Positions 1 to 64,000 of a stretch of 64,000 bases of DNA are shown here, one piece after another. The position numbers and the translations under genes are program-made. The notes beneath the pieces were generated by a model. That model was not told the origin of the DNA. It searched no databases and worked only from the letters and a program-made list of their open reading frames with translations. The stretch's first letter is position 1. Every line of letters starts with the position of its first letter. This stretch comes from an uncultured Erythrobacter sp. (GTDB lineage: Bacteria; Pseudomonadota; Alphaproteobacteria; Sphingomonadales; Sphingomonadaceae). The DNA lies in NCBI GenBank assembly GCA_947488755.1, contig CANLAD010000001.1:1869501-1933500 (forward strand), in the 5' to 3' direction.

Positions 1-64
1 TGTGCAGACCATCCTCGTCCACCGCCATTGCGGGTTTCCAGCCGGATTTGTTGGGCGCGTTCAT
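1..64 (-). CDS. gcvPB: Glycine dehydrogenase (decarboxylating) subunit 2, N-terminal fragment
   Basis: Only the first 21 codons are inside the window (protein begins [19 protein letters not shown]). The ATG overlaps the stop of gcvPA in an ATGA junction, the usual arrangement for translationally coupled subunits. In two-subunit P-proteins this half carries the pyridoxal-phosphate lysine, which would lie off the left edge. The call rests mostly on position directly after gcvPA and on the start peptide. Confidence 0.85.
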
Positions 65-1437
65 GCCGTCGTCTCCTGCAGGAGTGTTTCAAGTTCGGTT
101 GCGAGCGCTTCGATATCGTCTTCGGTTGTGGTCTCGGTCACTGCGACGAGCAACGCCTGCTCCAGCGCCTCGATGCCCGGATAGAGCCGACCGAGAGACA
201 CGCCACCCAGCACACCGCGATCCGCCAGATCGCGCACCAGTTCGCGGCTTGGTTTGCCGTTCACCATGATGGTGAATTCGTTGAAGAATGCGTTGTTCAG
301 CAGGCTTACGCCCGGCACCTTTGCCAGCCGGTCCGCCGCGTGGCAGGCAAGCCGATGGTTCTCCGCCGCCAGTTCGCGCAGGCCTTTCTCACCCAGCAGC
401 GTCATGTGGACGGTGAACGCGAGCGCGCACAGGCCCGAATTTGTGCAGATGTTGGACGTCGCCTTTTCGCGGCGAATATGCTGCTCGCGCGTGGAGAGCG
501 TCAGGACGAAGCCGCGCTTGCCCTCCGCATCGCTGGTTTCGCCGCACAGTCGGCCCGGCATCTGGCGTACGTGCTTGGGATCGCGCACCGCAAACAGACC
601 GAGATACGGCCCGCCGAACTGCAGGCCCACGCCGATCGCCTGCCCCTCACCCACGACGATATCCGCACCCATTTCGCCGGGTGACTTGATCGCGCCCAAA
701 GCCACCGGCTCGGTGTTGACGGCAATCAGCAGCGCGCCCTTTTCGTGCGCGGCCTCGGCGAGCTTGGACAGGTCGCTGATCCGGCCAAGGATATCGGGAT
801 ATTGCACCACGACGCAGGAGGTTTCGTCATCAATCCGGCTGACCAACCCGTCGAGATCGGGTTCGGCAGCGATCGCGGGCTGCGCATCGGCGATTGTGCC
901 GCCAGTGAATTGCGCCATCGTCTTCACCACCTGCGCATAATGCGGATGCAGCGCGCCCGAGAGCACCGCGCGATTGCGCTTCGTCACGCGGCCCGCCATC
1001 GCCACCGCTTCCCAGCAGGCGGTCGATCCATCGTAGAGCGAGGCGTTGGCGACCGCGCAGCCATAGAGCCGCGCGACCTGCGTCTGGAATTCGTAGAGCA
1101 TCTGCAGCGTGCCCTGCGCGATCTCCGGCTGATAGGGCGTGTAGGCGGTCAGGAATTCACCGCGCTGGATCACCGTATCCACGCTGGCGGGGATGTGGTG
1201 GCGATAGGCCCCCGCGCCCAGGAAAAACGGCGCGTCACCCGCTGCCAGGTTCTTGCCCGCCAGACGCTTCATATGACGCTCGACCGCCATTTCGCTTGCA
1301 TGCATCGGCAGGTCGCGGATCGGTCCGTCGAGCTGCGCCACGGCGGGCACGTCGACGAACAGGTCGTCGATCGTCTCCGCGCCGATTTTCGCCAGCATGT
1401 CGGATCGGTCGGTGTCGGTGAGGGGCAGGTAGCGCAT
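61..1437 (-). CDS. gcvPA: Glycine dehydrogenase (decarboxylating) subunit 1
   Basis: First half of the P-protein of the glycine cleavage system. With subunit 2 it decarboxylates glycine and passes the aminomethyl group to the lipoyl arm of GcvH. The 458-residue protein starts [15 protein letters not shown], matching the family opening, and contains the conserved stretches [20 protein letters not shown] and [23 protein letters not shown]. Length is normal for the split form (about 450). The start has a GGAGATCC ribosome-binding region just upstream. It is the third gene of the operon, 84 bp after gcvH and overlapping gcvPB by 4 bp. Expression should follow the glycine riboswitch at the head of the operon. 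Confidence 0.96.
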
Positions 1438-1521
1438 CGTGGATCTCCGGGCCGGTTTCGGCAGGAATGACGTTCGAGAGTTACGCGGAAAGGCTGCGAC
1501 CGGACGCCGGCCGCCGCGCCA

Positions 1522-1893
1522 TTACAAATTGTCGACGAAGGATTTGTAGGCCGCCTCGTCCATCAATCCGTCAAGCTCGCCCTTGTCGCTCACGGTCAGG
1601 CGGAAAAACCAGCCTTCCTCCTCGGGCGAGGAATTGACGAGGCCGGGATCGTCTTCGAGCGCGGAATTGGTTTCGGTAACCTCGCCGCTGATCGGGGCGT
1701 AAACGTCGCTCGCCGCCTTGACGCTCTCGACCACGGCAGCGTCCTTGCCCTTCACCACCTCGGCGCCGGTTTCGGGGAGTTCGACGAACACGATATCGCC
1801 CAGCTGCTCCTGCGCGTAATCGGTGATGCCGACCGTGGCGCTGTCGCCTTCGGTGTCGATCCACTCGTGTTCTTCGGTAAAATATCGCGGCAT
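1522..1893 (-). CDS. gcvH: Glycine cleavage system H protein
   Basis: Lipoyl carrier of the glycine cleavage complex. The protein (123 residues, normal for GcvH) begins [13 protein letters not shown], the family N-terminus, so I use the ATG at 1893 and not the longer reading 12 codons upstream, which would run into gcvT. The lipoylation region reads [23 protein letters not shown]; the lysine in ESVKA is the expected lipoyl-lysine. The start lies 4 bp after the gcvT stop, with a GAGGGAGC ribosome-binding site inside the end of gcvT, so the two genes are probably coupled. Confidence 0.97.
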
Positions 1894-1897
1894 CAAA

Positions 1898-3058
1898 TCA
1901 GCTCCCTCGGAAATAGCGGTGGGGGACAAACGGCATGGGTGAAACGGTTGCAGGCAGGCGCTTTCCGCGCACTTCGCACTCTAGCGCAGCGCCTTCGCCC
2001 GCATGCGAGGCCGCGACATAGGCCATTGCGATCGGACGACCGAGCGAGGGGGAGAATCCGCCGCTCGTCACGCGTCCCACATGCGTTTCGCCGGCAAACA
2101 CGTCAGCGCCCTCGCGCGCGGGCATCCGACCATCGAGCAGCAGGCCGACCCGGCGCTTGCCAAGCGTTCCACCCTCTGCCTCGGCCAGACGTGTCGCGAT
2201 TGCGGTATGGCCCAGATAGCCGCCGCTCTCGCGCCGCTTCTTCGACAGTGCGAAAATGAGATCGGCGCTGACCGGGTCGATGTCTTCGTCCAGATCATGT
2301 CCGTAGAGCGGCAGCCCGGCCTCGAGCCGAAGCGAATCCCGCGCGCCCAGTCCGGCGGGATGGACGCGCTCGTCCGCCACCAGCGCATCGGCGAGCGCTT
2401 TGGCCTTGCTCGCATGGAGCGAAATTTCGAAGCCGTCCTCACCGGTATAGCCCGCGCGGCTGACCCATAGATGGCTTCCCTCCCATTCGAACAGGCCAGC
2501 GGTCATGAAGGTCAGCGCCCCGGTTCCAGGCACGAGCGCTTCGAGCACGTCGGCAGCCTTCGGTCCTTGCAGCGCCAGCAGCGCGAAATCGTCATAGTGC
2601 GTCAGCGTGACTTCGTCGGGCAAGTGCTCGCGAAGATGCGCGATATCGTCCCATTTGCGCGCGCCGTTCACCACCAAAGCCAAGTGCGTGCCCGCATTGG
2701 TCACCATCAGATCGTCGATGATCCCGCCATTCTCGCTCAGCAGTAGCGAATACCGCATCCGGCCGGGCTTGAGCGAACCGATCGCGCCGGGCAGCAGCTT
2801 TTCAAGCTCATGCGTGGCCAGTGCCGGATCGTCGGTCGGCGAGGTGATCGACAGCTGCCCCATGTGGCTGACATCGAACAGGCTAGCACTCTCGCGAGTC
2901 CAATTGTGTTCGGCAACGATGCCGCCATGCTCGCCGCCATACTGGATGGGCATCTTGTAACCCGCGAACGACACCATCCGGGCATCGCGCGCGCGGTGCC
3001 AGGCATCGAGCGGCAAAAGCTCGGGTTCACGTTCTTCGATCTCGCTGTCGTCGCTCAA
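1898..3058 (-). CDS. gcvT: Glycine cleavage system T protein (aminomethyltransferase)
   Basis: Transfers the methylene group from aminomethyl-GcvH to tetrahydrofolate and releases ammonia. Family landmarks are [20 protein letters not shown] near the start, [13 protein letters not shown] and [14 protein letters not shown]. The reading frame stays open 82 codons further upstream, but that stretch is the glycine riboswitch RNA and does not look like protein. I therefore choose the TTG at 3058, preceded by a GGGGACCGAGAT stretch, giving 386 residues, close to the family length of about 370. The TTG choice is inference. First gene of the gcvT-gcvH-gcvPA-gcvPB operon. Confidence 0.93.
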
Positions 3059-3110
3059 AATCTCGGTCCCCGAACAGGCGGCCAACGCCTCGGATCGAAG
3101 CGTTGTTCCT

Positions 3111-3320
3111 GCCCCCTCTGTCGGGTGACCTGAGAGCTTAGCCGAGAGCGCATCGCGCGCCCGGCCTTCCCCTTCGGTGGCGACCGCTGCTTTCGCACTG
3201 GCCGCGCTTTCCAGAGTGCCCATCGTCCGCGGTCCGTTTGCCTGAGAGTTTCCGGGGCGGTTGCTCCTTCGGCGCCGAGGCACGAACCCTTGCCGGGACC
3301 GCACTCCGCCTCTCCCGCGA
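3111..3320 (-). promoter_or_regulatory. Tandem glycine riboswitch
   Basis: On the minus strand, between promoter and gcvT, two glycine-aptamer-like units follow each other. The first has GCGGGAGAGGC, GCCGAAGGAGCAA and AACTCTCAGGCA. The second has CACCGAAGGGGAA, GCTCTCAGGTCACC and GACAGAGGGGG. These are the conserved signature strings of glycine aptamers, in the right order and twice. Glycine riboswitches normally switch gcv operons on when glycine is high. A hairpin with a GCGA tetraloop (3327-3344) lies immediately 5' of the first aptamer. Confidence 0.93.
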
Positions 3321-3363
3321 AAGACGTCCGGAATCGCTTCCGGAGTGGCCTAGCTCGTGTTGC

Positions 3364-3392
3364 GGATAGCGGCCCCCGCGTCAATCGTCCAA
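3364..3392 (-). promoter_or_regulatory. Candidate sigma-70 promoter of the gcv operon
   Basis: TTGGAC (3387-3392) and CTATCC (3364-3369) are spaced by 17 bp on the minus strand and would start a transcript about 40 nt before the first glycine aptamer. The -10 match is weak, so this is a placement guess supported mainly by distance to the riboswitch. Confidence 0.4.
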
Positions 3393-3467
3393 CAGTCGGG
3401 TATCCGAATTATCGGTGAATGGCGGCGTGCGCCGGTTCATCGGAAGACTGCTCGCTCGGAGAGACTC

Positions 3468-3836
3468 TCAAACCACCGCGTCGCATTCGCCAGCAGTCAG
3501 CGTGTAGCTCGTACCGTCGGCTTCGGTGACGTCGACCCGCGCGCACCATGCGTCATCGAACCCGGTTTTCAGCTTGGACAAAACGCTGCGCTCGTTTGCC
3601 GGAAGGGTTGTGCTACCCCTATGGCGCGAGCGCGAAGAGCCGACCAGTTCGACTTCGTATTCCACCCGCTGTTCGGCGAGCGATTGCCCGACGATCTCGA
3701 TCGCGACGCTGCTTTCCTGCTCATCGAAATTGAGCGCGATCGCCCGCGGCGGTCCGTCGCCTGCACTCGCCCCGCCCGTCGCCGCAATCGCGAGCATGGG
3801 CGTCAATATGCTCCAGCCCTTGCCAAAATGCCGCAT
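3468..3836 (-). CDS. csgH: CsgH-like curli assembly/chaperone protein
   Basis: Small secreted protein of 122 residues. An N-terminal signal peptide ends near ATGGASA (residue ~25). A single beta-rich domain follows, with the CsgH-type run GQSLAEQRVEYEVELVGSS, then RHRGSTTLPANER and SVLSKLKTGF. Two cysteines (CARVDV, GECDAVV) near the end may pair. CsgH is the alphaproteobacterial periplasmic protein that holds curli subunits back from premature amyloid formation. Its ATG overlaps the stop of the preceding secreted-protein gene by one base (TAATG), so it is co-translated with the curli operon and is its last gene. Confidence 0.85.
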   Translation of the reverse strand: MRHFGKGWSILTPMLAIAATGGASAGDGPPRAIALNFDEQESSVAIEIVGQSLAEQRVEYEVELVGSSRSRHRGSTTLPANERSVLSKLKTGFDDAWCARVDVTEADGTSYTLTAGECDAVV

Positions 3837-4672
3837 TACTGACCTCCCGTATTGCCGCCGAATTGCTCGACGATCGCGTTGATGAGCGCCTGTGTTTCTG
3901 CGGAGAGTTCGCTTGCCGGATCGCCCTCGCCCGAGGGCTGCTGGCCCTGGCCCGACTGCGCATTGTCGAGCCCCACAGACGCGATCACCTGGTTGGAAAA
4001 ATCGTCCGCCTCCACCCCGCTGCGCGCCAGTCGCGCAATCGCGCTTTCGAGGTTTGCGGCGCGATCACCGTCGAGCCCCTCGCCCAAAAGACGTTCTTCC
4101 GCCGAGGGTTTGTAGCGATTGTCCTGCGCGAATTCCGCCGAGCGGGTTTCGATCCGATCCGCACACAGCGCCCGGATTGCCGGAACATCGGGATCGCGCT
4201 CGCAGATATCCGTGCCCTCGACCGCTTCGAGCAGCACCTGCTGCTCCGCTTCGGAAAGCTGCGCAAGAGCGCGTACGCCGTCCCCATCGGAAAGCTGTTC
4301 CACCTCGCGTCCATCCTCACTATCGCGCGCGACCTGAGGGAGAGCGGCATTCGCGCCGGACGTATCCTGTGCCCCAATCTGGTCCTGAGCCGCGCGGCGC
4401 TCGCGGGCGGCTATTGAGGCTTCGGGTGTGATCGCATCGGGGAAATAGACAGGCGATGGTCTGCTCGCGCCAGATTGCCGAGCAGGGTCTTCAGCCTCAG
4501 CCCTTGCGGGTGCCTGCTCGACGAACACCTGATCTTCCCCCGCCTGCGTAGCGGGCTGCGCCATAGCGGCGACCGTCCAGGGCAGCGCGAGGGTGCCAAC
4601 CACAAACGGGGCAATAACGCGCTTTCGCCTGCTGCGGGCCGATGAGTGTTTGATCGCGAGCGCTTCGTACAT
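3836..4672 (-). CDS. Uncharacterised secreted protein of the curli operon
   Basis: Not recognised. The chosen ATG (4672) gives 278 residues. It starts with a basic stretch (SSARSRRKR) followed by a hydrophobic core and AMAQP, a signal peptide cleaved near residue 37. The mature protein is acidic and Ala/Glu/Gln-rich. One conserved-looking core has two cysteines (ICERDPDVPAIRALCADRI), then RYKPSAEERLLGEGLDGDRA and a C-terminus ETQALINAIVEQFGGNTGGQ. It contains no curlin repeats. It sits between the last curlin gene and csgH and overlaps csgH by one base, so a periplasmic or surface role in curli biogenesis is a reasonable inference. A longer start at 4813 is open but would lack a signal peptide at its N-terminus. 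Confidence 0.7.
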   Translation of the reverse strand: MYEALAIKHSSARSRRKRVIAPFVVGTLALPWTVAAMAQPATQAGEDQVFVEQAPARAEAEDPARQSGASRPSPVYFPDAITPEASIAARERRAAQDQIGAQDTSGANAALPQVARDSEDGREVEQLSDGDGVRALAQLSEAEQQVLLEAVEGTDICERDPDVPAIRALCADRIETRSAEFAQDNRYKPSAEERLLGEGLDGDRAANLESAIARLARSGVEADDFSNQVIASVGLDNAQSGQGQQPSGEGDPASELSAETQALINAIVEQFGGNTGGQ

Positions 4673-4736
4673 GACGCCAGAATAGCAGAGGGCCATCGCC
4701 CGGACGAGACATTTCCCCGAAATCGACGTTCCCGGA

Positions 4737-5450
4737 TCAGTCACCGCTCGCAAACGCGGCGCCGGTGTTGCTCTGGTAGATGTAGGTCGTCTGGTTGCCG
4801 TCCTGTTCGACATGGGCGCCCGAAAGGTTCGAGCCCTCCTGCGTCCATTCGAGCCGGTTGCCCGAATTGAGCTGCGTGGCGGTCATCGTGTTGTTGTCGC
4901 CATTCTGCGTCAGGCGCGCCTGGTTGTCGCTGCCATCCTGCACGAAGATGAGCGAATTGGCGTTTCCGGACTGCAGCACGGCGGCGGCGGAATAGCTTTC
5001 GCCAGTATCACGCTGAGCGATGGCGGCAGTGTTGCCCTGCCCTTCCTGCGCGAAGAGCAGAGCCGTTTGCCCGCTACCGTCCTGCACGGCGCCGAGCGCA
5101 TTTCCATCGCCGGATTGCGCGATCCGGGCCGAGTGGGTTCCGGCCTCTCCCTGCCCCAGTTCAACCAAATTCTGCGCGCCGTCCTGAACGATGCGCGCGT
5201 AACTCTTCGTGCTGCCCTGCTCAACGCTACCCTCATTGGTCGCACCGATCTGAGCGATGAAAGCGCCCCCGGTTTCTTCGACAGGGCGTTCAATCTCCTC
5301 AAAGGTCGGATCCCCGCCACCGGGCGTGCCTTGCGCGGCATCGTCAGGATCGGGCGATCCGTTGCTCGCCAGAACCGAGGGGGGCGAGAACCCGATCACG
5401 GCGGCTAGAGCCAGAATGACCGGTGCGGCGTGGAAGCGATGAGACAGCAT
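4737..5450 (-). CDS. Curlin-repeat protein, CsgB-like minor subunit candidate
   Basis: Secreted protein of 237 residues starting at ATG 5450, chosen because it begins directly with a signal peptide (MLSHRFHAAPVILALAAVIG, cleavage near SVLAS). An N-terminal Pro/Gly/Asp-rich spacer of ~40 residues is followed by about 15 imperfect strand units of the form x-A-x-I-x-Q-x-G-x-x-N. The end departs from the repeat (QTTYIYQSNTGAAFASGD). It is the shortest and most degenerate of the five curlin proteins in the operon, which fits a nucleator or minor subunit better than the bulk fibre; that role is inference. It follows the 377-residue curlin gene after a hairpin. Confidence 0.82.
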   Translation of the reverse strand: MLSHRFHAAPVILALAAVIGFSPPSVLASNGSPDPDDAAQGTPGGGDPTFEEIERPVEETGGAFIAQIGATNEGSVEQGSTKSYARIVQDGAQNLVELGQGEAGTHSARIAQSGDGNALGAVQDGSGQTALLFAQEGQGNTAAIAQRDTGESYSAAAVLQSGNANSLIFVQDGSDNQARLTQNGDNNTMTATQLNSGNRLEWTQEGSNLSGAHVEQDGNQTTYIYQSNTGAAFASGD

Positions 5451-5476
5451 GGCGTGATACTCTTCTGCAGGAATTG

Positions 5477-5509
5477 GCACCGAGCGTGGTGATTGCCCAC
5501 GCCCGGCGC
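5477..5509 (-). promoter_or_regulatory. Intercistronic hairpin after the 377-aa curlin gene
   Basis: Arms GCACCGAGCGTGG (5477-5489) and CCACGCCCGGCGC (5497-5509) pair over about 13 positions with a 7-nt loop, 16 nt after the upstream stop. No U-tract follows, so it looks like an mRNA-processing or stability element or a weak attenuator and not an intrinsic terminator. Confidence 0.6.
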
Positions 5510-5524
5510 CGATCCGGTTACGCT

Positions 5525-6658
5525 TCAGTTCTGCGTGACGGCGGCCATGTTGCCCATGCCCGCTTGCGTGATGGTCGACATGTTGGCGTCACTGCCCTGA
5601 TCGACGGTGGTGCTGTTGCCTTCGCCGCTCTGGGTAACGTCGGAGAGGTTGTCGTTGCCCGACTGGCTGACCTCGGCATAATTGCCGCCCAGGCCCGTTC
5701 CGGTCTGCGTCACATTGCTCTCGTTGTCGTCGCCGTTCTGGCTAAGCAGGGCGTCGTCGGCGAACCCGAACTGGTCCACGGTGATAGTGTTGCCCGAACC
5801 GATCTGATCATCGACCATGACCCAGTTTTCGTTGCCCGACTGGTTGACCGTCACGAGATTGTCCGACCCCTCCTGGTCCATCACGAAGGCTTCGTTGTCG
5901 AGGCCGCTCTGGGTGATGTTCGACGTGAGATCGCTGCCGTCCTGATCGACGTCGGCGAGGTTGCCGTTGCCGGTCTGGACGATGTCGACGCTGTTGTTCG
6001 AATCCGCGAGCGTGAAGCCCGATTCATCGACCAGTGCGGTGTTGTTGTTGCCGCTCTGCAGGATCGTGGCATTGTGGCCGCTGCCGATCTGCTCGACATA
6101 GGCAACGTTCCCCGAAACGCCCGAGCCACCGAGGCTTTGGGAGATGGTGGCATCGTTGTTCCGGCCGCTGGTTTGTGTGACCAATGCGGCGTTGTTGGCA
6201 AACGCACCGGTGTTCGTTGCCGGGCTGACGTTCGCACCGGCTAGCGCTGCATCGACATCGACGGAAGCCGCGCTGCCATCGCTGTCCTGCGTGATCGCCG
6301 CGTCGTTGTTGTCGGCTGTCGTCGGGCCTTGGCTGTCCTGCGTGATGCTGGCAAAGCTGTTGTTGCCATTCTGGTCGATCAACGCTTCATTCGCTGCGTT
6401 GTTGAAGCCCACCGTACCGATCGGATTGGTGTTCTGCTGGTCGATCACCGCTTCGTTGCCGTTGCCGTCCTGGTCGATATCGGCGAGGTTTTCGACGCCC
6501 GGCCCCTGTTCGACGCTTGCCTCGTTATTGTTGCCGTTCTGGAGGATATCGGTCTGGTTGCCCGAAACCTCATCAGGGATGATCAGCTGTTGTGCCTGAG
6601 CCGGAGCCCCCAGTGCGAGAGCCAGCACGGACGCGCCGGCAAAAATGGTCTTTTTCAT
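5525..6658 (-). CDS. Curlin-repeat amyloid protein (377 aa)
   Basis: Begins with the signal peptide MKKTIFAGASVLALALGAPAQAQ, nearly the same as in the two upstream curlin genes, preceded by an AGAAGGA ribosome-binding site. The rest is about 26 strand units of 10-20 residues with the curlin pattern Q-x-G-x-x-N and alternating Ala/Ser (for example NGNLADVDQDGSDLTSNITQ). It ends AAVTQN like its neighbours. E. coli CsgA has five repeats (ten strands) in about 150 residues; this protein is more than twice as long. Expected to be exported through CsgG and to form or decorate extracellular amyloid fibres. One region (around residues 125-160) departs from the repeat and may form a loop. Confidence 0.9.
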   Translation of the reverse strand: MKKTIFAGASVLALALGAPAQAQQLIIPDEVSGNQTDILQNGNNNEASVEQGPGVENLADIDQDGNGNEAVIDQQNTNPIGTVGFNNAANEALIDQNGNNSFASITQDSQGPTTADNNDAAITQDSDGSAASVDVDAALAGANVSPATNTGAFANNAALVTQTSGRNNDATISQSLGGSGVSGNVAYVEQIGSGHNATILQSGNNNTALVDESGFTLADSNNSVDIVQTGNGNLADVDQDGSDLTSNITQSGLDNEAFVMDQEGSDNLVTVNQSGNENWVMVDDQIGSGNTITVDQFGFADDALLSQNGDDNESNVTQTGTGLGGNYAEVSQSGNDNLSDVTQSGEGNSTTVDQGSDANMSTITQAGMGNMAAVTQN

Positions 6659-6727
6659 CTTTCTATCCTTCTATCTAAACGGACATAATCATCAGTGGTT
6701 TTGAGAGTTCGGCTGCCAGTGCCGGTG

Positions 6728-6754
6728 CCGGGCGGACGCAAAAGGCCCGCCCGG
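6728..6754 (-). promoter_or_regulatory. Intercistronic hairpin after the 554-aa curlin gene
   Basis: Perfect 8-bp GC stem CCGGGCGG / CCGCCCGG around a short loop, 16 nt after the stop of the 554-residue curlin gene. No run of U follows it in the sense of transcription. Confidence 0.6.
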
Positions 6755-6769
6755 TCCCGAAACCTCAGC

Positions 6770-8434
6770 TCAGTTCTGCGTCACGGACGCGGAGTTGCCG
6801 TTGCCGAGCTGCTGGATGTTCGATGTGTTGAAGGCACCGCCCTGCGAAACGGTGGCGCTGTTGCCGAAGCCGTTTTGCAGAATGTCCGACAGGTTATCAT
6901 CCCCGGACTGTTCGACATCGATCTCGTTATTCGAGCCGAAAAGCGTTCCGGTCTGATCGTTGAAGCTGCGGTTCCTAGCACCCGACTGGTTGACTTCGGC
7001 AACATTGCTGAAGCCGGCCTGATCGACCTCCGACACATTGTCCGCGCCGCCTTGCGTGACGTCGGCCATGCTTTCCGTGGCGAGGCCGCCCGCACCGATC
7101 TGCGTGATCCGGGAAAACGAACCGTGCGAAGCCACTAACTGATCGACGAATGCCGAGTCGCCATCACCGGACTGATCGATGATCGAATTCGCGCTGACAC
7201 CGGCCTGTTCGACATTCGCAACATTATCGAGGGCCTGACCGCCGCCCAGCCCACGCTGGTCGATGATCGACACGTTATCGCTGCCCGACTGAAGCAGCGT
7301 CAAACGGTTGTTCGCATCGTTCTGAAAGGCGTTCGAAGTGTTGTCGGACCCCGTCTGGTCGATGTCGGCGAAGGCCGTCTTGTTCTCCTGAATAAGATCG
7401 GAGATATTGCCGGTTCCTTGCTGATTGACGTTGGCTTCCAGTCCGCCATCGGCGTTACCGATAGTGCCGAAGCCCTCATCGCGCTGGACGATGGTGGAGG
7501 TGTTACCGGAGCCTTCCTGGTTGACGGTCGCGAGGAAATCGTTCGTGCCTGCATTGTCGAACGTCTGCGTAACGCTCGACGTACTCGCACCATCCTGGGT
7601 CACATCGGCGATCATCATGTTCGAACCTTCGCCGTTCGCAGTCTGAACGATCGTCGACTGTGCCCCGTTGTCCTGATCGACATATGCCTGGACATCACCA
7701 GTCTGGTCGCCGGTCAGCAATTGCATGATATCGGAGTTGGACCCACCGGCCTGTTTCACGACCGCCCGGGCGGATGGGTTGAAGCCACTCGTGTCGCTCG
7801 CAGTCTGGGTAATGATCGAGGTCGAGTCTTCCTGCGTCACCGTCGCGCGCATGTTCTTGCCACCGTTCGAGCCGGTCTGCACGATGTCGGAAAATCCATT
7901 CCCGGTCTGTGTGACGTTGGCGCGCAGGCCACCGGTGTAGCCCGGACCGTTCGAGTTCTGGTCAATCATCGAGACGTTGTCATCACCGCTCTGATTGACG
8001 TTGGCTTCCTGGTTGAAGCCGCCACCAGTCGCGATGGTCTGGGCGATGGTGGAATTGTTACGATTGCCATCCTGAACAACCGTTGCGTCGGGATCGAAGT
8101 CATCCACTCCGATCGAACCGCTGACGCCCGGTGCGGTGTCGGGGTCGTCCTGATCGATTTCGGAAGTGTTGTCGTCACCGGTCTGCGTGACGTCGGCAAA
8201 GCCGAAAAACGCATCCTGATCGATGGTCGAGCTGTTGCCCGCGCCGGTCTGATCATTGCTGGCCGAGTTGCTGTCGCCATCCTGATCGATGTCCGACGTG
8301 TTGGAGCCGCTCTGCGTTACCGTGGCGCCGTTCAGATTACCGGTCTGATCAACGTCCGAAGTGCTTTGCGCGAACGCGGGAGCTGCCATCGAAAGCGCCA
8401 GGATCGAGGCGCCTGTGAGAATTCTCTTTTTCAT
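6770..8434 (-). CDS. Curlin-repeat amyloid protein (554 aa)
   Basis: Signal peptide MKKRILTGASILALSMAAPAFAQ, then roughly 42 curlin strand units to the very end (SASVTQN). Strand units alternate between canonical ones (SDNVSIIDQRG) and ones carrying 5-10-residue insertions rich in Gly and Asn (for example after ATVTQ and AVVKQ). The ribosome-binding site is AAAGGAACG, 7 nt from the ATG. Upstream and downstream genes share the leader peptide and the terminal strand, which suggests tandem duplication followed by repeat-number change. Likely a structural curli subunit; which of the five is the major one cannot be told from sequence alone. Confidence 0.9.
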   Translation of the reverse strand: MKKRILTGASILALSMAAPAFAQSTSDVDQTGNLNGATVTQSGSNTSDIDQDGDSNSASNDQTGAGNSSTIDQDAFFGFADVTQTGDDNTSEIDQDDPDTAPGVSGSIGVDDFDPDATVVQDGNRNNSTIAQTIATGGGFNQEANVNQSGDDNVSMIDQNSNGPGYTGGLRANVTQTGNGFSDIVQTGSNGGKNMRATVTQEDSTSIITQTASDTSGFNPSARAVVKQAGGSNSDIMQLLTGDQTGDVQAYVDQDNGAQSTIVQTANGEGSNMMIADVTQDGASTSSVTQTFDNAGTNDFLATVNQEGSGNTSTIVQRDEGFGTIGNADGGLEANVNQQGTGNISDLIQENKTAFADIDQTGSDNTSNAFQNDANNRLTLLQSGSDNVSIIDQRGLGGGQALDNVANVEQAGVSANSIIDQSGDGDSAFVDQLVASHGSFSRITQIGAGGLATESMADVTQGGADNVSEVDQAGFSNVAEVNQSGARNRSFNDQTGTLFGSNNEIDVEQSGDDNLSDILQNGFGNSATVSQGGAFNTSNIQQLGNGNSASVTQN

Positions 8435-8547
8435 CTATCGTTCCTTTGAATTTACGTCTGCTTAGGAATTGCGACTTATGGGTTCGTTGGGGACTTGTTT
8501 GCCCCGTGTGATTGCCAGACAGGGCTGCGCCTGTCCGAAGGGCATAC

Positions 8548-8574
8548 GGGGACGTACCGCGCTGGCACGCCCCC
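8548..8574 (-). promoter_or_regulatory. Intercistronic hairpin after the 777-aa curlin gene
   Basis: Arms GGGGACGTACC and GGCACGCCCCC pair (with G-U pairs in RNA) around a 5-nt loop, 22 nt after the stop of the 777-residue curlin gene. No U-tract follows. Confidence 0.55.
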
Positions 8575-8595
8575 GCAGCGAAGCGTTAAGGGGCG

Positions 8596-10929
8596 CTAGT
8601 TCTGGCTCACCATCGCCGCATTGCTGTTGCCGATCTGCGTGACGTTTGAGGCATCGCCAATCCCGCTCTGGCTTACGTCCGCGCTGTTGAGGTTGCCGTC
8701 CTGGAAGATCGTGGAGCTGTTCTCCACGCCCGCCTGGGTCAGGCTTGCGCTGTTGTCCGCTCCGAACTGATCGATCAGCGAGGTGCCATCGGTTCCGCTC
8801 TGGTCGACATCGGCCAGATTGTCGGAACCGGTGTTGATGCCGCTGGTGAACAACCCGCCCAGGACGTCGCCCTGATTGATCGTCGAGCTGTTGCCCGCTC
8901 CGGCCTGATCGACGAGAGCCGACTGGTCGGTGCCGCGCTGGGTGATGGCGGACGTGTTGTCCGTACCGCCCTGGCGAACCTCTGCGACCTGCCCGGAACC
9001 AGCGCCAATTCCCAAGAAACCGCCATTGGTTCCCTGATCGATCGTCGAGGTCGCTCCAATGCTGGAGGAAAGCTGTTCGACGAAAGCGGTCTGGAAGCCG
9101 CCGCTCTGGGTCACGGTCGACTGGCCATCGACGCCAGCCTGGATCACACCGACATCGGTCTCATCCAGAAACGAGCCAGCGTTCTGCGCCAGGCCGCTCT
9201 GCGTAACGGTGGACACGTTGTCGCTGCCCGACTGCAGGACATTGGCCTGATGGCCGCCGATCGGGCTCTGCGTGATCGTCGAGGTGTTGTCGAAACCCGC
9301 CTGCTCCACGATCGCGCCAGAAAGCACGGTTGCCGACTGGCTGATTACCGAATCGTTGCCCGTACCGGACTGGGTCACGATGGCGCCGTTCAACACACCG
9401 GTTTGCGTCACATCGGAAGTGTTGTCCAATCCGCTCTGCGCGACATCGGCGTTCGTCAGCGTGCCGGTCTGAGTGACACTGGAGGTCAGATCCACACCGT
9501 TCTGATTCACACTGGCGATGTTGACGCTTCCGCTTTGGCCGACGGTCGAGAGGTTTTCGTCGCCGGTCTGCGTAACGCTTGCCTGCGCATCATTGCCGGT
9601 CTGGGTGATGAAGCTTTCCTGCGTGGGCGAGCGCTTGGGCGGTGCAAGATCCAGACCCGTCTGAACGACCGTAGCCGAGCCGTTGAGACCGGTTTGATCG
9701 ACGACCGAGGTGTTGCGGGCCTGAGCGCCGTCCTGAATCACATCGGTCGACGAACCATCGCCCGACTGATTGACGATCGAGGTGTTGTAGACCCCCATCT
9801 GCGCCACATCGACGCTTGCATCGTTCGCGCTCTGGACCACGTTAGAGCGGTTGATGACACCGTTCTGGCCGACAGTGATCGTGGAATTTTCGCCCGACTG
9901 ATCGATCAGCGAGACATTGTTGTCGTAGAACGTGCCCGCATCGGTCGGCGGGATCGCCGTTCCATCCCATTCACGCGGGCCAAAGCCGTTTGTGCCGCCG
10001 GTCTGCGTGACGCTAGCGCTCGATCCACCGGACTGGTCGATGCGCGAGAAGTTGTCGTCGCTTGTCTGTACCGTGCTGGCCGAAGCGCCGACGCCTGCAA
10101 CAGACTGGGACACGAACGACTGGTTGTCGTCGCCCTGCTGGAAGACGCTGGCGGACTGGTCCGAACCGCTCTGGCCGACATTGGCGAGGTTATCGTTGCC
10201 AAGCTGGTCAACGGTTGCGGTCAGAAGCGAAGGATCGATCGAGCTCTGCTGATCGACGATGGCATCGTTGCGGTCACCGGTCTGGTTGACCGAGGCCAGG
10301 CTGCGATCAGCGCCGCCGGGGTTGCCGTTGGTCATTTGGGTGATAGTCGAAACATTCTCATCACCGATCTGCGTCGCATTGGCCGATGTGAACGTCGCGG
10401 GATCCTGAGTGATCGACGAACTGTTGTTGGCACCGACTTGAATGACGCCAGCTGCGCCATCGGAATTGGTTACACGCAGGCTGTTACCCGCCTGCATTAC
10501 GTCCGACGCGTTGCCGTCCCCATCCTGTAATACAGTCGCCGTGAGGAATCGGCCATCCTGCGAAATGGTTGAGGTGCTGTCGCCGTTCTGATCGACCCGC
10601 GCGGTGTTGCGGCGAGCGCCCGTCTGGGTAATCGTCGAGTCCGCGCCATCACCGGATTGACTGACGATTGCACGATTGGGCGCACTCTGCGTTCCGCTGC
10701 CTGTTTGCTCAATGACCGAGACGCCGTTCGTACCTTCCTGATCGACATCCGCTTCGTTCCAGACGCTGTCCTGATCGATTTCGGAATCGTTGTTCGAACC
10801 CGACTGATCGACGGTCGCGCTCAAGTTGCTTCCGTCCTGGTCGATCGTGCTGTCATTGCTTTGGGCAAAACTTGGTGAGGCGATTGAGAGCGCCAAAATT
10901 GAGGCGCCTGCGAGAACTGTCTTTTTCAT
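8596..10929 (-). CDS. Giant curlin-repeat amyloid protein (777 aa)
   Basis: The largest curlin of the operon. Signal peptide MKKTVLAGASILALSIASPSFAQ with a strong GGAGG site 6 nt before the ATG. About 60 strand units by hand count (SNNDSEIDQDS, DENLSTVGQSG, LDNTSDVTQTG and so on), ending AAMVSQN. Most units are exactly 11 residues, with a few longer loops, notably a ~25-residue insertion containing GFGPREWDGTAIPPTDAG near residue 300. At six times the strand number of E. coli CsgA, one molecule could by itself form a long beta-solenoid. Secretion through CsgG/CsgF is the expected route. No adhesin, protease or anchoring domain is visible. Confidence 0.9.
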   Translation of the reverse strand: MKKTVLAGASILALSIASPSFAQSNDSTIDQDGSNLSATVDQSGSNNDSEIDQDSVWNEADVDQEGTNGVSVIEQTGSGTQSAPNRAIVSQSGDGADSTITQTGARRNTARVDQNGDSTSTISQDGRFLTATVLQDGDGNASDVMQAGNSLRVTNSDGAAGVIQVGANNSSSITQDPATFTSANATQIGDENVSTITQMTNGNPGGADRSLASVNQTGDRNDAIVDQQSSIDPSLLTATVDQLGNDNLANVGQSGSDQSASVFQQGDDNQSFVSQSVAGVGASASTVQTSDDNFSRIDQSGGSSASVTQTGGTNGFGPREWDGTAIPPTDAGTFYDNNVSLIDQSGENSTITVGQNGVINRSNVVQSANDASVDVAQMGVYNTSIVNQSGDGSSTDVIQDGAQARNTSVVDQTGLNGSATVVQTGLDLAPPKRSPTQESFITQTGNDAQASVTQTGDENLSTVGQSGSVNIASVNQNGVDLTSSVTQTGTLTNADVAQSGLDNTSDVTQTGVLNGAIVTQSGTGNDSVISQSATVLSGAIVEQAGFDNTSTITQSPIGGHQANVLQSGSDNVSTVTQSGLAQNAGSFLDETDVGVIQAGVDGQSTVTQSGGFQTAFVEQLSSSIGATSTIDQGTNGGFLGIGAGSGQVAEVRQGGTDNTSAITQRGTDQSALVDQAGAGNSSTINQGDVLGGLFTSGINTGSDNLADVDQSGTDGTSLIDQFGADNSASLTQAGVENSSTIFQDGNLNSADVSQSGIGDASNVTQIGNSNAAMVSQN

Positions 10930-11035
10930 TTTAATCCTCCATCTTTTCGACTGATCGTGATTTTCTACTTATCGCGAGTATGCGGAGTTCTGTGCTCCAC
11001 TTGTAAGCTCGCGGATCGGCTCCGACCCCAACTCT

Positions 11036-11068
11036 CCGCGCGCCGTGAAAGATCGACACGGTGCGCGG
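11036..11068 (-). promoter_or_regulatory. Intercistronic hairpin after the 498-aa curlin gene
   Basis: CCGCGCGCCGTG (11036-11047) and CACGGTGCGCGG (11057-11068) pair into a 12-position GC-rich stem with one mismatch around a 9-nt loop, 10 nt after the upstream stop. No U-tract follows. Confidence 0.6.
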
Positions 11069-11077
11069 CGTAAATCT

Positions 11078-12574
11078 TCATGCTCCGTTCTGCGTGACCA
11101 CGGCGCTGTTGCCCTCGCCGTTCTGGGTGATCGTTGACATGTCGCCGGTGCCGCCCTGCGTGACCGCGGCAATGTTGCCGTCGCCGGATTGGGTGACGAC
11201 GGAGAGGTTTGCGAAAGAGCCATCGAGCTGCACGACAATGGCGAGATTGGCGGTGCCGTTCTGGGTAACGCGCGATTGACCTTCCTCTCCCGCCTGCGTC
11301 ACGCGCGCTTCATTGCCGCTGCTCGCCGCGTTCGTCAGCAGCGCGAAATCGCCACCCGTCCCCTGGCTGATGAACGAACTGTTGCGGATGCCGCTTTGGG
11401 CAAGCGCTGCCGTCTGGCCCTCGCCAACCTGAACAATCCCCGCCGGGCCAAGCCGCGAGCCGGATGCGTTGCCGGTGCCGATCTGCGCGACCGATGCGAT
11501 CTGATCGCGCCCGTACTGGGCGATGGCGCTGCTATTTTCCGACCCCTCCTGCTCGACCTGTGCGGTCTGGTTCTCGTTGAGGACCGGGACGGTGATGGTG
11601 AGGGGGCCGAACAGCGCGAGTTCCTGCGCGGCCGGATTCTGGGTCACCGTGGAATTGTTCGACGTGCCGCCCTGCCTGACCGCGACATCCGATCCGTCCG
11701 CGATCCCGAGCACGAGCGAAGTGTTCATCGCGCCGTCCTGATCGATAGCGACGCGCGCCCCGCCAGCGAGCTGGTCGATGTCCGAGACGTTTCGCGTCCC
11801 GTCCTGCTCGACGGAAACGCGGGCGAACAGACCGGCCTGAAGGACATTGCTCTCATTGCCCGTTCCGGCTTGCGCGACGTTCACCCGCACATCGGCGCCG
11901 ACCTGCGTGATCGCGGAATCGTTCGATGCTCCGGTTTGATCGACGTCGACGATCGCACCCGCGCCGGTCTGGTCCACGCCGGAGACATTGGTCTGACCGG
12001 CCTGATCGACGCTGACGCTGGCGAGCAACCCCGCCTGATTGACGATGGAATCGTTGCCCTGCGCGCCATCGACGCCGTTCTGCTGGGTAACGGAGGTGAA
12101 GGCGGCGACCCCTGCCTGCACGACCTGCGAGCTATTTTGATACCCGCTCTGCGACACGGCGATATCGTCGCCGAAGGTGGCCGCGGTCTGCAACACGCCG
12201 GACGTGTTATCGTCACCGTCCTGCACGACGCTCGCGTCCGAGACAGTTCCCGCTTGGGTCAGCAAGCTCGCATTGCCCTCGCCGATCTGGTCGACATCGG
12301 CCGTGTTGTCGGACGACCCCGACGATTGCACGATCGCCGAGCGGTTGGCGCCTCCTGCAACGCTGACCTGCGTCACCAACGCGTCGTTCTCGGCCCCGGC
12401 CTGATCGATGTCGCTATTGTTGAAGCCGGCGCCGCCCTGCGACACGCTCGCGCGCCCGTCAGTACCGCTCTGCACCACTTCAGACACGTTAGGGGCCGCG
12501 TGTGCGCGGACCTGCTCACTGGCTGCACCAGCCAGCGCCGGAACGGATACCGCACAGAGCAGAAGTCTCTTCAA
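11078..12574 (-). CDS. Curlin-repeat amyloid protein (498 aa), first after csgG
   Basis: About 38 curlin strand units (TGNESNVLQAG, QTNVSGVDQTG, EGNSAVVTQNG) after a signal peptide MKRLLLCAVSVPALAGAA that differs from the leader shared by the three downstream paralogues. The start codon is TTG (12574): no ATG or GTG lies in frame between the previous stop and this position, and a GGGG stretch lies 9 nt upstream. The start overlaps the arm of a hairpin formed by ATCGCCC and GGGCGAT, so initiation may be modulated by structure. It includes a non-repeat insertion, ELALFGPLTITVPVLNENQ. The distinct leader and position next to csgG suggest a role different from the other long curlins. Confidence 0.88.
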   Translation of the reverse strand: MKRLLLCAVSVPALAGAASEQVRAHAAPNVSEVVQSGTDGRASVSQGGAGFNNSDIDQAGAENDALVTQVSVAGGANRSAIVQSSGSSDNTADVDQIGEGNASLLTQAGTVSDASVVQDGDDNTSGVLQTAATFGDDIAVSQSGYQNSSQVVQAGVAAFTSVTQQNGVDGAQGNDSIVNQAGLLASVSVDQAGQTNVSGVDQTGAGAIVDVDQTGASNDSAITQVGADVRVNVAQAGTGNESNVLQAGLFARVSVEQDGTRNVSDIDQLAGGARVAIDQDGAMNTSLVLGIADGSDVAVRQGGTSNNSTVTQNPAAQELALFGPLTITVPVLNENQTAQVEQEGSENSSAIAQYGRDQIASVAQIGTGNASGSRLGPAGIVQVGEGQTAALAQSGIRNSSFISQGTGGDFALLTNAASSGNEARVTQAGEEGQSRVTQNGTANLAIVVQLDGSFANLSVVTQSGDGNIAAVTQGGTGDMSTITQNGEGNSAVVTQNGA

Positions 12575-12723
12575 GTTGCATCGCCCCTGTATTTGGGCGA
12601 TACCCAGCGGGTGTACCGGCGCACCAAGTCGCCGGGCACCTTAAGGTAACGCCCTTGTTATCCTCGCACGCATCGGAGTGGCAGCTCCCTTGCGTGCTGT
12701 TTTTTGTGCAACCCTGGTGGAGC

Positions 12724-12750
12724 GGCGCGCTCTTGTTCTAGCGGCGCGCC
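12724..12750 (-). promoter_or_regulatory. Hairpin after csgG
   Basis: Perfect 7-bp arms GGCGCGC and GCGCGCC around a 13-nt loop, 27 nt after the csgG stop and about 150 nt before the first curlin gene. It belongs to the series of hairpins that follow each gene of this operon. Confidence 0.55.
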
Positions 12751-12776
12751 TTCACTCCAAGCGAACAGAGGTGGGA

Positions 12777-13745
12777 CTACAGCCCTTCGTCTGCCTCGCT
12801 CTCATCCTCGACCACTGTGAGCGCGGTCAGGGAACCCGCGCGGCGTACAGCGTTCTGCACATCGCGCGCGTCGTAAATGCCATCACGCTCGGCGCGATAG
12901 GTCGAAAGAATGGGCGCTGCAGCGTCCATGTCGGCGAACCGCCAAAGGTCCAGCTCGACGCCTTCCAGCACCAGTCCGTAAACCGCTTTCTCGATCGCCT
13001 GCTGAAGGGCGATCTGATCCGGCTCGTTCGCCGTAATGCCCCACTCCGCTTCGAGCAGTTCGCGGAAGGCCACGAAGCGGTAAGCGTTGGCACCGATCGC
13101 CTGGCTGGCGATCGTTTTCGACGCCTGAACGCTGGTCAGCACCTCGCCGGTGCGTACGGAAACTGCACGCAGATATACCGTGACCGTATCCTGACGGTAT
13201 TCGGTCCGCGCACCAATGCCCAGAAAGGCGGCGCCGGCACCCCCGGTCACCGTGTTGGTATCATAGCCGACGATCCCGCCTTCAAGCAGCACGCCTGCGA
13301 ACAGCAGGGCGGGCAGCGCGTTGGGATCGACTTGCTCTTCACCTAGATAGCGACGCCGCATTTCGCCGATGATCTGGCGTTCTTTCAGAAGGTTATCGAG
13401 GTTTTCGCGCTCAACGACGGTGAACCACCGACGGTTACCGACATCCTGCAGCGCCTTGACGAGTATCGATCCAGCGCCTTGCGTGACGGCGCGCGACAGC
13501 GTTTGCCCGGTATTGGTTGGACGGAACTGACCAGTCTGATCGGTGAAGCCATACACCGCGATCGCCACCTGACGCTGCGGACCGGGCAATTGCTGCAAGA
13601 GGTTCTGGGTCTGTGTCCGCTTTGGGAAATAGGCGAGGCTCGTTTCTTCAGGGAGAAGATCGCGCCCGTCTTCGGCAAGGTTCATGCACCCGCCAAGACC
13701 GACGGCCAACACGCCCAGCAGGCCGAGTTTGGCCAGCAGGTGCAT
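12777..13745 (-). CDS. csgG: Curli secretion pore lipoprotein CsgG
   Basis: Outer-membrane lipoprotein that forms the curli export channel. N-terminal lipobox LGGC (Cys at about residue 20). CsgG landmarks follow: PGPQRQVAIAVYGFTDQTGQ, GAGSILVKALQD, RRWFTVVERENLDNLLKERQII, then FAGVLLEGGIVGYDTNTVTGG (constriction-loop region), TVYLRAVSVRTGEVLTSVQASKTI. At 322 residues it is longer than E. coli CsgG (277), mainly through a C-terminal extension ending VEDESEADEGL. The ATG at 13745 overlaps the csgF stop by one base. Second gene of the curli operon. Confidence 0.97.
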   Translation of the reverse strand: MHLLAKLGLLGVLAVGLGGCMNLAEDGRDLLPEETSLAYFPKRTQTQNLLQQLPGPQRQVAIAVYGFTDQTGQFRPTNTGQTLSRAVTQGAGSILVKALQDVGNRRWFTVVERENLDNLLKERQIIGEMRRRYLGEEQVDPNALPALLFAGVLLEGGIVGYDTNTVTGGAGAAFLGIGARTEYRQDTVTVYLRAVSVRTGEVLTSVQASKTIASQAIGANAYRFVAFRELLEAEWGITANEPDQIALQQAIEKAVYGLVLEGVELDLWRFADMDAAAPILSTYRAERDGIYDARDVQNAVRRAGSLTALTVVEDESEADEGL

Positions 13746-14167
13746 CAATTCACCTCGACGAAAAGCGGCACCACGATCCGCGTTTCCTCACCCGTATCAT
13801 CGTCACGGATCACCAATGTCACCGAGTCGAGTGACCGGAAGAATTCTATGGTCTGCCCACCAAAGGCGATTGTGCCCTGCTCCTGCGGGTTGTCGCCGAA
13901 AATCGCGTCTACGACTTGCGAGGACAGCGCGGAGAGCAAACGGGATTGCAACTGGCGCGCGAAAATATCCGCCTGCGAGTCGCTGGAGCGTGCATCGGGA
14001 TCGGTGGTATCGTTCTGGGCATTGGCAATGCCCAGAATGTGGTTGGAATTGAAAGGGTTTCCGCCGAAGGTCGGACTAATCGGTTCATGGACCAGATCCT
14101 GAGCGACGACAGGCATGGCAAAGCCAGATAGAGCGATCGTGCTCGCAAGTGCGATCCTGAAAAGCAT
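13745..14167 (-). CDS. csgF: Curli assembly protein CsgF
   Basis: Secreted 140-residue protein. Signal peptide MLFRIALASTIALSGFAMPVVAQ, then the CsgF signature DLVHEPISPTFGGNPFNSNHILG, the N-terminal peptide that plugs into the CsgG pore in E. coli. The C-terminal half contains SVTLVIRDDDTGEETRIVVP. In the E. coli system CsgF couples secretion to nucleation at the surface. The ATG at 14167 is preferred over an upstream GTG because it starts the signal peptide. First gene of the curli operon, overlapping csgG by one base. No csgE or csgD homologue is in the window. Confidence 0.94.
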   Translation of the reverse strand: MLFRIALASTIALSGFAMPVVAQDLVHEPISPTFGGNPFNSNHILGIANAQNDTTDPDARSSDSQADIFARQLQSRLLSALSSQVVDAIFGDNPQEQGTIAFGGQTIEFFRSLDSVTLVIRDDDTGEETRIVVPLFVEVN

Positions 14168-14183
14168 CCGAACTCCCCCTGCC

Positions 14184-14247
14184 ACGAGACGGTGGCGTCC
14201 CGGTGTAGAACCCCCGGATGGCGACTCACCATCTCCCCGCGAGTCGC
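14184..14247 (-). promoter_or_regulatory. Structured leader upstream of csgF
   Basis: In the 210 bp before csgF two hairpins can be drawn: GCGACTC / GAGTCGC (14221-14227 with 14241-14247) and a smaller one, CGGGACG with CGTCTCG, ending about 20 nt before the ATG. They would fold in the 5' untranslated region of the curli mRNA next to the ribosome-binding site. I see no convincing sigma-70 boxes and no known riboswitch consensus. Confidence 0.4.
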
Positions 14248-14377
14248 TTCAGGTTAATAACGCGTAAACCGATTTTGGCCAGCGAATTTCATGGGTTAAC
14301 TACCCTGCTAACGGCGCCGTATCGAAATGAGACAACGAAGTGCGCCTTCCTTAAAACAGCGCGAAACAATGGGACGC

Positions 14378-15571
14378 TCAGTCGGTTTTCATAGCCGCAA
14401 ACAACTCTTGTGCGCGCTGCATGAGGGCCAGTTCGCGGGCTGAAAATCCGCCTTCATCCTCGGCTGACTGGCGCGGCGGAACAGCGGTGGTGAAGTAGGC
14501 AAACCCGTGGTTCTCCGCTGTCGTCGAAAACCAGAGGCCCGAGCGCAAACCGTAAGCCTCTCCGGCGTGCCCCAGCCAGGGAACCCCGCTTTTGAAAAGA
14601 CCATCCTCGCAATCGAACTCTTCGGCCTCGATCACCTGCATTCCCAGCCCATAAATGCAGAAGAATTCCTGCCCCTTTGTCGCCCCGAATTGAAGATGGA
14701 AGCGGGCTGGAAGCATCATCGTGCGCGGGAAAATATCTTCGCGCTCGGCCAGCAGCGCCTGCCCGATTCTGGCCAGATCCATCATCCCTATCCGCACACC
14801 GCCCTGCGGCGAAAAGATCGAGGCGTTTGTGCCGGGCAGGTAACTATCAAGGTCGCACTCCGACCCGTCCGCCACCGGCACGGTGCAATTCGGCGGCAGG
14901 TCTGCGGGCGCGTCGCGCGCGATTTCGCCGGTGTCCCGGTAAAGCGTCACTGCGCGCGCCGCCATCTCATCCGAGCACCCCACCCAATTGGTGCACGCAT
15001 CGATATCGAGCGGCGCGAACACGAGCCGCTCCAGCAGCGCGTCATACCGCTCGCCGGTTGCCGCTTCGAGCACGGTCGCTACCACTGGCGAACCAAGATT
15101 AGCGTATTCGAACGGTGTCTCACCCGGCGGAGCGCCATCGTGCCAGACCTCCGGATCGGCAAGCTTGTCCTGAAGACTTTCACCCAGCGGGACGATGTAG
15201 CCCGCCCGGTCGCGCAGGCCGGACCGGTGCGAGAGCAATTGTGCGAGCGTTATCTTGGCATCTGGGTAGTCGGGATGGCGCAGCGTCCAGCCGAGATAGC
15301 CCGATACGTCGGCATTGAGCTGCACCACGCCCTCATCAACGAGCCGCAGCGTCGCCAGCGCCATGATGAGCTTCGAAATGCTCGCGATCCTCACCGGATC
15401 GTTGGCGGCAACCGGCCTGCCAGTCTCGCGATTGGCAACGCCCTCTACAATCAGCGGGATGATCGTTTCGCGGTCGAACGCAACAACCACGGTCGCGGGC
15501 GCGTGAGGATTTCCAGCGCCAGCGCCCACGGGGGCCATCAGCGCTATTGCGGCGAGCAGCGTTTTGAGCAT
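14378..15571 (-). CDS. Serine hydrolase of the beta-lactamase / class C penicillin-binding family
   Basis: 397 residues with an N-terminal signal peptide (MLKTLLAAIALMAPVGAGAG). Active-site motifs are SISK (S-x-x-K, in RIASISKLIMALATLRL), YANLG (Y-x-N) and HAGEAYG in the place of the third box. LLSHRSGLRD is the typical LLxHtSGl block of this family. It acts in the periplasm or on the membrane; members include esterases, peptidases and beta-lactamases, and the substrate cannot be read from the sequence. It starts 31 bp after the cobalamin half of MetH on the same strand, so it may be read through from that operon, but no functional link is apparent. Confidence 0.88.
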   Translation of the reverse strand: MLKTLLAAIALMAPVGAGAGNPHAPATVVVAFDRETIIPLIVEGVANRETGRPVAANDPVRIASISKLIMALATLRLVDEGVVQLNADVSGYLGWTLRHPDYPDAKITLAQLLSHRSGLRDRAGYIVPLGESLQDKLADPEVWHDGAPPGETPFEYANLGSPVVATVLEAATGERYDALLERLVFAPLDIDACTNWVGCSDEMAARAVTLYRDTGEIARDAPADLPPNCTVPVADGSECDLDSYLPGTNASIFSPQGGVRIGMMDLARIGQALLAEREDIFPRTMMLPARFHLQFGATKGQEFFCIYGLGMQVIEAEEFDCEDGLFKSGVPWLGHAGEAYGLRSGLWFSTTAENHGFAYFTTAVPPRQSAEDEGGFSARELALMQRAQELFAAMKTD

Positions 15572-15602
15572 CGCATACGCATCGCGCTCTTCGATGTGAT
15601 TA

Positions 15603-18245
15603 TCAAGTCAGGTTCGGCCGCAACCAGCGCTCCGCCGTCGCCATGTCCACGCCGCGCCGGTTCGCATAGTCCTCGAGCTGGTCGTGCCCGATGCGCGCGA
15701 CCCCGAAATACTCCGCTTCGGGGTGCCCGAAGTAAAAGCCGCTGACGGCGGCCGTCGGCAGCATGGCGAAATTCTCCGTCAGCGTTAGCCCGGTACTCCG
15801 CTCTGCATCGAGCAGGTCGAACAGCATCGGTTTGAGCGAATGATCAGGGCAGGCCGGATAGCCCGGCGCAGGACGGATTCCGCGATACTGTTCCTTGATG
15901 AGCGCCGTGTTATCGAGCTGCTCGCCCGGTGCGTATCCCCACAAACCGGTTCGCACATGGCGGTGCAGCGCTTCTGCGAACGCCTCCGCAAACCGGTCGG
16001 CGAGCGATTTCAGCAGGATGTCAGAGTAGTCGTCCTTGTCGGCCTGGAAACGTGCGCAGTGCGGCTCGATCCCGTGGATCGCGACCGCGAAGCCGCCGAT
16101 CCAGTCGCCATCGGGGTCGATGAAATCGGCAAGGCACATATTGGCGCGGTCGCGCGATTTCTTCACCTGCTGGCGCAGAAACGGAAGCACGACATGCGCT
16201 TCGTCCTCGACGTCGTGAACAGTGATATCATCGCCGTCCCGCGCACACGGCCACAAACCAGCAACGCCGCGCGCCTTGAGCCAGCCTTCCGCGATGATCT
16301 GGTCGAGCATCGCATTGGCGTCGTCGAACAATTGCCGCGCGGTTTCGCCCACCACATCGTCTTGCAGGATCGCGGGGTAGTTGCCGTGCAGCTCCCACGC
16401 GCGGAAGAACGGCGTCCAGTCGATGTAGTCGCGAAGATCGGCCAGGCTCCAATCGTCGAACACATGCACACCGGGCTGCGCTGGCGGCGCAGGCTTGTCG
16501 CTGTAGAACGGATCGTAATGGTTCGCGCGCGCCTCATCGATCGAGAGGAGCACGCTGGGCGATTTCCCTTCGCGCGCGAGGCGAACCTTCTCATAGTCCG
16601 CGCCCGTGTCGCTGACATAGTCGTCGCGCTGGGTGTCGGACAACAGCTTAGACACCACACCGACCGCGCGGCTCGCATCGAGCACGTGGATCACCGGGCC
16701 GGTATAGGCGGGATCGATGCGCAAAGCGGTGTGGACCTTGCTGGTGGTCGCGCCGCCGATCAGCAGCGGCATCGCCATTTCCGCGCGCTCCATCTCCTCG
16801 GCGACGGTCACCATTTCATCGAGCGAGGGCGTGATGAGGCCCGATAAACCGATCATGTCGGCATCATTCTCGTTGGCGGCTTTGAGAATATCCTGCCACG
16901 GGACCATGACGCCCATATCGATTACGTCGTAACCGTTGCACTGCAGGACGACGCCGACGATGTTCTTGCCGATATCGTGCACGTCGCCCTTCACGGTCGC
17001 CATCACGACCTTGCCCTTCGCCTTGCGCTCACTCTCCGGAAGCAAATCTTTTTCCGCCTCGATATAGGGGATGAGGTGGGCGACGGCCTTCTTCATGACC
17101 CGGGCGGACTTGACGACTTGCGGCAGGAACATCTTACCGCTGCCGAACAGGTCGCCGACGACATTCATACCGTCCATCAGCGGCCCCTCGATCACCTCGA
17201 TCGGGCGGCCACCATTGTTCTCCAGCGCGGCGCGCGCTTCCTCGGTATCGTCGACGACATGCGCGTCGATGCCCTTTACCAGCGCGTGCTCCAGCCGCTT
17301 CGAGACGTCCCAGCCGCGCCATTCGGCGGCCTGCTTGTCGTCCTCTTTCGACTTCCCGCGATAGCTCTCGGCCAGCGCTATGAGGCGTTCAGTGGCGGTT
17401 TCCTCGCCCTCAACATCGCGGTTGAGGATCACGTCCTCACATGCCTCGCGCAGCGTCGGATCGATCTGGTCGTAGACGTCGAGCTGCCCGGCATTGACGA
17501 TCGCCATGTCGAGCCCGGCAGGAATCGCATGGTAGAGAAACACCGAGTGCATCGCGCGCCGAACGGTTTCGTTGCCGCGAAAGCTGAAGGACAGGTTGGA
17601 GAGCCCGCCGCTGGTCTTTGCGTGCGGACAAGCCGCCTTGATCTCGCGCACGGCCTCCAGAAAGTCGAGACCGTAGCGGTCGTGCTCTTCGATCCCGGTC
17701 GCGACCGCGAAGATGTTCGGATCGAAGATGATGTCCTCAGGCGGAAACCCGTTTTCGACGAGCAGATTGTAGGCGCGCTGGCAGATCTCGACCTTGCGCT
17801 CTTTGGTGTCGGCCTGGCCCTCCTCGTCGAAGGCCATGACGACCACCGCAGCGCCGTAGGCCATGCATTTGCGCGCTTGTTCGAGGAACTGGTCCTCCCC
17901 TTCTTTCATGCTGATCGAATTGACGATCGGCTTACCGCTCACGCATTTCAACCCGGCTTCGATCACATCCCATTTCGAGCTGTCGATCATCACCGGGACG
18001 CGCGCGATATCGGGCTCGGCGGCGATCAACTTGAGGAACGTCGTCATCGCCTCTTCGGCGTCGAGCAGTCCTTCGTCCATGTTGACGTCGATCACCTGCG
18101 CGCCGTTTTCGACCTGGTCGCGCGCGACTTCGACAGCGGTGGTATAGTCGCCGCCAAGTATCAGCTTCTTGAACCGCGCCGAGCCGGTGACGTTCGTGCG
18201 TTCACCGATATTGATGAAAGTCGAGGCGGAAGGCGTATCGGTCAT
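15603..18245 (-). CDS. metH: Methionine synthase, folate/cobalamin/reactivation half (split MetH)
   Basis: 880 residues corresponding to residues after the first domain of E. coli MetH. Order: pterin-binding domain ([30 protein letters not shown], ~1-300), cobalamin cap (~330-430), B12-binding domain with [19 protein letters not shown] (D-x-H-x-x-G, ~420-600), and the AdoMet reactivation domain with [16 protein letters not shown] (~640-880). It lacks the homocysteine-binding domain, which is encoded separately at 18775-19836. The ATG overlaps the preceding GNAT gene by 4 bp (ATGA). It methylates homocysteine with methyl-THF together with the other half. Confidence 0.97.
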
Positions 18246-18778
18246 CGGGCGGTCTCCGGCTCGAAATCGCGTGCGAGCACGACGTCATCGTAGAGCGTGC
18301 CACCGACGTCGAACTGGCGGGTGGCGATCTGGTGAAAGCGCTGTTTCTTGTAAAAGCGGATGGCGCGGGCATTATCGGCCTTGACCCCGAGCACGAGACG
18401 CCGCGATCCTCGCGCACTGGCAATTACGGCCGTTAGAAGCCGCTCGGCGATGCCCGACCCGTGAAAGCGCGACAGCAAATAGATCTTCTTCAATTCCACA
18501 TCGCCCTCGCGCGCTGCCTCAAGATCGGGCGCCGTCAGCAGCGCGTAGCCCACAGGAGCACCTCCCACTTCGGCAAGCCAGGCCTTCGCCCCGCTTGAGA
18601 GCTGGCTTGCGAATGCGTCGGGCGTGTGGGTGCGCGCGCAATGCGCGATCAGTGCCTCACCTTCGATGGCACCAGCAAACGTCTCTAGAAACGTCGCATT
18701 GGCGACAAGCGATAGCCGCTGCGCGTCCGCAAGGGTCGCGGACCGAACCGCCACATGATCTGCCGAATTCCCGTTCAT
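18242..18778 (-). CDS. GNAT family N-acetyltransferase between the two MetH halves
   Basis: 178 residues with a GNAT fold: N-terminal [20 protein letters not shown], substrate-side [11 protein letters not shown], the acetyl-CoA loop [18 protein letters not shown] (a variant of Q/R-x-x-G-x-G/A) and a C-terminal [25 protein letters not shown]. Substrate unknown. It overlaps both MetH-half genes by 4 bp (ATGA at each end), so all three are translationally coupled. Whether it acts on a methionine-cycle metabolite, on one of the MetH subunits, or is just a passenger is open. Confidence 0.88.
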
Positions 18779-19836
18779 GCCGCGATCGTGAACGGCTCCA
18801 GCCCCGCCAGCCGCATCTTGGTTTCCGGGACGGGAATCGCGCGAGGTTCAAGGCCCTGCACGGCATTCGCAATAGCCCTGATGTGTTCGGGCGAAGAACC
18901 GCAGCAACCGCCCAGGATATTGACCCGGCCATCGGTTGCCCATTGCTTTACAAGCGCCGCGGTGGTTTCGGGCATCTCATCATACTCACCCAACTCGTTG
19001 GGCAAGCCCGCATTCGGGTAAGCCATGATGAGTGTGTCGGCGAGCGATGCCAGAGTTTGGACATGCGGGCGCAGCTGGTCGGCGCCAAAGCTGCAATTGA
19101 GACCGATGGTCACGGGATCGGCGTGGCGCACCGCATACCAGAATGCCTCGACCGTATGGCCCGACAGATTGCGGCCCGAAAGGTCGGTGAGCGTCATCGA
19201 GATCATGACCGGCACTTCGCGGCCGAGCTCAGTTTCGAGTTCCTTGACTGCCATGACGCCAGCCTTGGCGTTGAGCGTATCGAACACCGTCTCGATCAGG
19301 ATAAAGTCAGCCCCACCCGAAACAAGCGCGGCGGCCTGTTCCTTGTAGACAGCTACGAGCTCGTCAAAGCTGATCTCGCGGTAGCCGGGATCCTCGACGT
19401 CGGGACTGAGCGAGAGGGTTTTGTTGGTCGGCCCGATCGCGCCGGCGACGAAGCGAGGGCGTCCGTCCTTGGCCTCATAATCGTCGGCCAGTTCGCGTGC
19501 GATGCGCCCGCTTGCCTCATTGATGGCGACAACCTGATCCTCAGCCGCGTAGTCCGCCTGGCTGATGCGATTGGCGCTGAACGTGTTGGTGGAAATGACG
19601 TCCGCACCGGCATCCAGATAGCTGCGCGTGATGTCGCCGATCACGTCGGGCCGGGTCAGGGCGAGAATATCGTTGTTACCCTTCTGGTCGGCGGCGAGCC
19701 CGAGATCGCCAGCAAAATCTGTCTCATCCAGTTTGCGGTTCTGGATCTGCGTCCCGAATGCGCCATCGAAAATCAAGATACGCTCACGCGCGGATACCTG
19801 AAAACGCGCGCGTGCAAGGCTCTTCTCGACGCTCAT
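18775..19836 (-). CDS. metH: Methionine synthase, homocysteine-binding half (split MetH)
   Basis: 353-residue homocysteine S-methyltransferase domain. Opening [13 protein letters not shown], then [15 protein letters not shown] and [17 protein letters not shown]. The three zinc ligands are visible: Cys248 in GLNCSFG and Cys311-Cys312 in [12 protein letters not shown]. It matches the first domain of full-length MetH and has no cobalamin domain, so it must work with the protein encoded at 15603-18245. Its ATG overlaps the metF stop by 4 bp. A lone BHMT-type enzyme is the alternative, but the neighbourhood argues for split MetH. Confidence 0.95.
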
Positions 19837-20762
19837 TTACTGTCTCCTCTCGGACGTTTCCCGAGCATATGACAGATCGCGTAGGCGAGTTCGGGACGGT
19901 TCAATGTATAGAAGTGGAAGTCGCGCACTCCGCCAGCATAGAGCCTGCGGCAAAGCTCAGCGGCGACCGTCGCGGCGACAAGCTTGCGGGCGGCGGGCTT
20001 TTCGTCGAGACCTTCGAACAATCCGTCCATCCAGGCGGGTATCGCTGCTCCGCATGCGCCCGCAAACTTGCGCGCCTGCGCTACGTTGGTGACAGGAAGA
20101 ATACCGGGAACGACCGGCTGCTCTATCCCGCTCGCGGCAAGCGCGTCGCGGAAACGGAAGAAGGTTTCCGCCGAGAAAAAGAATTGCGAGATCGCGCGGG
20201 TGGCTCCGGCATCGAGCTTGCGTTTCAAATGGTCGATATCGGCCTGAGGGCAGTCCGCATCGGGGTGGGTTTCAGGATAGGCCGCGACCGAAATCTCGAA
20301 ATCCGCGATTTCCTTGAGGCCCTTCACAAGCTCGACAGCGTTGGCGAAGCCTTCCGGGTGCGGCGTGAAAGGCGCACCCGGTTCGCCTGCATCGCCGCGC
20401 AGCGCGACGATGTGGCGTACGCCAGCTTCCCAATAATGCTCCGCGACGTCACGAATTTCCGCCTTCGACGCGCCGACGCATGTAAGATGCGCGGCGGCGG
20501 GGAGACGCGCTTCGGAAATGATCCGCGAGACGGTCGCATGGGTGCGCTCGCGAGTCGAGCCGCCCGCGCCATAGGTGACCGAGACGAAGCTGGGATCGAG
20601 CGGCTTCAATTGCTGGACCGCGTCCCACAATTGCGCTTCCATCGTTTCGCTCTTCGGGGGGAAGAATTCAAAGCTAACCGCGACATCGCCCGGCAGGCCG
20701 GAGAACAGCGGCGTATCGGTCGCGGTGCGGTGCTCTTGCAACTGGTCGAGCGTCGGGGTCAT
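19833..20762 (-). CDS. metF: 5,10-methylenetetrahydrofolate reductase
   Basis: FAD enzyme that makes 5-methyl-THF for methionine synthase. 309 residues, normal length. Motifs: VSFEFFPPKSETMEAQLWD at the start, SVTYGAGGSTRERTHATV, HLTCVGASKAEIRDVAEHYWEAGVRHIVALRGD, and RAISQFFFSAETFFRFRD. It is downstream of the ArsR-methyltransferase regulator with a 4-bp overlap and directly upstream of the homocysteine half of MetH, so methyl donor and acceptor enzymes are made from one transcript. Confidence 0.97.
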   Translation of the reverse strand: MTPTLDQLQEHRTATDTPLFSGLPGDVAVSFEFFPPKSETMEAQLWDAVQQLKPLDPSFVSVTYGAGGSTRERTHATVSRIISEARLPAAAHLTCVGASKAEIRDVAEHYWEAGVRHIVALRGDAGEPGAPFTPHPEGFANAVELVKGLKEIADFEISVAAYPETHPDADCPQADIDHLKRKLDAGATRAISQFFFSAETFFRFRDALAASGIEQPVVPGILPVTNVAQARKFAGACGAAIPAWMDGLFEGLDEKPAARKLVAATVAAELCRRLYAGGVRDFHFYTLNRPELAYAICHMLGKRPRGDSK

Positions 20763-21766
20763 GACGAAGCTACTCTCTTTGCCGGGGGTGAGATGCGCTC
20801 GCCACCTTTCGCGGGAAGCGTTTGGCGGGTGGCGATCCAGATCTTCACCACCAGTTCGCCGCCCTCGAGCGCGATCGGATCTCTCGGTGCAAACCCGGCG
20901 CCTTGCAGCAATTGCTGCATTTGGCTGTCCGTAAAGCCAAGACGGGCATGCTGGTGGCGCTCTCGCAGTTCGTCGCGATCGTGCGCGGCAAAATCGACGA
21001 TCGCGATCCGCCCGCCCGCTCGGGTAACGCGGGCTGCTTCCTTCAGCGGAAGCCGAGGGTTTGGCGCGTAGTGCAGCACCTGGTGAAAGAGCACGGTGTC
21101 GAACCGGGCAGCGGCGAACGGCAGATCGGTGAAGTCGCCCTGAACAAGCTCGGTCCGGGAGCTCGGCAGGTGCTGAAGCTTGGCGCGTGCCACACGCAAC
21201 ATCTCGAGGTTCTTGTCGAGCGCCACCACATGCTCGGCGCGGTCTGCGAACAGTTCCGCCATGCGCCCCGTTCCGGTGCCGATATCGAGCATGATGCCTA
21301 GCGGCAAGTCACCCAGCTCTGCGGCAAGCTCGCGTTCGACCATTGCGTCGGGCGAATGGAGCGCGCGCAATTCGTCCCATTCTTCCGCGTGACGAGCAAA
21401 GTAGTCTTCCGCCGCCGTCGCACGCGCTTCGCGAATGGCCGCAAGCTTACGCCGATCGTCTTCGCAGGTTGTCGCGAATTCCTCGTTTTCCCGCTCCGCG
21501 GTCGCCAGCATCCGATCGAGCGCGGCCAAAATCGATGCATTATCCTGCGCCCCGCTCGCTGACCGCAGGAAGACCCAGCTGCCCTCGCGGCGGCGCTCTG
21601 CCAGCCCGGCATCGCACAGGATGCCGACATGGCGCGAGACACGCGGCTGGCTCTGGCCAAGCACATGCGCCAGTTCACCCACAGCCAGCTCCATCGTGGA
21701 AAGCAGCCGCGCGATGCGCAGTCTCGTCGGGTCGGCCAAAGCCTTGAAGATTGCGTCGATGACCAT
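20759..21766 (-). CDS. ArsR-family regulator fused to a SAM-dependent methyltransferase domain (SahR-like candidate)
   Basis: 335 residues. Residues ~1-90 are an ArsR winged helix (IFKALADPTRLRIARLL, GELAHVLGQSQPRVSRHVGILCDAGL). Residues ~150-330 are a class I methyltransferase fold with the SAM loop LGIMLDIGTGTGRMAELF. The ATG at 21766 opens the ArsR domain; the longer upstream reading frame has no domain character and covers the operator. SahR-type ArsR proteins are known to repress methionine-cycle genes in Proteobacteria in response to S-adenosylhomocysteine. Being first in the metF-metH operon, with a palindrome at its promoter, fits an autoregulated repressor. The SahR assignment is inference. 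Confidence 0.88.
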   Translation of the reverse strand: MVIDAIFKALADPTRLRIARLLSTMELAVGELAHVLGQSQPRVSRHVGILCDAGLAERRREGSWVFLRSASGAQDNASILAALDRMLATAERENEEFATTCEDDRRKLAAIREARATAAEDYFARHAEEWDELRALHSPDAMVERELAAELGDLPLGIMLDIGTGTGRMAELFADRAEHVVALDKNLEMLRVARAKLQHLPSSRTELVQGDFTDLPFAAARFDTVLFHQVLHYAPNPRLPLKEAARVTRAGGRIAIVDFAAHDRDELRERHQHARLGFTDSQMQQLLQGAGFAPRDPIALEGGELVVKIWIATRQTLPAKGGERISPPAKRVASS

Positions 21767-21776
21767 TGCGCTGTCC

Positions 21777-21804
21777 GATATAAAGATATTTTTATATGTG
21801 TAAA
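21777..21804 (-). promoter_or_regulatory. Promoter with palindromic operator of the metF/metH operon
   Basis: Positions 21778-21797 form a 20-bp inverted repeat, ATATAAAnATATnTTTATAT, perfect except for one symmetric pair, in an otherwise GC-rich region. On the minus strand TTTACA (21804-21799) and TATATC (21782-21777), 16 bp apart, make a plausible sigma-70 promoter. The operator covers the spacer and the -10 box, the classic position for repression by the ArsR protein encoded 11 bp downstream. Confidence 0.75.
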
Positions 21805-21812
21805 TGCGGCAC

Positions 21813-22835
21813 TCAGCCGTGGTCAGCGCGCTCACTATCCGACGGCTGACGCGATGACAGCAGATTTTCGTAATGATCGCGCAAAGTATCCCTGCCGAAG
21901 GACGGAGTTGCCGCTTCGCTGTATTCTCCCGTCTCAGGATCAAGAACCAGCATGCTCTGGGTCGCATAATAACGCCCGATGCGCGCATATTCCGCCGCAT
22001 CGGCGATTCGATCGAACCACCGCTCGCCAAGCGACAAAACAGCGACGGCGACGTCGAACATGCGCGCTGGCACCTGTCGGTAACGGGTTTTTCTGCCGGT
22101 CAGCTCGAATAGCATCGCACCCTGCCCACGCGGTGTGATCGCTGGGCCTGGCCCACCTATCGGCAGGATCGTATTGTATCGCGCCCGATTGCCGACGCCG
22201 TTAGCGATGAACCGGGCGAGATCGCGATCACTGATAGGTTTGCAACGCGTCAATTCCCCATCTCCGAAAACCAGAAACGGTTTGCCCTGCGCCACGCGAT
22301 CGATCTGGCCGGAGAGCGATTTGAAGAATGCGGTCGGCCTGACGATGGTGTGCGCGATCGCGCTTTCGATAAGCTTTTCTTCGAAGGCGAGCTTGGCGCG
22401 CTGGAACGCGAGGTGCGGTCGCTGGACACAGATTGCCGACAGGCTGATGAATTGCTCGGCACCCGCGTCCTGGGCCGCCTCCAACAGCGCGCAATTGGCG
22501 GCGTAATCGATCCGCTGCGCATCGCGCCGCTCGCCGGTGCGCGAGGCGATGCACGAAATAACGCACATCGGTTTTGCGTCGCCGATGAGACGTGTGAGAG
22601 ACTTGTCCTCGAAGTCGTCGAGCACCTCGAACCTCGCGCGGCTCAACGCCGGATCATTCGCCGTGGATTTGCCGGATGGGGAGGCGCGTACGACGCAGGT
22701 GAGGTCATGCCCGTCCGCCAGCAGCGCGGCGGCCACTGCGCGACCGATGGTGCCACTCGCACCGGCAAGCAGAACTCTGCGCGGTCCAACGATTTCAGAG
22801 GCCTTCTCCACCGGTCCGATCGTAGCAGTGACCAA
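21813..22835 (-). CDS. bciA: Divinyl chlorophyllide a 8-vinyl-reductase, BciA type
   Basis: NAD(P)H-dependent reductase of the atypical short-chain dehydrogenase fold. N-terminal dinucleotide loop VLLAGASGTIGRAVAAALL, then the BciA family blocks VISCIASRTGERRDAQRIDY, QFISLSAICVQRPHLAFQRAKLAFE, IVRPTAFFKSLSGQIDRV, KPFLVFGDGELTRCKPISDRDLARF and LPIGGPGPAITPRGQGAMLFEL. It reduces the 8-vinyl group of (proto)chlorophyllide in (bacterio)chlorophyll synthesis. 340 residues, as expected. The outermost start is a TTG; a GTG seven codons in (22814) is an alternative. It lies between the methionine operon and a glycan cassette, not in a photosynthesis cluster. Confidence 0.9.
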   Translation of the reverse strand: MVTATIGPVEKASEIVGPRRVLLAGASGTIGRAVAAALLADGHDLTCVVRASPSGKSTANDPALSRARFEVLDDFEDKSLTRLIGDAKPMCVISCIASRTGERRDAQRIDYAANCALLEAAQDAGAEQFISLSAICVQRPHLAFQRAKLAFEEKLIESAIAHTIVRPTAFFKSLSGQIDRVAQGKPFLVFGDGELTRCKPISDRDLARFIANGVGNRARYNTILPIGGPGPAITPRGQGAMLFELTGRKTRYRQVPARMFDVAVAVLSLGERWFDRIADAAEYARIGRYYATQSMLVLDPETGEYSEAATPSFGRDTLRDHYENLLSSRQPSDSERADHG

Positions 22836-22877
22836 ACCGCCGTCAATTCACGGCGAGAGGTCAGGTTGCATCGGAAC

Positions 22878-23690
22878 TCATGCCGACAACCGCTGCTCAA
22901 TCCGGTTTCGTTTCCCTCGATAGGCGAGATCCATGATGCCGCTAAGATATGTGCGAACCTGCCTCATCGGCCAGCTGGCTTCGATATTGGTGCGCTGAAG
23001 CCAAAGCGGATGCGTTTCGCTGTTAATCGTCTGAAGATTCGTCATAAAAGAATAGCTGAAGCCTTCTGCTTCGATCAAGCGTTGAGCGGTCGAGCTGTAA
23101 GCCCATTCCTCCCCGCCGACCCAGCAGAATGTATCGACTTCTGCTCCCAAGATCTCGGCAAGCCGAGCTCGTGCTCCGACAATCTCATCCTCGTACTGCT
23201 TCAGCGTTAAGGTATCGGCAAGCCGCACGTGCGAATGAGTATGGCAACCCACGACATGCCCGCGCCGCACTAAATCGCGCAGCTCCTCTGGAGCCATGTA
23301 GTCCGCTGCGGGAGTGCCATCGACGGTGAGTCCGTCGGCTTGGTTCATTCGCAACCGGCCTGACGAAACGAAAAACCAACCGGTAAAACCAAATTCCTCA
23401 AGTATTGGGGCAGCAACATCATAGTTGGAGCGCAACCCGTCGTCCAAGGTGATTAAGATTGCAGGTTTTTCTGTATGGCCGGCGAGCGTCCGGTCGAGCA
23501 CGGTTCGATCGCAGTTGACAAAGTGGCGTCGATAGAACGCAAGCTGTCTACGAAAGCAATCTGCATCTTCAGCTGGTGTTCCATGATAATTGACAGCCCG
23601 CACATAACCACCTTTTCGATCAGCGAAGGCCTTTCCGATAGAAAAGGCACCAAGGACGTCTGCGACACGAATAATGGAAGATTTGAGCAT
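22878..23690 (-). CDS. Polysaccharide deacetylase (NodB/CE4 family)
   Basis: 270 residues. CE4 motif 1 is ILITLDDGLRSNYD (the Asp-Asp of T-F-D-D-G is kept as T-L-D-D-G). Motif 2 is GCHTHSHVRLAD (H-T-H-S-H, metal ligands). A Trp-containing block, FCWVGGEEW, follows. No signal peptide is obvious, so it may act on a cytoplasmic lipid-linked or nucleotide-linked sugar. The ATG at 23690 has a GGTG stretch upstream and lies 4 bp after the stop of the preceding small gene. Last gene of the cassette with a carbamoyltransferase and an SGNH hydrolase; base composition is more AT-rich than the surroundings. Confidence 0.87.
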   Translation of the reverse strand: MLKSSIIRVADVLGAFSIGKAFADRKGGYVRAVNYHGTPAEDADCFRRQLAFYRRHFVNCDRTVLDRTLAGHTEKPAILITLDDGLRSNYDVAAPILEEFGFTGWFFVSSGRLRMNQADGLTVDGTPAADYMAPEELRDLVRRGHVVGCHTHSHVRLADTLTLKQYEDEIVGARARLAEILGAEVDTFCWVGGEEWAYSSTAQRLIEAEGFSYSFMTNLQTINSETHPLWLQRTNIEASWPMRQVRTYLSGIMDLAYRGKRNRIEQRLSA

Positions 23691-23694
23691 GCGT

Positions 23695-24051
23695 TCACCA
23701 CATTTGGTATATAAGACTTGAAGGCTGATCGTCACCTGTCGCACCAGCCTCAGCCCGTTCTCGCGCCACGACGTCCGCTAGTTTTTCCAGCGGATCGATC
23801 AATTGCTGCAAATCAGCAAAGTCACCCACCCAGAGCATAGCAAGTCGAGCGAATGTATCCTGATCGCTCGCCTTCATAGTGGCGACATCCATCATCGGGC
23901 GTCGGGCAGGGCTGAAATAGCTTTCCTCAAACAGTTCTGATTTGAAATCAAGCTTGAGATCTGCGTTATCGGACAGAGGCCGGATATAGTCATCGAAAAT
24001 AGCCTCGGCCAAGTCGCGGCTAGTCAAGTTCGAATTCGGATCGCCATTCAT
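23695..24051 (-). CDS. Small protein of the carbamoyltransferase cassette, unknown
   Basis: 118 residues, not recognised, soluble and acidic, no signal peptide or membrane segment. Features are SRDLAEAIFDDYIRPLSDNADLKLDFKSELFEES, a Pro-rich turn SPARRPMMDVATM and QDTFARLAMLWVGDFADLQQLIDPLEKLADVV. A strong AGGAGG lies 6 nt before the chosen ATG (24051), inside the end of the carbamoyltransferase gene (overlap of about 32 bp). The tight coupling on both sides suggests that it works with its neighbours, perhaps as a subunit or adaptor; no function is assigned. Confidence 0.72.
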   Translation of the reverse strand: MNGDPNSNLTSRDLAEAIFDDYIRPLSDNADLKLDFKSELFEESYFSPARRPMMDVATMKASDQDTFARLAMLWVGDFADLQQLIDPLEKLADVVARERAEAGATGDDQPSSLIYQMW

Positions 24052-25855
24052 CATCGTCCTCCTGTTTGGGCTGGGCGTCCTTAAAAAGGATATGCTCTTC
24101 CAAAACCAGAATATCCATCTCCGTGCGGAAGAAGCATCGGATCGCATCTTCCGGCGTCATGACGATCGGCTCACCGCGGACATTGAAGGAAGTATTGATC
24201 AACAACGGACAGCCTGTCAGTTTCTCGAAGGCGTCGAGCAGTTTGTAGAATTCTGGATTGTCTTCAGGATGCACGGTTTGAAGTCGCGCAGAGTAATCAA
24301 CGTGCGTGACTGCCGGAACATCCGATCGTGGACGGTTCACCGCGTCCAACATATCGGCACCTCCTCTACGGAAGTCTTCCCAACCAAACGGCAAACGGCG
24401 CTCAGCACGCACCGGCGCGACCATGAGCATGTAGGGACTTTCGTCTTCGTGTTCAAATACCTCAGCAACGCGATCGTGCATGATTGCGGGGGCGAAAGGC
24501 CGAAAGCTCTCGCGATACTTGATCGAAAGATTCATCCTCGACTGCATTTTCGTATCACGAGGGTCGCCGAGGATCGATCGCGCACCCAACGCTCGCGGGC
24601 CGTATTCCATCCGACCCGCCAAACGGCCGACCACTTTGCCTTCAGCAATCTCACCGGCAATGCGCATCGCGCGAGCGGCTGAATCGGGAATGTGTTCCGC
24701 CACCAGTCCGAGGCGGTCGACCAAACTTTCGACCTCCGCCGGGGTGAACCGTGGACCAAGATAGCTGCCTTTCTGGCGGTCGCGGTCGCCAACCGGTCGC
24801 AATGCATCAAAGGCGGTGTGCGCTGCATAAAGCGCCGCGCCAAGGGCGCCACCGGCGTCGCCTGCCGCGGGCTGAACCCATATTCCATCAAATAGACCAG
24901 TCCGATGCAAATGTCCGTTCGCAACGCAGTTGAGCGCTACGCCACCAGCCATCACTAGGTTTCGAGACCCAGTAATCTCGCGCGCATGCTTGGCTAGGCG
25001 CAGGACAACCTTCTCAGTTACTGCTTGGATCGATGCCGCGAGATCCATGTCCCTGATCCGAATGCGTGACTCTTGTGCCCGGGGCGGTCCGCCGAAGAGT
25101 TCATGGAAGCGCGATCCAGTCATCTCGGCGCCCTCGGGATAGGCGAAGTAATCCATATTCAATCGGAACGAGCCGTCTGGCCGTATATCAATCAAGTGAT
25201 CTTCAATCGTTTGCGCGTAAACCGGCTCGCCGTAAGGGGCGAGACCCATGAGCTTGTACTCGCCCGAGTTCACTTTGAAGCCGCAGTAAGCGGTGACTGC
25301 GGAGTAGAGCAGTCCCAGCGAGTGAGGATAATTGATTTCCTTCAGCATCTCGATCTTGCGACCAGTTCCATGTCCAATGGAAAGGGTTGCATGTTCTCCA
25401 ACCCCATCGATGGTAAGGATTGCTGCATCCTCAAAAGGAGCAGGATAAAACGCCGAGCTTGCATGCGAAAGGTGGTGATCGACAAACCAGAATGGACGAT
25501 CGGCACCAAGAGTCTGAGAAAGCAGTTCGGGAAGCTCCAGCTTGTCACCCAAAACCGAGCGAATTGCCGTGACAAACCCATCGCGACCGCGTGGTGCGAC
25601 GGACATGAAATTCCGGACAACACGGTCGATGGTCAATGCCGAATTGTCATAAAAGACGACCGCATCGATACTCTCTGGCTCAATGAATGCTTCTTCAAGG
25701 CAGTAATTAATCGCTCCGGCAGGAAAGCGCGGGTCGTGTTTTTTCCGAGAGAACCGCTCTTCTTGTGCGGCCGCTATAATCTCACCGTCATCAGTCGACA
25801 CAATCGCTGCCGCACTGTCGTGGTAAAATGCCGATACCCCAAGTACATAGCTCAT
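24020..25855 (-). CDS. O-carbamoyltransferase (NodU/CmcH/TobZ family)
   Basis: 611 residues, the normal length for a two-domain carbamoyltransferase. The N-terminal ASKHA-like YrdC-independent domain starts YVLGVSAFYHDSAAAIV, and has EERFSRKKHDPRFP, FVDHHLSHASSAFYPAPF (metal/carbamoyl-phosphate histidines), ILTIDGVGEHAT and GVALNCVANG. The C-terminal domain has GRLAGRMEYGPRALGARSILGDPR, ESFRPFAPAI and LLINTSFNVRGEPIV. It transfers a carbamoyl group from carbamoyl phosphate, via a carbamoyl-adenylate, to a hydroxyl of a sugar or small molecule. The ATG at 25855 overlaps the SGNH gene stop (ATGA). Confidence 0.95.
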   Translation of the reverse strand: MSYVLGVSAFYHDSAAAIVSTDDGEIIAAAQEERFSRKKHDPRFPAGAINYCLEEAFIEPESIDAVVFYDNSALTIDRVVRNFMSVAPRGRDGFVTAIRSVLGDKLELPELLSQTLGADRPFWFVDHHLSHASSAFYPAPFEDAAILTIDGVGEHATLSIGHGTGRKIEMLKEINYPHSLGLLYSAVTAYCGFKVNSGEYKLMGLAPYGEPVYAQTIEDHLIDIRPDGSFRLNMDYFAYPEGAEMTGSRFHELFGGPPRAQESRIRIRDMDLAASIQAVTEKVVLRLAKHAREITGSRNLVMAGGVALNCVANGHLHRTGLFDGIWVQPAAGDAGGALGAALYAAHTAFDALRPVGDRDRQKGSYLGPRFTPAEVESLVDRLGLVAEHIPDSAARAMRIAGEIAEGKVVGRLAGRMEYGPRALGARSILGDPRDTKMQSRMNLSIKYRESFRPFAPAIMHDRVAEVFEHEDESPYMLMVAPVRAERRLPFGWEDFRRGGADMLDAVNRPRSDVPAVTHVDYSARLQTVHPEDNPEFYKLLDAFEKLTGCPLLINTSFNVRGEPIVMTPEDAIRCFFRTEMDILVLEEHILFKDAQPKQEDDDEWRSEFELD

Positions 25856-26835
25856 GAAGCGCACTCCAATAAATCGCGAATACGCGGCGCCAGGGCCTCA
25901 GCTACCGCAGCGTGACCGGCTTGCGTAAGGTGAACATCTCGCTCGAACCGAAATCCGCGTCGTTCAAGCTGCGAGTAACCCTGCAGAGCCGGCAATGGAT
26001 CTAGGATATGGACATTCAAGTCGGCCCCGAGTTCGGAAAAACGGGCCTGATAGGCTTTGGGATCAGCTGTACCCTCGACATGCTGATAAAGGGGCAGCGG
26101 CACGACGGCGACCGCGCAGTCATGAATAGTCCGAATTTCCCCCAACCATTTGACTAGAATTGCGCGCATGAGCTGCCAGCCGGGCGTGTCAGGGTGGTCG
26201 TAATCAGGAACCGGCTGATAACCGGTTAGCGACTGAACGAGATCCTTAACCTCGAGCCGATTCAACATACGTCGCAGCGTGGGAAACCGCCCGCCCAGAT
26301 CAACTGAAGCTTCGCCCAGCTCGGAAGCAGTCACACTCTCGATCGGCACCGGATCATGCCCACGTACCAATAGACCATCCTTCAACTCGAAATAGGGCTT
26401 GGCCCGGAAAACCGTCTGGCCTTCTTCGTTTGAAGCAGGTCGCCACGCTGACATTATTCTACGAATGTTCTCCACAAGAACGGCAATCACGATCAGGTCT
26501 GACTGTCGATCGCGCGCGAATTTACGCCAAATTAGATACTGCTGATCGGTGCCCGAGCCGGGGAGAGCAAAATTGTGGAACTCGGCACGGTCGAATTCGC
26601 GTGCTAGCGTATCGGACCAGCGCTTGCCGTTTGAAACTCCGTCGCCGGCTGTGAAGCTATCCCCAAAAACGAGCACCTGTTGTTTTTCGATTTTTACTTC
26701 GGAAGCCGATCTAAAGCCAAGCTCGTTGGTCTCCAGCAGATAGCCGCCCGACTCATGCGCGACGCGTGCTCGCAACTTGGGTAAAAACAAGTAACCAATA
26801 TCCGGGTCCGGTCGGAAAAGATCGCGCGTGGACAT
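25852..26835 (-). CDS. SGNH/GDSL-type hydrolase-like protein
   Basis: 327 residues. The SGNH block I is VLVFGDSFTAGDGV (GDSx Ser). The GxND position reads VIAVLVENIRRI, and block V is RDVHLTQAGHAAVAEAL, the Asp-x-x-His pair. No secretion signal is visible. Such proteins accompany carbamoyltransferases and act as acyl-esterases or O-acetyl transferases on glycans. First gene of the cassette SGNH-carbamoyltransferase-small protein-deacetylase. The substrate is not known. Codon use and AT content differ from the flanking methionine and PHA regions. Confidence 0.85.
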   Translation of the reverse strand: MSTRDLFRPDPDIGYLFLPKLRARVAHESGGYLLETNELGFRSASEVKIEKQQVLVFGDSFTAGDGVSNGKRWSDTLAREFDRAEFHNFALPGSGTDQQYLIWRKFARDRQSDLIVIAVLVENIRRIMSAWRPASNEEGQTVFRAKPYFELKDGLLVRGHDPVPIESVTASELGEASVDLGGRFPTLRRMLNRLEVKDLVQSLTGYQPVPDYDHPDTPGWQLMRAILVKWLGEIRTIHDCAVAVVPLPLYQHVEGTADPKAYQARFSELGADLNVHILDPLPALQGYSQLERRGFRFERDVHLTQAGHAAVAEALAPRIRDLLECAS

Positions 26836-27119
26836 TAAACTACAATTTACTCAGGCAAATGTCTGAAAAATGGAGATCACATGCGCTTGACGGCGTGCGG
26901 TGGTGCCGTCTCTAACAAGCACATCCGAAAGTGCAATCGCCAGCGAGAATTCCCGTCAGATTAACGATGTTCTACCGCTTTGGCGACGAAATAGGATCTA
27001 GCGCTGTCAAACCGATCAGCGCTGAGTCCATCGGATTGGTCGTGGGAAAGCTCCTCTGAGAGAGCTGATGAACATTTTTCGAGATCCAAACAATCACCGG
27101 ATCAAAGCGTGCTCGAGTC
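26836..27119. other. AT-richer intergenic region upstream of the SGNH cassette
   Basis: About 280 bp between the SGNH gene start and the left end of the IS element. It holds no convincing coding region. The promoter of the minus-strand cassette should be here (an AT-rich stretch lies at 26836-26880), but no clear -35/-10 pair stands out. Confidence 0.5.
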
Positions 27120-27145
27120 TGGTCTGAGCCCGAAGTTTCTACCAG

Positions 27146-28027
27146 CTATGAGTAGAGCCTTAGGCCGTTTTGATGCCCTTCGTTGGGCGTGATGGCAACA
27201 ACCATATTGGGGGCATGCCCCCAATATGGTTTGCCGTTTGATCCTGCCCCGACCTCCGCCGGGGTTCGGTTGCCCAGGCTCGAGTGGGGCCGGAAGTGGT
27301 TGTAGTCGTGTCGCCACGCTTCCAGTTCCTGGCGGGCGTGGGCGAGGCTGGTGAAGATCGTCTCGTTCAAGAACTCGTCGCGCAGGCGTGCGTTGAAGCT
27401 TTCGATGAACCCGTTATGGTAGGGCTTCCCCGGTGCGATGTAATGCCACTCCACATTGCGCTCCTTCGACCAGCGCAGGATCGCCATGCTGGTCAGTTCG
27501 GTGCCGTTATCACTGACGATCGTATGGGGCCGCGCCATCCGCTCGAAGACCGCTTCATCGAGTTCACGCGCGACCCGCGCGCCCGAAATCGACGTGTCGG
27601 CGATCAGGCGCACGCACTCGCGGCTGTAGTCATCGACCACGGCAAAGATCCGGAAGCGCCTGCCGCAGGCGAAGGCATCAGATACGAAGTCGAGGCTCCA
27701 ACGCTGGTTGGGCCCTTGCGGGATCGTCATCGGTGCCCGCGTGCCCAGGGCCCGCTTGCGACCGCCACGACGGCGCACCTGCAGCCGCTCCTCGCGATAG
27801 AGCCGCCGGAACTTCTTGTGGTTCATCGCCCATCCCTCCCGGCACAGCAGCCAGTGCAGCCGCCGGTAGCCGAACCGGCGACGCTGGCTGGCCAGTTCGC
27901 TGATACGCTCGCGCGCCTTCGCATCGTCGGGCCGACGACTGACATAGCGCACCATGGTTCGGTCCACGCCCAGCACCGCACAGGCATGACGCTGGCTCAC
28001 CTCGAAGACCTCCTGGAGATGAGCCAC
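27146..28027 (-). CDS. IS3-family transposase OrfB (DDE integrase domain)
   Basis: 293 residues. HTH_21-like segment RRRFGYRRLHWLLCREGW, then the rve catalytic domain: SLDFVSDAFACGRRFRIFAVVDDYSREC (first Asp), HTIVSDNGTELTS (second Asp) and YHNGFIESFNARLRDEFLNE (catalytic Glu). The tail WGHAPNMVVAITPNEGHQNG is typical of the IS407 branch. The true frame extends upstream of the ATG to the A-run near 28056 (KIRAPGARRQAVAHLQ), where OrfA should join it by frameshifting. Confidence 0.93.
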   Translation of the reverse strand: MAHLQEVFEVSQRHACAVLGVDRTMVRYVSRRPDDAKARERISELASQRRRFGYRRLHWLLCREGWAMNHKKFRRLYREERLQVRRRGGRKRALGTRAPMTIPQGPNQRWSLDFVSDAFACGRRFRIFAVVDDYSRECVRLIADTSISGARVARELDEAVFERMARPHTIVSDNGTELTSMAILRWSKERNVEWHYIAPGKPYHNGFIESFNARLRDEFLNETIFTSLAHARQELEAWRHDYNHFRPHSSLGNRTPAEVGAGSNGKPYWGHAPNMVVAITPNEGHQNGLRLYS

Positions 28028-28316
28028 CGCCTGCCGCCTGGCACCGGGCGCTCGAATTTTTTGCGCTGATCTCCTCGAGCATGGCGTTGTCCAGCATCGG
28101 GTCCGCCAGCAGCTTCTTCAGCCGCGCGTTCTCCTGCTCCAGCTGGCGCAGCCGCCGGGCGTCCGAAACCTCCAGACCGCCATACTTCGACTTCCACTTG
28201 TAGAAGGTCGCCGAGCTGATCCCGTGGCGGCGGTATACATCCGCCGTTGGTATCCCAGCCTCCTGCTCCTTCAAAACAGCGATGATCTGCTCCTCGCTGA
28301 ACCTGCTTCGCTTCAT
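27678..28316 (-). CDS. IS3-family transposase OrfA, read-through by altered slippery site
   Basis: The first ~86 residues are a classical OrfA: MKRSRFSEEQIIAVLKEQEAG, HGISSATFYKWKSKYGG, then a leucine-zipper-like RRLRQLEQENARLKKLLAD and MLDNAMLEEISAK. In this element the slippery run has six A (then TTC). The OrfA frame therefore continues through the orfB region in a meaningless frame to 212 residues. With seven A, OrfA would stop after ~20 more codons and a normal -1 shift would enter orfB. So the residues after ~88 are probably not native, and this copy may be unable to make OrfAB. Confidence 0.75.
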   Translation of the reverse strand: MKRSRFSEEQIIAVLKEQEAGIPTADVYRRHGISSATFYKWKSKYGGLEVSDARRLRQLEQENARLKKLLADPMLDNAMLEEISAKNSSARCQAAGGGSSPGGLRGEPASCLCGAGRGPNHGALCQSSARRCEGARAYQRTGQPASPVRLPAAALAAVPGGMGDEPQEVPAALSRGAAAGAPSWRSQAGPGHAGTDDDPARAQPALEPRLRI

Positions 28317-28491
28317 TCGTCCGCACTCCTTGTCAGGGCCGGACTCTACTTATCTCTGGAGAAAATCTAGGGGCTCAGACCAGGCGGTCTCCAAATCTCA
28401 CCTGAACTGCTGCTAGCGCCAAGGCCCGCGGACATGCGGGCTAGACCGACCACAGTGCATCGTGCGGTCGGAAGTCTCGAATTTCGGAAAG

Positions 28492-28567
28492 TGGTGCCGC
28501 TTAGAGGATTCGAACCTCTGACCCCATCATTACGAATGATGTGCTCTACCAACTGAGCTAAAGCGGC
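28492..28567 (-). tRNA. tRNA-Thr (CGU anticodon)
   Basis: Minus strand 76 nt with encoded CCA. Acceptor GCCGCTT pairs with AAGCGGC, D-arm is GCTCAGTTGGTAGAGC, anticodon arm is CATCA-TTCGTAA-TGATG with anticodon CGT, and the T-arm is AGAGG-TTCGAAT-CCTCT. Reads ACG threonine codons. Confidence 0.97.
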
Positions 28568-28617
28568 GTTCGCGCGCGGCCCTTAATGACAAAGCAAAGC
28601 GCGCGCAATTTCAAATG

Positions 28618-28691
28618 TGGAGGCCCGAGCCGGAATCGAACCGGCGTGCAAGGATTTGCAGTCCTCTGCGTAACCACTCCGCCATCGGGCC
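28618..28691 (-). tRNA. tRNA-Cys (GCA anticodon)
   Basis: Minus strand 74 nt with encoded CCA. Acceptor GGCCCGA pairs with TCGGGCC, the anticodon loop is CTGCAAA with GCA, and the T-arm is GCCGG-TTCGATT-CCGGC. It lies 50 nt upstream of tRNA-Thr on the same strand and is probably co-transcribed. Confidence 0.97.
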
Positions 28692-28806
28692 GAGGCGCCC
28701 CATCAAGGGCGGAGCCGCGCCGTAGCGAAGCGCGAGGCTGATGGCAATGCGCGTTGTCCGATGGAAAGTCTGGACGGGATTATTCGCTTTCGCCACTAGG
28801 CGCCCC

Positions 28807-29586
28807 ATGACGATTGCCAGCCTTCTCGATCCCATCACCGGAAAGCCCGGACCGGCCCGCCTCGACCATGCCAGTGACTGGATGCAGGGGCGCACGCTTT
28901 ATGGCGGAGCATCGGCGCTCATCGCCTTTACGATGGCACAACGTGCTTTCCCCGATCTCCCGCCGCTGCGCGCCGGCCAGATCGGCTTCGTCGCGCCGAT
29001 TGGGGAGGATATCGAGCTGTCGGCAGAGGTAATCCGGCAGGGGCGTAACGTCACGCAGGTGCGCAGTGAGATTCGCAGCGATGGGAAAGTGGCCCTGACG
29101 GCGTTCTGGCTGTTCGCAGCAGAACGCGAAGCGAATGCCGTTCAGGACACGGAAAAGCCGCACGACTGGCCCGGCGCGCCGCATGACAACGCCGTCACGA
29201 TGCAAGGCCAAGGCCCGAGTTTTATTCAGAACAACTTTGAAATCCGCTTCGGCCGGGACAAGGATGCGGACCACGGCGCGACAATCCGGCGCTGGGCGCG
29301 CCTGACCGAAGAGCATTCGCTCGACCCGGTCAGCAAGCTTATCCTGATGGGCGACGTGATGCCGCCCGGCGCGATGCGTATCATGCAACGAACCGGCCCG
29401 ATCAGCTCGATCAACTGGTCGTTCAACGTGCTCGACCCGCACACGCGCTCCGATGGCGGCTGGTATCTTGCGGAGAACGCCAGCCAGCACGCGGCGAGCG
29501 GCTATTCTTCGGAGCGGCTGCGCATGTGGGACAGAGAGGGCCGCCAGGTTCTCGACGGCCTGCAATGCGTCGCGGTGTTTGGCTGA
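28807..29586 (+). CDS. Acyl-CoA thioesterase (TesB-like double hotdog fold)
   Basis: 259 residues from the ATG at 28807 (MTIASLLDPITGKPGPARLD). TesB-type features: WMQGRTLYGGASALIAFTMAQRAFPDLPPLRAGQIGFVAPIG in the first hotdog and GGWYLAENASQHAASGYSSERLRMWDREGRQVLDGLQCVAVFG at the end, the last part being the standard thioesterase closing strand. It hydrolyses acyl-CoA esters in the cytoplasm; chain-length preference is unknown. The start was moved 22 codons in from the longest frame because the upstream part overlaps the tRNA promoter region and has no family match. Convergent with the enoyl-CoA hydratase. Confidence 0.85.
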   Translation: MTIASLLDPITGKPGPARLDHASDWMQGRTLYGGASALIAFTMAQRAFPDLPPLRAGQIGFVAPIGEDIELSAEVIRQGRNVTQVRSEIRSDGKVALTAFWLFAAEREANAVQDTEKPHDWPGAPHDNAVTMQGQGPSFIQNNFEIRFGRDKDADHGATIRRWARLTEEHSLDPVSKLILMGDVMPPGAMRIMQRTGPISSINWSFNVLDPHTRSDGGWYLAENASQHAASGYSSERLRMWDREGRQVLDGLQCVAVFG

Positions 29587-29598
29587 AAAGTCTGCGCC

Positions 29599-30417
29599 TC
29601 AGACGTCGGAGAATTTTGGCGCGCGCCTCTCCATTTCTGCCATCACCGCCTCAATCTGGTTCGGAGTGCGCATGATGGCGTGCTGCTCGATGCTCTCTTC
29701 CATCAGAATCGCATCGGTATCAGCGCTTTGCATACTTGCCTGCAAGCGCTTTGCGGCACGGATCGCGTGGGGGTTGCGGTTGGCGATTTCGGTCGCGATC
29801 CTGGTCGCGCAGGCGTGCGGATCGTTGTCGAGCCGGGTCACGAGACCCATCGATTGCGCCTCTTCCGCGGTGAATTCCCGGTTAGTGTAGATCAGTTCGC
29901 GCAGCACATCGTCTCGCACAAGCCCGCGCCACAGCGCATATCCGCCCATGTCGGGCACGAGGCCCCATTTCAGCTCCATGATCGCCATGCGTGTATCGGG
30001 GTGGGCGACGCGAATGTCGGCACCGCTCGCGATCTGCAATCCGCCGCCAAAGCAAACACCATGCAACGCGGCGATCACTGGGACGGGCAGCTTGCGCCAC
30101 TGCATCGCGACCTGCTGGAACTTGTTCGAATTGCCATAGGTCCGCTCGGTCAAGGGCGGCTCATCCTCGCTTGGCGTGCGGGCAAATGTTGAGGTATCAA
30201 GGCCGGCACAAAATGCGCGCCCCTCCCCCGACAGGACGACGGCGCGAAGTCCCTTCATGTTCTGGAGCACGCTTCCCGCCTCGATGATCCGCTCGAACAT
30301 TTCCGGATCGAGCGCGTTCATCTTGTCGCTGCGCGTCAGGCGGACCTGGGCGACGCCGTCATCTCCCAGCTCGATCGAGATACGGTCATTGGCGGGCATG
30401 GAGGCGGTTTGCAGCAT
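29599..30417 (-). CDS. Enoyl-CoA hydratase/isomerase family protein
   Basis: 272-residue crotonase-fold enzyme. Oxyanion-hole segments are GEGRAFCAGLD (~65) and ALHGVCFGGGLQIASGADIRVA (~120). The catalytic acidic position falls in MELKWGLVPDMGGYALW. Crotonase-family members without two catalytic Glu can be isomerases or hydrolases, so the exact reaction is uncertain. An AAGG site lies 8 nt before the ATG at 30417. It acts on CoA thioesters in beta-oxidation or PHA precursor supply, which would suit the nearby thioesterase and phaC, but it is a single transcription unit. Confidence 0.9.
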   Translation of the reverse strand: MLQTASMPANDRISIELGDDGVAQVRLTRSDKMNALDPEMFERIIEAGSVLQNMKGLRAVVLSGEGRAFCAGLDTSTFARTPSEDEPPLTERTYGNSNKFQQVAMQWRKLPVPVIAALHGVCFGGGLQIASGADIRVAHPDTRMAIMELKWGLVPDMGGYALWRGLVRDDVLRELIYTNREFTAEEAQSMGLVTRLDNDPHACATRIATEIANRNPHAIRAAKRLQASMQSADTDAILMEESIEQHAIMRTPNQIEAVMAEMERRAPKFSDV

Positions 30418-30521
30418 GGTTCTGCCTTCTGCGAGTTTCAGAGTTCATCGGACTGATGTAAAGACTGGCGGAGCGCGGCGAATGTGTCCAGTCAAACGGC
30501 GCTCGCGCAGCCAAATCATTA

Positions 30522-31724
30522 CTATTCAGCCGCGGCCTGTTCGATCCCCAGCGAAGCGAAATAGCGTTTGATGTTGCGCGCGGCCTGCCGCAGGCGCTGC
30601 TCATTTTCGACCATCGCGATCCGCACATACCCCTCGCCTGCCTCGCCATAGCCGATGCCCGGCGCGACCGCGACCTTGGCCTCGCTTAGCAATTGCTTCG
30701 AGAACTCGAGACTTCCCATATGGACCAGCTGCGGTGGCAGCGGTGCCCAGGCGAACATCGAGGCGGCTGGCGGCGGAATATCCCACCCGGCGCGGCCGAA
30801 GGACTCGACCAGGACATCGCGGCGTTTGTGATAAATCGCGCGGTTCTCTTCCACGACGTCCTGAGGGCCGTTGAGTGCCGCGCACGCTGCCGCTTGGATC
30901 GGAGTGAAGGCACCGTAATCGAGATACGACTTCACTCGCGTCAGCGCAGCTATCAGTTCCCTATTTCCGACCGTGAAGCCGATCCGCCAGCCCGCCATCG
31001 AGTATGTTTTGCTAAGGGTCGTGAACTCGACGGCGACGTCTTTCGCGCCATCGACCTGCATGATCGAGGGGGTCGGCTTGCCGTCGTAATAGAGCTCGGA
31101 ATAGGCAAGGTCGGACAGCAGCCAAACCTCATTCTCACGCGCCCAGGCGACCAGCCGTTCATAAAAGGCGAGATCGACCGTTTCAGCGGTGGGATTCGAC
31201 GGATAGCAAACGACGAGCACTCGCGGCCGCGGCGTGGTGTCGCTCATCGCTGACTCGAGCGCTTGCCAATAGCTTTCATCGGGCGCCGTCGGAACCGCGC
31301 GGATTGCCGCGCCCGCCAGAATGAAACCAAACGTGTGTATGGGATAGGACGGACTGGGCGCGAGCACCACGTCACCCGGCTCGGTGATCGCGGTGGCGAG
31401 ACTGCCGAGCCCCTCCTTCGACCCCATCGTCACCACGACTTCACTTTCCGGATCGAGATCGACTCCGAACCGGCGCGCGTAATAGTCCGCCTGCGCCCGC
31501 CTCAAACCCGGAATACCGCGCGATTGAGAATAGCCATGCGCATCGGGCTTGACCGCGACCTCGCACAATTTGTCGATCACGTGCTGGGGTGGCGGCCGGT
31601 CAGGATTGCCCATGCCGAGATCGACGATGTCCTGCCCCGCCTGCCGCGCGGCATGGCGCATCGCGTTGACTTCCGCGATGACATAGGGCGGCAAGCGCTT
31701 TATGCGGTAGAATTGTCCGTCCAT
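30522..31724 (-). CDS. Class I/II PLP-dependent aminotransferase (alanine/diaminopimelate-type)
   Basis: 400 residues. YRIKRLPPYVIAEVNAMRHAARQAGQDIVDLGMGNPDRPPP is the N-terminus of the AlaC/LL-DAP aminotransferase-like group. SYPIHTFGFILAGA and VCYPSNPTAETVD cover the cofactor pocket, and TTLSKTYSMAGWRIGFTVGN carries the Schiff-base lysine. The C-terminal Arg block is GEGYVRIAMVENEQRLRQA. Probable alanine or related transaminase using pyruvate/glutamate pairs; exact substrates are not decidable here. Divergent from phaC. Confidence 0.9.
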   Translation of the reverse strand: MDGQFYRIKRLPPYVIAEVNAMRHAARQAGQDIVDLGMGNPDRPPPQHVIDKLCEVAVKPDAHGYSQSRGIPGLRRAQADYYARRFGVDLDPESEVVVTMGSKEGLGSLATAITEPGDVVLAPSPSYPIHTFGFILAGAAIRAVPTAPDESYWQALESAMSDTTPRPRVLVVCYPSNPTAETVDLAFYERLVAWARENEVWLLSDLAYSELYYDGKPTPSIMQVDGAKDVAVEFTTLSKTYSMAGWRIGFTVGNRELIAALTRVKSYLDYGAFTPIQAAACAALNGPQDVVEENRAIYHKRRDVLVESFGRAGWDIPPPAASMFAWAPLPPQLVHMGSLEFSKQLLSEAKVAVAPGIGYGEAGEGYVRIAMVENEQRLRQAARNIKRYFASLGIEQAAAE

Positions 31725-31883
31725 CGCGACTCCACGTGCGGCTTAACGATCGCGGAGCATCCCGCGCGAAGCTTTATCCCTAGGCGAAACGGGGCCCGCG
31801 TGGGAAGGCGTATTGCGATAGGGGACTGACAGGCAGGCGTGCGAACCGATGCGCCGCTTCGTGGCAAGAGGAGCCGTTGGCGT

Positions 31884-33830
31884 ATGGCAAGCAAGGATAA
31901 ACCGAAACCGAAAGACGCAGCTGCAGACGCCGGAACCGAGCCGATCGCAGCGTTTTTCGACATGCAAGCCAAGGCGATGCGCGATCTGTTTGCGCAGGGG
32001 CAAACTGCCGTCACTCCAACCGTCGATGAAGACGCATTCGGCGCGATGTTCGCCCAAGACATTTCCCCCGCCGACCTTGCCGAATGGGCCAAGTCAAGCA
32101 CCGACATCCAGCGCCTATGGTTTGAATACGCGACAAAGCAGATGCAGCGCGCGGCTGGCGTGGACAATATCGCAAAGGCGATGTTCGATCCCGCACAATG
32201 GCTCGCCCTGTCACAAAACTTCATGCGGGCCATGCCAGTGCCTGCCGCCGAGGCTCAGGCGAAACTCACGCAAGGCACGATCGATCTTTGGCAAAGCATG
32301 TTCGATGGAATGTCGACAGCTCCACTTGTTGGCAGCGAAATCGAGGCGGATCGTCTTCCTCATAAGGATCGCCGTTTCGCCGACCCGGCCTGGCGTCAGA
32401 ATCCCGCAGCGATCATGCTTCATCAAAGCTATCTGCTGATGAGCGAGTATCTCGATCAGGCGACGTCATCGATCGAGGGGTTGGACGAGGAGAAGAAGCA
32501 AGAACTGCAATTCGCGACAAAAGCGCTGGCCGAGGCGATGAGCCCAAGCAATTTCCTGCTCACCAACCCGCAAGTCCTCCAGCGCACGATGGAGACGCGC
32601 GGGCAGAACCTCGTGCGCGGTATGAAACACCTGATCGCCGATCTGGATCGTGGCCAGCTCACTCACACCGATCCCAATGCCTTCAAGCTCGGCGACAATC
32701 TCGCATCGACGCCGGGCAAGGTGGTGAAGGAGACCCCGCTCTATCAGTTGATCCAGTACAGCCCGACGACCAAGGAGGTCTTCGAGGTGCCGCTGGTGAT
32801 CTTCCCGCCGTGGATCAACCGGTTCTACATCCTCGACCTGACGCCCAAAAAGAGCTTTATCAAATGGGCGGTGGATCAGGGTATCACGGTGTTCGTCGTC
32901 AGCTGGAAATCGGCGGACGAGACGCTCAAAGACGTGATCTGGGACGACTACATTCGTGCGCAGATCGAAGCGATCGACACCGTGCGCGACCGGCTCGACG
33001 TGCCGAGCGTCCACACTATCGGATACTGCGTGGCGGGCACGACGCTCGCCGCCGCTTTGGCGATTATGGCTCGGCGGGATGAGGCGGACCGAGTGAAGAG
33101 CGCGACGTTCTTCACGGCGCAGATCGATTTCGAAGATGGCGGCGAGCTCAAGCACTTCATCGAGGATGGCCAGCTCGAGCTGATCCAGCAGCTTTCACCC
33201 GAAGGCTACCTCGACGGGCGGTATCTTGCCGCGACCTTCAATGCGTTGCGCGGCAAGGATCTGATTTGGAGCTACGTCGTCAACAATTACCTGCTGGGCG
33301 AGGATTACCCGGCATTCGACCTGCTTCACTGGAACGGCGACGTCACCAACCTGCCCTCAAAGTGGCACAACGCGTACCTAAGAGACCTCTACCGCGACAA
33401 CAAGCTGGTTGAACCCGACGCGCTGGAGGCGGACGGAACGCCGATCGACCTGACCCGCGTCGAGACACCAGTTTTCATTCAAGCCGGGCGCGAGGACCAC
33501 ATCGCGCCGGCAAAGAGTGTCTGGCGCATGACCGATCATTTTTCAGGGCCGATGGAATTCGTGCTCGCCGGATCGGGCCATATCGCTGGCGTCGTCAATC
33601 CGCCCGCAGCGAAGAAGTATCAGTATTGGACCGGCGACAGCGATGCTGGATCGCTCAATGAATTTGTCGCAGGCGCTAAGGAACATCCTGGCAGCTGGTG
33701 GCCCTATTGGCTCGATTGGCTTGAGAAGCAGTCGCCTGAGAAGGTCGCAGCTACGGGCAAGCGCAAGCCGGGCGGACGGGGCGACAAAGTTATCGAAGAC
33801 GCGCCCGGGCGTTACGTGATGACGCGCTGA
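31884..33830 (+). CDS. phaC: Class I poly(3-hydroxyalkanoate) synthase
   Basis: 648 residues from ATG 31884 with a GAGGAG site upstream. The N-terminal phasin-like/PhaC_N part includes WLALSQNFMRAM and FADPAWRQNPAAIMLHQSYLL. The alpha/beta-hydrolase part carries the lipase-like box GYCVAGT with catalytic Cys382, the Asp in QAGREDHIAP and the His in AGSGHIAGVVNPP. PLVIFPPWINRFYILDLTPKKSFIKWAVDQG is typical of class I. It polymerises hydroxyacyl-CoA at the granule surface. The phasin gene follows at once on the same strand, behind its own regulated promoter. Confidence 0.97.
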   Translation: MASKDKPKPKDAAADAGTEPIAAFFDMQAKAMRDLFAQGQTAVTPTVDEDAFGAMFAQDISPADLAEWAKSSTDIQRLWFEYATKQMQRAAGVDNIAKAMFDPAQWLALSQNFMRAMPVPAAEAQAKLTQGTIDLWQSMFDGMSTAPLVGSEIEADRLPHKDRRFADPAWRQNPAAIMLHQSYLLMSEYLDQATSSIEGLDEEKKQELQFATKALAEAMSPSNFLLTNPQVLQRTMETRGQNLVRGMKHLIADLDRGQLTHTDPNAFKLGDNLASTPGKVVKETPLYQLIQYSPTTKEVFEVPLVIFPPWINRFYILDLTPKKSFIKWAVDQGITVFVVSWKSADETLKDVIWDDYIRAQIEAIDTVRDRLDVPSVHTIGYCVAGTTLAAALAIMARRDEADRVKSATFFTAQIDFEDGGELKHFIEDGQLELIQQLSPEGYLDGRYLAATFNALRGKDLIWSYVVNNYLLGEDYPAFDLLHWNGDVTNLPSKWHNAYLRDLYRDNKLVEPDALEADGTPIDLTRVETPVFIQAGREDHIAPAKSVWRMTDHFSGPMEFVLAGSGHIAGVVNPPAAKKYQYWTGDSDAGSLNEFVAGAKEHPGSWWPYWLDWLEKQSPEKVAATGKRKPGGRGDKVIEDAPGRYVMTR

Positions 33831-33894
33831 CAACCTGAAAGCTCTCGCGACATCTCGCGGGGCAGATCGGTCAATCGACGCACCCGGGAATTCA

Positions 33895-33955
33895 TTGTGC
33901 AGTGCACAATTTCCTTGACTTCGCAGCTGCAATGCGTATTTTGTGCAGTGCAATA
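33895..33955 (+). promoter_or_regulatory. Phasin promoter with two PhaR-like operator sites
   Basis: Two copies of TTGTGCAGTGCA lie 46 bp apart. The first (33895-33909) is a perfect 15-bp palindrome, TTGTGCA-G-TGCACAA; the second (33941-33955) is a one-sided variant. Between them TTGACT (33915-33920) and TATTTT (33937-33942), spaced 16 bp, form a good sigma-70 promoter whose -10 region overlaps the second site. TGCAGTGCA-type boxes are typical targets of the PHA regulator PhaR, which is released by PHA granules. Confidence 0.75.
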
Positions 33956-33970
33956 CGAAGTGAGGAAGCA

Positions 33971-34846
33971 ATGGCTGAATCGAAATCCAAAACGGAGACG
34001 GAACCAGCGGCGAACAAGTCCGAAACGGATGGAGTTGCGGCAAAACCCGCAGACCCTAAGGTTTCGCAAGCGGTTGCCGAAGCAGTTCAGGCCGACAAGT
34101 CTCCGGAAGCAAATGTCGAGGTCGTGAAGAAAGCGGTCGCGGAAGACGCGAAAGCGACGACCAAGGTGCGCAAGACTTCTGCCAGCAATGCTGCAGGCTC
34201 AAGCAAGCCCAGCACGCAGAAGCGCACCGCGCCAAAAACTTCCGCCAAAAAGACGGCGGGAAAAGAGGCTGAGCCGAAAAAGACTGTAGTCAAGAGGACC
34301 ACAGCAAAAAAGCCAGCCGTCAAAAAGGCTGTCGCTCGCAAGGCTCCCGCAACCTCAACAAAAACTCCCGCTCAAACCCCGTCCATCAAAAAACTTAAGG
34401 AAACCATCATGGCTACCACAACCAAGTCCACCAAGAACCCAGCCCAAGACGTGGCTGCCGACATGCAGGACCGCATGCAGTCCGCTTACGAAAAGGCTGG
34501 CGAATTCGCTTCCGAAGCGGGTGAATTCAGCAAGGCCAACGTCGAAGCAATGGTCGAAAGCAGCAAGATCTTCTTCTCCGGCGCACAGGAACTGGTCCGC
34601 GACAATGTCGAGACCGGCAAGACCGTTGTCGAAACCATGACCGAAGATGCCAAGAAGGTCGCGTCGGCCAAGTCGCCGACCGAGTTCATGCAACTCCAGA
34701 ACGAAATGGCACGTCGCAACTTTGATGCGATGATCCACTACGGTTCGGAGCGCACGGAAGCCTGGGTCAAGCTTTACAACGAAGCTTTCGCACCCCTCTC
34801 CAACCGCGCCAGCGTCGCGGCCGAGAAGATGGCGAAGGTCGCCTGA
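33971..34846 (+). CDS. Phasin with N-terminal Lys/Ala-rich histone-like extension
   Basis: 291 residues from ATG 33971 (GAGGAA site just before it). Residues ~1-146 are low-complexity, with many KKT, KKA, KRT and PAVKK repeats like the DNA-binding tail of PhaF or AlgP. Residues ~147-291 are a phasin domain (QDRMQSAYEKAGEFASEAGEFSKANVEAMVESSKIFFSGAQELV, then FMQLQNEMARRNFDAMIHYGSER). The second part begins with its own ATG (34409), preceded by AAGGAAA at 6 nt, so a 145-residue phasin alone could be made from the same mRNA. Phasins coat PHA granules; the basic extension could tether granules to DNA. Confidence 0.92.
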   Translation: MAESKSKTETEPAANKSETDGVAAKPADPKVSQAVAEAVQADKSPEANVEVVKKAVAEDAKATTKVRKTSASNAAGSSKPSTQKRTAPKTSAKKTAGKEAEPKKTVVKRTTAKKPAVKKAVARKAPATSTKTPAQTPSIKKLKETIMATTTKSTKNPAQDVAADMQDRMQSAYEKAGEFASEAGEFSKANVEAMVESSKIFFSGAQELVRDNVETGKTVVETMTEDAKKVASAKSPTEFMQLQNEMARRNFDAMIHYGSERTEAWVKLYNEAFAPLSNRASVAAEKMAKVA

Positions 34847-34922
34847 ACCTGACGAATTTCTGAGCCGGGTCTCTCTCCTCTCTCTCCCAATCCCGGTTCA
34901 CGAAAGCGCGCGAAAGCGCATT

Positions 34923-34966
34923 GGGCCGGATGGATCGCATGGCGGTTCATCCGGCCCTTTTTCTTT
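34923..34966 (+). terminator. Intrinsic terminator after the phasin gene
   Basis: GGGCCGGATGGA and TCATCCGGCCC pair into a long GC-rich stem with a short loop, followed by TTTTTCTTT. It lies ~80 nt after the phasin stop and before clpS, so it separates the two units. Confidence 0.9.
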
Positions 34967-35043
34967 CTAACGGGGATGAGGCGCGCGATCCGCCGCCCTC
35001 TGACGCGGTGATGGCTCTTGCGAACCCTCCAACCCATCCCATA

Positions 35044-35448
35044 ATGAGCATTATGGCCGATTGTGTTCCGACTCTAGCTGCTTTGGCGGTCCTTGCCCCG
35101 CATTCTCCCGCCCGCCTGGCCGGGGACGACGATGACAAGGACGATGACGGCGCAAGCGAAACCGGTGTCGCGACCAAAACCCGGACCAAGCCCAAGAAGC
35201 CGAGCCAGTACAAAGTTCTGATGCTGAACGACGACTACACCCCGATGGAGTTCGTGGTGATGGTTCTCAAACGGTTCTTCGGCATGGAAATAGAGCAGGC
35301 GACACAGGTGATGCTGCACGTTCACCAAAAGGGCGTGGGCGTGTGTGGTATCTTCCCCTACGAAGTGGCCGAAACCAAGGTGAACCAGGTGATGGATTTC
35401 GCTCAACAGAACCAGCACCCGCTGCAATGCACGCTTGAAAAGGCGTGA
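35044..35448 (+). CDS. clpS: ATP-dependent Clp protease adaptor ClpS
   Basis: Adaptor that binds ClpA and delivers N-degron substrates. The conserved core is [24 protein letters not shown], then [48 protein letters not shown]; the [10 protein letters not shown] pocket is intact. The open frame extends up to 34921, but that part includes the phasin terminator, so a start at 35044 or the in-frame ATG at 35053 is more likely. Neither has a strong ribosome-binding site. The N-terminal ~50 residues are low-complexity and acidic ([10 protein letters not shown]). The stop overlaps a GTG start of the next gene. Confidence 0.92.
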
Positions 35449-35954
35449 GCAGGCAGCCCTTTCATCCTGAACCCGACCCGGCTGGCCCAGGGCAGGAGAG
35501 CGTGTGGGATTATCCACGCCCCGCGATCGCCGAACCAACCGATCGCCATATTCGTATCCTGCACAAAGGCATTGAGCTGGTCGATAGCCGCTCCGCCTGG
35601 CGGACGCTCGAAACCAGTCATCCGCCAACCTACTATATTCCGCAAGGCGACATCGCGATGGAGCATCTTGAACCCAATTCGCGCCGCTCAATGTGCGAAT
35701 GGAAGGGACAGGCGCGGTATTTCGATATCGTGATCGACGGTTCGCGCATCGAAGCGGGTGCCTGGTGCTACCCCGATCCGACGCCCAGCTTTCAGGGCAT
35801 CAAGGACCATCTCGCCTTCTATCCCGATCCGCTCGACAAGTGCCTGGTCGATGGTGAGGTAATCACACCCCAGCCCGGCCAGTTCTATGGCGGCTGGATC
35901 AGCCACCATGAGGCAGGACCGTTCAAGGGCGGACCGGGCAGCCGCTTCTGGTAG
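35445..35954 (+). CDS. DUF427 domain-containing protein
   Basis: 169 residues, GTG start overlapping the clpS stop (GTGA). The DUF427 fold is recognisable by [91 protein letters not shown] and a Gly-rich end, [13 protein letters not shown]. The family has no established biochemical role. Coupling with clpS may be a coincidence of compaction. Confidence 0.87.
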
Positions 35955-36069
35955 CGCGCTTTCCACCCCGACAGTTTCGGGGCATGACGCGGGCGCGATT
36001 TGGCGCTAGTGCGCAGACAAAGGCTGCAAGGCGGGCGGGCGCTGGACCGGTGAACCGACGGGACGAGAC

Positions 36070-37311
36070 GTGCTGAATTTCATTCCCAGTATTGACCGTT
36101 ATATCTTTCGCCTGGTGATCGTACCGATGCTGGGCATTTTTGCGCTGGCCGCGTCGCTGTTGCTGCTCGACAAGATGCTGCGGCTGTTCGACTTTGTCGC
36201 AGTCGAGGGCGGCCCGATCGGGGTCGTCTTCAAGATGCTGGGCGCGCTGATCCCCGAATATGCCAGCCTTGCCATTCCGCTGGGCCTGCTGCTCGGCATC
36301 CTGCTAGCGTTCCGCAAACTGGCCACCTCTAGCGAGCTCGACACGATGCGGGCCGTGGGTCTGTCCTACTGGCGGCTGCTGCGCGTCCCCTATGCGATCA
36401 CGCTTGTGCTGGTCGCGGTCAATATCGCGCTTGTTTTCTACATCCAGCCGGTCAGCCGCTACTACTACGAACAGATGGAGTATGATTTGCGCTCGGGCGC
36501 ACTGGGCGCGTCGATCAAGGTCGGCGAATTCACGACCCTGGCGGATCGCATGGCGCTGAGGATCGAGGAGAGCGAGGATGACGGACAGCGCCTCATGGGC
36601 ATCTTCGCGCGCGTGGCAAACGATCAGGACCAGATCCTGTCGATCAGCGCACGCGAGGGCTCATTCCTTGCGACCAGCGACAGTCCCGATACGATCATCC
36701 TGCGCCTGACCGAGGGCACCATCGTCCAGGACACTGGCAGCGAGACACCGCGCGTGCTCTCCTTCAGCCGCCACGACCTGCCGATCGACCTGCCCGCGAT
36801 TGAGGAATTCCGAGCGCGCGGTGACGAAACCCGCGAATACATCCTGCCCGAACTGCTGAGGATTGGATGGAATCAGGACCGGTCTGAGGAGGTTCGCGAT
36901 GCGAGCCAGGCGACCTTCAATTATCGGCTGGTCGAAGTGGTCATGATGCTGCTGCTGCCGCTGCTGGCGGTTGCGCTGGCTATCCCGCCCAAGCGATCGA
37001 CGAGCGCGCTCGGCGTGTTCGTGGCGATCGTGATGGTGGTGTCGTATCACAAGGTCAATCAATACGGGGAAGACATCGCCGCGCTTGGCCGGGTCGATCC
37101 GATATTGGCCCTGTGGGGGCCGTTCGCGGTGTTCGCCGCGTTGATCATCTGGATGTATCATCGCACCGCCTACGTTCCGGGCGGACAGGCGCTGGGCGCT
37201 CTCGAAACCGTGTTCTCCAAGCTATCCAAGCGTATCGGCAAGCTGTTCAAGCGCAGGCGCAGGGCCACGCCGGGCATGACCGATGACGCGCAGGCGGTGC
37301 CGGCGCAGTAG
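36070..37311 (+). CDS. lptF: LPS export ABC transporter permease LptF
   Basis: 413-residue inner-membrane permease of the LptB2FG extractor. YjgP/YjgQ fold: two N-terminal membrane segments (VIVPMLGIFALAASLLLLDKML and EYASLAIPLGLLLGILLAF), TSSELDTMRAVGLSYWRLLRVPYAI, a periplasmic jellyroll (~140-290), then three C-terminal segments (EVVMMLLLPLLAVALAIPP, GVFVAIVMVVSYHK, WGPFAVFAALIIWMY). GTG start. The C-terminus is basic (KLFKRRRRATPG). It pairs with LptG 18 bp downstream; together they lift LPS from the inner membrane into the Lpt bridge. Confidence 0.95.
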   Translation: MLNFIPSIDRYIFRLVIVPMLGIFALAASLLLLDKMLRLFDFVAVEGGPIGVVFKMLGALIPEYASLAIPLGLLLGILLAFRKLATSSELDTMRAVGLSYWRLLRVPYAITLVLVAVNIALVFYIQPVSRYYYEQMEYDLRSGALGASIKVGEFTTLADRMALRIEESEDDGQRLMGIFARVANDQDQILSISAREGSFLATSDSPDTIILRLTEGTIVQDTGSETPRVLSFSRHDLPIDLPAIEEFRARGDETREYILPELLRIGWNQDRSEEVRDASQATFNYRLVEVVMMLLLPLLAVALAIPPKRSTSALGVFVAIVMVVSYHKVNQYGEDIAALGRVDPILALWGPFAVFAALIIWMYHRTAYVPGGQALGALETVFSKLSKRIGKLFKRRRRATPGMTDDAQAVPAQ

Positions 37312-37329
37312 GCGCTTGGCAAACACCAG

Positions 37330-38427
37330 ATGCAGCTTGATTTCTTCCCCTCGCGTACCCTGACGCTTTACCTTGTGAAGATGTTCGTCGTGCGCATCCT
37401 TGCGGTGCTGGTGATGCTGGTGCTGGTGCTGATGGCGCTCGACCTGTTGGGATCGACCGGCGATATCCTCGCCCCCGAAGGCAACGGACAGGCGGAAATC
37501 CTGAAATATGCAAGCCTGCGCGTGCCGCAATTGATCGCGCGGTTCCTACCGTATTCGGTGTTGCTGGCCACGCTGATTACGCTTGTAACGCTGAACCAGA
37601 ACAGCGAGGTGGTGGCGATGAAGGCGGCCGGTCTTTCGGCCCATCAGGTGCTCGCTCCGCTGCTGCTCGCCGCCGCTATTGTCGCTGCGTTCAGTTTCGC
37701 GTTCAACGAACGGATCGTGACCCGCGCCAACGCAACGCTCAAAGCTTGGGAGGCGGCGGAATACGGACCGATCCCGGAAGATTCCGGCATCCGCACGAAC
37801 GTTTACCTGACCGATGGTGACGACATCCTGACCGCATCCTCGCTAACCGGCACGGGCGAGAATATCCGGCTCACCAGCGTCACCTTTTACAAGCGAGCGC
37901 CTGGCGGCATCATCAGCGAACAGGTTCGCGCGAAGAGCGCCGTCTATGCGGCACCAGGGTGGCGACTTGAAGAGCCGGAACGCTTCGACGTTGGCAGCGC
38001 GCAGACGAGCGCGGTGAGCGAGTTGGTGGTGGCGGAAGGTTTGAGCATCGAGCAGATCGATCTGCAATCGGTTGACCCCGATGCGCTGCCGTTCTGGGAG
38101 CTGTCCGAAACGATCGACGCATTCGAAGCTGCGGGCCGCCGAACTTCGGAGATGCGCGCGAAATGGTGGCATCGCATTTCGGGGCCGTTGTCGGCGCTGC
38201 TGATGCCTCTGCTCGGATCGGTGGCGGCTTTCGGTCTTGCACGATCCGGCCAGTTGTTCGTGCGTGCGGTGATCGGGATGGCGCTGGGCTTTGCCTATTT
38301 CGTCGTCGACAACGCGGCGCTCGCGATGGGGAGTTTCGGCGGATATCCTCCATTTCTCGCCGCTTGGGCACCGTTTCTGCTGTTCTTTCTGGTGGGTGAG
38401 ACGGTGCTGATCCGGACCGAGGAATGA
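37330..38427 (+). CDS. lptG: LPS export ABC transporter permease LptG
   Basis: 365-residue partner of LptF with the same architecture. TM1 is VRILAVLVMLVLVLMALDLLG, TM2 is FLPYSVLLATLITLVTL, then NSEVVAMKAAGLSAHQVLAPLLLAA, a periplasmic domain and TM4-6 (SALLMPLLGSVAAFGLA, VIGMALGFAYFVVDNAALAMG, AWAPFLLFFLVGETVLI). The gene order lptF-lptG is universal. The stop overlaps the ATG of the following acetyltransferase (ATGA). Confidence 0.95.
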   Translation: MQLDFFPSRTLTLYLVKMFVVRILAVLVMLVLVLMALDLLGSTGDILAPEGNGQAEILKYASLRVPQLIARFLPYSVLLATLITLVTLNQNSEVVAMKAAGLSAHQVLAPLLLAAAIVAAFSFAFNERIVTRANATLKAWEAAEYGPIPEDSGIRTNVYLTDGDDILTASSLTGTGENIRLTSVTFYKRAPGGIISEQVRAKSAVYAAPGWRLEEPERFDVGSAQTSAVSELVVAEGLSIEQIDLQSVDPDALPFWELSETIDAFEAAGRRTSEMRAKWWHRISGPLSALLMPLLGSVAAFGLARSGQLFVRAVIGMALGFAYFVVDNAALAMGSFGGYPPFLAAWAPFLLFFLVGETVLIRTEE

Positions 38428-38942
38428 CCGACTGGTCGCTACGCCTTGCGCGGGTCGAGGATGCAGAGAGCTACAGCCGGGTCGAGGATGACGCCGCGCA
38501 ATTGCTCGCCAATGAGCCGAGTCTTGCCGGAACACCCATTCCCCCGAGCCGAAGTGCCGACGACTATCGCACGATGATCCGCCAGCGCCATTGCCTTACC
38601 GCTATCAGCGCCGGACAGGTGGTCGGCTTCGCCGCTGCGCGTCGGATCGGGCGCGAGGTGCATCTGCACGAGCTTAGCGTTGCCACCGCTTTCCAGCGCC
38701 AGCGGATCGGCGCAACGCTCCTCGGCGCGCTCAAGATCGATTGTCGCAACGCTGGCATCCGGGCGATCACCCTCCACACCTATCGCGACATCGCCTGGAA
38801 CGCACCTTTCTACGAGCGCCAAGGTTTCGTGATTGTGGACGATCTCGCAGCCTATCCACGCTTGGCTGCGGGACAGAAAGAGGCGGTCGAATTCGGCCTC
38901 CCCGCGGACCGCCGCTGCGCGATGATCTGCTTTCTGGATTAA
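38424..38942 (+). CDS. GNAT family N-acetyltransferase
   Basis: 172 residues. GNAT motif A is HELSVATAFQRQRIGATLLGALKIDCRNAG with the acetyl-CoA loop QRQRIGA. The C-terminal part is AWNAPFYERQGFVIVDDLAA, a typical FYerxGF. Substrate unknown. Overlaps lptG by 4 bp and faces the desaturase gene tail to tail, so it is probably the last gene of the lptFG transcript. Confidence 0.88.
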   Translation: MTDWSLRLARVEDAESYSRVEDDAAQLLANEPSLAGTPIPPSRSADDYRTMIRQRHCLTAISAGQVVGFAAARRIGREVHLHELSVATAFQRQRIGATLLGALKIDCRNAGIRAITLHTYRDIAWNAPFYERQGFVIVDDLAAYPRLAAGQKEAVEFGLPADRRCAMICFLD

Positions 38943-38954
38943 AGCGCGAGACTG

Positions 38955-40058
38955 CTAGCGCTTCACCATAGTACTGCGCGCGATACGTCCCACCAGCGTC
39001 GCCATGCCGGGATGGTTCGCTCCCTCATAGGTCGACCCCATGCCAAGTTCACGTGCCAGACGCCGGTGCGCCTCTGGCAGATCATGATAGGGCATGGACG
39101 GCATCAGGTGATGCAGCGCGTGGTAGCGCAGGCCCACCGGCGCCCAGACCTCGGCGATGACGCCGGGTGGTGGCACATTGACGCTGTCGAGGAATTGGGC
39201 GGTGACAGTCATCGACTCGCCCTCATTCTCCCATAAATGCGCGACCAGCGTGCGCAGCTGATTGAGTAGAGCGGTGAAGGACAGGATCGCCAGCGCAATC
39301 AAAAGCGGTCGCCAACCCAGCACGAACACGCTGCCAAGCAAGGCGATCGCCCACAGGCTAGCCCCTGCCTCCTGCCACGCGACACGCTTGGCCAAGTCGC
39401 CCTTGGGCGGCTTGCGGCGGAAATCGGGATTGATCGAAAGCGCGGAGAACCGCTCCCACGTGAAAGTCCGGAGCGCCGGAAACAGCTTTCCAAGCGGCAC
39501 CAATAACGCAAACCGCACGATCAGCGCGACCGGCGCGAGCAGCGCGACGATCACGAAAAGCGGCAGGCTCCAAGGCTTCATCAGCGCGAGCGGCAGATAT
39601 TCCGGATCTTCGATGGTTCCGTATTGCGTGCGCTTGTGATGGATCACGTGCACACCTTCGTACATGAAGCTGGGGGTGAGCAGCGGGATGCCGACAAGCA
39701 GGTTCCACCCGGTCCTGAAACCGGGGAGCGCGTCGCGGTGGATGTGGGTCAGCTCGTGGATGAACATCAGCGCGCGATAGAGCGCGAGCGAGGCAACCAG
39801 GCCCGAAACAAGCGCGACCGGCAGGCTGTCGGTCAGAATGGCGAGCGCGATGCCGCCATAGCCGATCGCGGCAGAGACCAGCATGTCGAGCCAGTAAATC
39901 CGCGCGCGCGCTGTCCCCAGATCGCTGGTCAGATCGCGGGCGGCGCGCAACATGTCCTTGTCGTCCGCGCGCAGAAAATCGGCCCGTACGGCGCGTTTGG
40001 CGGGACGTGTCGCGGCGCGCTCCGGCGCGGAAGGGTCGATTGGCTGGTGCATCGTCAT
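38955..40058 (-). CDS. Membrane fatty acid desaturase
   Basis: 367 residues with the three di-iron histidine boxes: HELTH (in ALMFIHELTHIHRDA), HVIHHK and HALHHLMPSMPYHDLPEAH. Several hydrophobic spans (MLVSAAIGYGGIALAIL, VALVSGLVASLALYRALMFI, LPLFVIVALLAPVALIVRFALLVPLG, IALLGSVFVLGWRPLLIALAILSF). Start at 40058 (MTMHQP...), about 36 codons inside the longest frame. It introduces double bonds or hydroxyl groups into lipid chains; regiospecificity is unknown, and carotenoid or sphingolipid modification is also possible in this group. Confidence 0.88.
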   Translation of the reverse strand: MTMHQPIDPSAPERAATRPAKRAVRADFLRADDKDMLRAARDLTSDLGTARARIYWLDMLVSAAIGYGGIALAILTDSLPVALVSGLVASLALYRALMFIHELTHIHRDALPGFRTGWNLLVGIPLLTPSFMYEGVHVIHHKRTQYGTIEDPEYLPLALMKPWSLPLFVIVALLAPVALIVRFALLVPLGKLFPALRTFTWERFSALSINPDFRRKPPKGDLAKRVAWQEAGASLWAIALLGSVFVLGWRPLLIALAILSFTALLNQLRTLVAHLWENEGESMTVTAQFLDSVNVPPPGVIAEVWAPVGLRYHALHHLMPSMPYHDLPEAHRRLARELGMGSTYEGANHPGMATLVGRIARSTMVKR

Positions 40059-40200
40059 GGTTCTTGTCTTCGCAACATCCTTTAACCCATCCATATGAAC
40101 GGGAGCAAATCCGCATTTGTGGCCAGTGTGATCGACCGGGTTGCACAGGGGCACTGAGAGCGACACAGACGCACCAGAACGATCATACGAGGTGACCTGA

Positions 40201-41376
40201 GTGGCGGATGCTCAAACCCGAGACTTTAAGCTAAGCATAGAAGCCGTGAGCGACAAGCATGGCCGCGCCCGGTTCGTCGATATCGGGCGCGATTTTGCCG
40301 CGCGGGTCGAGAACGCGGTGCCGCAATTGCGCCGCGAACAGATCGAATTGGTCGATCCGGACAAGAACCCGTTTTTCGGCCATGCCCGTGCGCAATTGTT
40401 CATCGCGCAGCGCGACGGCGCACCGGTCGGGCGTATCTCGGCGCATATCGACGAGCTTGCCCTGGCCATGCCACCCGAGCAAGGCTTTGGCCCGGGCACC
40501 GGCATGTTCGGCTATTTTGATGCAACTGACGAAACCGTTGCGCGCGCTTTGCTTCGTGCCGCGGAACGCTGGCTGGTGGATGAGGGGATGACGCGAGTGG
40601 TCGGGCCGATCTCCATGTCGGTGTGGGAGGAGCCCGGTCTCTTGATAAAAGGGCAGGATCACGCGCCAACCATCATGATGGGTCACCATCCAGCGCATTA
40701 CGCTGCCTGGATTGAAGCCAGTGGCTATGATTGCGCCAAGACACTCTATACCTACGATCTTGAGCTTGCAGACCCGCTCCCGCCCCTGATCGACCGGATC
40801 GTGAAATCCGGTGAGCGCAACGAGCGGATCACGATACGTCAGGTTCGCAAGAGCGACTGGGACGCAGAAGCATCCAAAATCCTCGCCATCCTCAATGACG
40901 CGTGGTCCGACAATTGGGGCTTCGTGCCGATCACTCCCGAAGAGGTCGCACACACCGGGGTCAAGCTGCGCCCGATCATCCGCGAAGACCTCAACATGAT
41001 CGCCGAAGTCGATGGTGAGCCCGTCGCCTTCATGCTGACCTTTCCGGATATCAATGATGTGCTTGCCAGGATCGATGGCAGGCTGTTCCCGCTCGGCTGG
41101 TGGCGGCTGCTGCGATGGCTAAAGCGTCCGCGGGGCGCCGATGTGCGCGTCCCATTGATGGGCGTATCGAAGAAATTCCAGAACTCACGAATGGCAAGCC
41201 AACTGGCCTTCATGATGATCAGCCGCATCAGGGACGTGGCCAAGCACACCTACAACGCGCCCCGCGCTGAGATCGGCTGGATCCTGGAAGACAACCGGGG
41301 AATGGTCGCCATCGCCGATGCGATAAAGGCCGATATCAATCGGAAATATGCCATCTACGAAAAATCGCTGCCGTGA
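40201..41376 (+). CDS. GNAT-like hypothetical protein (YghO-type)
   Basis: 391 residues, GTG start. Two halves resemble acyltransferase folds: KNPFFGHARAQLFIAQRDGAPVGRISAHID and GMFGYFDATDETVARALLRAAERWLVDEGMTRVVGPISMSVWEEPGLLI in the first; AILNDAWSDNWGFVPITPEEV, AFMLTFPDINDVL and APRAEIGWILEDNRGMVAIADAI in the second. The family is widespread next to lipid genes, and no reaction is established. Divergent from the desaturase with 142 bp between, so a shared promoter region is possible. Confidence 0.75.
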   Translation: MADAQTRDFKLSIEAVSDKHGRARFVDIGRDFAARVENAVPQLRREQIELVDPDKNPFFGHARAQLFIAQRDGAPVGRISAHIDELALAMPPEQGFGPGTGMFGYFDATDETVARALLRAAERWLVDEGMTRVVGPISMSVWEEPGLLIKGQDHAPTIMMGHHPAHYAAWIEASGYDCAKTLYTYDLELADPLPPLIDRIVKSGERNERITIRQVRKSDWDAEASKILAILNDAWSDNWGFVPITPEEVAHTGVKLRPIIREDLNMIAEVDGEPVAFMLTFPDINDVLARIDGRLFPLGWWRLLRWLKRPRGADVRVPLMGVSKKFQNSRMASQLAFMMISRIRDVAKHTYNAPRAEIGWILEDNRGMVAIADAIKADINRKYAIYEKSLP

Positions 41377-41422
41377 TTGGGCACATTCAGGAACTTAGCC
41401 TGCCGAACGTCCTTTATGAACC

Positions 41423-41854
41423 ATGGCCGATACCGCACAAATCTCCCTGCGATCCAAACGGCGCCAGCCCTTGCGGGTATTGGTGGTCGAGGACGATGCA
41501 GTGCTGGGCATGTCCATCGAACAGGAACTGACCGAAGACGATTTTGCGAATGTAACGATCTGTTCGACCGCCGAATGCTCGATTGGCAAGCTCAAGTCGG
41601 AAAAGTTCGACGCGGTGGTGCTCGATGTCCATCTCGCCGACATGAGCGACGGCTGGGAAATCGCCGAACTGGTCGATGCACTCGGCAGCGAGGATACCCA
41701 GATCGTGTTCCAAACCGGCGCGCCGGACGAGATACCGGATCGAATTAAGCAATTGGGCGAGGTGCTGTCAAAACCATACGCCCCGGAAGACTTGCGCAAT
41801 GTGCTGCGTCAAAAGCCGCGCGCGAGCCTGCTTTCACGGCTGCGACCGCGCTGA
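41423..41854 (+). CDS. Single-domain response regulator
   Basis: 143 residues, one receiver domain and no output. Acidic pocket VVEDD, phospho-acceptor Asp in DAVVLDVHLADMSDG, Thr in IVFQTGAP and Lys in VLSKPYAPEDL. The IVFQTG-A segment resembles the FATGY variant of single-domain regulators such as SdrG, which act in the sphingomonad general stress phosphorelay. Its position beside the candidate sRNA and phyR supports the same pathway; this is inference. Confidence 0.88.
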   Translation: MADTAQISLRSKRRQPLRVLVVEDDAVLGMSIEQELTEDDFANVTICSTAECSIGKLKSEKFDAVVLDVHLADMSDGWEIAELVDALGSEDTQIVFQTGAPDEIPDRIKQLGEVLSKPYAPEDLRNVLRQKPRASLLSRLRPR

Positions 41855-41950
41855 ACCTTGCTCAATTGTAGTAGCTTACCTGACCTGATGTCTCGCGCGA
41901 TGGAAGGCCAGACGTTGCCTGTCGTGAGTACTCAGCCATCAACCGACAAG

Positions 41951-41985
41951 AAAAAAGGCCTCCACTTCATGGAAGTGGAGGCCTT
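41951..41985 (-). terminator. Intrinsic terminator on the minus strand
   Basis: AAGGCCTCCACTTC (41955-41968) and GAAGTGGAGGCCTT (41972-41985) form a perfect 14-bp stem with a 3-nt loop. Read on the minus strand it is followed by TTTTTTCTTG, a textbook terminator. No protein gene on that strand ends here; it terminates the candidate sRNA. Confidence 0.92.
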
Positions 41986-42040
41986 CGGGATCGTATCACC
42001 AGCCGCTTGGACGGGAGGGGGGTCTCGGCGGTGACAAGGC
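41951..42040 (-). ncRNA. Candidate GsrN-like stress sRNA
   Basis: A ~90-nt RNA is predicted on the minus strand, from just after an EcfG-like promoter to the terminator. Its 5' half folds as TCACC-GCC ... GGC-T-GGTGA with an exposed loop that contains ACCCCCCTCCCGTCC. Its 3' half is the 14-bp terminator stem. A stress-sigma promoter, a C-rich 5' loop, a terminator hairpin and a location next to phyR/ecfG are the features described for Caulobacter GsrN. No coding frame of interest is present. Expression and target binding are untested. Confidence 0.72.
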
Positions 42041-42043
42041 TAT

Positions 42044-42068
42044 AATGCGCGGCCGAAAAGGCGGTTCC
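42044..42068 (-). promoter_or_regulatory. EcfG-like promoter of the candidate sRNA
   Basis: GGAAC (42068-42064), 16-bp spacer, CATT (42047-42044) on the minus strand. The EcfG consensus is GGAAC-N16/17-CGTT; only one base of the -10 differs. The expected start (~42038) fits the 5' hairpin of the RNA. Confidence 0.65.
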
Positions 42069-42146
42069 CGCACTTTGTTTCTTTTTGAAAAAAGTCTGCA
42101 ATCCGCCAACTTGGTCTTGCCGCAAGCACGGTGTGCGGTCCTCCTT

Positions 42147-42196
42147 CGCAGCGCAAGGGTTGCGCTGCGCGGGAACACGCGCGATGGGCTTTGGTT
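42147..42196 (+). promoter_or_regulatory. EcfG-like promoter of phyR with adjacent hairpin
   Basis: GGAAC (42172-42176), 16 bp, GGTT (42193-42196) reads towards phyR, whose ATG is ~97 bp downstream. A perfect 10-bp stem (CGCAGCGCAA at 42147-42156 with TTGCGCTGCG at 42160-42169) abuts the -35 box; its role is unknown. Autocontrol of phyR by EcfG is common in sphingomonads. The remaining sequence between the response regulator and phyR shows no gene. Confidence 0.75.
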
Positions 42197-42292
42197 TAGT
42201 GCAGCAGCAGGCCTTGGGGCGCGCCGCAAGGCGGGGCAATCCAGGCCTCCACCATTCAGAGCCGAAATTACAAGGCGGGAGTTTTTCAAGAA

Positions 42293-43087
42293 ATGTCACT
42301 AGGTCAGCAGGTCGCCGCAAATCTCCCGTTCTTGCGGCGCTATGCGCGCGCGCTTTCAGGATCGCAGGCAACCGGCGATGCTTTCGTGCGGGCAACACTC
42401 GAAGCGGCACTGGCGGATGAAGAGCTCAAGCAATCGCTCGAAGGCGGACGTATCCCGCTTTACCGCGCATTCAACAAGGTGTGGTCGAGCGCCTATCTTG
42501 AGATCGAGAACTCTTCAGAAAGCGCCGGCGAGCACGAGGCGGGCGTGCAGGATCGTCTGGGCGCGATTACGCCGATGAACCGACAGGCGCTGTTGTTGAC
42601 GACGCTGGAGGATTTTTCACCGGCACAGGCTGGCCAGATCATGAACCTCGAAGCCTCACAGGTCGAAGCGCTCGTTGCCGAAGCGGTCGAGGAGATCGAT
42701 AAAGAACAGTCAACCTCTGTCCTCATCATCGAGGATGAGCCGCTTATTTCGATGCAGCTTGAAGACCTCGTCACCTCGATCGGCCACGAAATTTGCGGGA
42801 CCGCAGCAACCCGTACGCAGGCGCAGGAAGTGGTTGCGGAGAAAAAGCCCGGCCTTGTCCTCGCCGACATTCAGCTCGCGGATGGGTCGTCGGGTCTCGA
42901 TGCGGTGGATGACATTCTCGCAATCGACAGCGTGCCGGTGATCTTTATCACCGCCTATCCCGAACGCCTGCTGACCGGCGACCGACCCGAGCCGACCTAT
43001 CTGGTCACCAAGCCATTTCAGGAACAGACTGTCCGCGCAGCAATCAGCCAGGCGCTGTTCTTCGGATCAAGCCGCCCGCTGGACTGA
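42293..43087 (+). CDS. phyR: General stress response anti-anti-sigma regulator PhyR
   Basis: 264 residues: an N-terminal EcfG-like sigma mimic (LPFLRRYARALSGSQATGDAFVRATLEAAL, then RQALLLTTLEDFSPAQAGQIMNLEASQVEALVAEA) and a C-terminal receiver (SVLIIEDEPLISMQLEDLV, acceptor Asp in LVLADIQLADGSSGLDAV, FITAYPERLLTG, TKPFQE). When phosphorylated it sequesters NepR and frees EcfG. ATG at 42293 with GGGAG upstream. It is convergent with the histidine kinase gene 20 bp downstream. Confidence 0.97.
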   Translation: MSLGQQVAANLPFLRRYARALSGSQATGDAFVRATLEAALADEELKQSLEGGRIPLYRAFNKVWSSAYLEIENSSESAGEHEAGVQDRLGAITPMNRQALLLTTLEDFSPAQAGQIMNLEASQVEALVAEAVEEIDKEQSTSVLIIEDEPLISMQLEDLVTSIGHEICGTAATRTQAQEVVAEKKPGLVLADIQLADGSSGLDAVDDILAIDSVPVIFITAYPERLLTGDRPEPTYLVTKPFQEQTVRAAISQALFFGSSRPLD

Positions 43088-43107
43088 CCCCCGCCGCAAA
43101 CTTCGGA

Positions 43108-44904
43108 TCACGCGATGAGGGGTAGTTCGGCCCGTGCGCGGATTTCGAATTCGCTACGCTGACGGACCGGCACCCCGATCACGCAACGCACACCTTCCGG
43201 CCGAAAATCCAATTCCACCCGGTGGCGCAATTCGTGCGCGACGATCTTCTCGATCAATTCGGTGCCAAAGCCGCGCGCGCGCATTTCGGCCACGGTCGGC
43301 CCGCCGCTCTCGACCCATTCGACCTTGGCTAGGCTGTCGCCCACCAGTGTCCAGGTGACCGATACCGCGCCCTCCGCAACGCTCAGCGCGCCGTATTTTG
43401 CCGCGTTCGTCGCCAGCTCGTGGATGGCGAGCCCGAATGACAGCGCATCGTTGGGCGCGAGTTCGACCTCTGGCCCGTCGATCGTAATGGTCTGATCGCT
43501 GGAGGCATCGACGTGCTGAAGCTCCGCCTCGATCACCGCGCGGATCGGCGTGGTTCCCCAGTCCGTACCTGTCAGCAGATCATGCGTTGCCGAAAGCGCT
43601 CTGATGCGCCCTTCAAGGCTCGACGCGAAATCATCCAGACTGCTCGATCGGCGGCGGGTCAGCGCAAGGATCGACAGGACGTTGGCGAGCGTGTTCTTCA
43701 CCCGGTGGTTGAGTTCGCGCGTAAGCTTGTCGCGGATGGATTGCTGCTCCTCCAGAAAGGTCAGTCGGGATTGGTCCTCCCTCGCCTGGCGGGTCAATAA
43801 CCGTGCGACAAGCATCAGCAGGCACGCAATCGCGAGGCCAAAGATAAGCGAGACCATCGAGATGGTCGCGAGCGTCTGGTTTTTGCGGGACTCAACGACC
43901 AGCCGCAAATCGCGATTTGCGATCGAAAGTGGCAGGGTGATACGCTCACCTCCCTCTTCGCCGTATCCGGTCGCCACCAGCAGGCCGGTTTCATCCTCTG
44001 GCGAAGCGCCATCGTACAAGCGCACGGCAAACGGTCGGGAAGCGTCCTGTTCTACCGCGGTTGCAAGAAACTTCTCGGCATCGAAAGCGCTGAACAGATA
44101 GCCCGCGATCCGCCGCTCTCGCGTCGGAGAAGCGGGGTCGGTGCGGTAAACCGGCATGAAGATGGCGAAACCGGGCGTCGACGCATCCTCTTTTGGCGAC
44201 AGGTCGATGCGCCCAGAGGCCGTCGGCCGCACGGCCCGCCGAGACTTCTCCATCGCCGTCGCCATGTCTTCGTCGGAATACATATCGAAGCCGAGCATCC
44301 GCCGATTTAGCGTGCTGTCAGGCGCAAAATAGGTAACCACAGCCGCTCGGTTACGCGGTGTAGAGACAGCCGGGTAAAGACTCGGGAAGTCTGGCCGCCT
44401 GGCACGCATTCGTTCCAGATAACGCGCGGTGTTGCCTGCTTCGATCACTTCGACCCAGCCGATCCCGTCTGCGCCGCGACGATCATCGCCAAGCTGCAAT
44501 TCGTCGACAAATCGGCGGAAGGTCAGCGGGCTGACATCGCGCGGACCGGCAAACAGCACGGCCCCCGCCCGCAGATATGATGAGAATGTGTTTGCGCGGC
44601 GATCCAGCGATGAGGCGATTGACTGCGCATATTGTTCGGCTTCGGCTCGTTCGCGCTCGCGGTCGTTGCTTTCGATAGCGAAGACACTGAGAGCAGTGAC
44701 CGCTGCGATGGCGAGGAAAATCGCTGCGGGGACCGCGCGCGGAAAGCGGACAAGCCATGTGCGCGCGCGGCCGTCCCGAACGGGGGCGTGATGAACCGCT
44801 TCCTCTTTCGAGGATGGCTTTGTCCGCGCGCTGATTGCTTGCCCTCCTTTATCGACCCAATGGTCATTTGCAAATATGTGCACGGAACCAAAGACTGCCG
44901 CCAT
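43108..44904 (-). CDS. CHASE-domain HWE histidine kinase of the stress locus
   Basis: About 600 residues. A membrane segment (AVPAAIFLAIAAVTALSVFAI), a periplasmic CHASE sensor (~100-330: GIGWVEVIEAGNTARYLERM, FPSLYPAVSTPRNRAAVVTYF, PGFAIFMPVYR), a second membrane segment (TISMVSLIFGLAIACLLMLVARLL), then an HWE kinase: ELNHRVKNTLANVLSILALT (phospho-His), LAIHELATNAAKYGALS, VEWVESGGP and GFGTELIEKIV. Candidate for the kinase that feeds PhyR. The start is uncertain: ATG 44904 is used, but the EcfG-like promoter overlaps it. Translation from a later codon is possible (an ATC at 44835 lies behind a strong AGGAGG). Confidence 0.9.
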   Translation of the reverse strand: MAAVFGSVHIFANDHWVDKGGQAISARTKPSSKEEAVHHAPVRDGRARTWLVRFPRAVPAAIFLAIAAVTALSVFAIESNDRERERAEAEQYAQSIASSLDRRANTFSSYLRAGAVLFAGPRDVSPLTFRRFVDELQLGDDRRGADGIGWVEVIEAGNTARYLERMRARRPDFPSLYPAVSTPRNRAAVVTYFAPDSTLNRRMLGFDMYSDEDMATAMEKSRRAVRPTASGRIDLSPKEDASTPGFAIFMPVYRTDPASPTRERRIAGYLFSAFDAEKFLATAVEQDASRPFAVRLYDGASPEDETGLLVATGYGEEGGERITLPLSIANRDLRLVVESRKNQTLATISMVSLIFGLAIACLLMLVARLLTRQAREDQSRLTFLEEQQSIRDKLTRELNHRVKNTLANVLSILALTRRRSSSLDDFASSLEGRIRALSATHDLLTGTDWGTTPIRAVIEAELQHVDASSDQTITIDGPEVELAPNDALSFGLAIHELATNAAKYGALSVAEGAVSVTWTLVGDSLAKVEWVESGGPTVAEMRARGFGTELIEKIVAHELRHRVELDFRPEGVRCVIGVPVRQRSEFEIRARAELPLIA

Positions 44905-44910
44905 CGTTCC
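44884..44910. promoter_or_regulatory. Divergent overlapping EcfG-like promoters (nepR-ecfG and histidine kinase)
   Basis: On the plus strand GGAAC (44884-44888), 16 bp, CGTT (44905-44908) points to nepR-ecfG. On the minus strand the same 27 bp reads GGAAC (44910-44906), 16 bp, GGTT (44889-44886) towards the kinase. Both match the EcfG consensus GGAAC-N16/17-CGTT fully or with one mismatch. Confidence 0.8.
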
Positions 44911-45007
44911 CGTAAAGACCCGATGAAACCGACCGGTGTTTGACTTTCCGCTCGGAACCCGTTTCGTCCGGATACGCATAATGAAAAGCGAACCGAGCAA
45001 GCCCATA

Positions 45008-45244
45008 ATGTCCAGTGATCAAAATAAAGAAAACGCCCATAAAACCGGGCGGCGAGCCGGTGACGGCGACGCGCCCGAATGGGCGAACGGTTTGCGACAG
45101 CTGTATGATTCAGTAGTCGATGAGCCGCTGCCAGATACATTCAAAGACCTGCTCGAACAGTTCGACGACTCCGACGAGACGGCTAACCACAAGTCCGACA
45201 GGAAGCAGGCGAACCCATCCTCCCACGGGGGGACAAATTCGTAA
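45008..45244 (+). CDS. nepR: Anti-sigma factor NepR
   Basis: 78 residues from ATG 45008. The NepR core is PEWANGLRQLYDSVVDEPLPDTFKDLLEQFD (two helices that clamp EcfG). The N- and C-terminal tails are polar and disordered-looking. An upstream in-frame ATG at 44981 would add 9 residues; neither start has a clear ribosome-binding site. The stop overlaps the ecfG ATG by one base (TAATG), the usual nepR-ecfG arrangement. It holds EcfG inactive until phospho-PhyR binds it. Confidence 0.93.
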   Translation: MSSDQNKENAHKTGRRAGDGDAPEWANGLRQLYDSVVDEPLPDTFKDLLEQFDDSDETANHKSDRKQANPSSHGGTNS

Positions 45245-45867
45245 TGGCCGATCAGAAACCCAAACCCGAGCGTACGGCGAAGGAAAAGGCCGAGTTCAAG
45301 CGCGAACTTACCGAGGTCGTGCCGCATCTGCGCGCATTCGCACGTGGCCTGTGCGGCCGCCCGGACATGGCGGACGATCTGGTGCAGGAGACCCTTCTGA
45401 AAGCGTGGGCTGCGCAGGCAAGGTTCGAACCAGGCACTTCGATGCGGGCATGGACCTTCGTCATCCTGCGCAACGCGTATCTTACCGACATGCGTCGCAA
45501 CCGGTTTCGCGGCGAATATGATGAGAACGTCGCCGAACGAATCCTCACCGCTCCAGCGGGACAGGAGGAGCCGATCCATCTGTCCGACATGCATCGCGCG
45601 CTCCTGACCCTTCCCCCCGAACGGCGCGAAGCGTTGCTGCTGGTCGGAGCGGGCGGCTTTTCCTACGAGGAAGCGGCGAACATCTGCGGCTGCGCGGTTG
45701 GCACGATCAAAAGCCGTGTCGGACGTGCGCGCGCGGCGCTGAACTCCATGCTGGCCGATGGCGACATCCCCCAACGCGATATCGAAGATGCAGGCGCGCA
45801 CCGCGCAATCCTCGAAGAACTGGACGAAGTCGCGGCCGGCAACGGCATCGCTGCCGCCAAGAATTGA
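45244..45867 (+). CDS. ecfG: Extracytoplasmic-function sigma factor EcfG
   Basis: 207-residue sigma factor of the ECF15 group. Region 2 is RAFARGLCGRPDMADDLVQETLLKAWAAQARFEPGTSMRAWTFVILRNAYLTDMRRNRF. Region 4 is LLTLPPERREALLLVGAGGFSYEEAANICGCAVGTIKSRVGRARAAL. It directs RNA polymerase to GGAAC-N16/17-CGTT promoters, of which four candidates lie in this locus, including one for its own operon (autoregulation). Confidence 0.97.
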   Translation: MADQKPKPERTAKEKAEFKRELTEVVPHLRAFARGLCGRPDMADDLVQETLLKAWAAQARFEPGTSMRAWTFVILRNAYLTDMRRNRFRGEYDENVAERILTAPAGQEEPIHLSDMHRALLTLPPERREALLLVGAGGFSYEEAANICGCAVGTIKSRVGRARAALNSMLADGDIPQRDIEDAGAHRAILEELDEVAAGNGIAAAKN

Positions 45868-45937
45868 TCGCCATCCCTATCGCCCCGCTTGCGCTGCGGG
45901 AGGAGCGTTGAGCATATGGCGGTGAGAAACACGCGCA

Positions 45938-47143
45938 GTGAATGAGCCACGTCCGGTCATGAACAGCCAGGCACCAGATGAAACACCGCCATCGGACGGC
46001 GCTCGCCGCCGGAACCAGCGTCGGCTGATTCTTGCCGAGCAGGAGTTGCGGCTGATGTCCGCGCTGGTCCTGCTGTTCGGGCTAGGTCTATTTCTCGCTC
46101 TTCCATTCGTTCTGTCGATCGGCTCGGTCGTGTTCCTGCCGCTCGTTACGGCGGTCCTGCTGACAATCCTGCTCTCGCCGCTAGCCGACTGGTTCGCGCG
46201 CATCGGTCTGCCAAACGTCGCCGCATCGCTCTTTGCCTTGATCGTCTTCCTCGGCGTGCTGCTCGCAGCCCTCGCCTTGATCCTTCAGCCAGCTCTCGAA
46301 CTGTTCGAAGAGCTTCCCACCATCACCGAGCGGGTAAGCGCGCGCTTTTCCGACTTGCGCGACGAATTCGAATGGCTCGCGATGGCGAACCGCGAACTTG
46401 CCGCGTTGATGGGCGATACCGGCGCGCGCGAAGTGGTGCTCGCAACGCCGAGCCTGCTGGAAGAAATCGCCTTCGCCACGCCCAGCATCGTGCTCGAAGT
46501 GCTGATCATGTTCCTGATGGCATTCTTCATGATCGAAGCGCGCGTGCGGCTCCGGCGGCATCTGCTGTTCGACCGGGCGAATTTCGGGTCGAGCGTGAAG
46601 GCCGCACGGGTCATGCGAGAGGTGCAGGACCGGGTGGCGGCCTACATAACGACCGTCGGCCTCATAAATATCGGCATCGGTGTGATCGTGGCGCTTGGCG
46701 CATGGGCGCTCGGACTGGACGTGCCAATCATGTGGGGCGGGCTTGCCGCGATCCTCAACTTCATTCCCTATATCGGGCCACTCGCAATGACCGCGCTGCT
46801 TGCGCTCTTCGGCCTCGGCACAGCGGATACCGTCCTGATTGGCCTCTTGCCAGCCGCCGCATACATCGCGTTGCACGCGGTCGAGGCGAATGTGGTCACG
46901 CCCTCCATCCTCGGCGCGCGGTTCACCATGAACCCGGTGATGATCCTGATCGCTCTGTCCTATTTCACATGGATCTGGGGCGTTCCGGGCGCGCTGCTAT
47001 CGGTGCCGATCCTGCTGACGCTGACCGCCTTGTTCGATCACATCGGGCGACCCAATCTTGTCGGCTTCATCTTTGGAGAACCGCTGTTTCGCAGCGAGGC
47101 CATCGAGCGGAGGCTGGAGGACCGCCAGATCGAAACCGCCTGA
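45938..47143 (+). CDS. AI-2E transporter (PerM) family membrane protein
   Basis: 401 residues. Paired N-terminal segments SALVLLFGLGLFLALPFVLSIGSVVFLPLVTAVLLTILLSPLA and NVAASLFALIVFLGVLLAALALIL, a soluble coiled region with LLEEIAFATPSIVLEVLIMFLMAFFMIEAR, then the conserved VGLINIGIGVIVALGAWALGLDVPIMWGGLAAILNFIPYIGPLAM and FTMNPVMILIALSYFTWIWGVPGALLSVPILLTLTALFDH. The family exports small signals or ions; a substrate cannot be named. The GTG at 45938 is used; ATG 45959 (MNSQAP) is an alternative. Confidence 0.9.
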   Translation: MNEPRPVMNSQAPDETPPSDGARRRNQRRLILAEQELRLMSALVLLFGLGLFLALPFVLSIGSVVFLPLVTAVLLTILLSPLADWFARIGLPNVAASLFALIVFLGVLLAALALILQPALELFEELPTITERVSARFSDLRDEFEWLAMANRELAALMGDTGAREVVLATPSLLEEIAFATPSIVLEVLIMFLMAFFMIEARVRLRRHLLFDRANFGSSVKAARVMREVQDRVAAYITTVGLINIGIGVIVALGAWALGLDVPIMWGGLAAILNFIPYIGPLAMTALLALFGLGTADTVLIGLLPAAAYIALHAVEANVVTPSILGARFTMNPVMILIALSYFTWIWGVPGALLSVPILLTLTALFDHIGRPNLVGFIFGEPLFRSEAIERRLEDRQIETA

Positions 47144-47151
47144 GGCCCGCA

Positions 47152-48438
47152 TCATTCGCCATGCCGGTCGACCGCACTCGTCACCGCGACATTCATCGTC
47201 ACGTTGGCAAGCGTCCGCATGATGTCAGGCAGCATTTCGACCGCAACCAATAGCGCCAGCGGCTCGATCGGAACGCCCATCGCAAGCGCAATCGGCCCGA
47301 TCGATACCACGAAGCTGATCGATCCGGGCAGACTGACCGAGCCCACGCTGATGACCAGCGCCACCAGAATGCCCGCAATGGCGAGCGCCAGGCTTATCTC
47401 GACCCCAGCCAGCGCGGCGACATAGAGAGCGACGGCCAAGTTCATCGCCGGACTGGTCGACCGGAACACCGCTACCGCGAGCGGCAGCACGAACTCGCTT
47501 GTGCTCGAGCGCAGACGCAGTCGGCTCGCGCTGTCGAGCATGGCGGGAAGGCTGGCGAGCGAACTCTGGGTCGATACCGCGACCGCCTGTGCCGGGAGCA
47601 TCGCCCTTGCAAATCGTCCGAGCGACACGCCTCCAAGGGTTGCGGCCAGGATGTAGGCGAGCACAAGGATGAAGGCCCCCATCGCCGAAACCACCACGAT
47701 GTAATGCGCCAGCGCCGCGAATGCCCCGCCTCCGCTGCGAAGGCCGACGCCGAATGCCAGCGCCAGGACGCCGACAGGGGCCACCCACAGCACCCAGCCG
47801 ATCAGCACCAGCATCGTGTTTGCCAGCGCATGAAAGAAGCTGAGCAACCGCTCGCCCTGTTCGCGTGGCAGGCGGGTCATCGCGATGGCGAACAGCGCGA
47901 AGAAGAGCGTGAGGGGCAACATGCTCGTTTCCACCGCTGCGGCGAGTATATTGGGCGCGATGAGCGAGGCAAGAAAGTCGAGAATATCGGGGACCGCCTG
48001 CTCGCCCGCCGGAACTTCGGCGAGGAAGCCGCTCGCGCTTGGCGGGATCGGCCAGATGGAGAGCAGCCAGGGCAGGACGATAACCGTGAACAAGCCCCCG
48101 GCGACCAGTACGCCGAAGACCAGCAGCAGAAACCGCCGCGCCGCTGCGCCCGCGCGCGCGGCCTGCACGATTTGCGACAGGCCAAGCACAAGCAGCGCGG
48201 CGACCAGCGGAATGATCGTCATCTGCAAGGCGTTCAGCCATAACCGTCCGATCAGCGCGACGAAATCGAGCGCCCATTGCGGCAGCGCCACTTGCGACAG
48301 GAGCACCCCGGCAGTCAGCCCTGCGATGAGTCCGGCAAACGTGAGCACCACCGGCAGGCGGATCGCCATCAATTCAAGCCCGTTGCCGACCTCTCCCGAA
48401 ACGTCATCGCGCGCGGTATCTTGCGACTTTGCGCTCAT
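47152..48438 (-). CDS. Dicarboxylate/amino acid:cation symporter (DAACS/GltP family)
   Basis: 428 residues from ATG 48438. Many membrane spans: [84 protein letters not shown]. Transport-site loops are [15 protein letters not shown] (serine-rich HP1-like) and [16 protein letters not shown] (HP2 region), with [17 protein letters not shown]. Takes up C4-dicarboxylates or acidic amino acids with Na+/H+. Divergent from glmM. The longest frame begins upstream but lacks family character. Confidence 0.88.
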
Positions 48439-48559
48439 TATGTGGGCGAACCCTTCCCTCCTCGGGGCTCTCCCCCGTCTGAACCCTTCCCATTCGCCGA
48501 TAACCGCGTCACAAGCGCCTGACAAACAATCGCGAATATTAGCAGGGACGAATTCAGGA

Positions 48560-49897
48560 ATGGCACGCAAGTTCTTCGGCACCGACGGCATACGGGGCCG
48601 CACCAATGACGGCGTGATGACGGCGGAAACCGCGATGCGTGTGGGGCAAGCGGCCGGCAATTACTTCGTACGAGGAGGCCATCGCCACCGCGTCGTGATC
48701 GGCAAAGACACGCGGCTATCGGGCTACATGATGGAAAGCGCCCTGGTCGCGGGCTTCACCAGCGTTGGGATGGACGTCATTATGACTGGCCCTCTGCCCA
48801 CCCCTGCAATTGCGCTGCTGACCAGGGAAATGCGCGCGGATCTGGGCGTTATGATCTCGGCTAGTCACAACCTGTTCCCGGATAACGGGATCAAGCTGTT
48901 CGGACCGGACGGTTTCAAGCTTTCCGACGAAGCGGAAGCGGAGATAGAGGCGCTGCTCGAACAACCGCCAAAGCTCGCGCAAGCCGAGGCGATCGGACGC
49001 GCACGGCGGATCGAGGATGCGCGCGGGCGCTATATCAGCGCGGTGAAGAAATCCGTGGCCAGCGATGTACGTTTCGATAGCCTGAAAGTGGTCGTCGATT
49101 GCGCGCATGGTGCCGCCTATGAGGTTGCGCCATCGGCCATTTGGGAGTTGGGCGCGGACGTGGTCGCGCTCGGCGTCGAACCCGATGGCACCAACATCAA
49201 CGATGGAGTCGGCTCGACCGCAATCGAAGCGCTGCAAAGCCGCGTAGTGGAAGAGAAAGCGGATATCGGCATCGCGCTCGACGGAGATGCCGACCGGCTG
49301 ATCGTTGTCGATGAAAAGGGACGCAAGGTCGATGGCGACCAGATCATGGCTCTTATCGCGACGCGAATGCATCAAAAAGGCGCGCTGACCGGCGGCGGCG
49401 TGGTTGCGACGGTCATGTCCAATCTCGGCCTTGAACGCTATCTCGAAACGCAAGGACTTACGCTGGAGCGCACCAAGGTCGGCGATCGCTATGTGCTCGA
49501 GCGCATGAAACAGGGCGGCTTCAATGTCGGCGGCGAGCAATCGGGACATATGATCCTGCTGGACCATAGCACCACCGGCGACGGCTCTGTCGCGGCGCTG
49601 CGGATCCTGAGCAGTCTGGTCCGCTTGGGCAAGCCGGCTAGCGAGATTCTGCACGTCTTCGATCCGGTCCCGCAATTGCTTAAGAACGTGCGTTACAATG
49701 GCGGCGCTCCGCTGGAGCATGATGGGGTGAAATCGGCGATCCGCGAAGCTGAAAGCACCCTTGAGGGCCGAGGGCGATTGGTGATCCGTCCTTCGGGCAC
49801 TGAGCCAGTCATTCGCGTAATGGCCGAGGGCGACGATCCCGCGCAGGTCGAGAGCGTGGTCGATAATGTGTGCGACGCCGTGCGTTCGGCGGCGTGA
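48560..49897 (+). CDS. glmM: Phosphoglucosamine mutase
   Basis: 445 residues, family length. Starts [20 protein letters not shown]. The phosphoserine loop is [26 protein letters not shown], the Mg2+ loop is [19 protein letters not shown], the sugar loop is [13 protein letters not shown] and the phosphate loop is [16 protein letters not shown]. Converts glucosamine-6-P to glucosamine-1-P for peptidoglycan and LPS. The same open frame runs 225 codons upstream against the symporter gene; that extension is only antisense reading. thiD follows 4 bp after the stop. Confidence 0.98.
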
Positions 49898-49901
49898 AAC
49901 C

Positions 49902-50705
49902 ATGACCAAACCCCCGCCGCGCGTATTGTCGATCGCCGGATCGGATTCCTCCGGCGGAGCGGGCATTCAGGCCGATATCAAGACGATAGCGATGCTCGGC
50001 GGCTATGCGATGACGGCGATCACCACCGTCACCGCGCAGAACAGCGTCGGCGTGCAGGCGATCGCACCGATGTCGGGAGATGTGGTGGCGCGGCAGATCG
50101 CAAGCTGCATCGAAGATATCGGTGTCGATGCGATCAAGATAGGGATGCTTCACGATGCCGAGATCATCGGCGCCGTCGCGCGAGCGCTCGAAGGCATCGA
50201 TGTGCCAGTCGTGCTCGACCCGGTGATGATCTCGACCAGCGGCGCAACCCTGATTGCGCCCGATGCCATCGCCGCGATGCGCGAACGGCTCTTTCCTTTC
50301 GCAACGCTCATCACCCCAAACGTGCCCGAGCTGGGCCATCTCGTCGAACGCTCGCTATCGACCAGTCAGGACATGGCGGAGGCGGCGGAGGAGCTGAGCG
50401 AAACCACCGGCGCGGCGGTCCTGGCGAAGGGGGGCCATACACCTGATGAGCGGATCATCGACGTCCTGATCGTCCCTGACGCGCGCGCGGTCCAGTTCGA
50501 CCATGCGCGCATCGATACCCGGCATACGCACGGGACCGGCTGCACGCTTTCGTCAGCGGTGGCAACCCTGCTTGGTCATGGTCAGCCGCTCGAGCACGCG
50601 GTGCGTCTTGGCCGACAATTCGTGCTGCGCGCGATCGAGGGCGCGCCGGGCTTCGGTGAGGGCAACGGTCCCCTCGGCCACCACACGGTCCGAAGCCTGG
50701 GCTGA
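49902..50705 (+). CDS. thiD: Hydroxymethylpyrimidine/phosphomethylpyrimidine kinase
   Basis: 267-residue ribokinase-fold enzyme of thiamine synthesis. Substrate block VLSIAGSDSSGGAGIQADIKTIAMLGGYAMTAIT, KIGMLHDAEI, VPVVLDPVMISTSGATL, and the anion hole/base DTRHTHGTGCTLSSAVAT. ATG at 49902 (MTKPPP), four bases after glmM, so co-transcribed, although pathways differ. It phosphorylates HMP and HMP-P with ATP. Confidence 0.95.
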   Translation: MTKPPPRVLSIAGSDSSGGAGIQADIKTIAMLGGYAMTAITTVTAQNSVGVQAIAPMSGDVVARQIASCIEDIGVDAIKIGMLHDAEIIGAVARALEGIDVPVVLDPVMISTSGATLIAPDAIAAMRERLFPFATLITPNVPELGHLVERSLSTSQDMAEAAEELSETTGAAVLAKGGHTPDERIIDVLIVPDARAVQFDHARIDTRHTHGTGCTLSSAVATLLGHGQPLEHAVRLGRQFVLRAIEGAPGFGEGNGPLGHHTVRSLG

Positions 50706-50714
50706 TCGGTAGAC

Positions 50715-51599
50715 CTAGCGCTCCAACTCGTAGAATTCCGCGATCCGGCCCCACGCCTCATCGGCGGTTTCGCACCAATGAAACAGGTCGAGATCTTTCT
50801 TGGAGATCGTGCCCTCTTCCGCGATCGCTTCGAAATCGACCACCCGCGTCCAGAAATCTCGGCCAAACAGCAGGATCGGAACGGGCCTCATCTTGCCGGT
50901 CTGAATAAGCGTCAACAGCTCGAACAGTTCGTCGAACGTCCCGAACCCGCCGGGGAACACCGCGACCGCCCGCGCGCGCAGCAGGAAATGCATCTTGCGC
51001 AGCGCGAAATAGTGGAAATTGAGGCTGAGATACGGCGTCACATAGCCATTGGGTGCCTGTTCGTGCGGGAGGACGATGTTGAGTCCGATCGACTCGCTCC
51101 CCGCCTCGCTCGCCCCGCGATTGCCCGCTTCCATGATCGAAGGGCCACCCCCGGTCGTCACCACAAACTGGCGCTTGCCATCCTCGATGATCGCCTTTTC
51201 CGACACCAGCCTCGCGAGCGTGTAAGCTTCCTTATAATACTTGGCTTTGGCCGCGAGATTGGCGGCGACCTTCTGTTCGAACTCGCCCTCGTCTTTCGCC
51301 GCTTCGACGCGCGCCTGCGCCTCCTCCGGCGAAGGAATACGCGCCGATCCGTACATCACCAATGTCGATCCGACCCGCGCTTCGTCCAGCAGCATTTCAG
51401 GCTTGAGCAGCTCGAGCTGGAAACGCACCGGTCGCAATTCGTCGCGCAGCAGGAAATCGTGATCGCGAAAAGCGAGCTTGTAGGCCGGATGCTCGGTCTG
51501 GGGCGTGTGCTCGGGCGCTTCGTCGGCGAAGCGGCTTTCCTCTCCGGCGCGGTAGAATTTGCGGTCGGTGAGGTCGCGTTCGGGATGATGTTCGTTCAT
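50715..51599 (-). CDS. LOG family protein (cytokinin riboside 5'-monophosphate phosphoribohydrolase-like)
   Basis: 294 residues. The LOG signature is AVFPGGFGTFDELFELLTLIQTG (PGGxGTxxE), preceded by VVTTGGGPSIMEAGNRGASEAGSESIGLNIVLPHEQ. An N-terminal extension of ~100 residues (HPERDLTDRKFYRAGEESRFADEAPEHTPQTEH) is found in the longer bacterial subgroup. Family members hydrolyse nucleoside monophosphates (AMP and related). ATG 51599 was chosen because upstream codons lack similarity. Convergent with thiD. Confidence 0.9.
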   Translation of the reverse strand: MNEHHPERDLTDRKFYRAGEESRFADEAPEHTPQTEHPAYKLAFRDHDFLLRDELRPVRFQLELLKPEMLLDEARVGSTLVMYGSARIPSPEEAQARVEAAKDEGEFEQKVAANLAAKAKYYKEAYTLARLVSEKAIIEDGKRQFVVTTGGGPSIMEAGNRGASEAGSESIGLNIVLPHEQAPNGYVTPYLSLNFHYFALRKMHFLLRARAVAVFPGGFGTFDELFELLTLIQTGKMRPVPILLFGRDFWTRVVDFEAIAEEGTISKKDLDLFHWCETADEAWGRIAEFYELER

Positions 51600-52034
51600 G
51601 GCGCAGCCCCTAGGCGTGCAGCAGAATAGCGGCAAGCAGACAATTGGCGCGGGCGCAGGATCGGACGAGTGTTCTTCGACAAGCAGGATGGGCTTACGAC
51701 GACAGAACAAGTTCTGCTAAGGCCTTGAAGTGCGGTTTCGCTTGCGACCAAGAATGCTTTCGGACGGCACTATGAGGTTCATCGACGTCAAACGGCGGAT
51801 TTTAAGCCACAGCCCCTATCACCTCGGCGAGATGTGCCAGGCGCTGCGCTCGTATGGACGCCGAAGCCGATTACCGGCAGCTTCGTAAGCCCAAGGAGCG
51901 GCGCAGTTGTCGGCGTCTTTTCCTCGACGAAAGGTGCAATCTCATCGACGGATGCTCGGCCCAAGCGTAACAAAATGCATAGGTTGGTGGTCAGCGATGG
52001 GTCTATCGAGGTGCAAGAAGAGGGGCGCGTGCAC
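51600..52034. other. Intergenic region between LOG gene and efflux operon
   Basis: 435 bp, divergent promoters expected. I see no convincing gene. One short inverted repeat, CAGAAC-AA-GTTCTG (51703-51716), could bind a regulator, for example of the efflux operon; the regulator is unknown. An open frame continues upstream of the TolC-like gene to 51834 but has no signal peptide at its front. Confidence 0.5.
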
Positions 52035-53474
52035 ATGGGATCTGCTCGCAGATCAATCAGAAACGTCGCGAGCGCTTCTATACTGGCCCTCGCCAGCTTG
52101 CAGGGCTGCGCGCTGCCTCAGCGCGGCGAGCGGCCTGCGCTCGAACAGGCGGTCTCCCTTCCCGAGCCCTGGACTTTCGCCGAAACTGGTGGCCAAGAGA
52201 TTGAGCTTGGCACCTATTGGCGGCTGCTCGACGATCCACTCCTCGACGAATTCATAGCGCAGGCGCGCGAACAAAATCTCGATATCGAACTGGCCATCGC
52301 GCAATTGCGCGCAGCCGATGCCGGACTACGCGAAGCGCGCGCCGGTCGTTTGCCGTCGGTGACCGGCGGCGGGAGTACCGGGCGCGAGTTCGGCGACCTT
52401 GCAAACGATGACATGTTTTTCTCGCTCGATGCCAGTTTCAACTGGGAGCTCGATCTGTTTGGGCGGATCAGCTCCGCCATCGACGCGTCCGAAGCCGATC
52501 TGGTCGCAGCAGGCTTCAATCTCGCTGACCTTGAACGCATAATCATCGCCAACGTAGCAATCCAGACGATCAACGCGCGCTCACTCGCCGCCCAACTGAA
52601 GATCGCACGCGCTTCGCTCGTTAATCAGGACGACAACCTCCAGATTGCCCGCTGGCGTAATCAGGCAGGGCTTGTCTCCATTCTCGACGTTGAACAGGCG
52701 CGCACTCAGCGAGGGCAAACCGCGGCCTCGATCCCATTGCTCCAAAGCGATCTGGCTGCGACCGCCAACGCCATCTCGACGCTTATCGGGGAGCCGCCGG
52801 GCGATGTGTACCGCGCGCTTCTCGCCGAACCGAGGGACGTCCCGCTGCCGCCGGTCGACCTCGCCATCGCGGCCCCTGCAGACATGCTGCGAATGCGGCC
52901 CGACGTGGGCGCGGCCGAGGCGCGTCTGGTGGGCGATCTGGAGCGTGTAGGGCTGGCGCGCACACAACTTTATCCCCTCGCGCGGCTGACCGGCACTGTT
53001 GGCACGTCCTCGTTCGGGGTCGACAACCTGTTCGACATCGTCACCGGCAATGTTTTTGCCAATGTGTCGCAACTCATATTCGATGCCGGGCGCACACGCG
53101 CGCAGATCGATGCGGCGCAGGCTATCGCCGATGGGTCGCTTGCCTCATGGCGGCAATCGATCCTGGTCGCGCTCGAAGACGTTGAAACCGCGTCGGTCGA
53201 TCTGCAAAACAATGAGGAGCGGGTTATCGCCTTGATCGAAGCGAGCGACGGCGCGCGCAATGCCGCCGTTCTGGGACGCAGCCAATATCAGGCGGGCCTG
53301 ATTGATTTCCAAGTGCTGCTCAATGTCGAAAGCGCACTCCTGAACGCGGAAACCTCGCAGATTTCCGCCGAAGCTGCGCGAGCGATTGCCTTCGTGCAAT
53401 TGGCGAGAGCCATGGGTGGCGGATGGCGCGCGCCGCTGCTGGAACCGGATGAAACAGGGAGCGGCGGAGAATGA
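52035..53474 (+). CDS. TolC/NodT-type outer-membrane efflux lipoprotein
   Basis: 479 residues. ATG 52035 opens a lipoprotein signal (MGSARRSIRNVASASILALASLQGC; lipobox LQGC). The mature part has the NodT opening YWRLLDDPLLDEFIAQAREQNLDIELAIAQLRAADAGLREARAG, long helices (QLKIARASLVNQDDNLQIARWRNQAGLVSILDVEQARTQRGQTAASIPLLQSDLAATANAISTLIGEPPG) and RPDVGAAEARLVGDLERVGLARTQLYP. It forms the outer-membrane duct of the adjacent MacAB-like pump. First gene of a four-gene operon with overlapping ends. Confidence 0.93.
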   Translation: MGSARRSIRNVASASILALASLQGCALPQRGERPALEQAVSLPEPWTFAETGGQEIELGTYWRLLDDPLLDEFIAQAREQNLDIELAIAQLRAADAGLREARAGRLPSVTGGGSTGREFGDLANDDMFFSLDASFNWELDLFGRISSAIDASEADLVAAGFNLADLERIIIANVAIQTINARSLAAQLKIARASLVNQDDNLQIARWRNQAGLVSILDVEQARTQRGQTAASIPLLQSDLAATANAISTLIGEPPGDVYRALLAEPRDVPLPPVDLAIAAPADMLRMRPDVGAAEARLVGDLERVGLARTQLYPLARLTGTVGTSSFGVDNLFDIVTGNVFANVSQLIFDAGRTRAQIDAAQAIADGSLASWRQSILVALEDVETASVDLQNNEERVIALIEASDGARNAAVLGRSQYQAGLIDFQVLLNVESALLNAETSQISAEAARAIAFVQLARAMGGGWRAPLLEPDETGSGGE

Positions 53475-54790
53475 GCGATGCGGCGGAACAGACGAGGGAT
53501 GAGGAAACCGGTATCGACGAGTTCCTGGGGGTAAAGGAGCGCCCGCGCTGGCGGCGCTGGATGAAGTACTGGCTCCCTGCGCTTGGCATACTGGTCCTGA
53601 TCTTCGCCGTTTCGACCTGCTCGGGCAGCGACGGCGATCCGACCTACATCACTGAGGAAGTGACCAAGGAATCGCTCGATATAACTGTCACCGCGACCGG
53701 CAACCTTCGCCCTACGAACCAGGTAACGGTCGGCGCGGAAGTCACCGGCCCGGTGGATGAAGTGCTTGTCGATGTGAACGATCGGGTGACACGCGGGCAG
53801 GTGATTGCCGTCATCAATACCGAGATCATCGATCAACAGATCGCGCAATCGCGGGCCAATCTGAATGCCGCCAGAGCGAGCCTTGTCCAGGCGCAGGCCT
53901 CGCTGGAAGCGACCAATGCGCAGTTGGTGCGCTTCAAGGAGGTGCGCGAGTTGTCCGGCGGCCAGGTGCCGTCGCTGATCGAGTTGGAGCAGGCAGAAGC
54001 CGCCGCAGAGCGCGACCGGGCGACGGTGGCCTCCGCTCGAGCGAATATCGAGGCCGCACAGGCGACTTTGGGTGCGAATCTCACCACACGGTCGCGCGCG
54101 GTGATCCGCTCTCCGGTAACTGGTGTGGTACTCGCGCGTCAGGTTGAGGTAGGGCAAACAGTTGTCGCTTCCTTCAACACGGTCACGCTATTCGTCATCG
54201 CCGAAGACCTTGCGGCTATGCAATTGCGTGTTTCCGTTGACGAGGCGGATGTCGGGCAGGTTAAATCCGGTCAGGACGCCAGCTTCACGGTGGATGCCTA
54301 CCCCGGGCGCAGGTTTCCGGCCACGGTCGATCGGGTTGATCTCGCCTCCGGCAACACGGTCAACGAGCAGGCGGGCGGTGCGGCTGCCGCTGCTGCGGGT
54401 GGCTCGGTGGTGAGCTACGAAGCGCGCCTGACGGTTCAGAACCCCGATGGCCTGTTGCGCCCGGGCATGACCGCGACCGCGACCATCGCCACACAGTCGA
54501 CAGGGCCGGTCCTGCTGGTTCCCAATGCCGCCTTGCGCTTCCGACCCGATGAAGAGGAAGAGAGCGAAGGAGGCGTACTAAATGTGAGTGTCGGACTGGA
54601 AGAACAGGAGCAGGAAGCCACGATCGGCGTTGGCAGCAGGCAGGTGGTGCAGGTTCTCGAAGCCGATGGGACACTTCGCGGCGTGGATGTCGTGACCGGC
54701 AGAAGCGACGGACGTCGCACCGTCGTTCGATCGACCGATCTGGAAGCCGGCATGGAGGTCGTTACCGGGAAAGAGGCGCAAGGAGGATGA
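53471..54790 (+). CDS. Periplasmic adaptor (MacA/HlyD-type membrane fusion protein)
   Basis: 439 residues. An N-terminal cytoplasmic stretch, one membrane anchor (YWLPALGILVLIFAVSTCSG, ~35-55), lipoyl half LDITVTATGNLRPTNQVTVGAEVTGPVDEVLVDVNDRVTRGQVIAVI, an alpha-hairpin with QSRANLNAARASLVQAQASLEATNAQLVRFKEV, the second lipoyl half AVIRSPVTGVVLARQVEVGQTV, and a beta-barrel/MP domain. It joins the inner-membrane ABC transporter to the TolC-like duct. ATGA overlaps at both ends. Confidence 0.94.
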   Translation: MSDAAEQTRDEETGIDEFLGVKERPRWRRWMKYWLPALGILVLIFAVSTCSGSDGDPTYITEEVTKESLDITVTATGNLRPTNQVTVGAEVTGPVDEVLVDVNDRVTRGQVIAVINTEIIDQQIAQSRANLNAARASLVQAQASLEATNAQLVRFKEVRELSGGQVPSLIELEQAEAAAERDRATVASARANIEAAQATLGANLTTRSRAVIRSPVTGVVLARQVEVGQTVVASFNTVTLFVIAEDLAAMQLRVSVDEADVGQVKSGQDASFTVDAYPGRRFPATVDRVDLASGNTVNEQAGGAAAAAAGGSVVSYEARLTVQNPDGLLRPGMTATATIATQSTGPVLLVPNAALRFRPDEEEESEGGVLNVSVGLEEQEQEATIGVGSRQVVQVLEADGTLRGVDVVTGRSDGRRTVVRSTDLEAGMEVVTGKEAQGG

Positions 54791-55509
54791 GCGCCCAGCC
54801 TCTCATCAAACTTGAAGGCATTACCAAGGTGTTCGGCACGGGCGCCGCTGCCTTCAAGGCTCTCAAAGGCGTCGACCTTGCGATCGATCGGGGGCAGTTC
54901 GTCGCCATCATGGGGCCATCGGGTTCGGGCAAATCGACCACGATGAATATTCTGGGCTGCCTAGACACGCCGACCGACGGCATATTCAGATTTCGCGGTG
55001 TCGAAGTGCAGAAGATGGGCCGCGATCAGCGCAGCCTCCTGCGCCGACGATATCTCGGCTTCGTTTTTCAGGGCTTCAATCTGCTTTCGCGCACGACTGC
55101 CCTCGAAAACGTCGAATTGCCGCTGTTGTACCGGGGCGAGAAGAAAAACCTTCGGCAGGAGGCGGCTATGCGGGCGCTCGATCAGGTCGGGTTGGCTCCC
55201 TGGGCCAAGCACACGCCGGCCGAACTTTCGGGCGGGCAGCAGCAGCGTGTCGCGATCGCCCGTGCACTCGTATCGGAACCCGACGTGCTGCTCGCCGATG
55301 AGCCGACCGGCAACCTCGATACAGAGCGCTCGATCGAAATCATGGAATTGATGCGCGATCTCAATGCAGGCGGTATCACCGTAATCATGGTCACGCATGA
55401 GGAAGAGATGGCTGCGTTCGCCAAGACGGTGATTCATTTTCGCGATGGACTGGTCGAGCGCACCGAACGCGGCGCGCGCAGCCTTGATGTGGCGCAGGGG
55501 ACCGCCTGA
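54787..55509 (+). CDS. MacB/LolD-type ABC transporter ATP-binding protein
   Basis: 240 residues: Walker [11 protein letters not shown]-loop [29 protein letters not shown] signature [15 protein letters not shown], Walker [15 protein letters not shown]-loop [10 protein letters not shown]. It powers the permease encoded one base downstream. In E. coli MacB ATPase and permease are one chain; here they are separate genes. Confidence 0.95.
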
Positions 55510-56705
55510 TGCTTGGCGCGACATTCCTCCTCGCTTTGCGCGAGATCCGGCGGCATCTCATGCGCTCGATCCTGACGACTTTGGGTATCATTATCGGCGT
55601 TGCCGCGGTGGTGACCATGGTCACCCTTGGCAATGGCGTCACCGCGTCCGTGCAGGAGGAGATTTCCTCGCTCGGCTCCAGCAACTTCATCGTCTTCCCG
55701 GTCCGGGTCGATCAGGGTCCGACCCGCCCGTTCGAGCTTGAGGACGTGGAGGCGGTCGAACAGCAGATCGCAGGCGTTGAAGTCGCCGCGGGGAACGTCG
55801 GAGCGAGCGCGACGGCGTTCTACAACGGACAGGATTGGGATACCCGGGTGACCGGCGCGGACAGCAAGTTCCTCGAAGCGCAATCGATCCAGGTAACGGA
55901 GGGGCGGAGGTTTTCCGAGAGCGAAGAAACTTCCGGCCAGAATGTCTGCCTGCTCGGCACAAAAGTGCGCGATTCTTTGTTTCTGCCCGATGTGAGCCCG
56001 GTGGGTGAGCAAATGCGGCTTGGCGACGTGCCGTGCACCGTGATCGGCGTTCTCGAAGAGCGCGGACAGGGCGGCGGCGGGGCGGACGACGATGACGCTG
56101 TGTTCATGCCGCTCAAAACGGTTCAACGAAGGTTCCGCGGCAACGACAGCATCGACTATTTCGTCCTGAAATACGACGCCGCCTATGCGACCTCCGTCAT
56201 TCAGGAATCGCTGATCGGTCTGCTGCGCGAACGGCGCGTGTTGCAGGGCGATGCTCCGAACGACTTCAACATCATCGACACCGCTCAAGTCAACGACGCG
56301 CTTGGTGCGGTGACCGGGGCGCTGACCGCGATGGTTGCAGTTATCGCCTCGATCAGCCTGCTCGTGGGCGGGATCGGTATCATGAACATCATGCTCGTAT
56401 CCGTGACCGAACGTACGCGGGAGATCGGCATACGCCTCGCCATCGGCGCGCTGGCGAGCGAGGTTCGCCTGCAATTCCTGACCGAAGCCATCGTTTTGTG
56501 CGCATTGGGAGGGTTGGTCGGGCTATTGCTCGCTTTCGTCGCCTCGATCTCCCTTGCCGGGGTGATCGACGTTCCGTTCGTTTTCGATCCGACGATCAAT
56601 ATCGTCAGCTTTCTGTTCGCAGCAGGGATGGGCATCGTCTTTGGATATTACCCCGCCCGGCGCGCCTCAGAGCTCGATCCGATCGACGCGCTGAGACATG
56701 AATGA
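55509..56705 (+). CDS. MacB-type ABC transporter permease (FtsX fold)
   Basis: 398 residues. TM1 is MRSILTTLGIIIGVAAVVTMVTLGNGV; a large periplasmic MacB_PCD domain (~50-270) begins SLGSSNFIVFPVR; three C-terminal segments are MVAVIASISLLVGGIGIMNIMLVSVTERTREIGIRLAIGA, AIVLCALGGLVGLLLAFVASISL and INIVSFLFAAGMGIVFGYYPARRAS. Mechanotransmission-type exporter of drugs, peptides or lipids with the upstream adaptor. Stop and start overlap (TGATG). Confidence 0.95.
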   Translation: MLGATFLLALREIRRHLMRSILTTLGIIIGVAAVVTMVTLGNGVTASVQEEISSLGSSNFIVFPVRVDQGPTRPFELEDVEAVEQQIAGVEVAAGNVGASATAFYNGQDWDTRVTGADSKFLEAQSIQVTEGRRFSESEETSGQNVCLLGTKVRDSLFLPDVSPVGEQMRLGDVPCTVIGVLEERGQGGGGADDDDAVFMPLKTVQRRFRGNDSIDYFVLKYDAAYATSVIQESLIGLLRERRVLQGDAPNDFNIIDTAQVNDALGAVTGALTAMVAVIASISLLVGGIGIMNIMLVSVTERTREIGIRLAIGALASEVRLQFLTEAIVLCALGGLVGLLLAFVASISLAGVIDVPFVFDPTINIVSFLFAAGMGIVFGYYPARRASELDPIDALRHE

Positions 56706-56831
56706 TGTGATCGCAACTCAAACGCTCACTTGCGCTGATGCGGGTCAGTTTCCGAGCGGTAATCGCCAGTTTCCGTTGGCGGCCCGCCTCTCTTCATGAC
56801 GGGCGGCTTTCTCTGCCAATAGGCAAAAAGC

Positions 56832-56905
56832 TGGATGCCCCGTGAGGATTCGAACCTCAATTGACGGAGTCAGAGTCCGCAGTCTTACCATTAGACGACG
56901 GGGCA
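56832..56905 (-). tRNA. tRNA-Gln (CUG anticodon)
   Basis: Minus strand 74 nt with encoded CCA. Acceptor TGCCCCG pairs with CGGGGCA, D-arm is GTCTAATGGTAAGAC, the anticodon loop is CTCTGAC with CTG, and the T-arm is TGAGG-TTCGAAT-CCTCA. It lies in the 360-bp gap between the efflux operon and the Ppx/GppA gene. The rest of the gap shows no other gene. Confidence 0.97.
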
Positions 56906-57065
56906 TCGTGGCCGGGCGGAATCGCCTGGCGACACGCGTTGCGCGTCCTAGGTTTGCCTTGACGCCGGGTCAAGAGCACCCTCGCTTGCTCTCAAGCGCC
57001 GCTTCGGTTAGCCTGCCTCCAGGTTCCGGCGCCGCTTTCGCGCCGGTGAACAGAAAGAATGGTTT

Positions 57066-58334
57066 ATGGCGGATACGCGTCCGCCGGACACAGATAATTA
57101 TGCTGGTACCAAACGGAGCGATACGTCCGGCAAAGTAGCCGATTTTCGCTACAAGTGCTCCCCCCAGCCAAAAAACGGCCACGCGCGCCCTGCGAAGGGC
57201 AGGCGCGATGAAAAGACCCCCTGCCTTTCGCAGCGCGATAACAGGTCCACGAGTGGTTCAAGCACCACTTCGTCCACGAAAGCGCACAAGATCAGCGTTG
57301 CCGCGCGGCACGGCCATGAACATGGCGCGCAAGCCTACGCCGCGCTTGATCTGGGCACCAATAATTGTCGTCTTCTGATCGCGCGACCCTCGGGCCGCGA
57401 CTTCACCGTGATCGATGCTTTCAGCCGTGTGGTGAAGCTGGGTGAAGGGTTGGCGACGAGCGGGCGATTGTCCGACGAGGCGATGGATCGAACGCTCAAG
57501 GCGCTGACGATCTGTGCCGACAAGCTCAAGCGCCGCAGGGTCCGCCTTGCCCGGTCGGTCGCGACCGAGGCTTGCCGCCGGGCGGCCAATGGCCCGTCAT
57601 TCATCGAGCGCGTGCGTGAAGAGACGGGGATTGCGCTCGATATCATCAGCGCGGAGGAAGAGGCACGGCTGGCAGTACTTGGCTGTCACATTCTGCTTGA
57701 AGAAGGGGATGGTCCGGCGATCATCTTCGATATTGGCGGTGGCTCGACGGAGCTTGTCCTCGTCGAACCGGGAGGCAAGATCCCTCGTATAGTCGATTGG
57801 CAGAGCGTGCCTTGGGGTGTCGTTTCGCTGACCGATACGGTCGGTCGCATGGAAGACGGGCGCGATGCGCGGTTGTCGCGTTATGCAAGAATGCGCGAGA
57901 TCGTGGCGACCAGCTTCGCTCCGTTCGCAGATCGGATAGCCTCGGCCGCCACACGGAATGATATCCGACTGCTGGGGACCAGTGGGACCGTCACGACGCT
58001 TGCCAGCCTTCACCTCGAACTGCCGCAATACGATCGCAAGGCCGTGGACGGACTGATCGTGCCATCGCGCGCGATGCGGGACATCAGCAGCGCGCTATCG
58101 GGTATGTCGCCCGGAGAACGCAGTGAGCTGCCCTGTATCGGTCGCGACCGCTCGGAATTGGTCGTCGCGGGCTGTGCGATCCTAGAATCAATCCTTGACC
58201 TGTGGCCTGCAGACCGACTCGGGGTTGCGGATCGCGGTATTCGCGAGGGGATTCTGCGCAGCCTGATGGCCGCGGAACGCCACAGCGAACGCAGCCTTCA
58301 AGCACTGCACAAAATGCGCAACGGAAGCAATTGA
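57066..58334 (+). CDS. Ppx/GppA family phosphatase
   Basis: 422 residues. ASKHA-type core from ~90: YAALDLGTNNCRLLIARPSG (phosphate 1), KALTICADKLKRRRVRLARSVATEACRRAANG, IISAEEEARLAVLG, IIFDIGGGSTELVL (phosphate 2) and RLLGTSGTVTTLASLHL. It hydrolyses polyphosphate or pppGpp; which one is not decidable. The N-terminal ~90 residues are hydrophilic and unusual for the family; an internal start nearer the core cannot be excluded. rlmE follows 4 bp later. Confidence 0.9.
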   Translation: MADTRPPDTDNYAGTKRSDTSGKVADFRYKCSPQPKNGHARPAKGRRDEKTPCLSQRDNRSTSGSSTTSSTKAHKISVAARHGHEHGAQAYAALDLGTNNCRLLIARPSGRDFTVIDAFSRVVKLGEGLATSGRLSDEAMDRTLKALTICADKLKRRRVRLARSVATEACRRAANGPSFIERVREETGIALDIISAEEEARLAVLGCHILLEEGDGPAIIFDIGGGSTELVLVEPGGKIPRIVDWQSVPWGVVSLTDTVGRMEDGRDARLSRYARMREIVATSFAPFADRIASAATRNDIRLLGTSGTVTTLASLHLELPQYDRKAVDGLIVPSRAMRDISSALSGMSPGERSELPCIGRDRSELVVAGCAILESILDLWPADRLGVADRGIREGILRSLMAAERHSERSLQALHKMRNGSN

Positions 58335-58338
58335 GGCC

Positions 58339-59004
58339 ATGGCACGGTCAGGACGTAATCCCGATCGTCGCGTGCGCACGGCGAAGAAGCGCACGGCGAG
58401 CTCCACGCGCTGGCTCGAACGCCAGCTCAATGACCCCTACGTCAAGCAGGCCAAAGCTGACGGGTATCGGAGCCGCGCGGCCTACAAGCTACTTGAGCTC
58501 GACGAGCGTTTCGGTCTGATTCGCGGCGCGAAGAGGGTCGTCGATCTCGGCATCGCCCCAGGCGGATGGAGCCAGGTCGTGCGTGCGAGAGCGCCGAAAG
58601 CGCAAGTGGTCGGTATCGATCTGTTGCCAACCGATCCGATCGAAGGCGTGACTATCTTCGAAATGGATTTCATGGACGATGGCGCGCCCGCCGCGCTGGA
58701 AGAAGCGCTGGGCGGAACACCCGATCTCGTCCTGTCCGACATGGCGGCCAATACCGTCGGCCACAAGCAGACCGATCACCTGCGCACGATGGCGCTGGTG
58801 GAGGCGGGCGCCTGGTTTGCGACTGAAACGCTGGAACCAGGCGGCGCTTTTGTCGCGAAGGTGCTGGCGGGCGGGACCGATGCTGAATTGCTGTCGCTGC
58901 TCAAGAAACACTTCACCAGCGTGAAACATGCAAAGCCACCGGCGAGCCGCAAGGGCTCAACCGAATGGTACGTCGTGGCGCAGGGGTTCAAGGGTCCGGC
59001 GTAG
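58339..59004 (+). CDS. rlmE: 23S rRNA 2'-O-ribose U2552 methyltransferase
   Basis: 221 residues, RlmE/FtsJ fold. RSRAAYKLLELDERFGLIRGAKRVVDLGIAPGGWSQVV (catalytic Lys in AAYKL and SAM loop), LSDMAANTVGHKQTDHLRTMAL (catalytic Asp), GGAFVAKVLAGG (Lys) and RKGSTEWYVVAQGFKG (Glu) complete the K-D-K-E tetrad. Methylates U2552 in the A-loop of 23S rRNA. Basic N-terminal extension, common in alphaproteobacteria. Confidence 0.97.
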   Translation: MARSGRNPDRRVRTAKKRTASSTRWLERQLNDPYVKQAKADGYRSRAAYKLLELDERFGLIRGAKRVVDLGIAPGGWSQVVRARAPKAQVVGIDLLPTDPIEGVTIFEMDFMDDGAPAALEEALGGTPDLVLSDMAANTVGHKQTDHLRTMALVEAGAWFATETLEPGGAFVAKVLAGGTDAELLSLLKKHFTSVKHAKPPASRKGSTEWYVVAQGFKGPA

Positions 59005-59013
59005 GCGGAGACC

Positions 59014-59724
59014 TCACAGGCTTGGCGTGCTGTCGTCCTCTTCAGGCGTCGCTTCCTGATCTTCCAGCTCGCTCTCGGTCACCATTCCCGAACCGCCCGC
59101 ATCGACGTCCTCTTCGCCCTCAAGCGCATCTTCTTCAGGCGCGGGGGGCGTGAATTCGGGGAGCGGCAATCCGCCGCCCTGCTCATTCATGTAGAGCGCG
59201 ACGGCGGCGCGATCCTCGATGCTGGAAAGACCTGCAAAGCCCATCTTCGTGCCGTCGATATAGCCGCGTGGGTTGGCGAGCCACTCGTTCATCTCTTCCC
59301 AGCCCCAGGCGCCGCCAAAGCTCGCCATCGCGCTGGAGTAGGTGTAGTCGGACTTCGCGCCGACATTCGCGCCCATGATCCCATGCAGGTTCGGGCCGAC
59401 ACCGTTCGCACCGCCTGCGTTGATCGAATGACAGGCCGAGCATTTGGCATAGACCTTTTCGCCGTCCGCCGCGCTTACGAGAGTCAGCGCTTCAGCCATT
59501 GTCATCTGCGCAGCGCCATCGCCCTCGACCTCGACGCCTTCGATCACGTAACCCAACTGCTCGGGCCGCTGCGGATCGTCGCCGTGAAAATACTTGCCCG
59601 CAAGGATCGAAAGGCCGAGGCCAAGCCCTGCCGCGAACAGAACCCAGCCAGCGGCCGTGTTGAACAGGTCGCCCGAACTGTCTTGCATGTCGGGCGTGGT
59701 GGATTGCGTGTCTGTATCTGCCAT
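59014..59724 (-). CDS. Membrane-anchored c-type cytochrome (c552-like)
   Basis: 236 residues. An N-terminal anchor, FNTAAGWVLFAAGLGLGLSILAG (~20-42), then one haem c site KCSACHS (C-x-x-C-H), GVGPNLHGIMG and the axial Met in DGTKMGFAGLS. A low-complexity acidic tail (~190-236) with EEDALEGEEDVDAGG follows. Similar proteins carry electrons to cytochrome oxidase. Divergent from pheA with ~130 bp between. Confidence 0.93.
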   Translation of the reverse strand: MADTDTQSTTPDMQDSSGDLFNTAAGWVLFAAGLGLGLSILAGKYFHGDDPQRPEQLGYVIEGVEVEGDGAAQMTMAEALTLVSAADGEKVYAKCSACHSINAGGANGVGPNLHGIMGANVGAKSDYTYSSAMASFGGAWGWEEMNEWLANPRGYIDGTKMGFAGLSSIEDRAAVALYMNEQGGGLPLPEFTPPAPEEDALEGEEDVDAGGSGMVTESELEDQEATPEEDDSTPSL

Positions 59725-59854
59725 TGCGGCGTCCCTTTATAGCCGCCCCGGCGCCTTCGCAAGGCGAATCCCGTCACCAATCGGTGCACGAATTGCACGC
59801 ATGTCGGCTCACCGCTTGCCGCTGCCTGTCGCGCGTTCTAGCAGCCTTGTAATT

Positions 59855-60766
59855 ATGCGCAGCTTCCCCGCACCCGCCCTCGCTCTTGTCGATGAATTGC
59901 GCGCCGCGGCGAGCGCCAGTCCCGCGAATGCGGTCGCCTTTCAGGGTTCGCCCGGTGCCAACTCACACCGCGCCGCGCGTGAGGCGCTGCCCGACGCCCT
60001 GCCTCTGCCCTGCTTCAGTTTCGAGGATGCGCTGGAAGCGGTGAAGGACGGGCGGGCAGGCCGCGCGATCATCCCGATCGAGAATTCGCAGCATGGGCGG
60101 GTGGCCGACATCCATTTTCTGTTGCCGGAGAGCGGTCTTGCCATCGTGGGCGAATACTTCATGCCGATCCATCATGCACTGATGGGGTGCGGCGAAGGGC
60201 CGTTCGAGGCGGCCTACAGCCATCCTCAAGCGCTCGGGCAATCGCGGCTGTTTCTGCGCAATCGCGGGATCGTCCCGCTCAGTTATGCGGATACGGCAGG
60301 GGCCGCGGCGTTCGTCGCTGAGAAGGGTGATCCGAAGTTCGCTGCGATCGCGCCGGCTATTGCCGCCGAACTTTACGGCCTGAACATCGTGGAGAACCAT
60401 GTCGAGGATAGCGCCGACAACATGACCCGCTTCGTGGTGCTCGCCGACAAGCCCGCCTTCCTGACGGTCGATCCGGAGAAGCCCGCGATCACCACCTTCG
60501 TTTTCGAGGTCAAGAATATCCCCGCCGCGCTCTACAAAGCGATGGGCGGCTTCGCGACCAACGGGGTCAATATGACCAAGCTCGAAAGTTACCAGGACGG
60601 CACAAGTTTTTCTGCAACAAGCTTTTATGCCGATATCATTGGTGCGCCTGGCGATCCGGCGGTCGACCGCGCGCTGGAAGAATGCGCGTTTCATTCCAAA
60701 GAGCTTCGCATCCTGGGATCCTACCCTCAGGCGCGGGCGCGCGGTTGGGGCGGTGTCTCGCGATAG
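59855..60766 (+). CDS. pheA: Prephenate dehydratase
   Basis: 303 residues from ATG 59855. Catalytic domain: VAFQGSPGANSHRAAREAL, RAGRAIIPIENSQHGRVADIHFLLPESGLAIVGEYFMPIHHAL, YSHPQALGQSRLFL, NMTRFVVLADK (conserved T-R-F). The ACT domain binds phenylalanine: TTFVFEVKNIPAALYKAMGGFATNGVNMTKLESYQDG. Converts prephenate to phenylpyruvate; feedback control by Phe is expected. Longer upstream frame lacks similarity. Confidence 0.96.
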   Translation: MRSFPAPALALVDELRAAASASPANAVAFQGSPGANSHRAAREALPDALPLPCFSFEDALEAVKDGRAGRAIIPIENSQHGRVADIHFLLPESGLAIVGEYFMPIHHALMGCGEGPFEAAYSHPQALGQSRLFLRNRGIVPLSYADTAGAAAFVAEKGDPKFAAIAPAIAAELYGLNIVENHVEDSADNMTRFVVLADKPAFLTVDPEKPAITTFVFEVKNIPAALYKAMGGFATNGVNMTKLESYQDGTSFSATSFYADIIGAPGDPAVDRALEECAFHSKELRILGSYPQARARGWGGVSR

Positions 60767-60838
60767 CGTGTTGCACACTCACGGCGGCCATGTCACCACG
60801 GACAGCGGGACAACGGGGCTATCGGCAAGGGCGAAACA

Positions 60839-61519
60839 ATGGCGAATGCCGGCGCACAGGCGGCGCAGACCCCGGATGGCTGGAGCGAGTTGCGCAGCGA
60901 TCCGGATATTCAGTTCGAGCCGGTGGTCATTCCCCCGCGCCCTCCGCGTGAGCCGGGCATGTTCGAGAAGATCTTCGACGCCATCGCCCAATTTCTTGGA
61001 GAGATTCTCTCCCCGGTCGGGCAGGCCTTGGGGGTTTCCTGGCCGGTACTGCAATGGATCCTGCTGGGCGGGCTGGCGCTGTTCATCCTCATCTTTCTCC
61101 TGCGCATGATAGGGCCGCTTGCACACCGCGCATCAATGGGGCGGGGGGTAAAGGACGAGTCGGACTGGCGCCCGGATCGCGACGAGAGCCTCGCCCTCCT
61201 CGAAGATGCGGATCGACTCGCGGCCGACGGGCACTTCGCCGAAGCGACGCGCCTGTTGCTGAAGCGCAGCGTCGGACAGATCGCGGCTGCACGCCCGGAC
61301 TGGGTCGAACCCTCGAGCACCGCACGCGAAATCTCCGCGCTGCCCGAATTGTCCGAAGCCGCCCGCGCTGCCTTCCGTACCATTGCCGAACGGGTCGAGC
61401 GCAGTCTGTTCGCACTTCGCGCGCTCAATCGCGGCGATTGGGAAGCTGCGCGCGAAGCCTACGCCTCTTTCGCGCTCGCCCGGATCGAGCGTGATCAGCG
61501 CATGGGGAGTGCTCAGTGA
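60839..61519 (+). CDS. DUF4129-type membrane protein
   Basis: 226 residues. One membrane span (VLQWILLGGLALFILIFLLRMI, ~70-92) with a Pro-rich front (EPVVIPPRPPREPG). The C-terminal domain has LALLEDADRLAADGHFAEATRLLLKRSVGQI, a helical DUF4129-like block. First of an operon with DUF4350, MoxR and DUF58 proteins, a module common in proteobacteria and linked to envelope or transglutaminase-like systems. No precise role. Confidence 0.78.
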   Translation: MANAGAQAAQTPDGWSELRSDPDIQFEPVVIPPRPPREPGMFEKIFDAIAQFLGEILSPVGQALGVSWPVLQWILLGGLALFILIFLLRMIGPLAHRASMGRGVKDESDWRPDRDESLALLEDADRLAADGHFAEATRLLLKRSVGQIAAARPDWVEPSSTAREISALPELSEAARAAFRTIAERVERSLFALRALNRGDWEAAREAYASFALARIERDQRMGSAQ

Positions 61520-62789
61520 ACGCCGCAGCGCCACTTGCTGCGACATCGTCGCAGTTCAGCCGCACCACGGTGCTCGGCATGATTGTCGTCGGTTTCGTCG
61601 CATTTCTGGCGATGCTCTATTTCATTGGGGCAGGGAATACGGGCGATAATCAGCGGCCCGGCGTCGGACATGCGGCAAGCAACGCGATCAACGGCTATTC
61701 CGGGCTCGTAAAATTGCTCGAAGGCGAGGGGGTGCGCGTGCGCCGCAGCCGCAGTCCCGGCGCTCTCACCACCCCGCAATTGCTGATCCTGACGCCGACG
61801 ACTGCAACTGATCCCGAGGAGTTTGCGCAGGCGCTCGAGGAACGCGCCTATGTCGGCCCGACACTGGTGATCCTGCCCAAATGGAACGCGTCGGCCATAC
61901 CCCAAGCCCGCGCACGGCAGGCGGGCGTGGAAACGCGCGATGACTGGGTGTTGCTGGACAACCCGCGCGCGTTGTCGTGGACGGCGTCTCTGCCAGAGCC
62001 GTTTGCGATTAAACACCGCGTAACACCTCCCGATGAGCAAAGGGAGCCGGGCCGGTGGGCAGGGCTAGGCCTTGCAGGCGATCTGCCGACCGGGACCAAT
62101 TCCTATGCAGAAGCGGAAGACATTCACGAGCCGCTGGTGATTGACCGCCGGGGTCGCACTCTGGCGCTCAGTGTCTATGGCGAGCCGGATTCGGACTACT
62201 ACGAGAACGCCTACGCGCTCGTGGTGGTCGCCGAACCGGACTTGATGAACAATTACGCGATGGCCGATGCCGAGCGCGCAGGGTTGGCGCTGGAGCTGAT
62301 CCGAGAAGCGAATTACGATGACATCGAAGCAGTAACATTCGATCTGACGCTCGCGGGTCTGGGCCAGTCGGTCAATCTGCTAACTCTTGCCTTCCAGCCG
62401 CCGTTTCTCGCGGCGACCTTGTGCCTCATAATTGCGCTTTTCATCATCGGCTGGCGCGCGTTTCTGCGCTTTGGGCCAAGCGCCGTGCGCACGTCCGCTT
62501 TCGCCTATGGAAAGTCGCAGCTTGTCGAAAACAGTGCGGGCCTCATCGTGCGCGCCCGTCGCGCACGGCTCCTTGCCGAGCCTTACGAGAAGCTCAGCCA
62601 GCGCCGGATCGCCCGCCTTCTTGGATTGCACAACGCGGCCCCAGTCGAGATCGACGAGGCGCTGGCGACGAGGATGCCCGATGAAGCGTCTTTTTCTAAA
62701 CGGGCCGCCGATTTGCAAAAGGCTAAGACAAGCACAGATATTGTCCACGCCACACAGGCGCTCGACGATTTGACGAGGAAATTGAGCAC

Positions 62790-62793
<4 letters not shown>
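61516..62793 (+). CDS. DUF4350 domain-containing membrane protein
   Basis: 425 residues, GTG start overlapping the preceding stop. TM near the N-terminus ([22 protein letters not shown]) and a second near ~295 ([23 protein letters not shown]). The external part starts [26 protein letters not shown] and has [15 protein letters not shown] and [21 protein letters not shown], as in DUF4350. The soluble C-terminal tail contains [28 protein letters not shown]. Works with the MoxR operon; function unknown. Confidence 0.82.
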
Positions 62794-63794
<1,001 letters not shown>

Positions 63795-63799
63795 CACCC

Positions 63800-64000
63800 A
63801 TGCGATTGCCGCGCCCGAATCTGCCTTTGGTGCCGTCCCAACGGGCCGCGTGGATCATCGCAGCGATGGCACCGGTGGCACTGCTGATCGCGGCAGCCTT
63901 GCCGCAGGTATGGTTGGCCGCCCCGGCGTTCGCGATCGTGGTGGTCGTGCTGGTGGTGGTAGACGGTCTGCTGGCCCCTCGCTGCGAGGAATGGGGGATC
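63800..64000 (+). CDS. DUF58 domain-containing protein, N-terminal fragment
   Basis: Begins at ATG 63800, five bases after the MoxR stop, and runs off the window (67 codons seen). The visible part has two hydrophobic spans (AWIIAAMAPVALLIAAAL and WLAAPAFAIVVVVLVVVDGLLAP), the usual front of DUF58 proteins that follow MoxR. The VWA-like domain would lie outside. Confidence 0.8.
   Translation, partial: MRLPRPNLPLVPSQRAAWIIAAMAPVALLIAAALPQVWLAAPAFAIVVVVLVVVDGLLAPRCEEWGI

Follow-up and report, generated by a model that had tools for sequence, protein, structure and literature searches.

Background

Does the region divergently upstream of phyR in the general-stress locus of an Erythrobacter species hold a gene for a small RNA (sRNA) transcribed by the sigma factor EcfG, and how does such an RNA relate to GsrN, the general-stress sRNA of Caulobacter? 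The question is raised by a stretch of 64,000 nucleotides from an uncultured Erythrobacter sp. (GenBank assembly GCA_947488755.1, contig CANLAD010000001.1), the whole of which is called the window here and to which all positions given without a locus label refer. In Tien et al. 2018 (PMC5869019), Erythrobacter litoralis serves as an outgroup said to have 'no apparent gsrN-like gene'. The stress locus of Erythrobacter species and of their relatives contains a non-coding RNA gene of very high conservation. No report of this sRNA was found in open-licence PubMed Central papers, and the accessible main text of two studies of EcfG regulons, those of S. melonis and S. granuli (PMC6599016, PMC7083833), contains neither 'sRNA' nor 'small RNA'. 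Should the dependence on EcfG hold true, the alphaproteobacterial stress response would have a post-transcriptional arm beyond Caulobacter and Rhizobiaceae. For comparison, the group has E. litoralis as a genetic model and genome G030 as a natural case of sRNA loss, and the question can be put to the test with the covariance model, the defined loop and the sister designs.

A predicted RNA gene beside phyR

An earlier note on this DNA had described, on the minus strand, a promoter, a 5' hairpin with a C-rich loop and a terminator with a T6 tract, all of which are present. The features of the RNA gene and of its surroundings are as follows:

42064..42068, minus strand: -35 element GGAAC of the EcfG type, in the context GGGAACC
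42044..42047, minus strand: -10 element CATT, with a spacer of 16 nt
42036..41951, minus strand: sRNA of about 86 nt, predicted to start 7 nt past the -10 box
41994..42036, minus strand: 5' hairpin with a stem of 7 + 4 bp, a one-nt bulge and a loop of about 20 nt
42009..42023, minus strand: C-rich loop ACCCCCCTCCCGTCC, the proposed target-pairing site
41951..41986, minus strand: intrinsic terminator and T6 tract
41423..41854, plus strand: receiver-domain protein (Pfam), convergent 3' neighbour of the sRNA
42172..42196, plus strand: EcfG-like promoter match GGAAC-N16-GGTT upstream of phyR (motif scan)
42293..43087, plus strand: phyR, divergent from the sRNA (Pfam PhyR_sigma2, PhyR_sigma-like, Response_reg)
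43108..45006, minus strand: HWE histidine kinase with a CHASE domain (Pfam)
44936..45244, plus strand: nepR, anti-sigma factor (Pfam NepR), with an EcfG-like promoter match at 44884-44908
45244..45867, plus strand: ecfG-type sigma factor (Pfam Sigma70_r2, Sigma70_r4_2)

The Pfam assignments of PhyR, the HWE/CHASE kinase, NepR, the EcfG-type sigma factor and the receiver-domain protein bear out the general-stress locus that had been proposed. In the sRNA, the terminator stem (41986..41954, minus strand) comprises 15 bp around a loop of 3 nt, the first three T of the T6 tract sitting inside the stem, and is joined to the 5' hairpin by the linker ACGATCCCGAA. The fold energy has a z of -7.85, equalled by 0 of 200 shuffles, and the terminator supplies much of it.

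PhyR was found in 155 of 168 distinct orthologous loci, the other 13 stretches ending within 1.2 kb on the phyR side, and in 155 of these 155 the sRNA lies upstream of phyR and divergent from it. The distance between the two ranges from 132 to 1513 nt, being below 400 nt in 102 loci, between 400 and 1200 nt in 44 and greater in 9. In four loci where this distance is long, from two Qipengyuania and two Novosphingobium (L097, L116, L091, L152), a regulator-like gene, presumably of the Crp/Fnr type, is inserted between the sRNA and phyR. The convergent 3' neighbour is not constant, a relative of the receiver-domain protein being present within 1.5 kb in 102 of the 168 loci.

A palindromic hairpin lying 3' of a converging gene could in principle be a bidirectional terminator or the 3' end of the convergent neighbour, or the element could be a gene leader, so that no separate gene would exist. 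This is extremely improbable, since the T-run follows the hairpin on the minus strand only, the 3' neighbour differs between loci while the RNA stays, and the 5' hairpin and the promoter, both needless for a terminator, are conserved. We regard it as nearly certain that the window element is an RNA gene, and the proposed stand-alone sRNA gene with an EcfG-type promoter, a C-loop and its own terminator is supported by conservation, covariation, promoters, locus and co-occurrence with PhyR.

Conservation and covariation

Over 600 random pairs from 97 distinct orthologous loci, nucleotides 1-53 of the sRNA are 94% identical, as against 74% for the terminator, 65% for the promoter stretch and 57% and 58% for the flanks, which are no more alike than unrelated 60-mers (59%). 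These loci were fetched by blastn or by the covariance model, and similarity fetching favours alike sequences; the contrast between nucleotides 1-53 and the flanks is independent of this manner of fetching. Adding loci fetched by an exact pattern within the RNA gives 96% for nucleotides 1-53, a value inflated by that choice. The C-run of the loop is 6 nt long in 58 of the 97 loci, 7 in 34, and 5 and 8 once each (3 unparsed), and as its length thus varies from 5 to 8, no reading frame is kept through it.

In an alignment of 64 sRNA copies, which was fitted to the structure of the model and is hence biased towards that structure, 98.3% of the pair cells are standard and 14 of 23 pairs show changes on both sides; the first MAFFT alignment yielded the same 5' stem unprompted. 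None of five measures was equalled by 500 shuffles or by six slid registers. The covariation lies mostly in the terminator, where 12 of the 12 modelled pairs change on both sides in orthologues. In the 5' stem, 2 of 11 pairs have changed on both sides and 5 on one side only, because the stem hardly varies. One of the two both-sided changes rests on row L204, which is visibly misaligned, and the other is sound (G-C to A-U in L212 and L242, and C-G in one copy). The 5' hairpin and the terminator of the sRNA covary.

Distribution and co-occurrence with PhyR

The window RNA belongs to a genuine and highly conserved sRNA family, which Erythrobacteraceae and Novosphingobium carry in their general-stress locus. 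By blastn, the 141-bp stretch was detected in 33 of 61 genomes, all of them Erythrobacter (with Porphyrobacter), namely the window's own genome and 32 of the 36 sampled congeners. The RNA alone matches in 64 of 149 genomes of the family and in 40 of 96 genera, and a pattern scan of named genomes fetched at least 118 stretches. The carriers among the matches listed (80 titles, E. litoralis not among them, some being metagenome bins with no name below family, order or class level) belong to Erythrobacteraceae genera and to Novosphingobium. Across 246 genomes of the order, 68 copies score at least 64 bits with the covariance model, the next score being 34.5, and 88 genomes match at E<=0.1, the 68 strong ones included. 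PhyR is present in 149 of the 246 genomes and in 68 of the 68 strong sRNA carriers, a co-occurrence that counts less as independent evidence because of physical linkage and shared ancestry.

Three of the four congeners negative by blastn (G007, G014 and G033) also lack PhyR. Genome G030, an Erythrobacter assembly of 7 contigs with a completeness of 100, has kept phyR (L223:1327-1500), and no sRNA copy adjoins it or was found elsewhere in that genome by the covariance model. The sRNA is therefore not indispensable, and G030 represents a natural loss.

When the model included the diverged copies described below, nothing strong was found outside Sphingomonadaceae among 385 genomes of the class searched with stricter filters, of which 4 are known carriers and 65 have PhyR. 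Five weak matches in other orders (26-31 bits) have no PhyR, NepR or EcfG within 1.5 kb. In another alphaproteobacterium (G599), locus L252 holds a hairpin loop CCCCCCCTCCC and a terminator, scoring 30.7 bits with model R2, and no PhyR lies within 1.5 kb. Further weak hits (L203, L205-L211, L213-L222 and L230-L234) were set aside, the stretches examined containing no PhyR, NepR or EcfG. One stretch in the PhyR-less congener G007 (L215:620-687, minus strand; 21.7 bits) resembles the linker and terminator of the sRNA 3' half, has no C-loop of any kind and adjoins the acetyltransferase gene that flanks the sRNA in other loci; it is perhaps a decayed remnant of the sRNA. Viral contigs yielded no relative of PhyR.

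Promoter and the sigma factor behind it

Within the window alone, GGAAC-N15-18-SRTT matches 8 times with 7.35 matches expected, which is not above chance, and because the motif is unremarkable at this level, relatives were compared. If the motif is counted as kept wherever GGAAC is followed by a -10 box whose end lies 5-9 nt ahead of the RNA, it is at the right place in 161 of 165 distinct orthologous promoters, as compared with 37 of 10,050 placements chosen at random within these loci; it is likewise present in 95 of the 97 loci of the conservation set. The spacer measures 16 nt in 154 of the 165 promoters, and the -10 boxes read CATT in 145, CGTT in 10, TATT in 4 and AATT in 2, the remaining four reading CGTA. 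Upstream of phyR, an EcfG-like motif occurs within 350 nt in 127 of 155 regions, with the -10 boxes CGTT (107), GGTT (9), GATT (9), CATT (1) and TATT (1). The predominance of CATT before the sRNA and of CGTT before phyR is a kept difference, which suggests a tuned, weaker activation of the sRNA.

As most orthologues carry CATT rather than CGTT (145 of 161 sRNA promoters, as opposed to CGTT in 107 of 127 phyR upstream regions), one or more other ECF sigma factors stay a rival to EcfG, the sRNA then being merely housed in the stress locus. We consider such control improbable, given that some orthologues have CGTT exactly where others have CATT, that the PhyR-less congeners tested have no strong match to the sRNA model, and that EcfG uses CATT in vitro according to the accessible part of a study in Sphingopyxis (PMC7083833). 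The same source gives the EcfG regulon as many as 14 distinct -10 boxes, with CATT among the most frequent after CGTT, and reports that changing CGTT to CATT lowers and changing CATT to CGTT raises transcription by EcfG in vitro. That EcfG drives the sRNA is very likely, and CATT may be retained on purpose as a sub-maximal EcfG promoter.

Elsewhere in the window, tandem glycine riboswitch aptamers were recognised at 3114-3327 on the minus strand (57.6 and 41.5 bits), close to which lies a GGAAC-N17-CGTT match (3109..3084) that may be due to chance.

Relation to GsrN and other known RNAs

The earlier note had called the RNA GsrN-like, which stands as a description of design (an EcfG site, the phyR locus and a predicted exposed 5' C-loop) and does not stand as a statement of homology, as RF01529 gives no match. 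Tien et al. 2018 named the GsrN-like RNAs of Rhizobiaceae by their proximity to the stress locus, an EcfG site and a C-rich 5' loop. By comparison, the window sRNA has a near-consensus EcfG site upstream, is close to phyR and ecfG, and has a 5' C-loop whose exposure follows from prediction and covariation only; several of the Rhizobiaceae RNAs have transcript data cited for them in that paper, whereas the window sRNA is a comparative prediction.

The sRNA is absent from Rfam 15, none of whose families scores above its threshold on it, and the suggested search with a GsrN model (RF01529, identified with GsrN as explained below) returned no match at the gathering score or at E<=10. The highest-scoring Rfam match below threshold, which spans the full model, is CC1840 (RF01521; 26.4 bits, E 0.074, gathering score 50), for which a search of whole genomes, with 150 of 2783 candidates scored, gave nothing at E<=1 in the window's genome; judging from coordinates in PMC5869019, CC1840 and GsrN are probably two distinct RNAs of Caulobacter. 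The alphaproteobacterial sRNA ar14 (RF02344) is not among the E<=10 matches of the window RNA, and on the type II copy L262 it scores 18.2 bits against 58.8.

RF01529, termed 'CC3552', was found just 3' of phyR in two loci of another family of the class that had been fetched because of PhyR (L360:3255-3361, minus strand; L361:4925-5027, plus strand). Both copies have EcfG-type promoters, one being GGAAC-N16-CGTT and that in L361 being readable as GGAAC-N16-CATT. RF01529 is very probably gsrN under an older name, because its model length of 106 nt is that of GsrN (deletion 59-106) and because 11 of the 12 letters of the target site UCAAGUCGGGGC, printed by Tien et al. (PMC5869019), complement its consensus CCCCGACUUGA.

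The window sRNA and GsrN (ccna_R0081 of Caulobacter) are alike in their EcfG/SigT-type promoter, a length of around 100 nt, an exposed 5' C-run and an own terminator, and GsrN, if it is RF01529, also adjoins phyR in the two loci found. GsrN is, however, 106 nt long with a multibranched loop and is situated 3' of phyR on the same strand, whereas the window RNA has 86 nt and a single 5' hairpin and lies divergently upstream; the loops read CCCCCCUCCCGUCC in the window sRNA and GCCCCCCCGACUUGAG in GsrN. In Caulobacter, cleavage of GsrN leaves a stable 5' fragment of 51-54 nt (PMC5869019), to which the 53 frozen nucleotides of the window sRNA are an attractive parallel and no more.

The shared promoter type, C-rich 5' loop, terminator and stress locus, the CATT reading of the RF01529 promoter in L361 and the equal length of the frozen stretch and the stable GsrN isoform would all suit a true, highly diverged GsrN orthologue inherited with the stress locus from an alphaproteobacterial ancestor. 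Such descent is rather unlikely when the other observations are considered: RF01529 is missing from the E<=10 lists of the window RNA and of the type II copy L262 as well as from the E<=1 list of the type III RNA in L258 (see below), its copies in L360 and L361 follow the 3' end of phyR in the same orientation and are not divergently upstream, and its multibranched loop differs from the one hairpin of the window RNA. With no match to RF01529 and nothing strong outside the family among the 385 genomes of the class, the likeness is therefore one of design, and homology to GsrN is not demonstrable.

Diverged copies and a further C-loop RNA in stress loci

Diverged copies of the sRNA, scoring 32-33 bits, occur in genomes G295 and G326 (L204, L212), where they adjoin phyR upstream of an ecfG paralogue. 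Their loops hold ACC(A/T)CCCCCCGCA, and their second hairpin has no T-run right behind it. The promoter of both copies is GGAAC-N16-CGTT, which ties the sRNA family to the canonical EcfG promoter.

A different RNA, here termed type III, was recognised in three PhyR-bearing genomes, G150, G215 and G334, all without the window's RNA (L257:9516, plus strand; L258:4603, minus strand; L260:4582, minus strand). In these loci it lies about 2 kb from phyR, divergent from it, behind a promoter of the form GGAAC-N-GTT. Its 5' hairpin loop bears a run of seven C (GCCCCCCCGC), its second hairpin is also C-rich, and there is no clear T-run. Type III and the window sRNA are thus alike in promoter, C-loop and divergence from phyR and unlike in sequence. 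By blastn, 48 of the 246 order genomes have type III; each of the 48 also has PhyR, and the window's RNA is missing from them all. Six of these genomes match more weakly (G103, G255, G328, G344, G355 and G356), and in them type III and the PhyR hit are on separate contigs. No Rfam family exceeds its threshold over type III (L258), the only match at E<=1 being Scr3202, with 30.9 of 52 bits.

Of the 149 PhyR-bearing genomes, 118 have one of three RNA types, none having both of the common ones, and 31 have none of the three; in one of these 31 (G061), a promoter scan of the phyR locus gave no candidate. A census of C-loop hairpins in 40 phyR loci, a chosen subset of the PhyR places in other orders, found them at 3 of 155 promoter-like sites, one of the three being RF01529; in the controls, 7 of 1600 positions taken at random and none of 36 sites with the reversed motif had such a hairpin. 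The census missed the RF01529 copy in L361; the scan is therefore insensitive, and nothing is drawn from it.

It is possible, and offered here as a tentative reading, that at least three alphaproteobacterial lineages (those of the window sRNA family, of type III in other Sphingomonadaceae, and of GsrN) each gained an EcfG-driven RNA with a 5' C-loop independently, or rebuilt it until no likeness could be recognised, most Sphingomonadaceae stress loci keeping one kind. The C-loop RNA would then be a convergently maintained standard part of the PhyR-EcfG system, with the frozen 53 nt as the working part.

Proposed mechanism and candidate targets

In the proposed mechanism, stress would lead to phosphorylation of PhyR and to release of EcfG from NepR, and the freed EcfG would transcribe the sRNA from GGAAC-N16-CATT. 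The resulting 86-nt RNA, ended by its Rho-independent terminator, would keep the C-rich stretch CCCCCCUCCCGUCC open in the loop of the 5' hairpin, and this loop would pair with G-rich stretches of mRNA, most likely at or near Shine-Dalgarno sequences. Pairing would add a post-transcriptional layer to the stress response, the sign of regulation being a matter of inference. We hold with good confidence that the sRNA is a stand-alone, trans-acting general-stress RNA that is transcribed by EcfG and pairs through its C-loop, and pairing of the loop is likely to be how it acts.

Instead of pairing with mRNA, the sRNA might serve as a sponge that binds an RNA-binding protein. Loop and linker alike hardly vary, beyond what a simple seed needs, and no target was found, which speaks for a sponge; drift of the C-run between 5 and 8 nt, however, fits pairing more easily than it fits a protein site, and the C-rich loop of GsrN acts by pairing with mRNA, katG included, in Caulobacter, according to the accessible part of PMC5869019. 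We therefore judge a sponge to be quite improbable.

Perfect 9-nt complements of part of the loop (CGGGAGGGG sites) are scarcer in the window's genome than those of a reversed control, of which there are 59; the 24 true ones include the sRNA gene itself. A start codon stands at Shine-Dalgarno distance in two places, L280 and a repeat (L283/L284) that precedes an 84-aa frame. The site in L280 is antisense to a reading frame that we take to be TolQ-like, and none of the 24 perfect complements is a convincing target. The phyR leader was also rejected: across 147 leaders, the median duplex energy is -17.5 kcal/mol with a median z of -0.60, only slightly better than shuffled leaders. Leaders of neighbouring genes have a positive median z (2 to 24 leaders each).

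For katG, 18 leaders of PF00141 genes from the window's genome and its relatives, both congeners and non-congeners, were read by eye, some of the starts being merely those of the longest reading frame. These leaders share no long G-tract and have no EcfG motif within 300 nt upstream; they bear ordinary Shine-Dalgarno sequences and lend no support to the suggestion of katG as a target. In the window's own genome, the Shine-Dalgarno region of the katG leader contains GGGAG, complementary to the loop over 5 bp.
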